60,178 bases of DNA from Methanolobus psychrotolerans (GCF_002243045.1 NZ_MBKP01000022.1:1-60178); one strand, 5' to 3'. Counted from the stretch's first letter, positions 1-60,178 are shown. Notes: a model not told the origin generated them from the letters alone. Translations and numbers: made by a program.

Positions 1-121
1 TTACCGTAAACAAAGGGTACATCTTTTTATCGTATATTACTTCGGGAAGTTCTTGGATTACGTTTCCATCCTGTATCTCTTTTGCCAGTGACTTATTGAG
101 AGGAATGTTTCCTTTAGTCAT
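1..121 (-). CDS. Partial unrecognised protein (N-terminus only)
   Basis: An open reading frame starts at an ATG (complement of 119-121) and runs off the left edge, so only about 40 residues are visible. The peptide begins MTKGNIPLNKSLAKEIQDG and is soluble and charged. No motif is recognisable. There is no clear Shine-Dalgarno sequence, but an A/T-rich TATA-like stretch lies about 25 bases upstream, so a leaderless transcript is possible. It could be a chance frame; the absence of stops over 40 codons is only mild support. Confidence 0.35.
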   Translation of the reverse strand, partial: MTKGNIPLNKSLAKEIQDGNVIQELPEVIYDKKMYPLFTV

Positions 122-383
122 ACATATAGTAATTATTTGCTTTATATTCTAATTTATCTGTACTGTATGCTGATCAATACAAATAAAGAAGAAAGGCTAA
201 GGGGTAAAACAGAAAATAATAAAAAGTCTCTTAATTATTGGTGGGATAAAAACAAAGTTATAAAACAAGAGCACTGATTTTCAGTCTTACAAATCAAGCT
301 TAAAAAAGTAAGTCTGCGACTACTTCAAAATCACTTTTCTGAGTAAAGTCGTAATTAACCCATGTTTGGAAACGGTTGTATTC

Positions 384-1799
384 TTACTTTTTCTCGATAA
401 AATCATCAAAGAAGTCTTCATTCTCTGTGTGAATCGGGATCAATATCTCCGCACTGATCTCCCTGATCATCTCCCTCAGCTCCTCACCATTTGCATGACC
501 GGATGCATGTGTACTTTCATGCCTTATTTTAAAATGTCTTATCCAGTTCTGCTTTCTTTCCTCATCAAGTTCCATTTCATCACAGAAAGGATCACACGAT
601 GACTTTATCCAGAGAGCATTTGAGGGTTTGATATCTGCAAGCTGTCCTATTTCCCACATGCTCATGGAAACAACATAGTCTGCAGGTGAATCTTTAAGCT
701 CATCACAGGTAATAGAATTGGGGCGCTGGATGTATTCACGCTCCCACGTAGCATAATCTTTCTCAACCTGTTCCTGCATCATACCTGTTTTAGTAACCAG
801 ACCCCAGCTTTTTCTTGGAACGAGTATCTTTACTTCATCCAGGCAGAATGGACAATGTGAACCTAGTTTCTCTACAAGATAGGCAAGTTTCAGAGGCACT
901 ACAAACTGTCTTCCGTTTGCTTTTGCAGCATTAAAGATGCTGTTGGTCCTGTCAATATCCCTTATAGGATGCTCAACAAAGACAATCCCTTCTGATTGGG
1001 AGAGCAGGCCAGTGATCTTATCCCTGACATCTGCTTCGCTATCTCTTTCATTGCTGTCGATACGCGTCCCTTCGCACAGTAACCATTTAGGTCTGGCTTC
1101 ACGTGCCTTCTCAACAAATCTCCTGCTGAGATGTCCATTTGAACCATGGAACCTGATATCACCGGTGTAAACAATGTTACCTTCATCAGTATAGATGATA
1201 AATCCGCAGGCACCTGGAAGGGAGTGATCTACAGGGATCATTTCAACTTCAAGACTTCCGATGGATATTCTTCTGCCTGTTTCCATTACACAAAAATCCC
1301 TTTTGTGAATATAATCCTCTTTCTTTCGGTCAACTCTGGAGAGACCACCATTTCTGTTAGTATAGAACCGGAAAGCCTCACAGGCATCAATAAGATCTGA
1401 AAATGTATTGCTTCCGGTGTCCTGAAGACATTCAAGTATTATCTTAGTAGCATCAGTACAGTATATCGGAATATCCCACCTCAGAAAATGAATGTACTGT
1501 GCATGGTCTGCATGGGCATGTGACAGGAACACCGCATCAACTGACCTCTCCTCAGGAAATCTGCCCATATGGCACAAATAATCCTCCCTATAGATCCCTT
1601 CAATATCAGGCAGCAAGCCAAACTCAAAGAAATCCCCAAGAGCCGAACATTTCCTGGGATTCAGGAATTCCGAGAAGAACATCCCATTCTGCTTAAAGCT
1701 CATTCCAAAATCCAGGAATATCCTTGTACCTTTATGCTCAACAAGTATCTTGTTACCACCGATCTCTCCATCTCCACCCAGAACCTTGATCGATACCAT
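384..1799 (-). CDS. beta-CASP family metallo-beta-lactamase (RNase J/CPSF-like)
   Basis: Predicted 471-residue metal-dependent hydrolase, probably a nuclease acting on RNA. The metallo-beta-lactamase signature HAHADH is at about residues 94-99, with later metal-ligand candidates in PVDHSLPGACG and the YTGDIRFHG stretch. The C-terminus carries the beta-CASP features SGHA and PIHTE, which in the family distinguish nucleic-acid enzymes from small-molecule lactamases. There is no KH domain, unlike archaeal CPSF homologues, so an RNase J-like or uncharacterised group is likelier. The second of two adjacent ATGs (1799) was chosen because GGTG lies five bases upstream. It is the last gene of a minus-strand run that includes PIN and CARF proteins. 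The fold is secure; the substrate is inferred. Confidence 0.85.
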   Translation of the reverse strand: MVSIKVLGGDGEIGGNKILVEHKGTRIFLDFGMSFKQNGMFFSEFLNPRKCSALGDFFEFGLLPDIEGIYREDYLCHMGRFPEERSVDAVFLSHAHADHAQYIHFLRWDIPIYCTDATKIILECLQDTGSNTFSDLIDACEAFRFYTNRNGGLSRVDRKKEDYIHKRDFCVMETGRRISIGSLEVEMIPVDHSLPGACGFIIYTDEGNIVYTGDIRFHGSNGHLSRRFVEKAREARPKWLLCEGTRIDSNERDSEADVRDKITGLLSQSEGIVFVEHPIRDIDRTNSIFNAAKANGRQFVVPLKLAYLVEKLGSHCPFCLDEVKILVPRKSWGLVTKTGMMQEQVEKDYATWEREYIQRPNSITCDELKDSPADYVVSMSMWEIGQLADIKPSNALWIKSSCDPFCDEMELDEERKQNWIRHFKIRHESTHASGHANGEELREMIREISAEILIPIHTENEDFFDDFIEKK

Positions 1800-1821
1800 C
1801 ATTGCACCATTATAACATGAT

Positions 1822-2517
1822 CTATTGTTGTCCTATGCCTTTAACGTTGAAAATATCTCTGATATTATTCAGAATGTGATCTGCTTCTGCTTTACAGAGC
1901 TCATGTATGTTGCGATCACCATACAGAGCATGTGCTGTCATCATACCTGCTTTCTTTGCAGGCTCTATATCCCTTCGAAGGCTGTCCCCTACAAAAAGCA
2001 CTTCTTCAGCCCTGAGTCCTGTTCTGGACAAGGCATGATGAAAAACCTTTATGTCCGGTTTGCTTGAACCTGTCATATCAGAGGTGATTATATGATCGAA
2101 CATCTCTGATAAACTCAGTTTTTCAAGACGAGCCCTGGCGTTAGCATGACTGGCATCCGTAACAATGAACAAACCTATTCGACGTTCCCTTAAAAGTGCA
2201 AGCGTCTCAAGAACATGCGGATAGAGCTTGATAGTATCGATTTTAGTATCATGATATATCTTACAGCAATTTTCAAAGGCAAATTCATTATAGACCTTTA
2301 TATCCTTCAGATAATCGCGTATGTTCTCCGGACTCTCAAAGCCATGCTCAGACCTCAGGAAATACATCAGCAGCTCTTCAGGATCTCCTGTGCCAATGTG
2401 ATCAACAATAGCATTACAGGATGCTGTCTTAGCCTCAACAAGATCAAAGAGCGTATTGTCCATATCAAACATTATGCCTTTTATTTTGCGATCTTCAGTT
2501 CCATCAGTCTTCTGCAT
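1822..2517 (-). CDS. HAD superfamily hydrolase
   Basis: A 231-residue haloacid-dehalogenase-fold phosphatase. Motif I is the DMDNT stretch (nucleophile Asp18, acid Asp20), a helical cap follows, then the VTDAS motif II region, a motif III Lys near SKPDIKVF, and motif IV as FVGDSLRRDIEPAKKAG. This arrangement is typical of subfamily I phosphoglycolate-phosphatase/YjjG-like enzymes acting on small phosphorylated metabolites or nucleotides. The start overlaps the 3' end of the upstream PIN gene by 37 bases, which indicates co-transcription and translational coupling. The substrate cannot be read from sequence. A later ATG at 2472, just before the motif I strand, would give a shorter protein and is less likely. 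Confidence 0.85.
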   Translation of the reverse strand: MQKTDGTEDRKIKGIMFDMDNTLFDLVEAKTASCNAIVDHIGTGDPEELLMYFLRSEHGFESPENIRDYLKDIKVYNEFAFENCCKIYHDTKIDTIKLYPHVLETLALLRERRIGLFIVTDASHANARARLEKLSLSEMFDHIITSDMTGSSKPDIKVFHHALSRTGLRAEEVLFVGDSLRRDIEPAKKAGMMTAHALYGDRNIHELCKAEADHILNNIRDIFNVKGIGQQ

Positions 2518-3515
2518 ATTCCAAGTTCCCGTGTAAAAATCTCAAATAATTTCCTGTCCTGGAACATAAGTTTCAGGGAGTCGTCGTCCCTGCCTTTATG
2601 TCCGAACTCACCACAAACGATAACAGAATTACATTTTATGAACCCGTTTACAATCGCAAGCCAGTAAACGAGCTTTACAAACTGGTCAGAACTGCATTCT
2701 CTGGCATCCAGAGTGGAAGGATATGTGAAATGGAAAAAGTCAGGCCCCTTCCCCTCGCACAGATTTGATGCATTTGTATCAGCGGTAAGGAATACAGGAT
2801 AGGCATAATTGTTCTCTTCATCAAAACGACGTATCGCGTTGACAATTATTCTGTCGTTCTTCTCACTGTGGTTTGTTGAAGGTAGCTCGGCCTTGACCTC
2901 CTGGATATATTCCCTGATATAGTGGTATTCCTTCATTGCCACATGAGCAGCTTTTCTGGCCTTTTTCATTTTCCTGTTCTCAAGGTTTTCCAGCAGTTCT
3001 GCATGATAGTGGGCACACTCCTGCATCTCATGTATATGGAAAGGTTTGTACTTGTAATTGACAGAGCTTTCTATCTCGTCATAAACAGTATCAACAATAA
3101 GGTAACGAGGAGCTTTAATGTAACTGGCCTTTGAAGGGAAACCCTGATACAGCATATTGGTGTCAAGGGCAAGATAAACTATCTTACCAAGCTTTTCATA
3201 GGCTTTGAGCATATCTTTGAAATCATCTATATTGTCGTACTGAATGATCTCGCTCAAAAGCATGCAGTACCTTATATCATCAAAGGATGGCAGTTCATTG
3301 ACATAAGTGCTATAATCCGCATATAGCTCTTCAAAATCTTCCTCATCAGACAGAACACGTATCCTGTACCCATCACCCGAGGTCTTTGCCTGTATAAGTT
3401 TAAGGTCAAAAAGCGGGTAATCGACCACAACTGACTGGTCACCAAAAAGGTTCAGCAGTATCTGCAATTCATCTCTCTGGATGACCACACTGTTCTCAAC
3501 CAGTTCACTGTCCAT
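2481..3515 (-). CDS. PIN-domain protein, putative ribonuclease
   Basis: A 344-residue protein with a C-terminal PIN-like nuclease domain. The acidic set is visible: LALDTN (Asp118), VYDEIES (Glu147/149), NDRIIVNAI (Asp221) and FLTADTNA (Asp246), the usual order of PIN metal ligands. The first 110 residues form a separate domain I do not recognise. A lysine-rich helical insert lies between the second and third motifs. The ATG overlaps the end of the CARF-like gene by 11 bases, so the two are almost certainly translated together. In the known family logic (CARF sensor plus PIN, HEPN or nuclease effector) this would be the effector, but here sensor and effector are separate polypeptides. It has no VapB-like antitoxin partner, which argues against an ordinary VapC toxin. 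Confidence 0.75.
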   Translation of the reverse strand: MDSELVENSVVIQRDELQILLNLFGDQSVVVDYPLFDLKLIQAKTSGDGYRIRVLSDEEDFEELYADYSTYVNELPSFDDIRYCMLLSEIIQYDNIDDFKDMLKAYEKLGKIVYLALDTNMLYQGFPSKASYIKAPRYLIVDTVYDEIESSVNYKYKPFHIHEMQECAHYHAELLENLENRKMKKARKAAHVAMKEYHYIREYIQEVKAELPSTNHSEKNDRIIVNAIRRFDEENNYAYPVFLTADTNASNLCEGKGPDFFHFTYPSTLDARECSSDQFVKLVYWLAIVNGFIKCNSVIVCGEFGHKGRDDDSLKLMFQDRKLFEIFTRELGICRRLMELKIAK

Positions 3516-4041
3516 TCATGGCCCTCACAACCTGTTCTTTGAAATCGTTCAACTGCTGTATCTGATACGGTATCATCATGTAGGGTCTGGGAACCGTCTC
3601 TTTGATGGATAGATAGAAAATATGGTCCACATCTGAAAGGTTAATGGGCAGAAGAGTGCCTGCAACCAGTGTCTTTTTTCCAGGAGTGATGTCAATTGCT
3701 ATCACATCACCATCCTTTTTCCTTTTCTTGATCAGACCAAGAATGTGCTGGACCATCTTTACAAAATCAGCATCGAAACTTATCTCACATTCACTCTCGG
3801 AGATAACTTCGTATTTGATGGCCGGAGATATATGGAATTCTTCTGACAGAATAGCCAGACCTCTGACAGTTGCATCTATCTCTTTTAGAAGCTTCTCACT
3901 GGCTTTACCTTCTGCAAAGAGGACTATCTCATCCGGGAAGAACTCTTTTTCACGTAAAACTGCATGGTATGAGTTCAGAACTGCCCACACCGAACGTCCC
4001 AGCATGGTTATATAGACTTTCTTAGGGGAAGATTCCGTCAT
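3505..4041 (-). CDS. CARF-fold protein, candidate cyclic-oligonucleotide sensor
   Basis: A 178-residue single-domain protein with a CARF-type Rossmann layout. A first strand leads into MLGRS (residues 13-17), where CARF proteins have their first ligand loop. Next comes PDEIVLFAEG, then a late strand ending in DITPGKK (117-123) followed by a hydrophobic helix, matching the second CARF ligand loop (Asp-x-Thr-x-Gly-x-Lys). CARF domains bind cyclic oligoadenylates made by type III CRISPR complexes. No CRISPR gene is visible in this window. ATG 4041 is preferred over GTG 4074 because AAGTGATC sits just upstream of it. The gene overlaps the PIN gene downstream and lies 77 bases after the YhaN-like gene. 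The fold assignment is by pattern only; other Rossmann regulators are the main alternative. Confidence 0.65.
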   Translation of the reverse strand: MTESSPKKVYITMLGRSVWAVLNSYHAVLREKEFFPDEIVLFAEGKASEKLLKEIDATVRGLAILSEEFHISPAIKYEVISESECEISFDADFVKMVQHILGLIKKRKKDGDVIAIDITPGKKTLVAGTLLPINLSDVDHIFYLSIKETVPRPYMMIPYQIQQLNDFKEQVVRAMNGQ

Positions 4042-4118
4042 GTGATCACTTAATCCGAAGATGCTCAAATCCACTTATATTGATAGTATTGATATGATGA
4101 TCCTATAAACAAAAACAC

Positions 4119-7100
4119 TCACACGTCCAGCTCAACAACACCTACATCCGGCACAATGCTCCTGAACATCTCAACAGTCCCCGGATGGCAGGTGAAATAG
4201 AGCACCTGATTCGATTGACTAAGTTCATGGATAGAAACGATAGCATTTCTGCTCCTAACAGGATCGAAGTTGACCAGGATATCATCGAATATGATGGGCA
4301 GTGGTTCAGAGTGCTTGCCAAGCTCTTTGATGAAACCAAACCTAAGTGCTAGATAGAGCTGTTCAGCCGTTCCCCGGCTTAGCTCATCAATGTTTTTACG
4401 CTTTCCGCTTTTATCTTCAACAAAGATGTCCGAAGAACCCAAGGGGGAGTATATCCTTTCATATTTCCCGCCAGTGATATTGGAAAAGAAGTTCTGAGCT
4501 TCAGTAATAACAGCCGGCTGTCTTTCTTTCTCATATTTGTCCATGGCCTTTGAGAGAATATGCTGTGCAATTGAATATGTAGCCCACTCTCTGGACTTCT
4601 CATTGATCTCCTCTTTGAGAGTTTCAAGTTCCAGCCGCAGCTTAGAGCCTTCACTGTAACCCTCAAGCTGCCTTATCTGATTTCTGATGCGTCCCTTCTC
4701 ATCGTTCAGGGATTCAAGGGCACTTTCTATTTCACTTATCCTTTCAGCAATTTCAGTTTCCTGTGTCTTCAGCATTTCAGGTTTTGAATTTTTCAGTTCA
4801 TTAATGATCTTAAGATGATCGTCGTTATTTCCGGAAAGTTTCCTCACATGTGATTCTGCGATCTCGTATCCACTTCTTGCCAGGACAATCTCATCCCATA
4901 TCTTTGCGTTCTTAACAAAATCTTCTTCACTACCCACATTTGCTTCATGAAGGAGGGCAGTCATGTCGCCGGAACAGCCAGATAGTTTATCTTCAGCTCC
5001 CCTGAGACTGAAAAGAAGTCTATTATTCTCTGAAACGAGGTTATCGAGCTGATTCTTTTTACTGAGCGTCTTTTCCAGATCCCCGCGGAGAATCTCAAGT
5101 TCAGTATCAGATCCAAGTCCTGTACTCTTTCTTTCACAAGCATCAAGGACAGATTTTATTCTGTTCCCATATAGCTCAATAGAACGGCCGTATATGCCGA
5201 TCTTTTCAGTCAGTTCCTCTGTTTTATCCTGGATCTCATAGCAGCTTTTGATACCTGCAAATATATCAATAATACTTTCAGGTGTCATCTCAGAGGAGAG
5301 GTCGTACTTTGCAAGCCATTCGTGCCACTTTTCCAATACCACGCCTCTTTCTGCTTCCTTTTCCTTGAGATAAGCATCAAGCACTTCTAACTGCTTTTCA
5401 AGATCTTCACGATCTCTTTTCACCTGCTCAGCCTTACCAGATTTGGCATACTCAGCATCGGCCTCATCACGCAACTTTATAACAGCCTGGTCAAGAGAAC
5501 GCTCCGACGCATCATAGTTACAAATTTCAAGGAGTTTCTTTGAATCCTCTTCAAACTCACCTATGGATATCTCACATGAAAGTATCTGAGAATTAAGCTC
5601 TGCTATAACAGCCTGTCTGTCCTTTGCTTCTCTAATAAGGGCAAGCTTATCATGAACATTCTCAGGCACTATATCAGCATCCAGGTTGCATGAAGTAAGC
5701 CAGTTCTTCCATTCATTTTTGGCTTTTCGAGAAGTAGATCTCATCTCACTCTGTTCTGTTTCAAGCTGAGCATACTTTTCTTTTGATGCAGCCCTGTCCT
5801 TTTCAAGTTCCTTCCTCTGCAAGGTGAGCTCTGAAACAGACTTAAGGCTAAGAGCGTATTCCTTAAGCTCGTCATATCTGTCCTCAAGCACAGATATCTC
5901 AGGTATGTCTTCAAAACCACATGAACTAGCATCTTTCATAATCTTTTCCTTAATGGCCAGGATATCATTCTCTATCTGTTCCTTTGCATTGCCAGATCGA
6001 GCAGAACCTGTGTTGTGCACAGGAAGATGTGTATTCTTAGCAGAGTTCTTCACAGATACTGAATAGACCACCGCTATAATGAACATCCCTGCACATGCGA
6101 TAATGCCTCCCTGTAGGTTATCGTAGACATAGCCGGTTGCAAGGGCCGCAATACCTATTATCCCAAAAGCTCCTGCCGGCCACATGGGCATACGCTGGCC
6201 AACTGCAACAGGTTTCTGCGTTATCATAGAAGCAAACGTCTCATCCCTCTCCAAAGACCTGAGCTCCAGCTCCTTTTCCTTAAGAGATGGGTATCGTGCC
6301 CTAAGGTTCTTCAAACAAGCAAGCATCTCACGGTTTTTGTTTTCAGGGACCTGTACATCTATAGCACTGATCTTAGAATTGATACCATTGATACTATGAC
6401 CTATCTTCTCAATTTCACTTTTCGACCATTCAAGCTGTGTTTCAAGTTTATGGATGTTTAATTCCGTCTCCTTTAAGGTAGATATTATGGAATTTAAGTG
6501 GCCTTTCAGACTGCCGGACAGATCAAAGCTTTCCAGCATGTTTTCATCCCACTCCTTGCCAATATCCTGCAATACTTGAGCAAGCTCTTTCTCCTTATTA
6601 TCCAGTTTTATCTTATCAGAACTTACTCTCTCAATATTTTCTTTATAACCTGCGACCCTGTCTGCTATATTCAGGATTGAAGGCCTTTGTTCCAGTAACG
6701 CTCCAGAAATGTTTTCCGGGCCCTGGCTTTTGCTTGAAATGGAATCTCTGACAAACTCGATTCTCTGGCATAGCTCCGTGATCTCACCATCAATGCTCTG
6801 TAGCTCACCATGGCGTTTGCGTACACCATCAATTGCAGGTATCGACCTGTCAAAATTATTCAGTTTCTCTTCATCCCAGTCCGGTCCAAGTTCATTAAGT
6901 TTTGCCTCAAGTCTTTTCTTTTCAGCCTTTAATGAGGACTTCAGCTTTGGAAGTTCCTCTCTTTCTGCGTTGTATTTCTCGATCCCGTTACCAAGTTCAA
7001 ATATAATGTCCTTCCGGGCCAGAAGGAGTTCATCTATCTCAATGCTGCTTTGTTCCTCACTGTTCCTTTCAATAGAATTTTTGAGATCCTCAATACTTTC

Positions 7101-7955
7101 ATCAAGAATCTGGATCTTCTCCCTGATGCTGTTGTATCTGTTTAATCCGTTCTCAGGAAAACTGTCGATCAATGGAAGCTCTTCAAGTTTACTGCTATGG
7201 ATCTGAAGGTCCACCCAGTCGTCCCAGACTGACAAAAGGGCCTTAATATGTTCCTGATCTTTCAGGAGAGCTGACTTCTCATCCTTAAGGTCAGCTATCT
7301 CTTTTTCTTTTCTCCTGATATCGCTGTGGAGCTGATCATATACATGCTGCCCGTCTTCAATTTCCTTTATCTGCGTCTCTAGTTCCTTTATTTGATTGAA
7401 AAGATCATTTATTGGTGGCTTTCTCCCGGATGGTTTGAATAAAGCTCCTTTCTTATTATCAAATAAATCGTTTATTTCCGGGATAGAGACTGCACCGATG
7501 CCAGTTCCTGCACTGTATAGTTTCCCACTGACGGAATTGCCGTTCAGTTTATTGAAATCCTGCAGTTCGTCCAGACCAAAGGCATAAACATTCTCAAAGA
7601 CATCCTTGTCTGCACTACCAAGTATTTTCCGGAGTTCTTCTTCTCCTTTAAAAGTACCATCCGGGAGATACAGTTTCAACTCCTTGCTTACGTACCTTTC
7701 AATCGTATAACTGTCCCCGTCAGTTGTATTTATCAACAGCCTGCCACCATGGAGACCCCCGTTAAAAGGCGGATATTGATTATGATTACTTCTTTTGTTG
7801 GGAAAATCGAAAAACATTCTTCGGATGAATGAGAGCAAAGTAGACTTCCCTGCTTCGTTCTTACCATACAGTACGGTTAGACCTTCGCCTAAGTCTTGGA
7901 TTGGAAAATCATTGAACTTACCAAAACCGTCTATGTTCAGATCAGTTATTCTCAT
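4119..7955 (-). CDS. YhaN/SbcC-like AAA ATPase with internal membrane segments
   Basis: A 1278-residue SMC/Rad50-like ATPase. The N-terminus has Walker A GKNEAGKST (residues 31-39). The C-terminus has an ABC-type signature ELSRGTAEQLYLALR (about 1190) and Walker B PIIFDDILVNFD (about 1220). Long coiled coils fill the middle. Two hydrophobic segments lie close together at about 588-635, roughly where Rad50 has its zinc hook; no CxxC hook is seen. Such a membrane hairpin is a feature of the YhaN group rather than Rad50, and suggests the coiled-coil tip is membrane-anchored. It overlaps the Mre11-like gene by 14 bases, so the two probably form a nuclease-ATPase complex for DNA end processing. 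SD GGAG is seven bases before the ATG. Confidence 0.85.
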   Translation of the reverse strand: MRITDLNIDGFGKFNDFPIQDLGEGLTVLYGKNEAGKSTLLSFIRRMFFDFPNKRSNHNQYPPFNGGLHGGRLLINTTDGDSYTIERYVSKELKLYLPDGTFKGEEELRKILGSADKDVFENVYAFGLDELQDFNKLNGNSVSGKLYSAGTGIGAVSIPEINDLFDNKKGALFKPSGRKPPINDLFNQIKELETQIKEIEDGQHVYDQLHSDIRRKEKEIADLKDEKSALLKDQEHIKALLSVWDDWVDLQIHSSKLEELPLIDSFPENGLNRYNSIREKIQILDESIEDLKNSIERNSEEQSSIEIDELLLARKDIIFELGNGIEKYNAEREELPKLKSSLKAEKKRLEAKLNELGPDWDEEKLNNFDRSIPAIDGVRKRHGELQSIDGEITELCQRIEFVRDSISSKSQGPENISGALLEQRPSILNIADRVAGYKENIERVSSDKIKLDNKEKELAQVLQDIGKEWDENMLESFDLSGSLKGHLNSIISTLKETELNIHKLETQLEWSKSEIEKIGHSINGINSKISAIDVQVPENKNREMLACLKNLRARYPSLKEKELELRSLERDETFASMITQKPVAVGQRMPMWPAGAFGIIGIAALATGYVYDNLQGGIIACAGMFIIAVVYSVSVKNSAKNTHLPVHNTGSARSGNAKEQIENDILAIKEKIMKDASSCGFEDIPEISVLEDRYDELKEYALSLKSVSELTLQRKELEKDRAASKEKYAQLETEQSEMRSTSRKAKNEWKNWLTSCNLDADIVPENVHDKLALIREAKDRQAVIAELNSQILSCEISIGEFEEDSKKLLEICNYDASERSLDQAVIKLRDEADAEYAKSGKAEQVKRDREDLEKQLEVLDAYLKEKEAERGVVLEKWHEWLAKYDLSSEMTPESIIDIFAGIKSCYEIQDKTEELTEKIGIYGRSIELYGNRIKSVLDACERKSTGLGSDTELEILRGDLEKTLSKKNQLDNLVSENNRLLFSLRGAEDKLSGCSGDMTALLHEANVGSEEDFVKNAKIWDEIVLARSGYEIAESHVRKLSGNNDDHLKIINELKNSKPEMLKTQETEIAERISEIESALESLNDEKGRIRNQIRQLEGYSEGSKLRLELETLKEEINEKSREWATYSIAQHILSKAMDKYEKERQPAVITEAQNFFSNITGGKYERIYSPLGSSDIFVEDKSGKRKNIDELSRGTAEQLYLALRFGFIKELGKHSEPLPIIFDDILVNFDPVRSRNAIVSIHELSQSNQVLYFTCHPGTVEMFRSIVPDVGVVELDV

Positions 7956-9252
7956 GCTCAGTCTCCGGAATAAGTTTGTCCAGAAGCAGCTCTTCTGCAG
8001 TCTTTAGGATCCTTGTCCTCTCTTCTTCATCAAGAGACTTTAGTATGTGTCTTATTTTTCCTTTTCCAAAAAGATCATGTAAAGAACCGTCGAGTTCCAT
8101 TAGGCAATCACTGTCAGAACATATCTGGTCGGTTATGCTCAAAAGATCAGAGATGAAGTCCTGTCTGCTTAAAAGGCCTGCGCGCTCAAAGGGAAAAGAT
8201 GTTTCGTCCTTCAGCCGTTCTAACCAAACAGAACCAGGCCCCACATCATAGTTATCCCTTAAGTGTTGAACAAGATCGGGCAAAAAGCCATCTTTTATCA
8301 GAAGCCTTTTCAATGGGCTTCGGCCTGTGAGAACGAATCTGCAAATTAAATGCCTGCCATCTGAGATCTCAAAGAGCTTATCCATCTTTTCTTCAAGCTG
8401 TTCTATAAGATCAGCCTCTGTTTCCAATTCGCTGACAGATAACTCTTCAACACACCATCGAACAGAATCAACCGGGACAAAATCGACATTTGTGTTACCT
8501 TTTTTGTCTACTTCCACTACCATACATCCCCTCTCTCCCGGTTCACCCGGGTCTCTGCCCTGTGGATTACCGGAATAGACTATGAAAGGTTCTGTTTCGA
8601 CGAACTGCGGTTGATGTATGTGCCCAAGGGCCCAATAATCATAATTTGTTTCTTTAAGGTCCTGGACACTGCAGGGTGCATAAGGATAATGCCCTTCTGC
8701 TGAGCCAACCGTACAATGAAGCATGCCTATTGCATATGGAGAATCGGGATCTTTTTTCTGAAAACCTTTTGCGAGGTTTTCTTTGATGTGTGTTGTCCGA
8801 TAACTAATCCCGCTGATATTTGCTATCACTCTGCCATTCCTGCTAACTGAAAAGGTTTCTACATAATCACCACTGAATACTTTCACATTATCGGGCCATT
8901 CAAGACTTGCAGACCATCCATTAAGAGGATCATGATTCCCATGTGTGATGTATGTTGCAATACCTGCATCAGATAGTCTTTTAAGACCATCAAGGAATTT
9001 CAGCTGGGCATAAAGGCTTTTGTCAGCGCTGTCGTAAATATCGCCAGCTATCAGAAGAAAGTCTGCATTTTTCTCGATGCAAAGGTCAATGATCTTATTG
9101 TAGGCTGCAAACGTAGCCTTTGTCATTACATCACTTAACAGGGGATTGATATCAGAAAGTCCATGGAAAGAACTGTCCAGGTGAAGGTCTGCTGTATGCA
9201 CAAAGATAAAATCAGTATCATTATTGCTTTTTGATCTTTTTTTAGCAGCCAT
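7942..9252 (-). CDS. Mre11/YhaO-like metallophosphoesterase, DNA exonuclease
   Basis: A 436-residue calcineurin-like phosphoesterase, the expected nuclease partner of the YhaN-like ATPase encoded next to it. Metal-binding motifs appear in order: TADLHLD (Asp22, His24), AGDIYD, THGNHD, and GHIH after the LHCTVG stretch. The C-terminal 150 residues are the accessory region typical of the YhaO/SbcD group. By family knowledge it would cut DNA ends in an ATP-dependent, partner-controlled way. It is the promoter-proximal gene of the six-gene minus-strand run. No strong Shine-Dalgarno precedes the ATG; a TATA-like box lies about 50 bases upstream. Whether it replaces or supplements a canonical Mre11-Rad50 elsewhere in the genome cannot be seen. 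Confidence 0.87.
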   Translation of the reverse strand: MAAKKRSKSNNDTDFIFVHTADLHLDSSFHGLSDINPLLSDVMTKATFAAYNKIIDLCIEKNADFLLIAGDIYDSADKSLYAQLKFLDGLKRLSDAGIATYITHGNHDPLNGWSASLEWPDNVKVFSGDYVETFSVSRNGRVIANISGISYRTTHIKENLAKGFQKKDPDSPYAIGMLHCTVGSAEGHYPYAPCSVQDLKETNYDYWALGHIHQPQFVETEPFIVYSGNPQGRDPGEPGERGCMVVEVDKKGNTNVDFVPVDSVRWCVEELSVSELETEADLIEQLEEKMDKLFEISDGRHLICRFVLTGRSPLKRLLIKDGFLPDLVQHLRDNYDVGPGSVWLERLKDETSFPFERAGLLSRQDFISDLLSITDQICSDSDCLMELDGSLHDLFGKGKIRHILKSLDEEERTRILKTAEELLLDKLIPETEHENN

Positions 9253-9564
9253 GTGAAGAAGACCTTTTACTTTGTTCTAGTTACACAATATAAAAGTTAA
9301 TATTTATACATTGTGTTTATTTTATAATTTTGACTGATATTTTTCTCATGTATTATAAAGCAAATGACTTCTACTTATAATTTAAGAATAGATTGGCTCT
9401 ATAGAAAAACTGTAACTATTCAGTCTGGCTTCTTTCCACAAGCCGTTTTCCTCATTGTTGCGAATATTAACTAAGAAATAGTAGAACACTTTCACTTAAC
9501 ATTCTGAAGGCTTTTATAGTAGTTAATACAAAAAACGGTATGAAAATAATGATAGGTGATAGGT
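9253..9564. other. Divergent intergenic region
   Basis: AT-rich spacer between the minus-strand nuclease operon and the plus-strand GyrI-like gene. It holds the putative TATA box noted at 9301 and, for the plus strand, a TTTTATAG stretch near 9512. Apart from these I see no gene, repeat or structured RNA. Confidence 0.4.
9301..9308 (-). promoter_or_regulatory. Putative TATA box of the Mre11/YhaN/CARF/PIN operon
   Basis: On the minus strand the sequence reads TATAAATA about 50 bases before the Mre11-like start, in a spacing that fits an archaeal TATA box with a short leader. It is the only good candidate upstream of the six-gene run. Seen in sequence; function is inferred. Confidence 0.4.
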
Positions 9565-10056
9565 TTGGAGATTATAAACGAACCAGAAATAAAAGAAATA
9601 GAAGAAAGGACTGTAGCATATGTTTCATTTGTTGGAAACTATTTAGGAAACGCCAAGGTATTTGAAAATTTGTTTGGTAAACTTTGTGGCTGGGCAGGGC
9701 CTAAACAACTGATGGGAACAGATACTATTTTGATGTCTGCCTATTATGATGATCCAAGTGCTACACCACCGGAAGAACTCAAGCTGGATGTATGCATGGC
9801 CATTGAAGATGACATTGATGTTGAAGGAGAGATCAAAAAGAAAAAGCTTCCCGGAGGAAAGTATGTAGTAATGCGTGCAGAACTAACAGGAGCAGAAGAA
9901 TATGGACCTGCATGGGAGAAGATAGTTCAGTGGCTAATAGAAAACAATCTTGAAATTGATATGTCCAGGGCAAGTTATGAAATATACTTAAACTCTCCCG
10001 ATGAACACCCAGAAAAGCATCATATTGTTGAGTTAAACATCCCTATTTTGGCATGA
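9565..10056 (+). CDS. GyrI-like/effector-binding domain protein
   Basis: A stand-alone small-molecule-binding domain of the GyrI/AraC effector-binding (SOUL-like) group, about 163 residues. The N-terminus (EIINEPEIKEIEERTVAYV) is the usual first strand, and the KKLPGGKYVVMR strand followed by a Trp-containing helix and a SYEIYLNSPDEHP segment matches the family end. Such domains bind hydrophobic or cationic ligands, and some are hydrolases. No DNA-binding part is present. TTG 9565 is preferred because AGGTGAT (9554-9560) sits at the spacing used elsewhere in the window; GTG 9556 would overlap that signal. It stands alone, with no partner gene downstream. The ligand is unknown. Confidence 0.8.
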   Translation: MEIINEPEIKEIEERTVAYVSFVGNYLGNAKVFENLFGKLCGWAGPKQLMGTDTILMSAYYDDPSATPPEELKLDVCMAIEDDIDVEGEIKKKKLPGGKYVVMRAELTGAEEYGPAWEKIVQWLIENNLEIDMSRASYEIYLNSPDEHPEKHHIVELNIPILA

Positions 10057-10622
10057 TAATTATTTTTTATCTACAAATACCTATCTTTTGTAGTATTTAT
10101 AAGTAATAAGGCTACAAAATAAGCAATTCCAAGTGGGTACTTTATGGAGGAAGATGGTACATAACCCAATTCATGAGCTAAACATCAATTGTACTTCAAA
10201 ATACGAATCATAAACATCTATACAGTATAAATATTATCTATCGAAATGTCGTCAAAAGTACCCATAATATAGTTATAGGTACTTTTCGGCAATTGAAAAA
10301 ATAATTAATTTTAAATGTCAAAATGATACTTAAATTTTGGAAGAAAATAATTGAGATAATAAGTATTTCCTGATTTATTATCGAAACCAGGGATGACATA
10401 CATCATTGATTAAATGAGGAAATAATTCTGCTAAGCAAACTTTTATGTGGTTATATCTTCAGTTAAAAAAGGTTAATTAAATAATTGTTAAATGTTAAAA
10501 GCACGAACAGATTCTGTAAATATTCCAATTCGACTATTAATCGAAAGATTTATGAATTTGTAGTCTTTCTAAGAAGTGAGTGTTTCGATTTGTTTTATGA
10601 TTGTTTAATTGGAGGAGAAGAT
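10057..10622. other. Long AT-rich intergenic region
   Basis: 566 bases without a convincing gene. It contains the inverted repeat at 10254-10286, several TATA-like stretches, and a 19-codon frame at 10154 that I rejected. Stop codons are frequent in all frames, and base composition is more AT-rich than the flanking genes. Confidence 0.4.
10254..10286. repeat. Inverted repeat AAAAGTACC / GGTACTTTT
   Basis: Nine-base perfect arms (10254-10262 and 10278-10286) separated by 15 A/T-rich bases. A related GGTACTTT copy occurs at about 10136. It could be a regulator-binding site or an RNA hairpin. No T-run follows immediately, so a classic terminator is less likely. Confidence 0.4.
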
Positions 10623-10934
10623 TTGCAGAATAACAAAGTAATGCCACCTAAATATTGGCTTTATATATGGGGGATATTGGTTGCTTTCTTTGCATTTTCA
10701 TATGTAGCATATACGCCAAGTGAAGTTATTGCTGGAATTATAACTAGCATAATGGTTGCAGCAGTTTTCACCCTTTGGCTAGCGGTTATACACACGCTAT
10801 GGTATGCAGGTCACATTATATACAAAATACTAGCAGTGCTTCTTGCCGGAATAGCTGCTTTAATTGTAGTTCTTTTAATTCAATTTGCATATGAAAATCT
10901 GATATGGAAGAAAAAGGCAATTAATGAGGTCTGA
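10623..10934 (+). CDS. Small membrane protein, unrecognised
   Basis: A 103-residue hydrophobic protein with about three predicted membrane helices: one near residues 12-30 (YIWGILVAFFAFSYVAY), one near 35-60, and one near 68-90. It has a short basic C-terminal tail. The start is TTG 10623, with GGAGG at 10611-10615 and seven bases of spacing, a textbook signal. A longer frame opening at 10485 has no ribosome site and a very AT-rich extension. I do not recognise the family. It lies in the accessory stretch between the nuclease operon and the IS remnant, next to another tiny gene. Confidence 0.6.
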   Translation: MQNNKVMPPKYWLYIWGILVAFFAFSYVAYTPSEVIAGIITSIMVAAVFTLWLAVIHTLWYAGHIIYKILAVLLAGIAALIVVLLIQFAYENLIWKKKAINEV

Positions 10935-11013
10935 ATATGAATTATTTCAAAAAGAAAAATATACAGTTACAATATTTCTTTAATAGATTCGTTTAAATCA
11001 TGGAGGATTTTCA

Positions 11014-11157
11014 ATGCAGAAATATGAATATAAATGTGTTTCTATATTTGGTATGGGTGGAAGAACTACAAGAGTATTAAATGAATATGGCCAACAGGGA
11101 TGGGAGCTTGTTGATGTTGTATGGAATTGGCACTACTTTAAGAGACCGATTGAATAA
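11014..11157 (+). CDS. DUF4177-like small protein
   Basis: A 47-residue protein starting MQKYEYKCVSIFGMGG, with a central LNEYGQQGWELVDV segment and ending HYFKRPIE. This matches the DUF4177 pattern (a YEYK first strand, a GWELV motif, and a strand ending in KRP), a small alpha/beta domain of unknown function found in many bacteria and archaea. SD GGAGG at 11002-11006 with seven bases of spacing supports it as a real gene despite its length. It follows the small membrane protein by 79 bases and may be co-transcribed with it. No catalytic residue can be assigned. Confidence 0.65.
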   Translation: MQKYEYKCVSIFGMGGRTTRVLNEYGQQGWELVDVVWNWHYFKRPIE

Positions 11158-11189
11158 TTTAAAGTGCATTACCATCTCAGCAAATAGCA

Positions 11190-11246
11190 GCGCAGCAACC
11201 AAAAAAGGTTGGTTGGTATTTTTTGATATTGGTCGGGGTGCTGCGC
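11190..11246. repeat. 57-bp imperfect palindrome (hairpin element)
   Basis: Outer arms GCGCAGCA (11190-11197) and TGCTGCGC (11239-11246) are perfect complements. An inner ACCAA / TTGGT pair (11198-11202 and 11229-11233) extends the stem, with A-rich and T-rich segments facing each other. It lies 32 bases after the DUF4177-like gene. It could serve as a transcription end or mRNA-stabilising hairpin, or be a small mobile-element remnant. Only one copy is in the window. Confidence 0.5.
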
Positions 11247-11403
11247 CACGCTTCATCAAATATTCATATACTTATTTAGTCTTTTCTAAATAGATTCAAT
11301 AATGACATAAAATAATTACTGCATATTACATCCCACATTATCCGATGCCCTCTTTATATATCAAACCGCATATAGAAACACATTATCTCAAGGGGATGAG
11401 AAT

Positions 11404-11472
11404 ATGAAAGCAAAACAAATACTCGCACTTACACTAATATTCTTGATATATGTATGCCTGTTAAGTGAATGA
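11404..11472 (+). CDS. 22-residue hydrophobic peptide frame (possible truncated signal peptide)
   Basis: ATG at 11404 encodes a peptide of the form MKAKQ, then a hydrophobic core (ILALTLIFLIYVCLL), then SE and a stop. This looks like a signal or membrane peptide with a Cys near the end. GGGGATGAG just upstream could act as ribosome site, and a TATA-like box lies about 50 bases upstream. It may be the remaining 5' end of a secreted protein gene disrupted near the adjacent IS remnant, or a genuine tiny membrane peptide. Evidence is limited to these signals. Confidence 0.3.
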   Translation: MKAKQILALTLIFLIYVCLLSE

Positions 11473-11553
11473 AAAATATGACCTTCTGAACTATTAGAAC
11501 TTATCTTTACAACATGTAAGGGAGTCAGGAGGGAAAGGCAGATTAATCTTTAT

Positions 11554-12074
11554 TTGGTTTTGGTAAGTATATATAGTTACATATTATGAGGACCTATATT
11601 TCACTATGAACTGTCCGGTATAAGAGCTCCAACCACAAAAAGAACGGTAAAATAGGTGAACACCAACGCTACAAATGCCATCATTGCGGATATAACTATA
11701 CAGTCTGGATAAAATCAACAGCTAGTTCTAATTATGTTAAAAGACAGGCTTTGGAACTCTATCTCGACGGATTAGGATTTCGCTCAATTGGAAGGTTTTT
11801 GGGAGTAAGTCATGACCGATCACTGGAGGGCATATGCAGAGTTTCTTCCAGCGGCTATACATACTCAATCCAAAGCTGAAACATATACGTTGGAAGGATA
11901 CAATAGCATATTTAGGCATTTCCTGGCAAGATTGAGAAAAAAGTCAAAGTGTTATACGAAGAGTCTTGAAATGGTGAAGTACTCTGTTCTTCTTTTGATG
12001 AAATATAGAAATAAAGAGTTCACTATATTGAGTTTATAATGCCAAGAAACATATACCACTGTACTTAAAACCAA
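11554..12074 (+). mobile_element. Decayed IS1-family element
   Basis: Imperfect terminal inverted repeats enclose the transposase remnant. TTGGTTTTGGTAAGTA at 11554-11569 faces TACTTAAAACCAA at 12062-12074 (reverse complement TTGGTTTTAAGTA), differing by a small insertion. The enclosed 521 bp is shorter than an intact IS1-type element because of an internal deletion. I see no clear target-site duplication. The right end lies 20 bases before the guanine deaminase start, so the element may now sit in that gene's promoter. Confidence 0.6.
11606..12039 (+). pseudogene. IS1-type transposase remnant (InsA and InsB fragments)
   Basis: The 5' part encodes a zinc-finger N-terminus like InsA: MNCP at the start, then, after a frameshift near 11621, KKNGK, HQRYKCHHCGYNYT and a helix-turn-helix ending FRSIGRFLGVSH. 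Directly after, in another frame, comes the C-terminal part of the InsB catalytic domain: DHWRAYAEFLP, HTQSKAETYTLEGYNS and FRHFLARLRRK-like FRHFLARLRKKSKCY. The middle, including the first catalytic acidic residues, is deleted. At least one frameshift plus the deletion makes it non-functional. Confidence 0.8.
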
Positions 12075-12093
12075 TTAATAATGATACAGTCTC

Positions 12094-12558
12094 ATGGACA
12101 CCTTTATGCAAATAGCCATAGATGAAGCACGTTATGGGATGAAACACAATCATGGAGGACCATTTGGGGCGATTGTTGTAAAAGATGGAAACATAATATC
12201 GAGGACTCATAACAATGTACTGAGAACCAATGACCCTACTGCCCATGCAGAGATCCTCGCCATCCGGGAGGCATCTGCTATCCTGGGAAAGTTCGACCTG
12301 TCAGATTGCGAGATATACACAAGTTCTGAGCCATGTCCTATGTGTCTTGCAGCCATCTACTGGGCACGTATAAAGACTGTATATTATGGTTCCGATAAAG
12401 ATGATGTAGCTGCTATTGGTTTTGATGACAGTCTTTTTTACAGGCATATTCAGGGTGAAACACATGATATGACTCTGAAATTAATTAATACTGAAAGAGA
12501 GGAATGCCTTAAACTCCTTAGGGAATGGTCTGAAAAGAGCGACAAACAGATGTATTGA
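12094..12558 (+). CDS. guaD: Guanine deaminase (GuaD, cytidine-deaminase fold)
   Basis: A 154-residue zinc deaminase. The HAE motif (His51, Glu53) and PCPMC (Cys81, Cys84) bind the catalytic zinc and activate water. Length, the IYWARI segment after the second motif, the GFDDSLFYRHI stretch and the C-terminal EWSEKSDKQMY match Bacillus-type guanine deaminase, whose C-terminal Tyr closes a neighbouring active site. It converts guanine to xanthine in purine salvage. A tRNA adenosine deaminase (TadA) is the main alternative, but that family lacks this tail. No ribosome site is obvious before the ATG, and the IS remnant ends only 20 bases upstream. It stands as a single gene. Confidence 0.82.
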   Translation: MDTFMQIAIDEARYGMKHNHGGPFGAIVVKDGNIISRTHNNVLRTNDPTAHAEILAIREASAILGKFDLSDCEIYTSSEPCPMCLAAIYWARIKTVYYGSDKDDVAAIGFDDSLFYRHIQGETHDMTLKLINTEREECLKLLREWSEKSDKQMY

Positions 12559-12653
12559 CCTAAACTTATATGAAACACAACCATCTCATTTATGTATATA
12601 CTTTATAAGATAGTCATTTTAAGCATAATAAAATATCAGTCAGGAGAAAGGAC

Positions 12654-13841
12654 GTGGCTATAGAGCAATTCATACCAAGCACAATAACATTACTGGTTAC
12701 CCTCTTCCTAATAATAATATTTGATTTCCTTTTCAGGAAAAGGAATGTATTCTCAAGGGATAAGATAATACAGCAACTGATCTTTTTTTCAATTCTTGTC
12801 ACCGGAATACTTTTTACCGTTTTTACCCTACCGATAAATGTTGAAGATAAAAACCTGATACTTACTTTTGTGAGTATAGTCATTGGTGCCATACTCGCAT
12901 TCTCGTCAACCACCTTCGTGGCGAACGCCATGGCAGGGATCATGCTCCGCTGGATACATCCATTCAGGGTAGGAGACTTCATAAAGACTGATGATACTTT
13001 TGGAAGGGTTACGGAAATGTATTTCCTTCACACACAGGTACAGTCCATGGACAGGGATTTGATCACCATCCCCAACCTTACCCTGAGTTCAAAACCACTC
13101 AAAACCATAAGATCTTCAGGAACGATCATCACAGTAAGCGTATCACTTGGCTATAATATACCCAGAAAGGATATTGAGAAAAGCATGTTCATGGCAGCAG
13201 AGCTTACAGGTCTTGAAAATCCGTTTGTTCATGTTGAAAAGCTTGGGGATTTCTCCATCACCTATAAAGTAGGTGGCCTTCTGAAGAATATTGAGGGCAT
13301 GATAACCGCAAGATCTGAATTTAAAAAGAACGTTATTGATTCTCTTCACAGCTCTGATATCGAGATCGTTTCTCCTACGTTCATGAATCAGCGTGTATTC
13401 AGCGAGGATTATGTATGTATGCCGCCAAAAGAGATAGAGAAGGAAAAAACAGAAGAACAAGAAAAGGAGCCGGAGGTCAGGACTGAAGATATAATCTTTG
13501 ACAAGGCCATCCTGGCACAAATGCTTGACAGGATCTATACTACTGCAGAAAGTCTGAACCCTCGCAGGAAGGAACTGGAAGAACAAATAAAGGAGATAAA
13601 GGACGAAAATATACACAACCGACTGAAAGAACAACTTGCTCTGATTGCTCAGAAAGAGAATAAGCTCAAACCTGTTGTCCAGGATCTCAGGAATCTGCCC
13701 GATATCACTTCCCTGCCTGCTGAGCAGCATGATATGTATGTTAAGACACTTGTTGATGCGGAAAAGGATGTTACATTGCTGGATAACAGACTTGCAGACA
13801 TGGGGAAAAAAATCGGAACTAAGCTGGAAAAACAGCAATGA
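12654..13841 (+). CDS. MscS-family mechanosensitive channel
   Basis: A 395-residue small-conductance mechanosensitive channel. Predicted helices are at about residues 8-27, 42-62 and 72-95. The last is the pore helix and leads into the conserved MLRWIHPFRVGDFI beta-domain entry and FGRVTEMYFLHTQVQ, with IPNLTLSSKPL marking the MscS beta domain. The cytoplasmic part is followed by an unusual 140-residue charged, coiled-coil tail rich in Glu and Lys. In the family the channel releases small solutes on hypo-osmotic shock. GTG 12654 follows AGGAGAAAGG. The tail may bind a partner or tune gating; this is inference. Confidence 0.9.
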   Translation: MAIEQFIPSTITLLVTLFLIIIFDFLFRKRNVFSRDKIIQQLIFFSILVTGILFTVFTLPINVEDKNLILTFVSIVIGAILAFSSTTFVANAMAGIMLRWIHPFRVGDFIKTDDTFGRVTEMYFLHTQVQSMDRDLITIPNLTLSSKPLKTIRSSGTIITVSVSLGYNIPRKDIEKSMFMAAELTGLENPFVHVEKLGDFSITYKVGGLLKNIEGMITARSEFKKNVIDSLHSSDIEIVSPTFMNQRVFSEDYVCMPPKEIEKEKTEEQEKEPEVRTEDIIFDKAILAQMLDRIYTTAESLNPRRKELEEQIKEIKDENIHNRLKEQLALIAQKENKLKPVVQDLRNLPDITSLPAEQHDMYVKTLVDAEKDVTLLDNRLADMGKKIGTKLEKQQ

Positions 13842-13877
13842 AAAGATTTTTTTAATTTGCAGTCATTGAGGAACAGA

Positions 13878-14753
13878 ATGATAACCGGTGTACTTGGCCT
13901 TAAAGGATCCTACTCTGAGAAAGCTGCAAAGCAGTGGATAGCGAAAAATAATAATGCAGGAGAACAAGTTCTTGAATACTGCGGTGACATTCAGGACGTA
14001 TTCACCCTGCTGGAAAGTGGTGCGTGTGATATAGGGGTCGTACCTCTGGAAAACTCTATCGAAGGTTCTGTGGGAGTTACACTGGACCTGCTTCTGGAAC
14101 ATGATGTGCACATCATAGGAGAAAGTATTGTTACAATAGAACACTGCCTGTTGTCCAGAGGGAAGAAAGAAGAGATCAGAGTGATACTTTCACATCCACA
14201 GGGCCTTGGACAATGCCGGCAATTCCTCAAAGAGCATTTTCCTGCTGCTGAGCTGAGGTCCACCGGAAGTACATCCCATGCGGCAAAACTTGCCACTGAG
14301 TTTGAGGAAATGGCAGCCATCGCATCACCTGAAACTGCTGATGTGTATGATCTGAATATAATCATGCCAAATATCCAGGACAGAAAACATAACCATACCC
14401 GGTTTATAGTGATCACACGACCCGATGCTCTGGAAAATGTCATGGAACATGTAAGGGATAACAAACAGGACATCCTTTACAAAACATCTATAATAGTCTA
14501 TCTTGACCGTGACCGTCCGGGTGCCCTGTATGCAATACTGGGAGATTTTGCAAAGAATAATATCAATCTGACAAGAATAGAGTCAAGACCTTCTAAGAAA
14601 GTGCTTGGAGACTATGTTTTCTACATTGACTTGGAAGGAAATATAAGCGATACAATTATAAAAGATGCACTATATAATATGAAGTCTAATGTCGGGATGT
14701 TAAAAATTCTTGGTTCATACCCTAAATTCGATCATTATTGTGAATCTAATTGA
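13878..14753 (+). CDS. pheA: Prephenate dehydratase
   Basis: A 291-residue enzyme converting prephenate to phenylpyruvate in phenylalanine synthesis. The N-terminus GVLGLKGSYSEKAA is the first substrate loop (usually G-P-x-G-T/S-Y/F). VVPLENSIEGSVG carries the conserved Asn-Ser, and STSHAAKLA and HNHTRFIVI lead to the substrate-binding Thr-Arg-Phe. A C-terminal ACT domain (about 205-285) includes DRPGALYAIL and the NLTRIESRPS allosteric motif, so feedback inhibition by phenylalanine is expected. ATG 13878 with GAGG upstream is preferred to TTG 13857. There is no fused chorismate mutase. Confidence 0.92.
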   Translation: MITGVLGLKGSYSEKAAKQWIAKNNNAGEQVLEYCGDIQDVFTLLESGACDIGVVPLENSIEGSVGVTLDLLLEHDVHIIGESIVTIEHCLLSRGKKEEIRVILSHPQGLGQCRQFLKEHFPAAELRSTGSTSHAAKLATEFEEMAAIASPETADVYDLNIIMPNIQDRKHNHTRFIVITRPDALENVMEHVRDNKQDILYKTSIIVYLDRDRPGALYAILGDFAKNNINLTRIESRPSKKVLGDYVFYIDLEGNISDTIIKDALYNMKSNVGMLKILGSYPKFDHYCESN

Positions 14754-14804
14754 ATGTGTTTGAAAAGCAGATAATTTTTACAGGATAAAACCAACGGTGC
14801 CAAA

Positions 14805-15701
14805 ATGGATATCAGGGATTTCATAAAAAAACAGGAAGCTTCCCTCAAAAAGTACCGGAGGACATATAAACTTGTAGATTTCCTGACAATAACATTGGTA
14901 CTTTATACCTTGATGTTCCTGTTAAATTTCGACCAGGCATTTGCCTATATGAGCACTTTTGAAGTAAGGGCAGGAACAAGTTATGAAATAGCAGGCATGA
15001 GCGTTGCTTTTGAAACTGTTGCACTGGCACTAATAGCTGCTTTTTTTTCATTGATATTGACCTTAATGATCCACAGGCATGATGATAAGACCAAAGCTAT
15101 CCTTTTAGTGGAACAGAAATATCCCAACCTATATGAAAAACTGCGTACTGCATACGATAATGAAAATACTGAAAACCTGATAGTCAATGACCTGTTAAGA
15201 GTCGTCTCTTCCAGTATTTCAAAAGTACAGTCTTCTGCTTTTCTTAAAAGAAGAAGGCTTACATTAGGAATAGTACTGATACTCCTCTCTGCATCAACGC
15301 TTGGCTATATCGTATCGAACAACATACGTACAGATGTCGACCCTGGAGAGATCATAAAAACAATAGAAGACCTCCCATTTATGCCACAGAGTGAAGATAC
15401 TTCAGGTGACCTTTTTGATATTGAGGATACGAGCGGCGATTCGGAGAGTTCGGGTAATGAGGACCTGACAGGAGATACTGCGATCATTGTTGTGGAAGGA
15501 ACTGAAGTTGACCTGACACTACCACCAGGATCAGGCGTGGGTTTTGGAAACCCGGAAGATGCTGCAGAGTCTGATGAGGACTTTGACCAGTCGTCACCTT
15601 ATGAAATTAGTGTTATTTCATCACAGGCATATTATGAAGAGCTTCCTCAGGGCTATGAGACTGTAATCAAGTCGTATTTTGAGGAAATGGCTAAAAACTG
15701 A
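14805..15701 (+). CDS. Membrane protein preceding MoxR operon, unrecognised
   Basis: A 298-residue protein with three predicted membrane helices at about 23-42, 62-90 and 152-171. A charged cytoplasmic-looking stretch lies between helices two and three. After helix three comes a long acidic, Ser/Gly/Asp-rich linker (about 185-265, with repeated DTSGD) and a final conserved-looking segment ending SYFEEMAKN. I do not recognise a named family with certainty; haloarchaea and methanogens carry similar membrane proteins next to moxR. It is 52 bases upstream of the moxR-like gene on the same strand, suggesting a shared operon. It may act as a membrane partner of the MoxR/VWA system. Confidence 0.65.
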   Translation: MDIRDFIKKQEASLKKYRRTYKLVDFLTITLVLYTLMFLLNFDQAFAYMSTFEVRAGTSYEIAGMSVAFETVALALIAAFFSLILTLMIHRHDDKTKAILLVEQKYPNLYEKLRTAYDNENTENLIVNDLLRVVSSSISKVQSSAFLKRRRLTLGIVLILLSASTLGYIVSNNIRTDVDPGEIIKTIEDLPFMPQSEDTSGDLFDIEDTSGDSESSGNEDLTGDTAIIVVEGTEVDLTLPPGSGVGFGNPEDAAESDEDFDQSSPYEISVISSQAYYEELPQGYETVIKSYFEEMAKN

Positions 15702-15753
15702 CTTATTATATTCATCATTTACATTCATAGGACAAAGATAAAGGAGATAATAG

Positions 15754-16725
15754 ATGGCTAGCGACCTTAATTCAAGGGACCTGTCGCAAACATACAAAAT
15801 GGCCGGCGATATGTTTGCAACGCTTTTCAATGAGATTGGAAAGGTAGTTGTCGGCCAGAAAGCTTCAGTGGAACAGATAATCATTGCAGTGCTTTGTAAC
15901 GGGCATGCATTGGTAGAAAGTAACCCGGGTCTTGGAAAGACACTCACCATTTCAACCATATCAAAAGCACTGGACCTTAACTTCAGCAGGATACAGTGTA
16001 CACCTGACCTGATGCCTGCAGATATCACAGGAACACAGATAATTGAAGAAAGTGACGGACACAAGGAATTCAAATTCGAACCCGGACCCATATTTGCCAA
16101 CATAGTACTTGCCGATGAGATCAACCGTGCATCACCAAAAACCCAGTCCGCATTACTTGAAGCAATGCAGGAGAAGCAGATAACTGTAGGTAATGATACT
16201 TACCTCCTTGAACAACCATTTTTTATCCTGGCAACCCAGAACCCTATTGAGATGGAAGGGACATTCCCTCTCCCGGAAGCACAGCTTGACAGGTTCCTGC
16301 TTAAGGTCCTTGTAGACTATCCTAACTACGAGGATGAAATAGAGATCGTGAACCGTTACACCAAATCCATTATGCCTGCCGTTGGCAAGGTGGTCAATAA
16401 GAACACATTGCTTGACCTGCAGAAACTGACAAGGGATGTACCGGTTGCCGACGATATCAGGAACAGGGCTATCAAGGTCGTCATGTCAACACGTATCAAG
16501 AGCGAATTCATCGAATACGGCGCATCTCCAAGGGCATCAATAGGAATTATCCTTGCAGCTAAAGCACGGGCTCTGCTACACGGAAGAAATTATGTCAGTG
16601 TGGAAGACATTGATGCCATGGCATATCCGGTACTAAGACACAGGATCGTGCTCACCTTTGATGCTGAAAGAAGGGGAATAAGCACTGACCAGGTAATCAA
16701 GAGCGTACTTGAGAAAATAAAGTAG
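15754..16725 (+). CDS. MoxR-family AAA ATPase
   Basis: A 323-residue AAA+ chaperone-like ATPase. It has Walker A NPGLGKT, a DLMPADITG segment typical of MoxR, Walker B VLADEINRASPKTQ, sensor 1 FILATQNP and the EGTFPLPEAQLDRFL signature with the arginine finger. The C-terminal lid includes GASPRASI. MoxR proteins work with VWA-domain proteins encoded next to them to insert metals or assemble protein complexes; the DUF58 and two VWA genes downstream fit this exactly. GGAG lies seven bases before the ATG. Confidence 0.93.
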   Translation: MASDLNSRDLSQTYKMAGDMFATLFNEIGKVVVGQKASVEQIIIAVLCNGHALVESNPGLGKTLTISTISKALDLNFSRIQCTPDLMPADITGTQIIEESDGHKEFKFEPGPIFANIVLADEINRASPKTQSALLEAMQEKQITVGNDTYLLEQPFFILATQNPIEMEGTFPLPEAQLDRFLLKVLVDYPNYEDEIEIVNRYTKSIMPAVGKVVNKNTLLDLQKLTRDVPVADDIRNRAIKVVMSTRIKSEFIEYGASPRASIGIILAAKARALLHGRNYVSVEDIDAMAYPVLRHRIVLTFDAERRGISTDQVIKSVLEKIK

Positions 16726-16776
16726 AAATAGAATAGAAAAGCAGCTTTGCAGGGAAACTCAGGCAGAGTACTGGCA

Positions 16777-17661
16777 ATGAGCGACAAGAGACATAATATC
16801 GATGTTGAATTTTTCAGGCAGCTTGACCGTTTTACCTTCATGGTGAGGAAAAGAATATCAACTGCCTATGCCGGTAGCAGACGCTCTATCCACAGCGGAA
16901 GGGGGCTGGATACCGTTGGTTACAGGGAATACAACCAGGGAGATGAACTCAAATCCATAGACTGGAAAGCTTATGCCAGGTCAGAGAAACTCTATATACG
17001 CCAGTTCGAGGAAGACAAATCCCTGACCACACACATCCTGCTGGATTCCAGTAAAAGTATGGACTATACCGGCGGAAGCGCTACAAGCAAGTTCGAGTAT
17101 GCAACTATGCTTGCAGCCGGGTTTGCCTATCTTGTTACCAAGGACAACGACAAGTTCGCCATATCTACCTTCGCAGAAGATGTGGATATTACAAAACCCA
17201 GAAGAGGCAGGAAATACCTGCTCAATACCATTGAGAGGCTTGAGACAGCTAAGATCGGCGGGAAGACTGCCATTGATGAATGTACCATCCAGTATGGCAA
17301 AGCCATTCGTTCACGTTCACTTGTCATTATTATCTCTGATTTCCTTCAGGACCCGAAAGAAATCGAATCTGCAATTTATCGCTTTTCAGACCATGACCTG
17401 ATGCTTGTCCAGGTGCTTGACAGAACTGAAAGCACCCTTACCATTCATGGCCACAGCCGGCTCATTGATCTTGAATCCGGGGTTAAGCTGGACACATACA
17501 TTAGTGAGGAACTGAAAAGTGAATATCAGGAAAAACTCACAGAACACCTCAACCACATCAAGGACACATGCAGCAGGGTGGGTGCTGACTTCTATACATT
17601 CACAACCGATATCCCGATATTTGATGCGTTCTTCCATACCATTAGCAGGAGGAGATGGTAA
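16777..17661 (+). CDS. DUF58 protein with VWA-like fold
   Basis: A 294-residue cytoplasmic protein of the DUF58 family. The family signature is the segment GRGLDTVGYREYNQGDE, SIDWKAYAR, then an intact MIDAS-like DSSKS (Asp90-Ser94). It is the usual partner of MoxR and probably presents metal or substrate proteins to it. ATG 16777 was chosen over TTG 16747, which would add ten unconserved residues. Its stop codon TAA shares one base with the ATG of the next gene, so translation is coupled. Confidence 0.88.
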   Translation: MSDKRHNIDVEFFRQLDRFTFMVRKRISTAYAGSRRSIHSGRGLDTVGYREYNQGDELKSIDWKAYARSEKLYIRQFEEDKSLTTHILLDSSKSMDYTGGSATSKFEYATMLAAGFAYLVTKDNDKFAISTFAEDVDITKPRRGRKYLLNTIERLETAKIGGKTAIDECTIQYGKAIRSRSLVIIISDFLQDPKEIESAIYRFSDHDLMLVQVLDRTESTLTIHGHSRLIDLESGVKLDTYISEELKSEYQEKLTEHLNHIKDTCSRVGADFYTFTTDIPIFDAFFHTISRRRW

Positions 17662-19535
17662 TGCCTTTTGAGAGTCCTCTTGCACTGGCAGCCCTTGCAA
17701 GTGTCATACCGCTGATTATTCTTTATCTTCTCAGGCCAAAACCATTACAGATCCAGGTTCCATCCCTTATGTTCCTTATGAACATCAAGGAAGAGAAGAA
17801 ACGTTTCTACACATCGATCACAAAACTCATCAAGGACCCTCTGTTCCTCATACAGTTACTTGTACTGATACTCCTTGCACTGGCAGCAGCCGCACCTTAC
17901 CTTGAAACACAGGAAGCACTTAGCGGTGAACATACAGTACTTATTATAGATGCATCGGCAAGTATGCAGACCGACAGCAGATTCAGCGATGCAATAGCAA
18001 AAGCAGAGGACTACGTGAGCAAGAAGAACAGCATCATACTTGCAGAAAGTACCCCTGTAACCGTACTTGAAGGAGAAAACTCACAGGCAACCTATGACAC
18101 ACTTAATTCTCTTAAAGCAAAAGCAACTGTTGCAGATCTGTCAAGCGCCATTTCAGCAGGCATGAGATTGCTATCAAATGAGGGTGGTAATATTGTTGTA
18201 ATTTCTGATTTTACCAACTGGAATGGTGATGACCCTGTCAATGCCATGAAACTTGCAGAATCATACGGACTAACAGTCCAGTTTGTACTTGTTGGAAGGG
18301 AAGCTGACAACGCGGGGTTCATTCAGGGCGGCATTGAGGCTGTGGATGGGAGTTACACCTATACAGGGGTTGTGAAGAACTACCAGAACAGCAGGCAGAT
18401 AGTAGATCTTGAGATCGAGAATCTTGACAGTGGCAAGAAAAATACCGTTTCACTTACAATTCCTGCACGTTCCACAAAACAATTCCAGCTTACAAATCTT
18501 GGAACCGGCATCACGGAAGTCAAGATTACCGATGATGATAGCCTGGTGGTGGATAATATCGCTTACATATCCATTCCAAAGGTATCTGACAGGCAGCTGC
18601 TCTTTGTAACTGATGTTGATGATCTTCCTTCACAGGTAGCACTCTCACTGATACCGAACATTAACCTTAACCAGCTTGAAGGAGTGCCTGAGGACCTATC
18701 AAAATACAGCATGGTCGTCGTTGCGAACAAGGAAAGAACACTTGCAAGTAATGAGATATCAACCCTTCAAAGCTTCCTCAATAGCGGCGGAAGAGCTGTT
18801 TTCATTGCCAGTGAGGCATTGTCATCAGAAAACACAAAGATAGAATTGCAGCAACTGCTTCCCGTAATACCCGGTTCAGTTGAAGAGACCGATGATGGCG
18901 TGACCCTTGAGGTTGTCCAGGACACAAGACTTAGCGAGGATATAAAATACGAAGAGGTTGCCGTTTATAGCTACCTTAATGTAACATCAAGAATTGATTC
19001 CACGACCCTTGTAGCTACTGAAGATGGCATACCTGTACTGGCTTATGGTTCTGTGGGTGACGGAACTGTTGTGTACTTTGGCATCAATGATATAACAGGC
19101 GAGGGTGCCTGGAATAACTTCCACAATCTTCCTGAGTATCCTGTATTCTGGTTCAAGCTGGCAGGATGGCTTGGCGGTACCGGCAGTGTGCAGGACTACA
19201 ACCTTAAGACCGGAACGATCTCTGCACTGGCAAAGGAACAGGACATTAAAACTCCCGGCGGCATCCAGACCGTAAGCCGTGTCTTTTATGATGAGACAGG
19301 AATTTATCAGGTGGCCGGAAAAGAAATAGCTGTGAACCTTTACAACGACAGGGAATCTGATACCACTCTTGACGGAAGTGATGTCATTGAACGCTCACAG
19401 GCAGATGGTGAGCCAAATATTGTACGTGCCAGTTCCTATACTGCAAAGGACTATCTGGACACTTATATGATAATCATTGTTTTCATCCTGGTCATACTCG
19501 AACTGCTGGTTATAAGGAAGAGAGGTGAACTCTGA
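17661..19535 (+). CDS. Membrane VWA-domain protein (BatA-like)
   Basis: A 624-residue protein with the BatA-type N-terminus: two membrane helices at about 5-25 and 55-76, separated by basic residues and the conserved LRPKP. A VWA domain follows with MIDAS DASAS (Asp97-Ser101), then beta-rich Ig-like and amidotransferase-like domains, and a final membrane helix (about 598-618) before a basic tail. The large domain probably faces outside. The start is ATG 17661, with GGAGG eight bases upstream; an ATG six bases earlier is too close to it. It overlaps neighbours on both sides by one base. It is likely a client or anchor of the MoxR ATPase. Confidence 0.85.
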   Translation: MPFESPLALAALASVIPLIILYLLRPKPLQIQVPSLMFLMNIKEEKKRFYTSITKLIKDPLFLIQLLVLILLALAAAAPYLETQEALSGEHTVLIIDASASMQTDSRFSDAIAKAEDYVSKKNSIILAESTPVTVLEGENSQATYDTLNSLKAKATVADLSSAISAGMRLLSNEGGNIVVISDFTNWNGDDPVNAMKLAESYGLTVQFVLVGREADNAGFIQGGIEAVDGSYTYTGVVKNYQNSRQIVDLEIENLDSGKKNTVSLTIPARSTKQFQLTNLGTGITEVKITDDDSLVVDNIAYISIPKVSDRQLLFVTDVDDLPSQVALSLIPNINLNQLEGVPEDLSKYSMVVVANKERTLASNEISTLQSFLNSGGRAVFIASEALSSENTKIELQQLLPVIPGSVEETDDGVTLEVVQDTRLSEDIKYEEVAVYSYLNVTSRIDSTTLVATEDGIPVLAYGSVGDGTVVYFGINDITGEGAWNNFHNLPEYPVFWFKLAGWLGGTGSVQDYNLKTGTISALAKEQDIKTPGGIQTVSRVFYDETGIYQVAGKEIAVNLYNDRESDTTLDGSDVIERSQADGEPNIVRASSYTAKDYLDTYMIIIVFILVILELLVIRKRGEL

Positions 19536-21982
19536 TGGTCAACCTCGAGAAACCGGAGATGCTCTGGCTGATAATACCTGCTCTTGTTGCAGGTATTTAT
19601 TTGTTGAAGAAAGGAAGAAAAAAAGGACTTATATTCTCACGCATAATTGTAGCTATACTGCTTATCGTTGCTCTTGCATCACCTTTTACACTGATATCAA
19701 GGATCACGACAGATGATAGCCCCGACCTTGTGATAATCTCAGATGAGACTGACAGTATGGCACTATTTGAGAACGGTACGGCATCTACGCTTTATGAGGC
19801 TATGACCGCGAAAACGTCCGCATCACTTGTCCGGCTCACCGGGGACAGTACTGCCCTTGGTGATGCCATTGTGCAGTATTCCACAGGTGACAACCAGATA
19901 GTGCTGGTCACTGATGGTAACAGCAATACCGGAGAGGATGTTGAGAATGCCCTGAAGTTTGCAAAGGAGACAGGAACTACGGTCTATCTGGTTCAGCCTG
20001 AAATGAAACTCAACGACCTGAGCGTGCAGATAGAAGGCGATAAAACTGTAATTTTCAAGAATGAAAACCAGTTTGATATTGTAGTATCCCAGGCAATGGA
20101 ACAAACAGTAACATACAGCTACGAACTTTACAGTGATGATACCCTTATCAGGAGCGGAAAGGTTACACAAACCGAACGTGAGAAAGTAATACCTGTGACA
20201 CAGGTCAAATTCTCCAAACTAGGGGCACATACGTTAAAAGCTATTATAACGCCCTCCGGCTCTGATGTTGACCCGATCAACAATGTATATTACAAAGCTG
20301 TGTACACCGTCCCGAAACCAAAGATACGTGCAATAGGACTTGAAACCGGCTCACCACTTGCTGATGTATTATTAAACCTCTATGAAGTTTCAACTACAGG
20401 GGAACTTAACAATATCGACACTAGGAAAGCAATCATTATCGATAATACTCATGCTAACTCTTTTACCGAAGCTGAGGTTGAAGAGCTTAAAAGTTACCTG
20501 AATGACGGAAAGGGCATTGTTGTTGTGGGAGGAGAACGTTCCTACAACTTTGGCGATTATCTTGACTCACCAATCGAAGAGATCCTTCCGGTAACCTCAA
20601 AACCCACAGACTGGAGTGGAGGAAGGAACGTAGTGCTTCTGCTGGATATATCGCAGAGTACATCTGCCCACGGAACACTTGGCGATATACTGGGAAATGC
20701 CATTAATATAATTTATAATGAAAACCTGAGGGATGCTTACCTTGGAGTCATTGCTTTTGGTACAGAAGGTAAAGACGTATCCGGGGGAATGTTATTCCTT
20801 GGAACAGCTTCTAATCTTGAATATCTGGAATCCGAAATAAAAACACTTACACCAGGCTCAACCAGTGAAACATCACTTGATCAGGGACTTGCAATAGCAG
20901 AAGAATGGCTGGATAGTGAAATTGGAGAACTTGAGATCATCGTCATTTCTGATGGTGGCATCGAAAAATCATATGATGACAGTCTGCAGATAGCAGAAAA
21001 GATTGTGGGCGAAGGTGTGAACCTGTATTACATACATATCAGCTCAAGTGCACCATCACAATATGATAAATACAGCAATAGATATGCTGAAATGTTGATG
21101 AGTGAAATTGGAGGTACTTACTTCTATCTTGAGCAGGGAGAAAGGGCGAACATAAATTTCGAAGACCTTCAGCAGACCCCGGATGAAGAGACTGCTGACC
21201 TTGGAATTTATCCACTTATAGAACTCAATACCAAGCATTTCATCACAAAGAACATTGACATAGAAGGTAGCATCACAGGTTACAACGACGTTACTCCCAA
21301 AGCCGGAGCTGACAGGCTTATTATTACAAGCACCGGAAAGCCCGTATTGACAACGTGGAGATACGGACTTGGAAGGGTCGCAGCCCTGACAACGGACAAC
21401 GGACGAGGGGGAACTAATATGTGGGCCACACAGATGTATTCAGGCAACAATTCAAAGCTCATATCCTCAACCGTGAACTGGGTCATCGGAAACCCACGGG
21501 AAGAGACGGGAGCTGTTGTGGAAGCTGAGGACACATGGTATGGTACACCTGTAACCATTGAACTGACAATGTATGATGAAGGTATACCAACCCTTAAACT
21601 GGATGGTGATGCACTTGATCTGTCACTTACAGGAAACAATGTCTATGAATCTGTAATCAATCCCAGCCCCATCGGTATCCACGATCTTTCAGGATACCCG
21701 ATAGCTGTGAACTATGCTCTGGAGTACCGTGATGTCGGGCTTAATGAGGAACTTCCGGCACTTATCAAAGCATACGGCGGCAGTACATATTCTGTAAATG
21801 AAGCAAGAGCTCAACTGTTTGAGGAAGCAAAGGGGAAATCCGAAAAGATTGTGCGTGACAGTGTTAGCCAGAAGATATATTTCTTGCTTGCCGCTCTTAT
21901 TATCTTCCTCGGTGAAGTCATTCTGAGGAGAATAAAAGAGATCAGGGAAATGAAGAAACTACAGCAGGAAATTGGGGCATGA
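19535..21982 (+). CDS. Large membrane VWA protein with glutamine-amidotransferase-like region
   Basis: An 815-residue protein ending the MoxR operon. Two membrane helices lie near residues 8-25 and 34-55. A first VWA-like domain has a degenerate metal site (SDETDS instead of DxSxS). After a beta-rich segment comes a class I amidotransferase-like Rossmann region (GKGIVVVGGERSYNFG). A second VWA domain has an intact MIDAS DISQS (Asp371-Ser375). A C-terminal membrane helix and a charged tail follow. The ATG overlaps the preceding TGA. Having one dead and one live MIDAS in the same chain is notable. The role is inferred from the operon: a surface or membrane complex controlled by MoxR. Confidence 0.82.
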   Translation: MVNLEKPEMLWLIIPALVAGIYLLKKGRKKGLIFSRIIVAILLIVALASPFTLISRITTDDSPDLVIISDETDSMALFENGTASTLYEAMTAKTSASLVRLTGDSTALGDAIVQYSTGDNQIVLVTDGNSNTGEDVENALKFAKETGTTVYLVQPEMKLNDLSVQIEGDKTVIFKNENQFDIVVSQAMEQTVTYSYELYSDDTLIRSGKVTQTEREKVIPVTQVKFSKLGAHTLKAIITPSGSDVDPINNVYYKAVYTVPKPKIRAIGLETGSPLADVLLNLYEVSTTGELNNIDTRKAIIIDNTHANSFTEAEVEELKSYLNDGKGIVVVGGERSYNFGDYLDSPIEEILPVTSKPTDWSGGRNVVLLLDISQSTSAHGTLGDILGNAINIIYNENLRDAYLGVIAFGTEGKDVSGGMLFLGTASNLEYLESEIKTLTPGSTSETSLDQGLAIAEEWLDSEIGELEIIVISDGGIEKSYDDSLQIAEKIVGEGVNLYYIHISSSAPSQYDKYSNRYAEMLMSEIGGTYFYLEQGERANINFEDLQQTPDEETADLGIYPLIELNTKHFITKNIDIEGSITGYNDVTPKAGADRLIITSTGKPVLTTWRYGLGRVAALTTDNGRGGTNMWATQMYSGNNSKLISSTVNWVIGNPREETGAVVEAEDTWYGTPVTIELTMYDEGIPTLKLDGDALDLSLTGNNVYESVINPSPIGIHDLSGYPIAVNYALEYRDVGLNEELPALIKAYGGSTYSVNEARAQLFEEAKGKSEKIVRDSVSQKIYFLLAALIIFLGEVILRRIKEIREMKKLQQEIGA

Positions 21983-22289
21983 ATGTTACATCTGATATAT
22001 TCTGATAAGATGCCAACCTCTTATTAAGCGGGCAAGAAGGACCTATAGAATAATCTCCTTTTAATTTTATTTTCTCTGAATTTTTCTTTGGGATTATGTT
22101 ATTGATTATCAATACCTGTAAGTATATTAATAAGCAGAACATAATAATAGAATAAGCTTTATTGTAAAATAAATTATGCAGTTTTTTTGCACTGTGGGGG
22201 TACTGGAAGACTGCAAAATAGAACATCTGACTCTAAATCTAAAGGCAGCAGGAACGATCAGATGAGGACATTTGATATGGGGTATTTAA
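21983..22289. other. Intergenic region before the sensor kinase
   Basis: About 307 bases. The first part has T-rich tracts (22056-22092) able to end transcription of the VWA operon. The second part is AT-rich and includes TATA-like stretches near 22112 and 22165. GGGG seven bases before the kinase ATG is its ribosome site. No gene is seen. Confidence 0.4.
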
Positions 22290-24545
22290 ATGACAGAAAA
22301 TCAGGTATTGAAGATTTTGTTTATTGATGACATGCCTGAAGACTTGGAACTTGCCAAAAGGATAATAAGTCGTTGTAAAATTCCATTTGAATCATACATG
22401 GCACAGAATGAAGATGAATTCTTAAAAGGATTATATGAATTCAAACCTGATATAATATTCTCTGATCATTTGCTTCCTGAGTTTGACGGAATGCGGGCAC
22501 TTAAGATCTCACTTACATATAACAACACAATCCCATTTATCATCCTGACTGGAGCTATGAATGAGGAAATTGCTGTCGATGCTATGAAGGCAGGAGCAAC
22601 TGACTACATACTAAAAGAACACATCAGCAGATTGCCTTTTGTTATAAAAGAAGCGATCCGGAAGAAAAAGATACTCCTGGAAAATAAGCAGGGTAGAAAA
22701 TCCCTGGAACTGACCTCTGAAATATTGGAACATTATCCCTTTTCCATAATTTCTACTGACATGGAAGGAATTATAATAAACTGGAACAAGGGAGCTGAAA
22801 AGATTTTTGGATATACTTCCAGGGAAGCTTTAGGTCAGCATATATCCCTTATTTATAGTGACAGTGACCTTGAAAATCTCAACAGTGACATCATAAAACC
22901 TCTTCTTGAAAAAGGAGATCATCAGGAACAGGTACGATTAAAACGAAAGAACGGAGAATTATTCATTAGCTCTTTATCCCTGCGGATAATCAAAGATAAG
23001 AACGGACAGGCTTGCGGGATGGCAGGATATACGCTTGACATAACTAAAACAGTAAAAGCAGAAGAGGAACTTTTTATAAGAAACCAGGCCATCGAATCCA
23101 GCGTAGATGGTATTGTCCTTCTTGATCTTGAGGGCAGGATCACTTATACAAATAAAGCTGCCTTAGAAATATGGGGATATGGGACAAAGGACGATGTGAT
23201 TGGAAAGTGTGCTGAAGATTTATTTTATACGGATTATGAAAGAACCGAAATCCTGGAAATACTAAAAGATCAGGGGTTCAAAAGTGAACGTAAGGCCCGG
23301 AGAAAAGATGGATCTATGGTTTCTGTGTGGTTATCTACAACCATCATTAAGGACATTGCAGGCAAACCGATCGCATACATGGGCTCATTTATGGACATTA
23401 CTGAAAGAAAGAAGGCTGAAGAAGAGTTAGAGGAAAGCGAAGAGAGACTTAGGCTTGCAATGAAGGTTTCAGAACATGGTTTTTGGGCATGGGACCTGCA
23501 AAATGATAAATTCTACTTTAATCTGAGTCTGTTAGGCTATAATGAAAAAAAGTTTCCAATGGGCCTTGATACATTGAGCAGTTTGATGCATCCACAAGAC
23601 AGGAATAACATAATGCCAGAGATTATAAGATCTGCAAAAGAAAGTAAACCCTTCAATTATGAGATAAGGATGCTTTCAAGCTCTGGGGAATGGAAATGGG
23701 TACTGGCAAAAGGAAATACATTCGATGCAAAAGTAGGAACTAGAAGAACGATTGGTACTCTTGTAGATATTACCGATAGGAAGATAACTGAGGAACAGAT
23801 GTTTCTTGCACGTTTAGCTGCGGAGGAGGCAAACCGGTGCAAAAATGAGCTGCTTGCAAACATGAATCACGAGTTAAGAACTCCTCTTAATTCAGTTATT
23901 GGCTATTCAGATGTTCTGATAGAACAGAACATGGGAGAACTTAATGATGAACAAAAGAAATATCTGCAAATTGTCAATGATGCAGGACACACGCTACTGG
24001 AACTAATTAATCGTGTGCTGGATCTGGCAATAATGGAATCTAATGGAATGGAACTGAGGTTTTCAGCTTTTGACCCGGTTAAGAGTATTGAAGAAGTCAT
24101 AAAATCAACAAAAATGATGACTCTCAAAAAGAACATAATGATAAGTGTCAATATTCATCAAAATGTTGTAGAAATAACTGCGGACGCTGACAAGTTCAAG
24201 GAAATACTCTACAATCTGATAGAGAATGCTGTAAAGTTCACACCATCCAGAGGAACCATTACCATCGATGCAGAGATTAAAGATGAACACATTGTGGTAT
24301 CTGTAGAGGATAACGGTATTGGAATTGCAGAAAATGACAAGGAAAAAATATTTAATTCATTTGTACAGGTCGATAGTTCCAATACCAGGAGATTTGGAGG
24401 AGCAGGCCTTGGACTTGCACTTGTCAGGGAATGCCTGAAACTGCAAAGTGGAAATATACAGTTGGAAAGTGACTTGGGAAAAGGTAGCAAATTCACATTC
24501 CGTATTCCTGTTTACCCAAAAGGCAGAGGTACCGATATATACTGA
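22290..24545 (+). CDS. Soluble sensor histidine kinase: receiver, three PAS, HisKA, HATPase
   Basis: A 751-residue cytoplasmic signalling protein. An N-terminal response-regulator receiver has acidic pocket Asp13-14, phospho-acceptor Asp59 (IIFSDH) and Lys109. Three PAS domains follow at about 140-255, 265-375 and 380-495, each closing with a DIT-type PAC motif. HisKA has NMNHELRTPL (His near 527). HATPase has N box LIENAVKF, DNGIGIA and GGAGLGLAL. No membrane helix is present, so it senses cytoplasmic cues, perhaps redox or small ligands in the PAS domains. The N-terminal receiver makes it an acceptor in a phosphorelay. No separate response regulator is adjacent. Confidence 0.92.
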   Translation: MTENQVLKILFIDDMPEDLELAKRIISRCKIPFESYMAQNEDEFLKGLYEFKPDIIFSDHLLPEFDGMRALKISLTYNNTIPFIILTGAMNEEIAVDAMKAGATDYILKEHISRLPFVIKEAIRKKKILLENKQGRKSLELTSEILEHYPFSIISTDMEGIIINWNKGAEKIFGYTSREALGQHISLIYSDSDLENLNSDIIKPLLEKGDHQEQVRLKRKNGELFISSLSLRIIKDKNGQACGMAGYTLDITKTVKAEEELFIRNQAIESSVDGIVLLDLEGRITYTNKAALEIWGYGTKDDVIGKCAEDLFYTDYERTEILEILKDQGFKSERKARRKDGSMVSVWLSTTIIKDIAGKPIAYMGSFMDITERKKAEEELEESEERLRLAMKVSEHGFWAWDLQNDKFYFNLSLLGYNEKKFPMGLDTLSSLMHPQDRNNIMPEIIRSAKESKPFNYEIRMLSSSGEWKWVLAKGNTFDAKVGTRRTIGTLVDITDRKITEEQMFLARLAAEEANRCKNELLANMNHELRTPLNSVIGYSDVLIEQNMGELNDEQKKYLQIVNDAGHTLLELINRVLDLAIMESNGMELRFSAFDPVKSIEEVIKSTKMMTLKKNIMISVNIHQNVVEITADADKFKEILYNLIENAVKFTPSRGTITIDAEIKDEHIVVSVEDNGIGIAENDKEKIFNSFVQVDSSNTRRFGGAGLGLALVRECLKLQSGNIQLESDLGKGSKFTFRIPVYPKGRGTDIY

Positions 24546-24604
24546 TTGGGAAAAAGATTATATGGAAGTTTCAAGGATTCCCGATAATAGAAGGAGTGTA
24601 TAGA

Positions 24605-25189
24605 ATGAGAGTCAGCATCATAGGTGGAGCAACGGGCAGTGGTAAGACAACAATGATCCTTGATATTGCAAAATATCTCAACTTAAAAGGAGAAAAGATA
24701 GGAGTTATCGTGCAGGAAACAGGAGAAGTGGACTATGATGAAAAGACACTTTCAAAACTGGGCATCAAGACAAAAGAAGTAAACAGTGTTTGTATACCTT
24801 GTTCCCTTGATACCGACATAAGGAGCAATTTGTTAACGATACAGAAAGAGTTTGATCCGGATACTGTATTCATTGAAACTGAGGAAACTGTGCTTCCCCA
24901 CAAACTAAAAGCGGATCTTGAAAGAATGGCACTTGCAGATACAGAATTGCTTCCATCTGTAGTGCTTATCAATCCAAAAGAATTTGAAATGTCAGCAGAC
25001 CAGCTTATAGAATATACAAAAAAGCAGATAGAAGGTGCAGAGATTATCTGCATCAACAAGACGGAACTCGATACTAAGGAGCATATCACTAACGTGCGAA
25101 AACTGGTGCACGCGCTAAATCCATCTGCAAAGATACTTGAAAATCCGAATTTCAGAGACGGAAAGTTCTTAGAAATGATTGTGGCTTAA
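24605..25189 (+). CDS. Small P-loop GTPase (CobW/HypB/UreG-like)
   Basis: A 194-residue single-domain nucleotide-binding protein. It has P-loop GGATGSGKTT (residues 7-16), a switch region EVNSVCIPCSLDTDI with a Cys-x-x-Cys, FIETEE as a Walker B-like strand, and NKTELD as the base-specificity loop. The Cys-x-x-Cys between P-loop and Walker B is characteristic of metal-handling G3E GTPases (HypB, UreG, CobW), so a role in metal or cobamide enzyme maturation is likely. AGGAG stands before ATG 24605. It follows the kinase by 59 bases. No metalloenzyme is encoded next to it, so the client is unknown. Confidence 0.72.
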   Translation: MRVSIIGGATGSGKTTMILDIAKYLNLKGEKIGVIVQETGEVDYDEKTLSKLGIKTKEVNSVCIPCSLDTDIRSNLLTIQKEFDPDTVFIETEETVLPHKLKADLERMALADTELLPSVVLINPKEFEMSADQLIEYTKKQIEGAEIICINKTELDTKEHITNVRKLVHALNPSAKILENPNFRDGKFLEMIVA

Positions 25190-25402
25190 CTCTTATATTT
25201 TTGTATTTATCTTTAAACCAACTTGGAGTAAGGGCTTCTTTTCTGCCCCTAAAATGGGGAAGTTACACAGGGATATATGAGATTACAATAACCTAAAACA
25301 AAAACATATAATATAACCGCGGGTTATCTTCACAAAGTGAATTATGCAAATATTTATATCAAAAAACGCCAATTAGGTAATATCACAACTGAGTTCTGTT
25401 GA

Positions 25403-28197
<2,795 letters not shown>

Positions 28198-28218
28198 TTC
28201 CGTTTTCATTTTAATTAC

Positions 28219-28227
28219 TTTTTTTTT
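28219..28227 (+). terminator. T-run after metYX
   Basis: A run of nine T residues 22 bases after the metX stop, the usual archaeal transcription-end signal. No stable hairpin precedes it. Confidence 0.45.
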
Positions 28228-28254
28228 AGTACTTCTGTTTTCATGCAGTAATCA

Positions 28255-28304
28255 ACAGTACTCACAATTCTTTATATACTGTTGGTACTTTAGTGCAGTA
28301 CTGT
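28255..28304 (+). promoter_or_regulatory. TATA box flanked by AGTACT operator-like sites
   Basis: TTTATATA (28271-28278) lies about 50 bases before the winged-helix gene. ACAGTACT at 28255-28262 is upstream and the palindrome CAGTACTG at 28296-28303 is downstream, near the expected transcription start. Further TAGTACTT (28227-28234) and TTGGTACTTT copies are close by. The repeated AGTACT core around one promoter suggests autoregulation by the winged-helix protein. Confidence 0.5.
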
Positions 28305-28324
28305 CGAATACGAGAGGTAGTATA

Positions 28325-28687
28325 ATGGTTGATTTTGCCTGCAAAGAATTTGAAATTGAAGCTGTCATCAAGTGTGGCCTGAACCTTACAAAAGCTGAAC
28401 TTCAGATATTGAAATACTTCCTGCAATACGGCCAGGACTGGCTTACAACAGAAACTATAGCTGAAGAACTTGATCTCAACCTTTCAACTGTCCAGAGAAG
28501 TGTGAAAAAGCTCTACGAAAGGAAGATACTCATCCGTTCCCAGAACAATATGGATGGTGGAGGATATTTCTTTGTCTACAAGATCCGCAGCAAGAAAGAC
28601 ATCCATGAATTAATTATGGATACGGTGAACAATTGGGTTAAAAGAGTAGACAGCGAGCTTCGTTCGTGGGCAGATGAAAATCAGTGA
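28325..28687 (+). CDS. Winged helix-turn-helix regulator
   Basis: A 120-residue DNA-binding protein of the TrmB/MarR-like class. The helix-turn-helix is at about residues 24-70: LTKAELQILKYFLQYG, TTETIAEELDLNLSTVQRSVKKLYERKI, followed by a wing (RSQNNMDGGGYFFVYKI) and a C-terminal helix likely for dimerisation. No ligand domain is present, but one Cys pair near the N-terminus (Cys6, Cys18) could sense redox. It lies 72 bases before a membrane Fe-S protein on the same strand and probably controls it. Palindromic AGTACT sites surround its promoter. Confidence 0.82.
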   Translation: MVDFACKEFEIEAVIKCGLNLTKAELQILKYFLQYGQDWLTTETIAEELDLNLSTVQRSVKKLYERKILIRSQNNMDGGGYFFVYKIRSKKDIHELIMDTVNNWVKRVDSELRSWADENQ

Positions 28688-28759
28688 ATGATCAAAATCA
28701 CATATACAATACCGATTTCAGTTCATCAAATAAAAAATCATAGATAAAGGGTGATAATA

Positions 28760-29374
28760 GTGCTAAAAATTACTCCGCACCTTGGAATTCTTGTCATTAT
28801 CGTATCAATCGCAGGACTGTGGTTCCCATTGCTGGGGTATTTCCTCCTATTTGTATTTGCAACACTGATGATAACAAGCTTGTTCAGAGGAAGATGGTTC
28901 TGTGGGAACCTCTGTCCAAGAGGAAGTTTTAACGACTTCTGGGTTGGAAAAATAACCCGTAAGAAAAAGATACCTGCAATTCTCAGGAGCTACTGGGTAA
29001 GAATACCACTGTTCCTGATGATGATGGGATTTATGGGTTACAGACTGCTTAACACACAGGGAATCATCAACCAGATAGGGATGGTATTTGTAATAATGTG
29101 TCTTATAACAACAAGCATTGCACTGGTCGCAGGTGCCACTGTCAGCCCCCGCACATGGTGCACATTCTGTCCTATGGGAACTGTCCAGAACCTCATAGGC
29201 GGTCACAAATACCAGCTAAAAGTCGATGATTCAAAGTGCATCAGTTGCAAGAAGTGCGATAAGAGCTGTCCAATGCAACTTGAAGTTCACACCAACAGCA
29301 AGAAGCCTGATTGTATCAAGTGCGGAAGATGTATAACTGCATGCCCCGTAAATGCACTGGCATTTGAAGCCTGA
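28760..29374 (+). CDS. NapH-like membrane ferredoxin protein
   Basis: A 204-residue membrane electron-transfer protein. Membrane helices are near residues 8-24, 26-43, 78-95 and 103-122. Cytoplasmic-face cysteine motifs CGNLCPRG and CTFCPMG match the NapH/NosR family. Two 4Fe-4S motifs follow at the C-terminus: CISCKKCDKSCPM and CIKCGRCITACPV. It probably moves electrons between the membrane pool and a cytoplasmic partner; the partner is not encoded here. GTG 28760 is preferred because GGTGAT stands four bases upstream, while GTG 28751 is part of that signal. It probably shares a transcript with the winged-helix gene. Confidence 0.85.
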   Translation: MLKITPHLGILVIIVSIAGLWFPLLGYFLLFVFATLMITSLFRGRWFCGNLCPRGSFNDFWVGKITRKKKIPAILRSYWVRIPLFLMMMGFMGYRLLNTQGIINQIGMVFVIMCLITTSIALVAGATVSPRTWCTFCPMGTVQNLIGGHKYQLKVDDSKCISCKKCDKSCPMQLEVHTNSKKPDCIKCGRCITACPVNALAFEA

Positions 29375-29404
29375 AGTGAGATTCAGGCACTACATCTTTT
29401 TTTT
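29369..29404 (+). terminator. Hairpin plus T-run after the membrane ferredoxin gene
   Basis: GCCTGAA (29369-29375) pairs with TTCAGGC (29382-29388) across a six-base loop, overlapping the stop codon, and eight or nine T residues follow. This is a bacterial-looking intrinsic terminator. Confidence 0.65.
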
Positions 29405-29434
29405 GAATGTTTGGCATATTGGCATGATCAATAT

Positions 29435-29929
29435 TCACTTCAGTTCTGCACTGTCCCTGCAAATGCAGAATTCACAGAAGGAAATGCCGGTTTCTGATTG
29501 CTTGTCCTTAACCGGACAATAATACTTCTGCTCTTTTTGTGTGATCTCACTACCTCCTGGAAAAAGCATTCCCACAGGATGAAGTGGTCTTTTTGCAATA
29601 AAAACAAGATATGCAAGGATTAGACGCGTAAAACGGTTCAAAGCTTCTTTTTTTGTGTCATGCAAATAACTTTTCCCGCGGATACTGCGCAAAAGTGAAT
29701 CATATACCTCTGCATCTATTTCCCCATTGGTTCCTGTACTATCACAGTTTTTCAGTTCAAGGAAATTCATATAAAGAAATTTAAAATATTCTGCAGAATA
29801 TATCGTTTTGTATGGCTCAGGGACATAACGTACAGCTTCCATAACAGCAACCCTGGCAAGACTGATGTCTGAATTGGAAATGCAGAAGCTTTCTTTTTTC
29901 AGGCTGATGAGCAATTCTGATGTATCCAT
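29435..29929 (-). CDS. DUF2115 (UPF0305) family protein
   Basis: A 164-residue soluble protein of a family largely restricted to methanogens. The recognisable part is the C-terminal AKRPLHPVGMLFPGG, then YYCPVKDKQ and FCEFCICRDS, giving conserved cysteines (CP, CxxCxC) that could bind a metal or cluster. The N-terminal two thirds are helical. The function is unknown. ATG 29929 was chosen over TTG 29944; neither has a strong ribosome site. It is divergent from the bactofilin-like gene and convergent with the ferredoxin gene, so it is a single-gene unit. Confidence 0.65.
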   Translation of the reverse strand: MDTSELLISLKKESFCISNSDISLARVAVMEAVRYVPEPYKTIYSAEYFKFLYMNFLELKNCDSTGTNGEIDAEVYDSLLRSIRGKSYLHDTKKEALNRFTRLILAYLVFIAKRPLHPVGMLFPGGSEITQKEQKYYCPVKDKQSETGISFCEFCICRDSAELK

Positions 29930-30130
29930 CTTGTTCAGTACCAAGTCTTCAGTAAAAGTACATAAGCCTTTATTCCCAATTCCCGGGAACTACGGCAACG
30001 TTATATATTTTTTTATACATATTAAAAAAGCCAAAAATAGCTTTCGATAAAGCATTTAATCCAAGAAACACAATTCTTTTATGGGCAGATCACTAAAAAG
30101 GGGGAGTGTACTATAAGAAATGAATTTCTA

Positions 30131-31210
30131 ATGTTATTGGAATTGATTTTAATTATCTTTATACTTAGCTATCCTGCATCAGCTTTTACAATCATTGAAG
30201 GTAAGGATACGATAATAATAGATAACGAAATACATGATGATATTTATGTAGCTGGCAATAATATCATAATCATTGGAACTGTTTATGGGGATGTTGTTGC
30301 TGCTGGCGGCACGGTCGATATCCGGGGAAACATCACACAGGATCTGATAGTAGCCGCCGGGGATGTCATCATAACAGGTAATATAGGTGACGATGTCAGA
30401 GTCGCTTCGGGTAAACTGACAATTTCCGGGGATGTGCATGACGATCTTGTTTTGTTTGCAGGTGATACAATAATATCCTCAACCGGAGCTGTTGGTGGTG
30501 ATCTTACATCCATGTCAAGTAAACTCAACATACTTGGTGACGTCAATGGGAATGTCACCGGATCAGGCGGTGAGGTCACATTCGGTGGCATGGTCGGCGG
30601 AAATGTTGATCTGACCACAGAAAAGCTCGTATTACTACCCGACGCACACATCAATGGTAACTTTAAATACCAGAGTCCTGCAAGCATTCACGTTCCTGCA
30701 GGAACCGTTGGTAAAGAGGTTCAGTTCCTTGAGAAGCAATATTACACGGAAAGAAATAGCTCGTTTTCATTTATGTGGTGGTTCATAGGTTATCTGTCAC
30801 TGGTGCTGATAGGCCTTCTGGCAATGTCAATATGGCCTGAGCAGATCAGTAATATAGCTTCAAAGACCCCGGAATCGCCTGGAAAATCATTCCTCATCGG
30901 TCTTGCAATATTCATAGCATCCGGGATAATTGCATCCTTTTTGCTTATCACACTAATAGGCATTCCGCTGTCGATGATACTCATAGCATTGATATTGCTA
31001 GGTCTCTACACAGCAAGGATATTCACAGCATTATGGCTTGGAAAGTATCTGTTCACGAAAATAGACAAAAAACCAAAAACGTGGATATATCTGGTATTTG
31101 GAATATTTGTCCTTCTTCTTGTAGGTGAAATACCGGTTATAGGAAGCCTTGTCTATATTGTTGCCACTTTCATACCGATAGGCAACATTTACTATGCGGT
31201 AAGAGAATAA
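30131..31210 (+). CDS. Bactofilin-like beta-helix protein with membrane domain
   Basis: A 359-residue protein. A hydrophobic N-terminus ending YPASAF (about residue 18) looks like a signal peptide. Residues 25-195 are short Gly/Val/Ile repeats (patterns such as VYGDVVAAGGTVDIRGNI) typical of the polymer-forming bactofilin beta-helix. Four or five membrane helices follow at about 215-237, 255-300 and 315-355. The beta-helix would sit outside the cell and the tail in the membrane. Signal peptide plus membrane fusion differs from cytoplasmic bactofilins. The ATG shares a base with the stop of a three-codon frame (30120-30131), described as a finding. Confidence 0.8.
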   Translation: MLLELILIIFILSYPASAFTIIEGKDTIIIDNEIHDDIYVAGNNIIIIGTVYGDVVAAGGTVDIRGNITQDLIVAAGDVIITGNIGDDVRVASGKLTISGDVHDDLVLFAGDTIISSTGAVGGDLTSMSSKLNILGDVNGNVTGSGGEVTFGGMVGGNVDLTTEKLVLLPDAHINGNFKYQSPASIHVPAGTVGKEVQFLEKQYYTERNSSFSFMWWFIGYLSLVLIGLLAMSIWPEQISNIASKTPESPGKSFLIGLAIFIASGIIASFLLITLIGIPLSMILIALILLGLYTARIFTALWLGKYLFTKIDKKPKTWIYLVFGIFVLLLVGEIPVIGSLVYIVATFIPIGNIYYAVRE

Positions 31211-31211
31211 T

Positions 31212-31245
31212 TAAAGGACACAACTCAAATGTCCTTTTCATTTTT
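31212..31245 (+). terminator. Hairpin terminator after bactofilin-like gene
   Basis: AAAGGACA (31212-31219) pairs perfectly with TGTCCTTT (31229-31236) across a nine-base loop, and TCATTTTTT follows. It begins two bases after the stop codon. Confidence 0.7.
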
Positions 31246-31528
31246 TGATCAATTGCTGCCTTTAATAGTAATGCATCGGATCCTGTGTTAAAAGTACTAC
31301 AAAAACAGAGTTTGAAGAATTAGGATCGGAGCACTTTTTTAAACTAATTAATATAAACATTTAATTAGCATGAATGCATAATAAACGCCAGATGTTTTAG
31401 GCAAAATAAGAACCTAGGGATTTAAAACAAATATTTCTTTGGCTGTGTTTTGAGGGATGAAAGAGTATACGTTTTAGACTAGACATTGTTATTTGATTAT
31501 TATGAATTTTTCACGGAGCTGTATTTAA
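31246..31528. other. Region upstream of gyrB
   Basis: About 280 bases of AT-rich DNA after the terminator. It includes TATA-like TTAATATAAA near 31347 and ends with GGAG ten bases before the gyrB ATG. No gene or long repeat is seen. A long gyrB leader is possible. Confidence 0.35.
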
Positions 31529-33433
<1,905 letters not shown>

Positions 33434-33442
33434 GGTTAAAGA

Positions 33443-36016
33443 ATGTCAGATAACATTGATGATTATAACGACGGGAACGATGTTCCTGAAGAGGAACCTT
33501 CTGAGATATATCCGGATGATTCTTTTGATCCACAGCCATCAGATACAGGTGAAAGGGTCGTTCCAATACTCATTGAAGATGAGATGAAAAAATCCTACAT
33601 CAGTTATGCAATGAGCGTAATTGTCGGACGTGCTCTTCCCGATGCAAGAGACGGTCTCAAACCCGTTCACCGCAGGATACTCTATTCTATGAAGGAGTCA
33701 GGTATCACATATGACAAAGCCTACAAAAAATCCGCCCGCGTAGTGGGAGACGTTCTTGGTAAATATCACCCTCATGGTGATACTGCTATTTACGATTCAC
33801 TTGTAAGGATGGTACAGGACTTTTCATTGAGGTATCCACTCATAGACGGACAAGGTAACTTTGGTTCTATTGACGGTGACTCTGCTGCTGCCATGCGTTA
33901 CACCGAAGCCCGCATGGACAAAATAACCGATGAGATGCTCATTGATATTGATAAGGAAACTGTTGCTACACGTCCCAACTATGATGGAACCCTTGAAGAG
34001 CCAGTAGTACTTCCGGCAAAGCTTCCAAACCTGCTTGTCAACGGTTCCACCGGTATTGCTGTGGGTATGGCCACCAACATGGCACCTCACAATCTTACCG
34101 AGGTTATCAATGCAACTTTAATGCTTATTGATAATCCCGACGTGACAATTCCTGAGATGATGACCGTGATCAAAGGACCTGATTTCCCAACTGCCGGCAT
34201 CATACTTGGTACCCAGGGAATTAAGTCCGCCTATGAGACCGGTCGTGGAAAGATACAGATCAGAGCTGTTGCTGAAATAGATGAGATGAAAAAGGACAAG
34301 TATCGCATAATTGTCACAGAACTGCCTTACCAGGTCAACAAGGCAAAACTTATTGAGGATATAGCAACTCTTGTCAGGGAAAAGAGGGTCATCGGAGTTT
34401 CAGACTTGCGTGATGAGTCTGACCGTGATGGAATACGTGTTGTTATTGAGCTGAGCCGCGGTACCAATGCAAATGTGGTGCTAAACCAGTTATATAAGCA
34501 CACCCAAATGCAAACAACCTTTGGTATAATCAATCTTGCACTTGTGGATGATGTGCCACGGGAACTGAACCTTAAACAAATACTACGCATCTATCTGGAA
34601 CACCGCATCGATGTAATCCAGAAACGCACCCTGTTCCTTCTTAAGAAGGCAGAAGAAAGAGCTCACATACTGAAAGGGTTGAAGATAGCTCTTGACCATC
34701 TGGATGAGGTCATATCACTCATACGCGCTTCCAAGACAGTGGAAGATGCAAGGGAAGGACTCATTTCCAGATTCGGGCTTGATGAACTGCAGGCAAAGGC
34801 TATCCTTGATATGCGCCTGCAGAAGCTCACAGGTCTTGAAAGACAGAAGGTTGATGATGAGTACAACGAACTTCTCAAACGCATTGCAGAATTTGAACTG
34901 ATCATCGCAAGTGAGGAAATGAAGTATGGCATCATCAGGGATGAACTTGAAGATCTGAAGGAACGTTTCGGCGACGAACGCAGGACTGCTATCAAATCCT
35001 CTGTGGAAGAACTGGACAATGAGGATCTCATACCCGTAGAGGAAATGGTATTAACAATCACTAACAGTGGTTATATTAAGAGACTTCCTGTTGATACTTA
35101 TTCCCAGCAGCACAGGGGTGGAAAAGGCGTAATCGGCATGGACACCAAGGAAGAGGATTACGTGGTGGATATCTTTGTTGCCTCTACACATAATTATATC
35201 ATGTTCTTCACCAACAGAGGTCGTGTGCACTGGCGTAAGGTGTATGAAATACCGGAAGGCAGCAGGCAGTCCCGTGGCAAGGCCATCGTGAACCTGCTTG
35301 AACTTGAGGAGGGTGAACTGGTTACAGCCATGATACCTGTAAGTGAGTTTAAGGATGATGTATTCCTTTTCATGGCTACACGCATGGGTACCGTCAAGAA
35401 GAGCCAGCTTTCAGATTTCAGCAACCCGCGCAAGAAAGGCATAATCGCCATCAACCTTGACGAGGAGGATGAGCTTGTAAATGTTGCCCTGACAGATGGC
35501 TCACGGGATGTTGTCATGGTTTCAAGGCATGGCAAAGCAATACGATTCCAGGAGAGCGAGGTACGTGTAATGGGTCGCAGTGCAAGAGGTGTCCGCGGAA
35601 TGAACCTGGAAGCAGGTGATATTGTCGTCAGTCTTGATCTGGTGGATGAGAAAGCTTCATTGCTCACTGTAACGGAGAATGGTTTTGGAAAGAGGACAGA
35701 GTTTGAAGAATACAGGTCAATGCACAGGGGTGGCCGGGGTGTCATAACCATAGTTACCAGCCTGCGCAACGGACCGGTCATCAACGTAAAAGCAGTCTAT
35801 GAAGATGACGACATTATTCTAACCAGTTCCGAAGGCATTATCATTCGTATTCCGGTGAAGGATGTACGTATCCAGGGCAGGAACACACAGGGAGTCAAGA
35901 TAATGAATGTTCGCGCCAGCGACAAGGTTGTTGGTGTTGCAAGACTTAAGGCTGATGAAGTAAAAATAGATGAAGCAAAAATAGACGAGATAAGAGCTGA
36001 TGAAGAACATATGTAA
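33443..36016 (+). CDS. gyrA: DNA gyrase subunit A
   Basis: An 857-residue DNA-cleaving subunit. The winged-helix part has [21 protein letters not shown]-type start residues, KYHPHGD, and [20 protein letters not shown] with the catalytic Tyr. The C-terminal beta-pinwheel contains the GyrA box QHRGGKG, which identifies gyrase rather than topoisomerase IV. The N-terminus has a 40-residue acidic extension before the conserved core. The last 25 residues are an acidic tail with repeats ([18 protein letters not shown]). GAGG is seven bases before the ATG. Confidence 0.97.
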
Positions 36017-36095
36017 ATGCGTTTAAGCATTAACTTTATCTAGTAGTCTGAGTAGCTAGGCGTAAAAATCGTATAAATTGATTAAGGATGATATT

Positions 36096-36992
36096 ATGGA
36101 ACTCGATAAATTAAGACACGGTACCGAGCTTATCAAGCGCGGCTTTGCAAAGATGCAGAAAGGCGGTGTAATAATGGATGTCACAACACCGGAACAGGCC
36201 CGCATAGCAGAAGAAGCAGGGGCTGTTGCAGTTATGGCTCTGCAGGCAGTGCCTGCAGATATCAGGAAAGAGGGCGGTGTTGCCAGGATGGCAGACCCAC
36301 AGATGGTCGCAGAGATCATTGAAACCGTAACAATTCCTGTAATGGCAAAGGCTCGTATAGGTCATTTTGTAGAGGCAGAGATCCTTCAGGCTCTTGGTGC
36401 TGACATGGTCGATGAGTCCGAAGTGCTCACACCAGCAGACAATAAGTACCACATTGATAAAAGTCAGTTCACTGTTCCTTTTGTCTGTGGTGCAAGGAAT
36501 CTTGGTGAGGCCCTTCGCAGAATAAACGAAGGTGCTGCCATGATCCGCACAAAAGGAGAAGCAGGAACCGGCGATGTGAGCGAGGCTGTTAAGCACATGA
36601 AACAGATAATGGGTGAAATTCGCGCTCTTAAGGGCATGACAAAGGAAGAAATGATCCGTGTTGCCCGTGAGATCGAAGCACCTGTTGAGCTTGTTATCGA
36701 GACCGCAGAAATGCAGCGTCTTCCGGTTGTAAACTTTGCAGCCGGCGGTGTTGCAACACCTGCTGATGCAGCTCTTATGATGCGCCTTGGTGCTGACGGT
36801 GTATTTGTTGGTTCTGGAATTTTCAAGGCCGAGAACCCTGAGAAAATGGCAAAGGCAATTGTAGAGGCTGTAAACAACTATGATAACCCTGAGGTACTTG
36901 CTAAGATCTCAAAGGGAATCGGCTCAGGTATGAAGGGTATCAGCGTTGATACTATCCCTAAAGAACAGGCTTTACAGAATCGTGGATGGTAG
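36096..36992 (+). CDS. pdxS: Pyridoxal 5'-phosphate synthase, PdxS subunit
   Basis: A 298-residue synthase making PLP from ribose 5-phosphate, glyceraldehyde 3-phosphate and ammonia. It opens with the family start [19 protein letters not shown]-like sequence and has [21 protein letters not shown] (with a catalytic lysine), [10 protein letters not shown] and [16 protein letters not shown] 36096 follows AAGGATGAT. It is followed 42 bases later by its glutaminase partner PdxT, which channels ammonia into it. Confidence 0.97.
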
Positions 36993-37034
36993 TCCCATCC
37001 CTTATTCTTTTTTAATACTTAAAACGGGATCTTT

Positions 37035-37628
37035 ATGCGACTTGGTGTAATTGCCATTCAGGGTGATGTTTCTGAACATGTGGAAGCCCTTGAAAGAGCA
37101 CTCGTGCAGCGTGGCGAAGAGGCTAAGATCGTCACTATCAAACATAAGGGCATTGTCCCTGATTGTGATGCTCTTGTACTTCCAGGCGGGGAGAGCACTA
37201 CACTTGGAAAATTGCTGATACAAGAGGGTATTGCAGATGAGATACGGGAAATGAATACAGCCGGAAAACCTATCATGGGCACCTGTGCAGGCCTTATACT
37301 GCTTGCAAAGGAAGGCGATGAGCAGGTAAAAAAGACACACCAGCACCTTCTTGGCCTTATGGATACAAGAGTGAACAGGAATGCCTTCGGCAGACAGCGC
37401 GATTCTTTTGAGATAGAACTTGATGTCGCATTTCTGGATGAAGCGTACAATGCAGTATTTATCAGGGCACCCGGAATTGTAGAAGCTGGAAAGGATGTTA
37501 AAGTCCTGGCAAAAATAGATGAGATGATCGTGGCAGCCGAACAGGGAAATGTACTGGCACTGGCTTTCCATCCTGAACTTACAGAAGATCTGAGGGTTCA
37601 CCAGTATTTCCTTGACAGAGTATTCTGA
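37035..37628 (+). CDS. pdxT: Pyridoxal 5'-phosphate synthase, glutaminase PdxT
   Basis: A 197-residue class I glutamine amidotransferase. GVIAIQGDVSEH is the start strand, LPGGESTT the oxyanion-side loop, GTCAGLI holds the nucleophile Cys, and ALAFHPEL holds the His-Glu pair. NRNAFGRQRDSFE is a PdxT hallmark. It supplies ammonia from glutamine to PdxS. GGGATC stands near the start. A T-rich stretch (37635-37680) after the gene is likely to end transcription. Confidence 0.96.
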   Translation: MRLGVIAIQGDVSEHVEALERALVQRGEEAKIVTIKHKGIVPDCDALVLPGGESTTLGKLLIQEGIADEIREMNTAGKPIMGTCAGLILLAKEGDEQVKKTHQHLLGLMDTRVNRNAFGRQRDSFEIELDVAFLDEAYNAVFIRAPGIVEAGKDVKVLAKIDEMIVAAEQGNVLALAFHPELTEDLRVHQYFLDRVF

Positions 37629-37765
37629 TCGTTCTTTTTGTTTCTTTCTGTTATAATTTACATTTTTTTCTTTTTCCCTTTTTGGAACATCACTGATGAA
37701 AAAGTTTAAACTTTATTGCCGTGTAGATAACTGTACTTTTAATTTTGATTCGTAAAGGTGAAACA

Positions 37766-38173
37766 ATGGTAAAGTTAACAGATGAGATAAAAGAAGAGTT
37801 CGCAAAGATGAAGATTTTCCCTTTCGCAACAGCCTCCAAAGAGGGTGTACCGAATGTTATCCCTATTGGTATGTGCTACCTTCAGGAAGATGCGGAGACC
37901 ATCTGGATCGTTGACAACTACTTCCATAAGACAATGGAGAATCTCAGGGCAAACCCTAAAGGCGCTATCTACGTGTGGGGAGCTGAGATAAAGGGATGCT
38001 TCCAGATAAAGGGAGATATAAAGATAGTAGACCGCGGAGAGGACTATGAGGAAATGCGCAAGATAGTAAAGGCAAAGAGCGACCACTTCCCTGCAAAGTT
38101 CCTTGTGAAAATGAAGATAACGGATGTCTTTGAATGCAAAGGTGGACCTGACGCGGGGAAGAAGCTACTCTGA
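37766..38173 (+). CDS. Pyridoxamine 5'-phosphate oxidase-fold protein
   Basis: A 135-residue split-barrel flavin-binding protein of the PNPOx-like superfamily. Typical features are FPFATASKEGVPNVIPI in the first strands, TIWIVDNYFHKTMENLRANPK, and FQIKGDIKIV. Members bind FMN, F420 or haem. Placement after pdxST tempts an assignment to vitamin B6 metabolism, but the protein lacks the C-terminal substrate region of true PdxH, so the link is uncertain. ATG 37766 follows AAAGGTG. It is separately transcribed or weakly linked, 137 bases after pdxT. Confidence 0.8.
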   Translation: MVKLTDEIKEEFAKMKIFPFATASKEGVPNVIPIGMCYLQEDAETIWIVDNYFHKTMENLRANPKGAIYVWGAEIKGCFQIKGDIKIVDRGEDYEEMRKIVKAKSDHFPAKFLVKMKITDVFECKGGPDAGKKLL

Positions 38174-38201
38174 GTTTCCAGCAACCTTTGTTTTTACGGT
38201 T

Positions 38202-38225
38202 TGCCGACCTTTCGGCACTTTTTTA
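38202..38225 (+). terminator. Hairpin terminator TGCCGA / TCGGCA plus T-run
   Basis: TGCCGA (38202-38207) and TCGGCA (38212-38217) form a six-base stem with a CCTT loop, followed by six T residues. It lies 29 bases after the oxidase-fold gene. Confidence 0.7.
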
Positions 38226-38396
38226 CTTGAATAATATTTCAGAATATACGCAGAATGGATGTTATGCCATTTAGGTACAACATCATTCTAAGTAGTAATG
38301 TTTGGAGTGTTATGTGCAACAAAACATAACGATAGTTCCTTGGCAGATTTAGTATAAATAATTTTCTATTAGAGGATTCTGTTAAGCCAAAACCAT

Positions 38397-38840
38397 TCAA
38401 TTATCATTTTCCTTCAAAGATTCCCTGATCGACGATATCTTTGTCTGGTCAAATAATCCTTCAACTGCATCGCACATTGACATTATCCGATCCATATCTG
38501 ATGGCTCCGGGTTGCCATGATAATAATCCTCAAGGGAACAGATATCGAATATCTTATCCAGGGATCGGATCTCCCTGTTCAGTTCCTCAGGCACGTCAAT
38601 GACCATTTCCACGGTATCCATAAGACATGTGTAATTGTGGTTGTATGGTTCCATATCATAAAGATAGCACAAAGCAACAAGATAACGTTCAAGTGCAAGT
38701 GAAGCTACGTTGAATACCACACTATGCTCCTGTCCATTTGCCTGAAACTGCCTTGCTCTTTGAAGATATGCCTTTGAGTCACGATATTCCTTTTCAAACT
38801 CATCAAATCTTGACTTTCTTTCCATAAATTCCAGTCTCAT
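38397..38840 (-). CDS. HEPN-like small helical protein
   Basis: A 147-residue all-helical protein. The segment NVASLALERYLVALCYLYDMEPYNHNYTCLMD has the helix pattern of HEPN/nucleotidyltransferase-partner domains, but the RxxxxH nuclease motif is absent, so ribonuclease activity is unlikely. GGAGG is seven bases before the ATG. It lies 155 bases downstream of the zinc-ribbon membrane protein gene on the same strand and could be in its transcript. The family is tentative. Confidence 0.6.
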   Translation of the reverse strand: MRLEFMERKSRFDEFEKEYRDSKAYLQRARQFQANGQEHSVVFNVASLALERYLVALCYLYDMEPYNHNYTCLMDTVEMVIDVPEELNREIRSLDKIFDICSLEDYYHGNPEPSDMDRIMSMCDAVEGLFDQTKISSIRESLKENDN

Positions 38841-38994
38841 CCGGTAACCTCCTCAGGGCGATTCCGTAAGCCATATACTTTCTGTTCAATATACACGGAA
38901 TGCTATTTCCGTATTATAATAATTGTAGATTGTGGTCAATGTCTTGAAAAAACGAAAATCAAATAAGACAGATACCGGAAATAAAGAACCAATC

Positions 38995-40518
38995 TCAATC
39001 AAGTTTCTGCCCGCAATTGATACAGAACTTCTCGCTGCCTTCGGCTTCCCGTCCGCACTGAGGACATTTTCTTTTACCGGTGCCGATATTCGAGCGCTGG
39101 ATAATGCTATCCTGTATTGTTGTATTGCTTATATTGTATTGGGTAACGGAATCATCAACAAAGAGCTTGATGTCTGTTCTCTTTTCGATCTCCTCAAGGA
39201 TCTTGTGATAGAAACCGGTAAGCGCCTCTTCCTTCTCAGCCCAGGCTTTTACTATCAGACGGGATTTACGCTTACCCACCACTTCGACATAGGCGGCATA
39301 CTTCAGACCTGCCACACCCTCAGCATAGAACCTTGCCACACCTGTGAAAAGTTGCTGTGTGGATGTCACCTCAGGTGTTATCATATACATGTTCATATCT
39401 TTCAGGATACGCGTTGCCATATCAAAGAGATTCTCTGCCGGTATTTCCAGATCTTTGGTATCCTCTTCCGCGATCATCATAGAACCGACATTCATCCTCC
39501 AGGCAGCTTCATCGATCTCCCTTACCCTGAGCACAGGACAGACTATATCCACCATTTTGTTGCTGAGATCTACCTGAACGTGCTTTTTCTGGCTATAATC
39601 ATAGTAACGTATATTGCCTGCAAGTACACAGTTTCCACACTCACCTGTGGGTCTGATTATAAATGTTGCAGTTTTTCCTTCTCCAGGCTGCAGCATAGAG
39701 ATATTCTTCTGACTTTCTTTGACATGGAAGACTTCAGGAACAAAGAGGCTTATCGTTATATCTCCCATTGGCTCTTCAGAAGTGTTTTCGACCTTGATTT
39801 TGTAAAGTATGTTGGCTCCTTTGTACTGAATAGCAGATTTGATGACAGCAGGCTCCTTTGAAGCTGCTTTTGCGGCAACGGCAGATTCTGCAGCCTCAAA
39901 TGTTTGTGAAGTCCTTTCCTTTAAAGATACAGGCGGGATAACAGTTATCTTTTCCTGCTTCTTTCTCTCTTTTTTCTTTTTATCTTTCCCGGACATTTTG
40001 CGCAGCACTAGAACTGCTACAAGAATGACTAACAGAACCCCTATAAGTTCATAGAATGCATCTTCTGCCGATGTGTCCGGGTAGTCATAATGATCAGTAT
40101 TATAATCGGACCGACTGCTCACTACTCCACTTTCATCGTAAGTAACAGTGTAATCAGGATAAATGTAGACGTCTGAGAGAACTACGTAATCATAGTAGGA
40201 ATCGTAATATAGATCATTTATTTTGAATTGAAGAGTCAGATAATTGTCCTGATAATAAAAATAATCGCCTCTGGCATAGTACTGATTCCAGAGCATGGTA
40301 TCATAATAAGATACTGCAAAACTTACCGTTTCATCATAGGTATCGATATCCATTACAGTCAGATAGTAACCATTCTGGATCTCTGCGATCTCACCTTCAG
40401 TAAGAGTGATCTCATAGGCACTGGAGGGAGCTATAGCAGTACCTGAACTAAAGAAACTGCATACGAGAACAAGCATAATCAGGAGTTTGAGATACTTTTG
40501 TACCAATCTTCCACCCAT
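38995..40518 (-). CDS. Membrane protein with Ig-like domain and C-terminal zinc ribbon
   Basis: A 507-residue protein. The N-terminus is a signal or anchor helix (about 8-30), followed by a Tyr/Asp-rich extracytoplasmic domain (32-140). A membrane helix at about 147-168 is followed by basic residues, so the remainder is cytoplasmic: an Ig-like/CARDB-type domain (about 215-330) ending VDIVCPVL, an alpha/beta domain, the motif TTIQDSIIQRSNIG, and a zinc ribbon (CPQCG...FCINCG). The same order of Ig-like domain, CP[IV][LM], alpha/beta domain, DSIIQR and zinc ribbon occurs in the protein at 43962. A TTG at 40506, with GGTGG just before, is an alternative start. It is 84 bases after the SPFH gene on the same strand. 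Confidence 0.7.
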   Translation of the reverse strand: MGGRLVQKYLKLLIMLVLVCSFFSSGTAIAPSSAYEITLTEGEIAEIQNGYYLTVMDIDTYDETVSFAVSYYDTMLWNQYYARGDYFYYQDNYLTLQFKINDLYYDSYYDYVVLSDVYIYPDYTVTYDESGVVSSRSDYNTDHYDYPDTSAEDAFYELIGVLLVILVAVLVLRKMSGKDKKKKERKKQEKITVIPPVSLKERTSQTFEAAESAVAAKAASKEPAVIKSAIQYKGANILYKIKVENTSEEPMGDITISLFVPEVFHVKESQKNISMLQPGEGKTATFIIRPTGECGNCVLAGNIRYYDYSQKKHVQVDLSNKMVDIVCPVLRVREIDEAAWRMNVGSMMIAEEDTKDLEIPAENLFDMATRILKDMNMYMITPEVTSTQQLFTGVARFYAEGVAGLKYAAYVEVVGKRKSRLIVKAWAEKEEALTGFYHKILEEIEKRTDIKLFVDDSVTQYNISNTTIQDSIIQRSNIGTGKRKCPQCGREAEGSEKFCINCGQKLD

Positions 40519-40602
40519 ACCATTCCATATTACTGTTTTTTGCCCCGGTGATATTTAACCTTCGCTTAAAGAGAAGGAAGAAATAAATTCAAACGGCAAC
40601 TA

Positions 40603-41895
40603 TCATACATCAATGAGCCTTTTTCCACACTGGCTGCAAAAACTTGCTTCTGAAGGAATTGTTGAACCGCATCCCGGGCATTTTCTCACAGTTGATGAAC
40701 TCTTACCCTGTGCTGCCCCCATCATGCCGGCGTCAAGCTCCTGCCTGCGATATGAGTCTGCCCGCTCCCTGTCCTCAACCTCCATCATGAAACTGACCCT
40801 GTCCTCTTTTGCCAGCACTTCACTCTGTTTGATCTTTGCCAGGGCTTCCAGTTGCTGTGGTGACATTCGACCATATTCACGACCTTCGCTCACGGTCTTT
40901 GCAACATCAGACCCACCTGCCTGGGTTATATGTTTCAGGTATTCCATATCACGGCCATGTTCACGGTCTTTCATGTCCTGCTCAACTTCCAGTTCAGCAC
41001 GCATGCCTTTTGCTTTTGCAAGTTTTAATTCTTCCTTAAGACGAATGGCTTCCCTGGCTTCCTGCATATCAGCTTCATACTGCAGCCTTTCCATCTCAAG
41101 ATCAGATTTTACATCCTTCTGTTTCTGATCACGGTGGAAATCCTTTTCAGTTGTTACAGCAGCATGACCAGCACGCAACCCAGCCACATCTATCCTTCCC
41201 CTACGCTCAAGATCACCTTCTACCACAAGAGTGTCGAGTTCTGCAAGCTCCTCTCTTGTCTGAAAATCATTAGTAGCCTGCATTACCTTACCATAAGAAC
41301 CAAGCTCCCACTGGACAGTGTATTTCAGCATTTCCAGACCCCACATAGATAGTGTGGAACGAATCCTCATCTCAAGTTCATTCTCAATGTTCAGGCGCAG
41401 GTCCATGTTACCGTAAAGTTTTTCTATATCTTCCTGCCGGACCTCCGGCTCAAGAACAAGTGTAAGCACTTCGCTTTCAAGGCGCTTGTATATATCTTGT
41501 ATAGAGAGTGCCCTGATTCCTTTTTTATCAGGAGTGGAATAGGCATAAAGCATCTGGAAAAAGCGTTTAGGATCTAGTATCCTGAAGCGGAGAAGACCAT
41601 TACATGCCACTCTTTGGTTGTCCCGGGTCCATAGTTCTGGTTGCGCCCACTGCAGATCCTTGGGAGATGTATCCATCATGGCAACATCCACATCCTTCCC
41701 AATATTGCCAGGCTTTAAGAGACCACCAACCTGCAGTTTCCCGCTGTCCACTATTTCATCAACAACACCATTCTTTACCATAGCTGCCTTTTCATTAGGT
41801 GAGAGTATCACTGCTTTACTGAAAAAACCCCCAACCTCCCTTTTAGGAACCACCCTGGCAATATCGTCTGCTTCTTTTTTCCACTTGAATGCCAT
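40603..41895 (-). CDS. SPFH/band-7 domain protein with C-terminal zinc ribbon
   Basis: A 430-residue flotillin/stomatin-like protein of the virion-core-protein (YdjL-like) type without a membrane helix. The SPFH domain spans about 15-220 (VPKREVGGFFSKAVILSPNE start, DNQRVACNGLLRFRI in the core). A charged coiled coil follows (about 220-380). The C-terminus is CPGCGSTIPSEASFCSQCG, a four-cysteine zinc ribbon. SPFH proteins oligomerise on membranes into domains or cages. ATG 41895 was chosen with GGTG upstream over 41913. It is transcribed divergently from the ESCRT-III-like gene cluster, sharing a 120-base promoter region. Confidence 0.82.
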   Translation of the reverse strand: MAFKWKKEADDIARVVPKREVGGFFSKAVILSPNEKAAMVKNGVVDEIVDSGKLQVGGLLKPGNIGKDVDVAMMDTSPKDLQWAQPELWTRDNQRVACNGLLRFRILDPKRFFQMLYAYSTPDKKGIRALSIQDIYKRLESEVLTLVLEPEVRQEDIEKLYGNMDLRLNIENELEMRIRSTLSMWGLEMLKYTVQWELGSYGKVMQATNDFQTREELAELDTLVVEGDLERRGRIDVAGLRAGHAAVTTEKDFHRDQKQKDVKSDLEMERLQYEADMQEAREAIRLKEELKLAKAKGMRAELEVEQDMKDREHGRDMEYLKHITQAGGSDVAKTVSEGREYGRMSPQQLEALAKIKQSEVLAKEDRVSFMMEVEDRERADSYRRQELDAGMMGAAQGKSSSTVRKCPGCGSTIPSEASFCSQCGKRLIDV

Positions 41896-41951
41896 GATCT
41901 TGACACCTTTCATTTAAAATTGATTTTTACTCCTATTTAGGTATTGGGGAA

Positions 41952-41965
41952 ATATTATATATATT
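41952..41965. promoter_or_regulatory. Shared divergent TATA region
   Basis: The A/T-only stretch ATATTATATATATT lies midway between the SPFH gene (minus) and the ribbon-helix-helix gene (plus). It can be read as a TATA box on both strands, about 55-60 bases from either start. It suggests coordinated expression of the two arms of the locus. Confidence 0.45.
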
Positions 41966-42017
41966 GTTTTCCATTGTATACATAGGCATACAAAATAGAT
42001 GTCAAGTTGGAATAACT

Positions 42018-42173
42018 ATGACTAATTCTTATCCTGTAAGCGCAAGAATCTCAGAAGATAGTAAAGTATATCTGGATACATTGGTAGAAATGGGAATAGC
42101 AATTAATAGATCTGAAGCCATGAAACTGTGTATTAGATATGCAAAACAGAAAAAAATGGAGGAGGAATTATAA
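42018..42173 (+). CDS. Ribbon-helix-helix DNA-binding protein
   Basis: A 51-residue protein with the ribbon-helix-helix layout: a short strand (PVSARIS), helix one (EDSKVYLDTLVEMG), the turn with NRSEAM, and helix two (KLCIRYAKQKKM). This is the size and pattern of CopG/Arc-type repressors. Its TAA shares one base with the ATG of the ESCRT-III-like gene, so the two are translated together. As first gene of the plus-strand run it is a likely autoregulator of the locus. The longer frame from 41964 would run through the promoter and is not used. Confidence 0.7.
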   Translation: MTNSYPVSARISEDSKVYLDTLVEMGIAINRSEAMKLCIRYAKQKKMEEEL

Positions 42174-42742
42174 TGGGATTAACAAATCCATTTAAGAAAG
42201 TGTCTCCCGATGAGCTAAAGACAAAACTGGCTATTTCCGAGCAAAGACTATCAGCACGCGAAAAGGAATTGATCAAAAAGCAAAATAAATCCAGGGAAGA
42301 GGCAAAAGAAGCCCTCTCAAAAGGAAATGACAGGGAATTCAGGGTTGCGTCGCGAAGGTATTCCCTCGTTGAAGGGCAGGTCAATACTATCAGCAGTATG
42401 GTGGAAATGGCACAATCTATGACCGATGTCATTGAGATGCAAACCGGACTCAAGGAAGTTGTTGAGATTGGCGAGGATCTGGGGAAGTGGCAGAAACAAC
42501 TTGGTTTTGATACCTCAAAACTCGAAGGTGCTGTAACAAACATAAGGACCTCCATGGAAAAGGTAAACAGTGCAACGAGTATGATGACAGCTTCCATGGA
42601 TGCTGCAATGAGTGGTGGCAGTGAACTCAGTGAAATGCAGGATTCACTACGATCTGAACTACTTGCTGAGCTGTCAAGTGAGCAGCCTGCAAAGGATGAG
42701 CTTTCAAAGAAGATAGAATCAGAAATGGCAAATACCGAATGA
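42173..42742 (+). CDS. ESCRT-III (Snf7)-like coiled-coil protein
   Basis: A 189-residue, almost entirely helical protein with a basic N-terminal half and acidic C-terminal tail, the charge layout of ESCRT-III subunits. After a short amphipathic start (MGLTNPFKKVSPDEL) comes a long hairpin, with AISEQRLSAREKELIKKQN resembling CHMP helix 1 and SRRYSLVEGQVNTISSMVEMA as helix 2. Then come helices 3-4 (TSKLEGAVTNIRTSMEKVNS) and a separate C-terminal helix (DELSKKIESEM) positioned like an MIT-interacting motif. The next gene encodes an MIT-AAA ATPase, which strongly supports the assignment. PspA/Vipp1 is the related alternative. SD GGAGG is seven bases upstream. Confidence 0.7.
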   Translation: MGLTNPFKKVSPDELKTKLAISEQRLSAREKELIKKQNKSREEAKEALSKGNDREFRVASRRYSLVEGQVNTISSMVEMAQSMTDVIEMQTGLKEVVEIGEDLGKWQKQLGFDTSKLEGAVTNIRTSMEKVNSATSMMTASMDAAMSGGSELSEMQDSLRSELLAELSSEQPAKDELSKKIESEMANTE

Positions 42743-42795
42743 GCAGGATTTGATTTTCTGATATTTATCCTGGTTCACAATTAAGGGGTGCCTAT

Positions 42796-43956
42796 TTGAA
42801 CTCAGCTATCACTTTCGCTGCCCAGGCTCGCGGTTATGCAAAAGCCGCAAAGGATCTGGAAGACAGAGGGGAATCTGAAAGAGCACGTGAGTTGTACCTG
42901 AAAGCTGCTAAGCTCTACAACGATGCTTCTTTGATACCCGGTGACGGCATTGACAAGAATACACAACGTGACCTTGCAGAACATCTTTTTACCAAAGCAC
43001 AGTCACTTAAGAGTTCAACAGTTTTGTCCGCAGGCGGAAATCTGGAACGGAAAAGAGATAACGCAAGCAATGACGAATCTTCCATTTCAAAAGATGAAGT
43101 TTTTCTCAAAGAGACACCAAACATTGGTTTTGCAGATATCGGTGGTCTTGAACAGGTAAAGGAAGAGATACGTAAAGCTATAATCTATCCTTTTACCCAT
43201 AAGGAGCTCTACCATATGTACGGCCAGAGAGCAGGAGAGGGTATTTTACTCTATGGCCCCCCTGGTTGTGGCAAGACCATGATGGCAAAGGCAGCCGCGA
43301 AGGAATGCGGGGCGGATTTCATCAGTGTCAAGACCAGTAGCATTGTCAGCAAATGGGTAGGCGCTTCGGAAAAGAATGTCAAGCAGGTCTTTGACATAGC
43401 CCGGCAGGGAGACAGGTCTATTATATTTTTTGATGAGATAGATTCAATTGCGGTAAGGCGCAGTGAAAGCGAGGATTATGCAAAAAGAGTGGTCAATGAA
43501 CTCCTGGCACAAATGGATGGTGTGGACACGACATCTGATAATCTTCTTGTGCTTGCAGCAACAAACGAACCCTGGGCAATTGATCCTGCCCTGAGACGTC
43601 CGGGACGTTTCAGCAAAATGGTCTTTGTTGCTGAACCGGACCTGGATGCAAGAGTAGCCATTTTGGGCATACATTTGAAAAAGCGACCTGTTGATCCCGA
43701 TGTTGACATAAAGCACCTTGCTTCTATTACAAATTCATATTCAGGAGCAGACCTTGCAGCCATATGCAAAGAAGCTGCAGACATCCCGCTTGGTGAAGCT
43801 CTCAGAGGTGCTGAGCCACGAAAAATAAGACTTCAGGATTTTGAAATGGTACTACAGAAAAGAAAGCCATCCATTATCAGCTGGTACATAGAAGCCAGAT
43901 CTGCCATCCAGAAAACCGGTGAGGAAGAAGTCTTTGCAGAAATGCTGAAAAAGTGA
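42796..43956 (+). CDS. MIT-domain AAA ATPase, Vps4/CdvC-like
   Basis: A 386-residue protein. Residues 5-45 form an MIT-like three-helix bundle (ARGYAKAAKDLEDRGESERA, then a second Tyr-containing helix YLKAAKLY). A linker follows, then a AAA domain from about 108: Walker A GPPGCGKT (154-161), the pore-loop region SKWVGASEKNV (185-195), Walker B FFDEID (211-216), sensor Asn257 and arginine fingers in RRPGR (267-271). MIT plus this pore-loop context is the Vps4/katanin/CdvC layout, not Cdc48 or proteasomal ATPase. Its expected job is disassembling ESCRT-III polymers. TTG 42796 has GGGGTG five bases upstream. Confidence 0.82.
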   Translation: MNSAITFAAQARGYAKAAKDLEDRGESERARELYLKAAKLYNDASLIPGDGIDKNTQRDLAEHLFTKAQSLKSSTVLSAGGNLERKRDNASNDESSISKDEVFLKETPNIGFADIGGLEQVKEEIRKAIIYPFTHKELYHMYGQRAGEGILLYGPPGCGKTMMAKAAAKECGADFISVKTSSIVSKWVGASEKNVKQVFDIARQGDRSIIFFDEIDSIAVRRSESEDYAKRVVNELLAQMDGVDTTSDNLLVLAATNEPWAIDPALRRPGRFSKMVFVAEPDLDARVAILGIHLKKRPVDPDVDIKHLASITNSYSGADLAAICKEAADIPLGEALRGAEPRKIRLQDFEMVLQKRKPSIISWYIEARSAIQKTGEEEVFAEMLKK

Positions 43957-43961
43957 TCCTG

Positions 43962-45695
43962 ATGTCATTGAAACTTTCATATTTTGATCCCCGGAACAAC
44001 TTGCGTATTGGAATATACATAGGTCTCTTTTTTAGCCTTGAAAAAGGAATTGGAGGTTTTTTAGCGGGTGGAATCATAGGATTAATACTGGCATTCACGA
44101 CCGCATATGTTGTTCAAAAAACACTGGGGAAAAGGCTGGAGCAGGAAAGACAGGAAGATGATATACTGTCACATGCATTTGTTCTGGGCCTCATAATAGC
44201 CATATTTGGATCATTATTGTTCGCTTCATTTGAAACTACCCCTGCAATTGCACTTCTTGTATGTACAATAGTGGCCCTTCGATCAGGTTCAAAAATAAGG
44301 AACGTTGTAAAAGAAAAGAATGTCAAGAAAGAAAACGAAAGGATAAGGAAACTTGAGCTTGAAAAAGAGGCCAGTGACTCGGTTGAAGTTATCGTGGATG
44401 TGCAGCAACCATTGAGAACAGAAACCGAGAACCCTATCAAGATAACTGTTATGAATCCTTCCGATCTGCCAATAACAAATATTTCAATCCTTGCGGAATG
44501 TTCCCGCCTAGTCCGTTGTGACGAGCCCGAAGTAAATATTGACGTTATAGCGCCTGGATCATCAGGTTACACTGCTATTTTTCTGTATCCAAGGATTCCA
44601 GAACAGATAGACCTTGGAAAAATTTATGTTGCATATGTAATCAATGGGAATTATTACAGGAAAGTACCCATTGATATGGGAGTTTATGAAGCAATACAGG
44701 GACAGCCTGTGGACAGCACTGGCATACAGAAACCTGAAAAACATTTGCAGGTGGTCAGGGAAACAGAGTTCTATCAGGGTTTTGTCCGTTTGAAAATGGC
44801 AGTCAACAATATATCACCCCTGGTTGTAAATGATGTAGCGCTTGAGTTCGATTTTGATGAGCAACTTTTCAGGATAGACAGATTTGAACCGGCATATTCT
44901 GTTAAAAATAACAGACTTGTGCTTGGAAGCATTCAAGGTAACAATTCAAAATCAGTCATGGTTTATTTTGATCCTATGGTCTGCTCAAAGTCCTCTGAAA
45001 TAAAATGCAGGATATTCTACAAGGACGCAAAAGGAAAGCTATTGAATACAGAAATGAACCCAAAAAGAATAGAAGTGACATGTCCCATCATGAAAACCGA
45101 TTCTGATATTAATATCGGAATGTTGCGAGAACTTTTAACTTCCCTTCCTTTCAGGGACAGTAAAGTTTACAGGATAAAATCAGACCTCGCCACTGCAACA
45201 CTTATGAACATTTGCCGTGAAATGATACAGAGACACGATATAAGGCACATACGGACTTTGAGGACAACAGATAGAAAGAATTATGAAACATGGTACTATG
45301 GCAAAACAAAAGTAAATGATCATGATATTATCCTGAAGGTAACAATCTCTGAAGAGACAGACAGCATCGAACTTTTCGGTGCAACGCAGACTGCAGAATC
45401 ACTTGTTGGTATGCTCGCAGAATTCGGTCGTGAATTTTGTAAAGAGATGGAATTACATTCAAAGGGAAAAAGCGATGTCAAACCGGTTGTGAACGTGATT
45501 ATCAAAGATTCCATAATCCAGCGTAGCAATCTCCTGAATTCATGTGACCTTGCCGGTAATTGTACCGGGGATGTAATTGTGGAGGATAGCATAATACAGA
45601 GAACGGAGTTTATGGCAAACTTTTGCCTATCGTGTGGTTCAAAACTAGCCAAGGATGCAAATTTTTGCAGTGAATGTGGTACAAAGATCTTTTAA
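43962..45695 (+). CDS. Four-helix membrane protein with Ig-like domains and zinc ribbon
   Basis: A 577-residue protein. Membrane helices are at about 14-30, 33-52, 70-85 and 88-108. A basic coiled stretch follows, then a cytoplasmic Ig-like domain (about 135-245, with VRCDEPEVNIDV and IDLGKIYVAY), a second beta-rich domain ending VTCPIM, and an alpha/beta domain. The motif DSIIQR occurs twice (IIKDSIIQRSNLL and VVEDSIIQRTEFM). A zinc ribbon (CLSCG...FCSECG) ends the chain. ATG 43962 follows AAGTGATC and starts five bases after the Vps4-like stop. It is a probable membrane receptor or scaffold of the module. Confidence 0.72.
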   Translation: MSLKLSYFDPRNNLRIGIYIGLFFSLEKGIGGFLAGGIIGLILAFTTAYVVQKTLGKRLEQERQEDDILSHAFVLGLIIAIFGSLLFASFETTPAIALLVCTIVALRSGSKIRNVVKEKNVKKENERIRKLELEKEASDSVEVIVDVQQPLRTETENPIKITVMNPSDLPITNISILAECSRLVRCDEPEVNIDVIAPGSSGYTAIFLYPRIPEQIDLGKIYVAYVINGNYYRKVPIDMGVYEAIQGQPVDSTGIQKPEKHLQVVRETEFYQGFVRLKMAVNNISPLVVNDVALEFDFDEQLFRIDRFEPAYSVKNNRLVLGSIQGNNSKSVMVYFDPMVCSKSSEIKCRIFYKDAKGKLLNTEMNPKRIEVTCPIMKTDSDINIGMLRELLTSLPFRDSKVYRIKSDLATATLMNICREMIQRHDIRHIRTLRTTDRKNYETWYYGKTKVNDHDIILKVTISEETDSIELFGATQTAESLVGMLAEFGREFCKEMELHSKGKSDVKPVVNVIIKDSIIQRSNLLNSCDLAGNCTGDVIVEDSIIQRTEFMANFCLSCGSKLAKDANFCSECGTKIF

Positions 45696-45766
45696 AAACA
45701 TGAACTCAATAATATATTTAAATCTGAATCGCATAACTTGATTAATCGTTCCTATAGGTGGCCTAA

Positions 45767-47029
45767 ATGAAGTTTGGAGCTCTGGATGATATTGCCAAAT
45801 CGTTTTCTCATGCTCTCCTGAACGAGGCAGGAGGTAGGAGCGGACTTTTTTTCTGGTCTTACGTATTCCTATGGATAGCGCTTACCTCGTATTTTATCGT
45901 AAGCCGCCTACTCTCCCTTCATGAAAGAACCGATCTTATATATCTTGCCAGTGCACCGATATACATTATTCTTCTTTATGTTCCAATCTATATATTCTGG
46001 CTCTATGAAAAAAAAATAGGCATTGAAAAAAGAAGAATAAAAGAAATTCAACTTGTTGATACTGTAAATGCTGAGTATAAATTTGCCGAGCCTGTTGAAA
46101 CAGGATTTAATAGTATGCTTTTCCTCAGGTTGAATAATCCCACTGAAAAGCTGATAGAGAATATATGGATAAGAGCGGTATTTCCTGTAACTGTTCGTTG
46201 TGATAAGCCTGTTTTAAGCCTTGGTTCACTTGAACCAATGTCTTCACTTACCGCCTCTTTGCCTTTTGTTCCCCTTACATCGGGAACTTTGTCAATGGGT
46301 TACTATGACCTATATTTTGAGATACACGGGCATAAACACCAAAAACCTCCTGTTTTTTTAGGAAATATTGATATTAGCTACTCATTTCTTAAAGTAGATG
46401 TGAAGATCCCCGAGCCACTTAGATTAGGACACAGTTCTATTATCACCACAAAAATAGAAAATCGCTCAAATGTAAATCTGGATAAACTGCAGATAAAATG
46501 TTTTTTCCATCGGGGACTAAGCTATGATACAGCATTTTCTGACACAAAATCCATGGCCCCTGGTTCTGATTATAGTGTTATATACAGTATAACGCCCACG
46601 ATCGAAAGCAAAATTGACGTTGGACATTTTGATATTCTGCTTAACATAGGAGGGAACAATTGTAAAATAGGACCTGTGGCTTTTGGAGAATATTATGTAC
46701 AGGTTCCAAATATAAATATAAAGATCAATATCCCAAAAACCCTATACAGTGAAATCGGAAATTCCATTGGTATCTATGTAGAGAACAGATCGGATGAAAT
46801 GATCCATAATATTTGTTTTAATAGCTGTTTTTCTTCCTTTGTAGAGTGCCATAATCCAGGAGTCTGCATCCCCGAAGTCCAGCCTTATTCATCCGGATAT
46901 ACATCCCTTGTAATAAAACCTGCAAACACCGGGAAGATAGATCTTGGAAACCTTAATTTTTCCTTTGAAGTAAATGGAGCCCTTTGTCAGCAGGAGCCGA
47001 TTGTACTTGGAATACATGGAGTTGTGTGA
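45767..47029 (+). CDS. Membrane-anchored protein with three Ig-like repeats
   Basis: A 420-residue protein. Two membrane helices (about 25-46 and 57-80) are followed by basic residues, so the rest is probably cytoplasmic. Three related beta-domains follow at about 100-205, 210-310 and 315-420. The first and third carry V[RE]C[DH]xP and a SGYT/LG ending, which match the Ig-like domain of the neighbouring 43962 protein. There is no zinc ribbon. GGTGG stands before the ATG. It is 71 bases after the preceding gene on the same strand, so likely in the same unit. Confidence 0.65.
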   Translation: MKFGALDDIAKSFSHALLNEAGGRSGLFFWSYVFLWIALTSYFIVSRLLSLHERTDLIYLASAPIYIILLYVPIYIFWLYEKKIGIEKRRIKEIQLVDTVNAEYKFAEPVETGFNSMLFLRLNNPTEKLIENIWIRAVFPVTVRCDKPVLSLGSLEPMSSLTASLPFVPLTSGTLSMGYYDLYFEIHGHKHQKPPVFLGNIDISYSFLKVDVKIPEPLRLGHSSIITTKIENRSNVNLDKLQIKCFFHRGLSYDTAFSDTKSMAPGSDYSVIYSITPTIESKIDVGHFDILLNIGGNNCKIGPVAFGEYYVQVPNINIKINIPKTLYSEIGNSIGIYVENRSDEMIHNICFNSCFSSFVECHNPGVCIPEVQPYSSGYTSLVIKPANTGKIDLGNLNFSFEVNGALCQQEPIVLGIHGVV

Positions 47030-47142
47030 ACCGGACAAATGATTTTACTAATTATTAAATTATAAAACATCTAATTAATAAATGAGATATTTCTATTTGA
47101 GTGAAATATAATATGATCAATAATGGTCTGGAAGTGATTAAG

Positions 47143-48408
47143 ATGGAAATACTACAAGACCCCGGAGATATGGAGAAGGATAACCGGCAAACAATAATCA
47201 AGAACTTGAATGATGTTTATAGTTCTGTTGAAAAACTCATTCAGCAAACGTATTTAAAGAAAAAAGCAGAACTGAATTTCCAGCTTCGCAATCTAAGGAC
47301 AGCTGTATCCCAGCTCCGGTCTGATATCACAAACAGAAACCTTGATGGTTTTTCCGGCAGGAAGGGTACACTGGACGATTTTTACAGGACCGAAGATAAT
47401 TTACTGAATGCTTCTGCAAAAATGAAAGATACTTTTGCTTCATTAATAACTTCATCCGACCCTATTGATATTTTCTTGCTGGAAGCACTCCTGGACAATT
47501 TCAAAAAAGGATTTAATGACCGCATTATTGTGGATAAAGATATGCAGAATGAATTCAAACTAAAGAAAATAGAAATGTCCAGTGCAGATCGTGTAATCTC
47601 GAATGAGAAACAGCTTCCAGATAAAAAGGATACAAATGTCTTAGTACATCTCGAAACTGAGAAAAATAAAAATTTGTTCACCACCAACATCTCAAAGTCA
47701 ATCTTGACCTCATCATTAGATCCTGGGAAAACTGCAGGAGATATACCGGAAAGAACAGATAAAGAAGAAATTGAAACGAATATGCTTTCAAAACTTTATA
47801 ATTATATGAATGTACTTGAACATAAGTATTCTACATACCAGCCTGAATTGGCATTTAGCGGAGAATACACCGGAGAAAAGAGATGGAAATTCAGTATATC
47901 GGACAGATCAATTTCCGGAAGTATAATAGATGTTTTAAAGCCATTCCTGACCTTTAAGACTTGCTGGCATCCATTTAATGACCTGAGAACGATTATGAAC
48001 TTCGTGCAGAAAGATGCAAATGCAGTTCCAACAGGCCAGTATAAAAGCCTGTGCTTTTTGAATTCTGGATGGAGTTCTGACATTAAGGAATGGGCACAAA
48101 ACTATGTGCATCCACGCCTGGTTCTTTATCTTTATGATCTTGGAAAAAGTGAAATACTATTTAATCGGAATGTTAGGAATGCAGACAGGCTTATGGTCTG
48201 GCATAATTTGGATACATATGTAACTCTTGAGGATGAAATTGAACCTCTTATCGATCAGGCTGACCCATTTGATGCTGCAGAGGTGGCTGAAAGAACTGGT
48301 TTGAGCATCGATGGAGCAAAAAGATTGATTGCCATAATGCTTTCTAAGAACAAAGTAATGGATATAGGATTTGGGACATCCCGGTACGCAGGGATTAAAA
48401 ATAAGTAA
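47143..48408 (+). CDS. Coiled-coil protein with C-terminal winged helix, unrecognised
   Basis: A 421-residue soluble protein. The first 100 residues form a coiled coil (NLNDVYSSVEKLIQQTYLKKK...). A variable linker follows, then a compact alpha/beta domain (about 260-355; features include FKTCWHPFNDLRTIMNFVQ and KSLCFLNSGWSSDIKEWAQ). A C-terminal winged helix has DAAEVAERTGLSIDGAKRLIAIM. ATG 47143 is preferred because GGAAGTGAT lies four bases upstream; GTG 47101 has no such signal. Crenarchaeal CdvB proteins also pair coiled coils with a winged helix, but the order and central domain differ, so I do not assign a function. Confidence 0.6.
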   Translation: MEILQDPGDMEKDNRQTIIKNLNDVYSSVEKLIQQTYLKKKAELNFQLRNLRTAVSQLRSDITNRNLDGFSGRKGTLDDFYRTEDNLLNASAKMKDTFASLITSSDPIDIFLLEALLDNFKKGFNDRIIVDKDMQNEFKLKKIEMSSADRVISNEKQLPDKKDTNVLVHLETEKNKNLFTTNISKSILTSSLDPGKTAGDIPERTDKEEIETNMLSKLYNYMNVLEHKYSTYQPELAFSGEYTGEKRWKFSISDRSISGSIIDVLKPFLTFKTCWHPFNDLRTIMNFVQKDANAVPTGQYKSLCFLNSGWSSDIKEWAQNYVHPRLVLYLYDLGKSEILFNRNVRNADRLMVWHNLDTYVTLEDEIEPLIDQADPFDAAEVAERTGLSIDGAKRLIAIMLSKNKVMDIGFGTSRYAGIKNK

Positions 48409-48419
48409 AAATGAATGAG

Positions 48420-48438
48420 AGAGTGAGAAACTCACTCT
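48420..48438. terminator. Perfect hairpin between convergent genes
   Basis: AGAGTGAG (48420-48427) and CTCACTCT (48431-48438) form an eight-base stem with a three-base AAA loop. It lies 12 bases after the winged-helix gene and overlaps the S6e stop codon on the other strand. It probably protects or defines both 3' ends. Confidence 0.55.
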
Positions 48439-48842
48439 TCTGCTGCTGCTTCGACAGGCTCTTCGTCGCCGCCGAGGATCTTTGCTATGGTCTTATCACC
48501 ATATTCTGCAACGACGGTGTTGATCTGAACTATGTCAGGTGCAATTTCCCTTCCACGCATCATCTTTCTGCGGCGTACGCCTTGTGCAACCGGAGAGTAA
48601 CCAATTCCACTTGCAACGAGTAATTTCTGTCTCCTTGGTCCTGGGAGGTCCGGTCTCATGACCATTCCGCTCTTGTCGCTTCCTCCGGTTATTTTCAGTT
48701 TATATCCGGATAAACCGACGATTGCTCCATCTACGGTTTCCCCGATAGATTTTCCAATTAATTTGTTGGCTTCAACACCTGCTACATTGAACTGGTAGGA
48801 TTTTGCCTTAGGGTCTGCTACCACTACTTTAAAATCTGCCAT
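48432..48842 (-). CDS. rps6e: Ribosomal protein S6e
   Basis: A 136-residue archaeal/eukaryotic small-subunit protein. The start [18 protein letters not shown], the [14 protein letters not shown] segment, [20 protein letters not shown], and [16 protein letters not shown] are family hallmarks. It has an acidic Glu-rich tail. GGAGG is seven bases before the ATG. It lies 67 bases after infB in the translation gene cluster. Confidence 0.96.
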
Positions 48843-48909
48843 ATATTTTCCTCCTTATTAGTTTTATTGTTCCTGCTGTTATGATCCGTCATATGAAAAT
48901 GCATTCGAA

Positions 48910-50685
48910 TTATTTTGCCCAGAATGGATTATCCCTTCTCTTGATTGCAAGGAACGCATCCAATGCCTCTAATTCATCTGCCGTCATTGAGTCGTAAATT
49001 TCATGTTCGATCTTCTTTGCGTGCCTTTCAGGGACATTCACAAAGAGTGTATCCTCTTCCTTAATCTGCCTTCCAACTGTAGGTCCTTCGATGGCCATTG
49101 CAACTTCCATGCCGACCTTTGCTTCGGAGATATTCTCCCCCCTCATCTGAAGACCTTTTACCTTACCAACAACTTCACCGTTTGTGTTTACAACTTCTAC
49201 ATTAGTCTTCACCACTCCGCCAATTATCTTCACACCTACAACTGCAGGTTTGCTCTGGCGGAAAGTACAATCCGGCATGATTCGGAATCTTCCGGGTTTG
49301 ATGATGGTATCGGATATCTCTTTTTCAGCAAGTTCCTTCTGCTTCTTAACCCAATCCTTGTAATCATCTATCAAACGATATATCACATCGTTCCTGAACA
49401 AGGTTACTTCTGTGGACTGGATCTTTTCCTTTGCATCCGGAAGAACTTTAACGTTGAATCCGACAATGACCGAGTAGAATGGGTCCTCTATTGCCGAAAC
49501 TTCCACGATATCCCTATTACTGATATCACCTACGTGTGCTTTTCTGATAGGGATCTCTTCTTTCTTAAGCTCATTTACAAGAGCTTCGAGAGAGCCTATA
49601 GTATCAGCTTTTATTGTGATACCGACAGAATCGGTGTCTATCTGGACGTCTTCGATCTCGCTCTTAATCTCTTCAGTGATAGCATCGATGGTTTCCGGAC
49701 TTGCGACCCTTACAGGAGAACCTGCAAGTGCACCTTCCAGATTCGGAGCTGATATCTTCACACCAACCGCAGCTGTGACTTCATCCACCTGCTGGAATCT
49801 TTCCTCTGATTTGATCTCTGAAAGCGGACGTGGTTTCAGTAATGCCCTGACTTTTGTCTGGATTGGATTACCAAGACTTCCAACAACTATAGTGTCACCT
49901 TTTCTGATAATACCATCATAAAGTATAGTATCAATAGTAGTTCCAAGTCCTTTTTCTTCCTTTACTTCAAGAACAGTACCAACCCCAGGACCCTTTGCAT
50001 CATAATGCAAGCTGCTCTCAAGGAATCTTTGGGCAAGTCCAAGAAGTACCATTAACACATCAGGAATGCCTTCGCCTGTCGCAGCACTTATCGGAATAAT
50101 TCCAATATTACGCTGGAAGTCGCTGATCCTGTCATATCTTTCAGAATTGAATCCAATTTTGTAAAGCTCACCAACAACTTCATAGAACTTATTGTCAAGA
50201 TCAGTTTTTACACGTTCACTCTGTTTATTATAAGTTGCAAGGAAAGGTTTATTCTTATTGGGGTTCCAGCCATGGATCCTGTCTATCTTGTTTGCAACAA
50301 CTACAAAAGGAGTCTTGAATCTCTTAAGAATTTGAAGACTTTCTATGGTCTGAGGCATAAATCCTTCATTTATGTCAACGATCACGATAGCAAGGTCTGC
50401 AAGTGCGCCTCCTCTGCTTCGCAGGGACGTGAATGCATGATGCCCGGGTGTGTCTATAAACAAAAGTCCCGGGACAATAAACCTGTCCTTAAGTGATGGA
50501 TCCCCACATTTACTCACAATGTTTTCGATGGGAACCTCAGTTGCACCTATGTGCTGAGTAATGGCACCGGCTTCTCCTTCGGCAACGGCACTTCCCCTGA
50601 TCTTGTCAAGTAAAGTCGTTTTTCCGTGATCGACATGTCCCATCACAGAAACTATTGGTGTACGTAGATTTTCTTTTACAGCCAT
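48910..50685 (-). CDS. infB: Translation initiation factor aIF5B (IF-2 homologue)
   Basis: A 591-residue GTPase promoting subunit joining and initiator tRNA positioning. GTPase motifs are GHVDHGKTTLLD, ITQHIG, DTPGHHAF and NKIDRI, followed by the beta-barrel domains II and IV and the archaeal C-terminal helices. The insertion FLATYNKQSERV is typical of archaeal rather than bacterial factors. There is no intein. ATG 50685 follows GGGG by seven bases and is preferred to TTG 50691. It is flanked by ndk upstream and S6e downstream, a standard archaeal order. Confidence 0.97.
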   Translation of the reverse strand: MAVKENLRTPIVSVMGHVDHGKTTLLDKIRGSAVAEGEAGAITQHIGATEVPIENIVSKCGDPSLKDRFIVPGLLFIDTPGHHAFTSLRSRGGALADLAIVIVDINEGFMPQTIESLQILKRFKTPFVVVANKIDRIHGWNPNKNKPFLATYNKQSERVKTDLDNKFYEVVGELYKIGFNSERYDRISDFQRNIGIIPISAATGEGIPDVLMVLLGLAQRFLESSLHYDAKGPGVGTVLEVKEEKGLGTTIDTILYDGIIRKGDTIVVGSLGNPIQTKVRALLKPRPLSEIKSEERFQQVDEVTAAVGVKISAPNLEGALAGSPVRVASPETIDAITEEIKSEIEDVQIDTDSVGITIKADTIGSLEALVNELKKEEIPIRKAHVGDISNRDIVEVSAIEDPFYSVIVGFNVKVLPDAKEKIQSTEVTLFRNDVIYRLIDDYKDWVKKQKELAEKEISDTIIKPGRFRIMPDCTFRQSKPAVVGVKIIGGVVKTNVEVVNTNGEVVGKVKGLQMRGENISEAKVGMEVAMAIEGPTVGRQIKEEDTLFVNVPERHAKKIEHEIYDSMTADELEALDAFLAIKRRDNPFWAK

Positions 50686-50789
50686 GTGCAAACCCCTTCA
50701 GAGATAGTTAGGATAGTTGGAAAACAATTTCAGTAAGGATATTTCAGGACATTTGCTATATAATTATTGCAAACATCCTGAGTCCCTGC

Positions 50790-51239
50790 TTACTCGTAGA
50801 GACAAACCTCATCGATCTTTGAATAGTTAACTATATCTGAATCCTTGAAGTGGATAGCTATTTCGCGCTGTGCCGATTCAACTGAATCTGAAGCGTGTAC
50901 CACATTTCTGCCTGTTTCAATTGCATAGTCTCCCCTTATAGTACCAGGGAGTGCATCAACAGGATTTGTTGCACCGTTCACTGCGCGCATGATAGCAATG
51001 GAGTTCTTTCCTTCCACGACCATGGATACAGAAGGACCTGATGTCACATATTCAATAAGTGAAGCAAAGAAAGGCCTTGCTGCATGTTCCTTGTAGTGCT
51101 CCTTTGCACTATCTTCACTCATGACACCGAGTCTCATGGCTGCGATCTTAAGACCGCGTTTCTCTATCCTTGAGATGATCTCACCCATTAGCCCGCGCTG
51201 TACCGCGTCGGGTTTGATCATAATGTATGTCTGTTCCAT
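50790..51239 (-). CDS. ndk: Nucleoside diphosphate kinase
   Basis: A 149-residue kinase equalising NTP pools. TYIMIKPDAVQRGLMGEII is the family start, and NVVHASDSVESAQREI carries the active-site His phosphorylated during catalysis. The length is typical. GGGTG precedes the ATG. It is co-located with the ribosomal genes, as in many archaea. Confidence 0.97.
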   Translation of the reverse strand: MEQTYIMIKPDAVQRGLMGEIISRIEKRGLKIAAMRLGVMSEDSAKEHYKEHAARPFFASLIEYVTSGPSVSMVVEGKNSIAIMRAVNGATNPVDALPGTIRGDYAIETGRNVVHASDSVESAQREIAIHFKDSDIVNYSKIDEVCLYE

Positions 51240-51252
51240 TTAGAACACCCAA

Positions 51253-51441
51253 TCATGCTTTCTTCAAGTGTATTCTGCCCTGTTCGGTCCAGACGGTACG
51301 TCTTGGCAATCTACCGAGATCGAAGTTGCTTTCGCATTTGGATGAGCAGAAATAATAAGATGAGCCATCTTTCTTTACGAAAAGCTTGCCTGTTCCCGGT
51401 TCAAGAAATTTACCGCAAAAAGAACATTTTCTTTGTTCCAT
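51253..51441 (-). CDS. rpl24e: Ribosomal protein L24e
   Basis: A 62-residue large-subunit protein with a treble-clef zinc finger: CSFCGKF and, later, FCSSKCE supply four cysteines. [16 protein letters not shown] is diagnostic. ATG 51441 follows GAGGTGACT; GTG 51450 overlaps that signal and is not used. It is 13 bases upstream of ndk on the minus strand. Confidence 0.95.
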
Positions 51442-51451
51442 AGTAGTCACC

Positions 51452-51667
51452 TCATCTGGTAGTCAGTTTCTTGGCTTCTCTGGAAGTCTCGATCAACATC
51501 ATAATGTCGCCGATCCGTATAGGACCAACACAGTTACGGGTGATTATGCGGCCCTTGTCACGTCCTTCAAGTACGCGGCACTGGATCTGGCTGGCTTCAC
51601 CATGCATACCGGTATTACCGATAACATCGATGACCTCAGCCGCATAGCCTGTATCTTCATCTGCCAT
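51452..51667 (-). CDS. rps28e: Ribosomal protein S28e
   Basis: A 71-residue small-subunit OB-fold protein. [18 protein letters not shown] is the start, [20 protein letters not shown] is the core, and [18 protein letters not shown] with a basic tail ends it. GAGGT precedes the ATG. It lies between L7Ae and L24e. Confidence 0.96.
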
Positions 51668-51688
51668 AGTGATACCTCATGTATCGGA

Positions 51689-52045
51689 TTATTTAAGTGC
51701 ACTGACTTTCTGTGCAATGTCTTCAATAAGTTCGCTACCCTTGCCAGCGTCGATAATAGCGACAGCTGAACAAGCAACACCTATTCCACAGGCAGCACCG
51801 AGCTCTTTCTGCTCTTTTACATAGATGTATGGAGTGTTCTTCTCTTCACAGAGTGGTGCAATGTGTGCAATAACTTCTACCGGGTCAACATCCTCTGCAA
51901 TTACTGCAAGCTTTGTGATGCCTCTCTCAATAGCTTTTGTCACTTCATTTATTCCTTTCTTTAATTTACCTGTGTCTCTTGCCAGTTCTACACTCTCAAG
52001 TGCTTTGTTTACGAGTTCTTCTGGAACATCAAATTTAGCTGCCAT
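51689..52045 (-). CDS. rpl7ae: Ribosomal protein L7Ae (also box C/D and K-turn RNA binder)
   Basis: A 118-residue K-turn-binding protein, shared between ribosome, box C/D and H/ACA RNPs and RNase P in archaea. The family segments are [39 protein letters not shown] and [18 protein letters not shown] 52045 with GGAG eight bases upstream is preferred to an earlier start. It is the first gene of the translation run on this strand. Confidence 0.96.
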
Positions 52046-52311
52046 ATTATAATCTCCTTCGAAACCACGATGTATGATCATGGTTTTTCATTATTCATTG
52101 TACACCGGAAACTCCGGCTAATTTGGCCAATTACGATTGTAACAATGTTAACCAATAATTAACTGACACAAAGTCCAATGCCAAAGTAATATTTAAGAAT
52201 TACCGCACTTGCAACCCATTACTGCAGAATGCGCAATTGGAGTCTTTAAATAACCTGTTCATGTATAAACCTTGTGGCAGAAAAACCTAAAAAAAGAAGG
52301 GGGAAATGAAT

Positions 52312-53172
52312 TCACCAGTATTGTTCCATTGCAAGATTAAAGAAGTTTGATGCATTGGTTGTAACAACGACTTTTGCAATTCTTCCATCATCCACAATGG
52401 TTGTATTGTAGAACAGATCCCTTTCAGTACTGTTGCCTTCTAGAGCTGATATAATAGCAAGTGTACTGTCTAGTGGATTGAGGAATATCTCAGTCTTCGA
52501 GTAATTTCCATCGCCCATGTTCCTGAATTCCATATAGTGCTGTTCTGCAAGGGAATCCGTTGAACTTACCATCTGATACTCTGCTCCTGAATCCACATAG
52601 CTAAGCAGTTCTGAAAAATCAGTTGTACCCTGAGTGTTGCCAGAGGCCACATCGACCACTTTTACAAGAGTGTCTTTATCTCCTAAAAGAGTAGGTGTTC
52701 CAATTATATTGTATAAGTTAGAACTTCTCATCAAAAAGGAGTATCCATTGTAAGTATCAGTTACAGCATATTCAAAGTTAATAACTTCAGGATTCAGCAC
52801 ATGTGCTTCAAACCCAAATCCGGCGGAAGCATTATAAGCGGCGAACCTTCTGATCATCAAAGTATTGTAATAAGCATACAGATCAGATATGTTATAATCC
52901 TGAAGGGGTGTTCCATATGTTCTGGAATAGTCAACATATACTGCATTTGACACACCCTCCGGACTGATTGCAAGCCCTCCTGAAATTGAGTTAACTTGTG
53001 CGTTAAAATGTGTGCCTTCTATTATCTCAAAACCCGGCGCATTTTCCAGGTCAGTGATTTCTTCATCACCCTTGGAATTGTTTCCGTTGCCACTAAAGAA
53101 AAATGGTAATATTGACATTACCATTATGAGCGCCAGAAAAATTCCTATGATCTTCACAGATTTTTGGTCCAT
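52312..53172 (-). CDS. Membrane-anchored hypothetical protein
   Basis: A 286-residue protein with one N-terminal helix (about residues 9-27, ending FFFSG) and a large, predicted extracytoplasmic domain that is Asn/Tyr-rich and contains several potential N-glycosylation sites (NYS, NST, NTT). I recognise no motif. The segments FEIIEGTHFNAQVNSISGG and MIRRFAAYNASAGFGF look like conserved strands. GGAG is nine bases before the ATG. It lies 57 bases after the SufB-like gene on the same strand; a functional link to Fe-S assembly is not shown. T-rich sequence (52288-52300, minus strand) follows the gene. Confidence 0.65.
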   Translation of the reverse strand: MDQKSVKIIGIFLALIMVMSILPFFFSGNGNNSKGDEEITDLENAPGFEIIEGTHFNAQVNSISGGLAISPEGVSNAVYVDYSRTYGTPLQDYNISDLYAYYNTLMIRRFAAYNASAGFGFEAHVLNPEVINFEYAVTDTYNGYSFLMRSSNLYNIIGTPTLLGDKDTLVKVVDVASGNTQGTTDFSELLSYVDSGAEYQMVSSTDSLAEQHYMEFRNMGDGNYSKTEIFLNPLDSTLAIISALEGNSTERDLFYNTTIVDDGRIAKVVVTTNASNFFNLAMEQYW

Positions 53173-53229
53173 TCATTCATTCTCCTCATATTATCAATAT
53201 AACAAAATAGCATTAAAACAAAAAATGTA

Positions 53230-54456
53230 TCAGATAGCACTTTCTCCTATCTTCGCTATTGTGGCATCGATATCAGCTTTTAACTCATCTGGAATACCCT
53301 GGATACCAACATCAAGGAATCCCCGTACAATCATACCAACAGCATCTTCTTCTGTAAGCCCTCTTGCCATAAGATATTCTATCTGCTCCCGTGCTATCCT
53401 GCCTACAGCAGCCTCATGTGACAATTCGATATCCTCAACATTTGCTTCAAGTATGGGGATTGCTCTTTGCATTCCGCCTTTACCCAGTACCAGCCCATGA
53501 CATTCAAGATGTCCTTTGGCCCTATCCGCATTGCCTATCATCTCACCACGGGCAATAACCTTACCCCCAGTTGTAATTGTTCTTGAGATGAGTTCCGCCT
53601 TTGTGTCCTCTGCATCAAATATGACCCTGCTTCCAAGATCAAGCTCAGACCCTGGATGTGCTACAGCAATCGTATTTAATCTTGCAAAAGCTCCCTTGCC
53701 TTTAAGGACAACCGTCGGATATGCCTGTATAGATTTGACCGGTTTGAGAGTCACATAGTTATTGATGTATGTTCCATCTTCTTCAACATGGACAACAGTC
53801 CTTGGCCTGACACCTATCTGTTCTGCCCAGTTATGGATCATTGTGAATTTTAAGGTTGCTCCCTTCTTTACGTATATCTCTGAAATTCCCAGATGAAGTC
53901 CCTTTTCGATTCCATGTTTTGTGGAGCATCCCGTTATAACATCAAGTTCCGCCCCCTCTTCAACAATAATTATATTGTGAACTGTCTGGGAAACCTGCTT
54001 TGAACCCAAAAGTAAACATGTCTGGACAGGCATCTTTAATTTCTTGCCCTTTGGAGCCCTTATGAAATATCCATCTGCTTCCTGAAGATAACTCATTGCG
54101 GTATATTTGTCTGCATCCGGTTTAACCAGTTTCCATGAATAATCCTTAAGCCAGTCGTGGACTTTCATTGCATCTTTAAGGGACATGAGTTCCACAACAT
54201 CCTTATCACGCATGGACGTGTGTGAAACTGCATTATCAAGCATAATAAAACTACCAGCCCTGTTTTCTTCCGAAGGCGTGAATCCTACATTCAAGAGAGT
54301 CCTCTGATCCTCTTCGCTAAGTTCTGAGAGATTATCAGTACTTTCCACATCATGCGGAGCAATCCCATACTCATCAAGATCGAAATCCTCTCCATAAGCA
54401 GCAGTCTTCTTGAGTGCCTCCTCCACTTTCTTCCTCATATCTTCATCAGCTTGCAT
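53230..54456 (-). CDS. SufB/SufD-like Fe-S scaffold protein (SmsB-type)
   Basis: A 408-residue beta-helix protein of the SufBD family. Hallmarks are IIVEEGAELDVITGCS, the repeated strands of the helix (GKGAFARLNTIAVAHPGSELDLGSRV), and the C-terminal ELSHEAAVGRI with conserved Glu and His and EQIEYLMARGLTEEDAV. Only one SufBD protein and one SufC are present, the minimal two-gene arrangement known from methanogens. ATG 54456 follows GAGGAG by eight bases. It overlaps the sufC-like gene by 22 bases. It assembles Fe-S clusters in the cytoplasm. Confidence 0.88.
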   Translation of the reverse strand: MQADEDMRKKVEEALKKTAAYGEDFDLDEYGIAPHDVESTDNLSELSEEDQRTLLNVGFTPSEENRAGSFIMLDNAVSHTSMRDKDVVELMSLKDAMKVHDWLKDYSWKLVKPDADKYTAMSYLQEADGYFIRAPKGKKLKMPVQTCLLLGSKQVSQTVHNIIIVEEGAELDVITGCSTKHGIEKGLHLGISEIYVKKGATLKFTMIHNWAEQIGVRPRTVVHVEEDGTYINNYVTLKPVKSIQAYPTVVLKGKGAFARLNTIAVAHPGSELDLGSRVIFDAEDTKAELISRTITTGGKVIARGEMIGNADRAKGHLECHGLVLGKGGMQRAIPILEANVEDIELSHEAAVGRIAREQIEYLMARGLTEEDAVGMIVRGFLDVGIQGIPDELKADIDATIAKIGESAI

Positions 54457-55181
54457 TTGATACACTCCTCATATCCCTGTTCTTTGATCTCTGTAAGCAT
54501 CTCACGTGGGTTTCCTGAACACATGACAGTTCCATTACACAGTATGTATCCCCTATCGGCTTCTACATAGTCAAGGACCTGTCCGGTATGTGTGATCACC
54601 AATGCGGATTTACCGTGTTTGCACCTGTCACCGGCACATTTACAGTCTTTTTGCAAGAGTTGGTTTATAGTTTTGCCAATCTGCTCAATGCTTACAAGGT
54701 CCACGCCGGACTCAGGCTCATCAAGAAGAACAAAATCCGGGTTCTGTGCAGAAAGCTGGAGAAGCTCTGATCTTTTGATCTCCCCTCCTGAAAAACCTAC
54801 ATTCACATCCCTTTCATAGAACCTTACCATATCCAGTGTTTCAGCCAGACTTTCAGTCTCCTTGAGGTCCTTGGAAATGACATTCAAAAGATCATAAAGT
54901 TTGACACCACTCATATTAGGAGGTCTCTGTGTCATGATACCCATTCCCATTTGTGCCCTTTCAAATACCGACATGTGGGTGATATCCTCCCCTTTGAAGA
55001 TAATTTCTCCTTCTAAAACATTATAACCACTGAATCCCATTAGTGTCATAAGAAGTGCAGACTTGCCTGCTCCGTTTGGCCCGAAAAGAACGTTAGTATA
55101 CCCAGCTTCAACAGTAAGGTCAACGCCTTTCAATATCCTTCGGCCGCCGATTTCAACTGTTAGATTATTGATCTCCAGCAC
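54435..55181 (-). CDS. sufC: SufC-like Fe-S assembly ATPase (SmsC-type)
   Basis: A 248-residue ABC ATPase. Walker A is FGPNGAGKSALL, then a Q-loop region MTQRPPNMSGV, signature FSGGEIKRSELL, Walker B FVLLDEPESGVDL and H-loop VITHTG. Between Walker B and the H-loop is a cysteine-rich insert CKCAGDRCKHG, and the C-terminus has CIKCKLMK; such cysteines are absent from ordinary SufC. GTG 55181 follows GGAGG by seven bases. It powers the SufB-like scaffold encoded in the overlapping gene. Confidence 0.9.
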   Translation of the reverse strand: MLEINNLTVEIGGRRILKGVDLTVEAGYTNVLFGPNGAGKSALLMTLMGFSGYNVLEGEIIFKGEDITHMSVFERAQMGMGIMTQRPPNMSGVKLYDLLNVISKDLKETESLAETLDMVRFYERDVNVGFSGGEIKRSELLQLSAQNPDFVLLDEPESGVDLVSIEQIGKTINQLLQKDCKCAGDRCKHGKSALVITHTGQVLDYVEADRGYILCNGTVMCSGNPREMLTEIKEQGYEECIKCKLMKI

Positions 55182-55356
55182 AATATGGCCTCCTTTTATG
55201 ATAATTGATGCCCATGAAATGAATAATTCATGAAAATCCTGCTCTATTATACAGGTTATCGGTTAAAAACCTATTGAAATTTGAAAAAACAGTATGCTAA
55301 TTCAAGGTCATGCTACAGATATCAAATATATAGTCCCTTAGATGAGTAAATATAAC

Positions 55357-55653
55357 TCACAATCCCAGTTCTCTGGCAATCTCCTGGAACTCTTTTCCCT
55401 TTTCAGTTGTAATATAAATATTATCATTTTGCTCAATCAGACCCTTTTCTTTTAACAAGGCCAAGTATTTGTTAACGACTTCAAAATTTAAATTAGCACT
55501 GTACACTATATGTGTTTTTTTTGCCCCCTCTAATGCAGCCCTTAAAATTTCCACACTTATAGCAGTTCTGCTCCTTCTGATAATAACACATCCACACCTG
55601 AATATATAATTGGAATGATATCTTTTGTCGCGTTTTCGGGATGGGAACTTCAT
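55357..55653 (-). CDS. Winged-helix DNA-binding protein
   Basis: A 98-residue archaeal winged-helix protein. After a basic N-terminus, RTAISVEILRAALEGAKKTHI leads into helix-turn-helix residues NFEVVNKYLALLKEKGLI, then a wing (DNIYITTEKGKEF) and a last helix. This resembles the small archaeal regulators annotated as winged-helix proteins with a methanogen-wide distribution. ATG 55653 follows GTGGGAG by five bases. Upstream are tandem 14-base repeats, each with its own ATG, described as a finding. The first 30 residues are variable, and the conserved part begins at IIRRSR. Confidence 0.75.
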   Translation of the reverse strand: MKFPSRKRDKRYHSNYIFRCGCVIIRRSRTAISVEILRAALEGAKKTHIVYSANLNFEVVNKYLALLKEKGLIEQNDNIYITTEKGKEFQEIARELGL

Positions 55654-55660
55654 TAATACT

Positions 55661-55704
55661 CCCACATTAATAACCCCACATTAATAACCCCACATTAATA
55701 ACCC
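55661..55704 (-). repeat. Tandem 14-bp repeats before winged-helix gene
   Basis: Three copies of ATGTGGGGTTATTA (minus strand; the copy nearest the gene reads ATGTGGGAGTATTA) abut the start codon at 55653, with a partial copy further upstream. ATGs fall at 55695, 55681 and 55667. Each opens a four-codon frame (Met-Trp-Gly/Glu-Tyr) whose TAA overlaps the next ATG as TAATG. Confidence 0.75.
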
Positions 55705-55790
55705 CATCATTCCCAACCAAATAGTTCTGAAAGGATTTTATCACTTTTTCCGGCATCCGTTATAAATATATAATAATATATACATAGATA

Positions 55791-56384
55791 TTAAATGCTC
55801 CCGCTTTTGACTACCTTTTCTATCCACATTAACATGAGCAATACTATCAGAAAGATGAATGTTACCTGCCACAGATAATAATGCACATAACTGAAAAATG
55901 CAGGATAGATCATTCCGACAAAGGAAAGGAGTACCAATCTTAGCATGTTTATAATTAACATTGCAGGTAGTCCCAGAATTATGCCAAGTAACTTGTTACG
56001 CAATTTCGTAGGATAGGCAAGCACACATCCGGCATAGACTAACAGTTCATACATTCCTGTGCATTCATCTATCACCATCATAGAGAAGCCATTCATGTAA
56101 ACAGACTGGCCATAGGAAGAACTTTCCACCCCTAAAATAGACAGAAGTACTGAAAGAGTATTTGCAGTCAGAGTGCTAAGGAAAACGAACTTCTCCTGGA
56201 AGATCACATATGTCCCAGTGAAAAGTGCTATGTAGAATAGATACTGGCCTATGAATTTAATGACATGCACATTCTTTTTTAAAAATTGCCCCACATTATT
56301 TTTAGTGTAAACAGACTGAACATCTGCCCTCTCTACAGTTTGATGTTTCCTGGCGCCTTTTAAATTCCTGCTTTTTTTAGCCAT
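55791..56384 (-). CDS. artB: Archaeosortase B-like membrane peptidase/transpeptidase
   Basis: A 197-residue exosortase/archaeosortase with about five or six membrane helices from residue 40 onward. Catalytic elements are ECTGMYELL (Cys), NMLRLVLLS (Arg) and the HYYLWQVTF segment (His). It removes C-terminal sorting tails from surface proteins and probably links them to lipid. The VPXXXP-CTERM tails of the two proteins encoded next to it suggest the ArtB subtype. GGAGG is four bases before the ATG. It lies 41 bases after the 56426 gene on the same strand. Confidence 0.85.
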   Translation of the reverse strand: MAKKSRNLKGARKHQTVERADVQSVYTKNNVGQFLKKNVHVIKFIGQYLFYIALFTGTYVIFQEKFVFLSTLTANTLSVLLSILGVESSSYGQSVYMNGFSMMVIDECTGMYELLVYAGCVLAYPTKLRNKLLGIILGLPAMLIINMLRLVLLSFVGMIYPAFFSYVHYYLWQVTFIFLIVLLMLMWIEKVVKSGSI

Positions 56385-56401
56385 ACTTCCTCCAAGAAAA
56401 A

Positions 56402-56418
56402 AGAAACTTAAAAAAAAA
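56402..56418 (-). terminator. T-run between surface protein and archaeosortase
   Basis: On the minus strand a run of at least nine T follows the stop codon of the surface protein gene by a few bases. It may allow partial read-through into artB. Confidence 0.4.
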
Positions 56419-56425
56419 TGTGGAA

Positions 56426-57976
56426 TTAATCACGGCGTCTTAGCGTGACAATTCCAAGGACTCCAAGTATGCCTATCATAGCCAGTATACCAACCGGTGT
56501 CAGTAATGGAACAACAGGCTGGCAGTGATAATGACTTGGGTCCGTATCATTTACAGTGTTGCCGGCATCGTCTTCTCCCGTCACAGTAGCAATGTTCTTG
56601 TATAGTGGGACACATTCCTCAACAGTAGCGGTGACCTCATATGTCCACGTCTCCCCGACATCCAGGATGTTGTCAGCATTCATGCTCTTTGAGACGATAT
56701 TTGCAGCGGGGATAACTCCAAGCTTGTCATCGACAACAACAATGTTCTCCAAAGGCACATTTCCGGTGTTCGTGACGAAGTATTCCCATGTAACGGTTTC
56801 ACCCACTCCTATCTGAGGACCACTCGGGAAATCAGCATCAAAGCCATTGGTATGTTTCTCTATGTCGATATCCGGCTCACACCTTACTATATAGTGGCTT
56901 GGATCACTGTCTGTTACGGGAATTCCCAACCAGTCTGCGTCGACTTCACCGATGTTGGCATACTGTCCGCAGTCTGCTGTACCTGTCATCTGGTACACCC
57001 ACAGCTCACCTACATCCAGAACATCGTCATTGTTAATGCTCTTGGAGATTATGTTTGCAGCCGGTACGACTCCAAGCTTATCGTCAGTAACTACCACGTT
57101 GCTCAGTGGTACATTTCCATCGTTTGTTACTCTGTATGTCCAGGTAACTGCCTGTCCTGGTGCAAGGCTTGGACCTGTTGGCGTATCTGCATCAAAGCCA
57201 TTGGTCCACTTCTCAATATCAACATCCGGATTCGGTATAGTGAAATAGATAAATGCCTGATCTTCACCGGGGATATCAAGATTTCCTCCTGCAACTACCC
57301 TTACTTCAAAGTCATTTCCCGGAGTCAGATCAAATTGATCCTTAAGACCCGATATGGATATCTCATAGACAGCATTTGAGGCCTGACTAGTCGCCGCTAA
57401 TACATTTCCTACACCAAATCCAGGGAAAGCACCGCTAAGAGGATTTACCGTCCAGTCATTATTTGAAAGTTTTATCTGTACACTCTTGCCACCCTGAGTT
57501 AATACAATACTGAACTGCTCTCCCGGACCGATACCATTTATCGGCTTTCCGGTTACATCGCCTATTGTATCACCGTTGGATATCAAAGAGGATATACTTC
57601 CGTCACCATCGAGATCACCTGGCAGACCATACACAGTACACATACCATATAGAGTGTCAGTTCCAAGGTCATAGTGCGCATATAGCTCCCTTATGTCATA
57701 ACCACTTTCAAAAGGTCCGGCAGTACCCATATCCTCGTTGTAGCCTGTACCTGAGTCCCTCATCGGGTCTTCATCGTACCAATTTGCATTCTGGAAAATT
57801 ACCATTTTAGTTCCAAACGGACCAGTCGGATCATATGTTGACCCTTCTACCTGACCATAATTCCAGTTCTCATCCCACTCCCCAACTCCACGCACTCCAT
57901 CAATAGTTATTGCCATGGCACTGGGGACGGAGAATAAAACAATAAGTATTCCAAACATTACATGTAGTTTGTTCAT
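56426..57976 (-). CDS. VPXXXP-CTERM surface protein with two DUF11-like repeats
   Basis: A 516-residue exported protein. The signal peptide is at 1-22 (FGILIVLFSVPSAMA). A unique beta-rich domain follows to about 265, then two 110-residue repeats starting with DVDIEKWTNGFDAD and DIDIEKHTNGFDAD, each ending in a DPSHY motif. The C-terminus is VPLLTPVG, a membrane helix and an RRRD tail, the VPXXXP sorting signal for an archaeosortase B. The enzyme is encoded next to it. ATG 57976 with GGGAG nine bases upstream is used; a frame beginning at 58033 would add unconserved residues before the signal peptide. Confidence 0.82.
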   Translation of the reverse strand: MNKLHVMFGILIVLFSVPSAMAITIDGVRGVGEWDENWNYGQVEGSTYDPTGPFGTKMVIFQNANWYDEDPMRDSGTGYNEDMGTAGPFESGYDIRELYAHYDLGTDTLYGMCTVYGLPGDLDGDGSISSLISNGDTIGDVTGKPINGIGPGEQFSIVLTQGGKSVQIKLSNNDWTVNPLSGAFPGFGVGNVLAATSQASNAVYEISISGLKDQFDLTPGNDFEVRVVAGGNLDIPGEDQAFIYFTIPNPDVDIEKWTNGFDADTPTGPSLAPGQAVTWTYRVTNDGNVPLSNVVVTDDKLGVVPAANIISKSINNDDVLDVGELWVYQMTGTADCGQYANIGEVDADWLGIPVTDSDPSHYIVRCEPDIDIEKHTNGFDADFPSGPQIGVGETVTWEYFVTNTGNVPLENIVVVDDKLGVIPAANIVSKSMNADNILDVGETWTYEVTATVEECVPLYKNIATVTGEDDAGNTVNDTDPSHYHCQPVVPLLTPVGILAMIGILGVLGIVTLRRRD

Positions 57977-58213
57977 TATTTTCCGCTCCCTTTTGATAAA
58001 TAATATACTTCTCAATAATGGTTTAGTTGCCACAATATATAGCGATACAGCAAACTAAATTCAGTATCTTTGTTAGGTAAAAGAACTACGTAAAATGGCT
58101 TTTCTTTGAATGACATATAAAAAGTGAAATCAATTCTCCAATTCGAAGAAAAAGAAGTTGAATTGTTGATCTCAGGCAAAATCAGAATACATTTTTAGAA
58201 AGAAAAGGAGGAA

Positions 58214-60178
58214 TTAATTCCTCCTCCTAAGGTAAAATGCCCCTATAAACCCAAGACTTGCCATGAACACCATCATACCAACAGGACTTAACAATGGAAC
58301 CACAGGCTGACAGTAATAATAAGCCACATCATCATCTGTAACCTCATTGCCTTCAAATTCACCTGTGACAGTTGCGATGTTCTTGTGCTGTGGGACACAT
58401 TCCTTAACACTGTCCGTTATCTCGTATGTCCACACTTCCCCAGGATCAAGTATATCATCATTGTTGATGCTCTTTGAAATAATGCTTGATGCCGGAATAA
58501 TGCCAAGCTTGTCATCGTCAACGATGATGTTCTCAAGAGATACTTTGCCTGTGTTCTTCACGACAAATTTCCAAGTGATCAAATCTCCTACCGCAAGTAG
58601 AACTCCGGGCGGTTGATCAGCATCTGCTCCATTGATATATTTTTCAATATCGATCTCAGGGACACAGCTCACATAATAGTGGCTTGGGTCAGTATCGGTT
58701 ACAGGAGCAGCACCATAATAGCCCACTACATCTCCGATATTGACGTACTGGCCACATCCTGCCTTGCCAGTTGCCTGGTAGATCCAGACCTCACCTGGCA
58801 GAAGTGTGTCATCACCATTTCCTTTGTCTACAATGTTGGTTATCACACCAAGCTGATCGTCTGTGACAGTTATGTTGGTCAGGTGGACATTACCAGTATT
58901 CCTGACAACATATTCCCAGGTGACATCTGCACCATAGGCAAGCGTTGGCCCAGGTGCACTATCAGCATCAATACCATTTGTTGACTTCTCGATATCAATA
59001 AGGGGTATGCAGACAACATTATAATGACTTGGGTCCGCGTCAGTTACCGGTGTGATTCCATAGTAACCCACTACATCCCCAACATTTGCATATTGCCCGC
59101 AGGATGCACTGCCTGTTGCCTGATATGTCCAGACCTCGCCTACCGCAAGGACATCGTCACCATCGCCTTTGTTCACTATGTTGTTGACCACGCCCAGCTT
59201 GTCGTCTGTTACAACGATGTTGCTAAGATCGACATTACCTGTGTTGGTCACAACATAGGTCCACGTTACAGCATCACCAGCATCAAGTGATGGACCAGGA
59301 GCAACATCAGCATCAACACCGTTGGTAGCTTTCTCAATATCAATGCCAGGACATTCACCGAAGTAATGGCTTGGATCCTCATCGGTCACAACTACATCGC
59401 CATAGTCACCTGTCACATTACCGAGATTAGCGTACTGGCCACACTCGGCAGTACCTGTAACCTCATAGGTCCAGGTCTCAGTAAGGTCAAGGATACCGTC
59501 AGTGTTGGTATCACCGCTCTGGTAGACTGGAACGAGTCCCTGATCATCGGTAACGACAACATTGCTCAGAGGAACATTGCCTGTGTTGGTTACAACATAG
59601 GTCCATGTTACAACGGCACCTTCAGCAATTCCGGGACCAGGAGCAACATCAGCATCTACACCGTTGGTAGCTTTCTCAATATCAATGTCAGGACATTCAC
59701 CGAAGTAGTGGCTCGGGTCACTGTCATCCACTGTTACCTCGCCATAGTCACCTGTCACATTACCGAGATTAGCGTACTGGCCACACTCGGCAGTACCTGA
59801 AACCTCATAGGTCCAGGTCTCAGTAAGGTCAAGGATACCGTCAGTGTTGGTATCACCGCTCTGGTAGACTGGAACGAGTCCCTGATCATCGGTAACGACA
59901 ACATTGCTCAGAGGAACATTACCTGTGTTGGTCACAACATAGGTCCATGTTACAACGGCACCTTCAGCAATTCCGGGACCAGGAGCAACATCAGCATCAA
60001 CACCGTTGGTTGCTTTCTCAATATCAATGTCAGGACATTCACCGAAGTAGTGGCTTGGATCCTCATCGGTCACAACTACATCGCCATAGTCACCTGTCAC
60101 ATTACCGAGATTAGCATACTGGCCACACTCGGCAGTACCTGTAACCTCATAGGTCCAGGTCTCAGTAAGGTCAAGGAT
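58214..60178 (-). CDS. Large repetitive VPXXXP-CTERM surface protein (5' end outside window)
   Basis: At least 654 residues; the start lies beyond the right edge. It consists of five complete tandem repeats of about 114 residues plus part of another at the edge. Each opens with [DGLE]IDIEK, then TNGxDAD and VTNTGNV, and closes with GQYANxG and DPSHY. The two repeats nearest the edge are nearly identical in DNA, with a period of 342 bp. The C-terminus is VPLLSPVG, a membrane helix and RRRN, a VPXXXP sorting tail. It is probably a long surface stalk or adhesin anchored by the neighbouring archaeosortase. The repeated module is shared with the 56426 protein. Confidence 0.82.
   Translation of the reverse strand: MLDLTETWTYEVTGTAECGQYANLGNVTGDYGDVVVTDEDPSHYFGECPDIDIEKATNGVDADVAPGPGIAEGAVVTWTYVVTNTGNVPLSNVVVTDDQGLVPVYQSGDTNTDGILDLTETWTYEVSGTAECGQYANLGNVTGDYGEVTVDDSDPSHYFGECPDIDIEKATNGVDADVAPGPGIAEGAVVTWTYVVTNTGNVPLSNVVVTDDQGLVPVYQSGDTNTDGILDLTETWTYEVTGTAECGQYANLGNVTGDYGDVVVTDEDPSHYFGECPGIDIEKATNGVDADVAPGPSLDAGDAVTWTYVVTNTGNVDLSNIVVTDDKLGVVNNIVNKGDGDDVLAVGEVWTYQATGSASCGQYANVGDVVGYYGITPVTDADPSHYNVVCIPLIDIEKSTNGIDADSAPGPTLAYGADVTWEYVVRNTGNVHLTNITVTDDQLGVITNIVDKGNGDDTLLPGEVWIYQATGKAGCGQYVNIGDVVGYYGAAPVTDTDPSHYYVSCVPEIDIEKYINGADADQPPGVLLAVGDLITWKFVVKNTGKVSLENIIVDDDKLGIIPASSIISKSINNDDILDPGEVWTYEITDSVKECVPQHKNIATVTGEFEGNEVTDDDVAYYYCQPVVPLLSPVGMMVFMASLGFIGAFYLRRRN

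Follow-up and report, generated by a model that had tools for sequence, protein, structure and literature searches.

CARF domains are usually read as the receivers of the alarm molecules that Cas10 makes in CRISPR systems, and a CARF gene that is joined to a nuclease gene away from CRISPR raises the question of which signal it answers and with which partners it works. Such a pair is encoded in Methanolobus psychrotolerans on the stretch analysed here (60,178 nucleotides, hereafter the window), which is an entire contig of a 3.16-Mb assembly rated complete (genome G000). No cas gene adjoins the locus, as had been claimed, and the genome also lacks a detectable Cas10. The genes concerned, given in order of transcription, are as follows:

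7942-9252, minus strand: Mre11/SbcD-like nuclease, 436 aa (Metallophos, 4.9e-16)
4119-7955, minus strand: YhaN-like SMC/AAA_27 ATPase, 1278 aa (AAA_27, 1.8e-22)
4042-4118, minus strand: gap of 77 nt between the YhaN stop and the CARF start, the boundary of two modules
3505-4041, minus strand: CARF_m1 sensor, 178 aa (PADLOC PDLC01971, 3e-42)
2481-3515, minus strand: PIN nuclease, 344 aa (PIN_4, PF13638, 7.4e-5)
1822-2517, minus strand: HAD phosphatase, 231 aa (HAD_2, 2.8e-33)
384-1802, minus strand: beta-CASP metallo-beta-lactamase (MBL), RNase J-like, 472 aa (Lactamase_B_2, 2e-12; RMMBL, 1.9e-5)

The original prediction had named the Mre11-like, YhaN-like, CARF and PIN genes, and all four are present where it placed them. 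The interval that it flagged (2481-9252) omits the HAD and RNase J-like genes, which are the conserved partners. The Mre11-like and YhaN-like genes overlap by 14 nt, the CARF and PIN genes by 11 nt (an overlap already predicted), and the PIN and HAD genes by 37 nt, while the RNase J-like gene starts 19 nt past the HAD gene. A separate promoter may lie in the 77-nt gap, and an alternative upstream GTG start of the CARF gene, at 4074, would give a protein of 189 aa. Upstream of the operon, an AT-rich stretch holds a 75-aa frame (11812-12039) which, by eye, looks like a transposase remnant.

The proposed identity of the 178-aa protein is borne out by its match to the PADLOC profile CARF_m1, the Pfam CRISPR-CARF models giving sub-threshold matches only, and the two motifs on which the proposal relied are located at residues 13-17 (MLGRS) and 117-123 (DITPGKK). 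An AlphaFold model built from four input sequences only, with a moderate pLDDT of 61.9, is informative about the fold and not about detail; in a structure search, the majority of its top matches were CARF or ring-nuclease chains, the first being Sis0811 (Z 10.8), so that the protein, as modelled, has a CARF-type Rossmann fold. When the family profile is aligned with Sso2081, S17 corresponds to Ser11, and K122/K123 to Arg105/Lys106, residues that are required in Sso2081 for the recognition or cleavage of cA4 (PMC10018336). Within the orphan clade of CARF proteins to which that of the window belongs, S17 is kept in 45 of 46 sequences, and both K123 and a basic residue (R/K) at position 122 in 46 of 46. 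A basic residue following strand 4 has been used as the criterion for a CARF ligand pocket (PMC4012209), and it is present in this clade. The ligand bound in this pocket is most likely a small cyclic nucleotide or oligonucleotide.

The PIN nuclease, also predicted beforehand, stands on a PIN_4 match above the gathering score and on the fused PADLOC profile CARF_m1--CARF_PIN (PDLC01973), whose PIN half matches the window protein at 3.7e-13. Residues D118, E147, D221 and D246 are invariant in the 59 aligned homologues. The AlphaFold model of this protein (pLDDT 34) was too low in confidence for a fold search, and comparison of its sequence with solved PIN chains matched none of them. On the fused profile, the CARF and PIN proteins of the window cover successive parts (2-151 and 215-442), and the pair therefore represents a split form of a single sensor-nuclease.

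How far this arrangement is conserved was surveyed in the surroundings of CARF_m1 genes from the class, together with 393 genomes of the phylum, several of the contigs ending near the cassette. A HAD gene lies next to the PIN gene in 44 of 61 CARF-PIN pairs, and in 33 of these loci the HAD active-site motif begins exactly 14 nt past the PIN stop. The conserved unit is thus CARF-PIN-HAD, with gene order and overlap maintained, and HAD-linked cassettes occur in families f1, f2, f9, f10, f17 and f27. Clades in the CARF-PIN tree track families f9, f27, f10, f17 and f1; this tree, rooted at the midpoint with no outgroup, is compatible with either a CRISPR-linked or a CRISPR-free ancestral form. The dN/dS values of CARF, PIN, HAD and MBL (0.05-0.14) indicate that the cassette is under purifying selection. 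In the genus, its distribution is patchy (4 of 27 genomes). The copies of f9 and f27 are solitary: within about 10 kb, the partner and defence genes that were tested for are all lacking. Two loci have the look of a former cassette: G010 keeps a C-terminal HAD-like fragment (L054, 3675-4016) directly beside a complete RNase J-like gene, and G017 has a truncated RNase J-like gene (L056, 5858-6370). A viral origin was considered and rejected, as scans of viral contigs with the CARF and PIN alignments returned no relative. A literature search found no work naming CARF-PIN or an orphan CARF, and the 2020 classification of CARF proteins, which may describe parts of this family, lay outside that search.

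Two further genes recur beside the cassette. The first encodes the RNase J-like protein, which in the window carries the MBL motifs HAHADH, SGHA and PIHT as well as an RMMBL domain, features which place it in the RNase J-like group. Its score against the RNase J family TIGR00649 (4.3e-25) is 88 bits versus a cut-off of 400, and by these profiles it is a divergent relative of RNase J and not RNase J proper. The MBL gene is found immediately downstream of the cassette in four genomes of f1, that of the window included, as a fragment downstream of it in one genome of f2, immediately upstream in f17 (five genomes), and farther upstream in f10. The second is a gene for a CARF3-HTH regulator, adjacent to the cassette or close to it in ten genomes and recurrent in families f1, f10 and f17; any copy belonging to the window would have to lie past the contig end. 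In G006, an ARPP-1 gene (L055, 3718-4827; PF20208, 5.4e-89) is encoded near RNase J-like and CARF3-HTH genes, and a gene of similar appearance follows the cassette at L009.

A different picture emerges for the two genes upstream of the gap. The best curated score of the Mre11-like protein is against SbcD (63.4 bits, 2.7e-17, versus a cut-off of 77.65), and the other curated Mre11, SbcD and Rad50 models fall far below theirs. By these scores the window pair is related to the Mre11-Rad50/SbcCD families without being a member of them. The YhaN-like protein may be membrane-anchored, a description that goes back to two hydrophobic stretches read by eye. The original prediction had the CARF-PIN pair embedded in a YhaN/Mre11 operon and took conservation of that neighbourhood as one of its checks. 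The adjacency holds in the window and recurs in G348, a genome of the unrelated family f10, but it is absent beside nearly all other copies, so the neighbourhood is mostly, though not wholly, unconserved. Apart from G348, the genomes in which Mre11-YhaN accompanies the cassette are all of the Methanolobus type, the other HAD-linked cassettes being devoid of Mre11 with one exception, and it also occurs away from any CARF-PIN pair in four genomes. Mre11-YhaN is consequently not in the conserved core.

Nevertheless, some observations favour a looser link between the two modules. Within the genus, Mre11 is present in three of the four cassette carriers and in none of the 23 other genomes (Fisher p 0.001, 27 genomes), and this confinement favours a link. 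An accidental adjacency confined to Methanolobus was considered and dropped on account of the independent copy in G348, in which a diverged Mre11-YhaN pair (27-28% identity) is flanked by the RNase J-like gene on one side and by CARF on the other. In six f10 relatives of G348, the same stretch holds McrC just upstream of CARF, overlapping or abutting it. Between G000 and G020, dS is 0.36-0.42 for Mre11-YhaN versus 1.05-1.69 for CARF, PIN, HAD and MBL, which indicates that Mre11-YhaN has a history separate from that of the cassette and has been exchanged independently. The YhaN and CARF blocks of G001 are split by 4.4 kb of inserted DNA that encodes a helicase and a further CARF3-HTH protein. 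Taken over about eight loci, these arrangements suggest that the position upstream of CARF may be a slot for interchangeable DNA-processing machines, either Mre11-YhaN or McrBC.

The next question is where a ligand could come from. Cas10 was found in 7 of 40 genomes with a HAD-linked cassette and in 62 of the 353 genomes without one (odds ratio 0.996, p 1.0, a p-value from 393 related genomes that serves only as a guide), and is thus statistically independent of the cassette. Searches of G000, G001, G018, G020 and G037 with three Cas10 models gave no convincing match, those of TIGR02578 in the first three covering only the HD region of proteins of 220-240 aa. The same five genomes yielded no mCpol and no CD-NTase. 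A CD-NTase had been considered as the signal source; a weak SMODS match appears in nine of nine genomes, but among the proteins that were read it is of the CCA-adding-enzyme type: the matching proteins are CCA-adding enzymes by Pfam in two genomes, and those of G000, G001 and G037 share their length and N-terminal motif. The absence of Cas10, mCpol and CD-NTase from the five genomes leaves the proposed ligand without a known source. By these searches, the window genome has neither the Cas10 locus that defines a type III effector nor the synthase (CD-NTase or mCpol) that defines CBASS or Panoptes.

Relatives of the pair are nevertheless found in CRISPR surroundings. A diverged CARF-PIN clade without HAD is encoded inside or near type III loci (L013, L042, L046-L048), and at L103 a pair shares its contig with Cas10; seven genomes carry such type III-linked pairs. 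In G150, a pair that falls on the same side of the tree as the window's adjoins a III-D locus (L045). These relatives connect the family with signalling by cyclic oligonucleotides. Besides the pair, the G150 locus encodes a CARF4-PDDEXK protein, two CARF8-TM proteins and a reverse transcriptase (L045, 1029-7343), and is a cluster of several ligand-gated effectors. G148 carries both an orphan and a type III CARF-PIN pair, and its mCpol (L106, 5983-6435; PF18182, 1.8e-35) is the sole one over the cut-off among nine genomes. A further group, haloarchaeal in appearance, has CARF-PIN pairs with altered pocket residues and with neither HAD nor Cas10. In the pairs with neither HAD nor Cas10 at L104, L105 and L133-L137, the conserved G15 and S17 have been lost from the pocket, and these CARF proteins may bind a different ligand; at L104, a Cas12f/TnpB-like gene lies upstream of the pair.

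We consider that there is about an even chance that CARF-PIN-HAD, with the RNase J-like enzyme that usually joins it in this lineage, constitutes a ligand-gated RNA-degradation cassette which is independent of type III CRISPR. It probably answers an unknown signal, since most carriers have no known enzyme for making alarm molecules. The original prediction had supposed cyclic-nucleotide control and a joint function of the gene set, and both are kept here as an inference. The CARF protein would dimerise, bind a small cyclic nucleotide or oligonucleotide in its pocket and, through contact with the separately encoded PIN protein, switch on RNA cleavage, so that the split pair would act like the fused forms, in which ligand binding by the CARF dimer activates the nuclease. 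Because both the serine and the lysine of ring nucleases persist in the pocket, CARF may also destroy its own ligand. RNA cut by PIN would be degraded by the RNase J-like enzyme, whereas HAD would dephosphorylate RNA products and ends or free nucleotides, and the outcome would be a starved virus or an arrested cell, that is, presumably defence rather than housekeeping. Mre11-YhaN in this lineage, and McrBC in others, could serve as a pluggable DNA-processing first line. A broader and distinctly more tentative extension is that euryarchaea possess a cyclic-oligonucleotide pathway outside CRISPR, CBASS and mCpol, in which a new synthase would signal to CARF-PIN-HAD behind an exchangeable DNA-nuclease first line.

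Part of the same evidence could be read as the mark of a vertically inherited, regulated cassette for RNA or nucleotide turnover with no role in defence. The clades that follow families f9, f27, f10, f17 and f1 and the strong purifying selection are both to be expected of such a cassette, and so are the isolated copies of f9 and f27, which suit defence equally well. However, the patchy presence in the genus, the HAD remnant of G010 and the truncated MBL of G017, the exchange of the neighbouring DNA-nuclease modules and the location of relatives in CRISPR loci all speak against it, and we regard housekeeping as unlikely.

Still less probable is that the pair is an orphan type III effector, answering a cyclic oligoadenylate that Cas10 supplies in trans from strain-variable CRISPR loci or mobile elements. 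Diverged pairs do act as type III effectors in seven genomes, the pair of G150 that adjoins a III-D locus is nested near the window's clade, and the pocket residues are identical. Nevertheless, Cas10 is missing from 33 of the 40 genomes with a HAD-linked cassette, which is the background rate, and G001, a single-contig genome, has none. The cassette tracks families in the tree, unlike the effectors of mobile CRISPR loci, and the type III versions lack HAD. Just as improbable is an RtcR-like ligand, namely tRNA halves with cyclic phosphate ends, for even though such fragments are bound by the CARF of RtcR (PMC7790460), would suit the RNA-type enzymes of the cassette and would need no dedicated synthase, in most CARFs of the RtcR family no positive residue follows strand 4 (PMC4012209), while the window clade is invariably basic at positions 122 and 123, like the ring nucleases that bind cA4, and the window CARF has no AAA+/HTH fusion, which sets it outside the RtcR type.

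With a ligand-gated cassette as the preferred reading, the locus matters because strong selection maintains a CARF and a nuclease together, with the ligand pocket intact, in several families of archaea, and in most cases beside one and the same phosphatase. As most of the genomes that carry it lack a known ligand maker, sensing by orphan CARF proteins becomes testable with a defined protein pair, and the conserved locus is a place in which to seek a new signal synthase.

Several known systems resemble this cassette in part. The closest by profile is CARF_m1--CARF_PIN of PADLOC, since both window proteins match the fused profile; in the window, however, there are two genes, a constant HAD partner and no Cas10. 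SiRe_0806 likewise combines a PIN domain with an N-terminal domain resembling CARF; its structure is known in complex with cA4 (PDB 9jxx; apo form 9jxw), and it matches the window CARF in structure (Z 7.5-7.8) and, weakly, the CARF_m1 profile in sequence, but it is a single polypeptide from Sulfolobus. In Chp, a CARF-HAD phosphatase effector of type III CRISPR that depletes ATP and IMP (PMC12715507), a CARF sensor is also coupled to a HAD phosphatase, and by analogy the HAD protein of the window may act on nucleotides; Chp is, in contrast, a single membrane protein of CRISPR loci, whereas the window HAD is encoded separately, beside PIN and without Cas10. In the CoCoNuT/McrBC superoperons, CARF genes share operons with restriction genes of the McrBC type, an association for which a layered defence has been proposed (PMC11090510), and this recalls the McrC that abuts CARF in f10, but the CARFs described in the accessible part of that work are mostly RtcR-like or fused to nucleases, and a CARF-PIN-HAD unit is not reported there. 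Finally, the ring nuclease Crn1/Sso2081 shares with the window CARF a pocket in which the catalytic Ser and Lys positions are aligned, but it is a stand-alone off-switch with no partner nuclease for which to sense.
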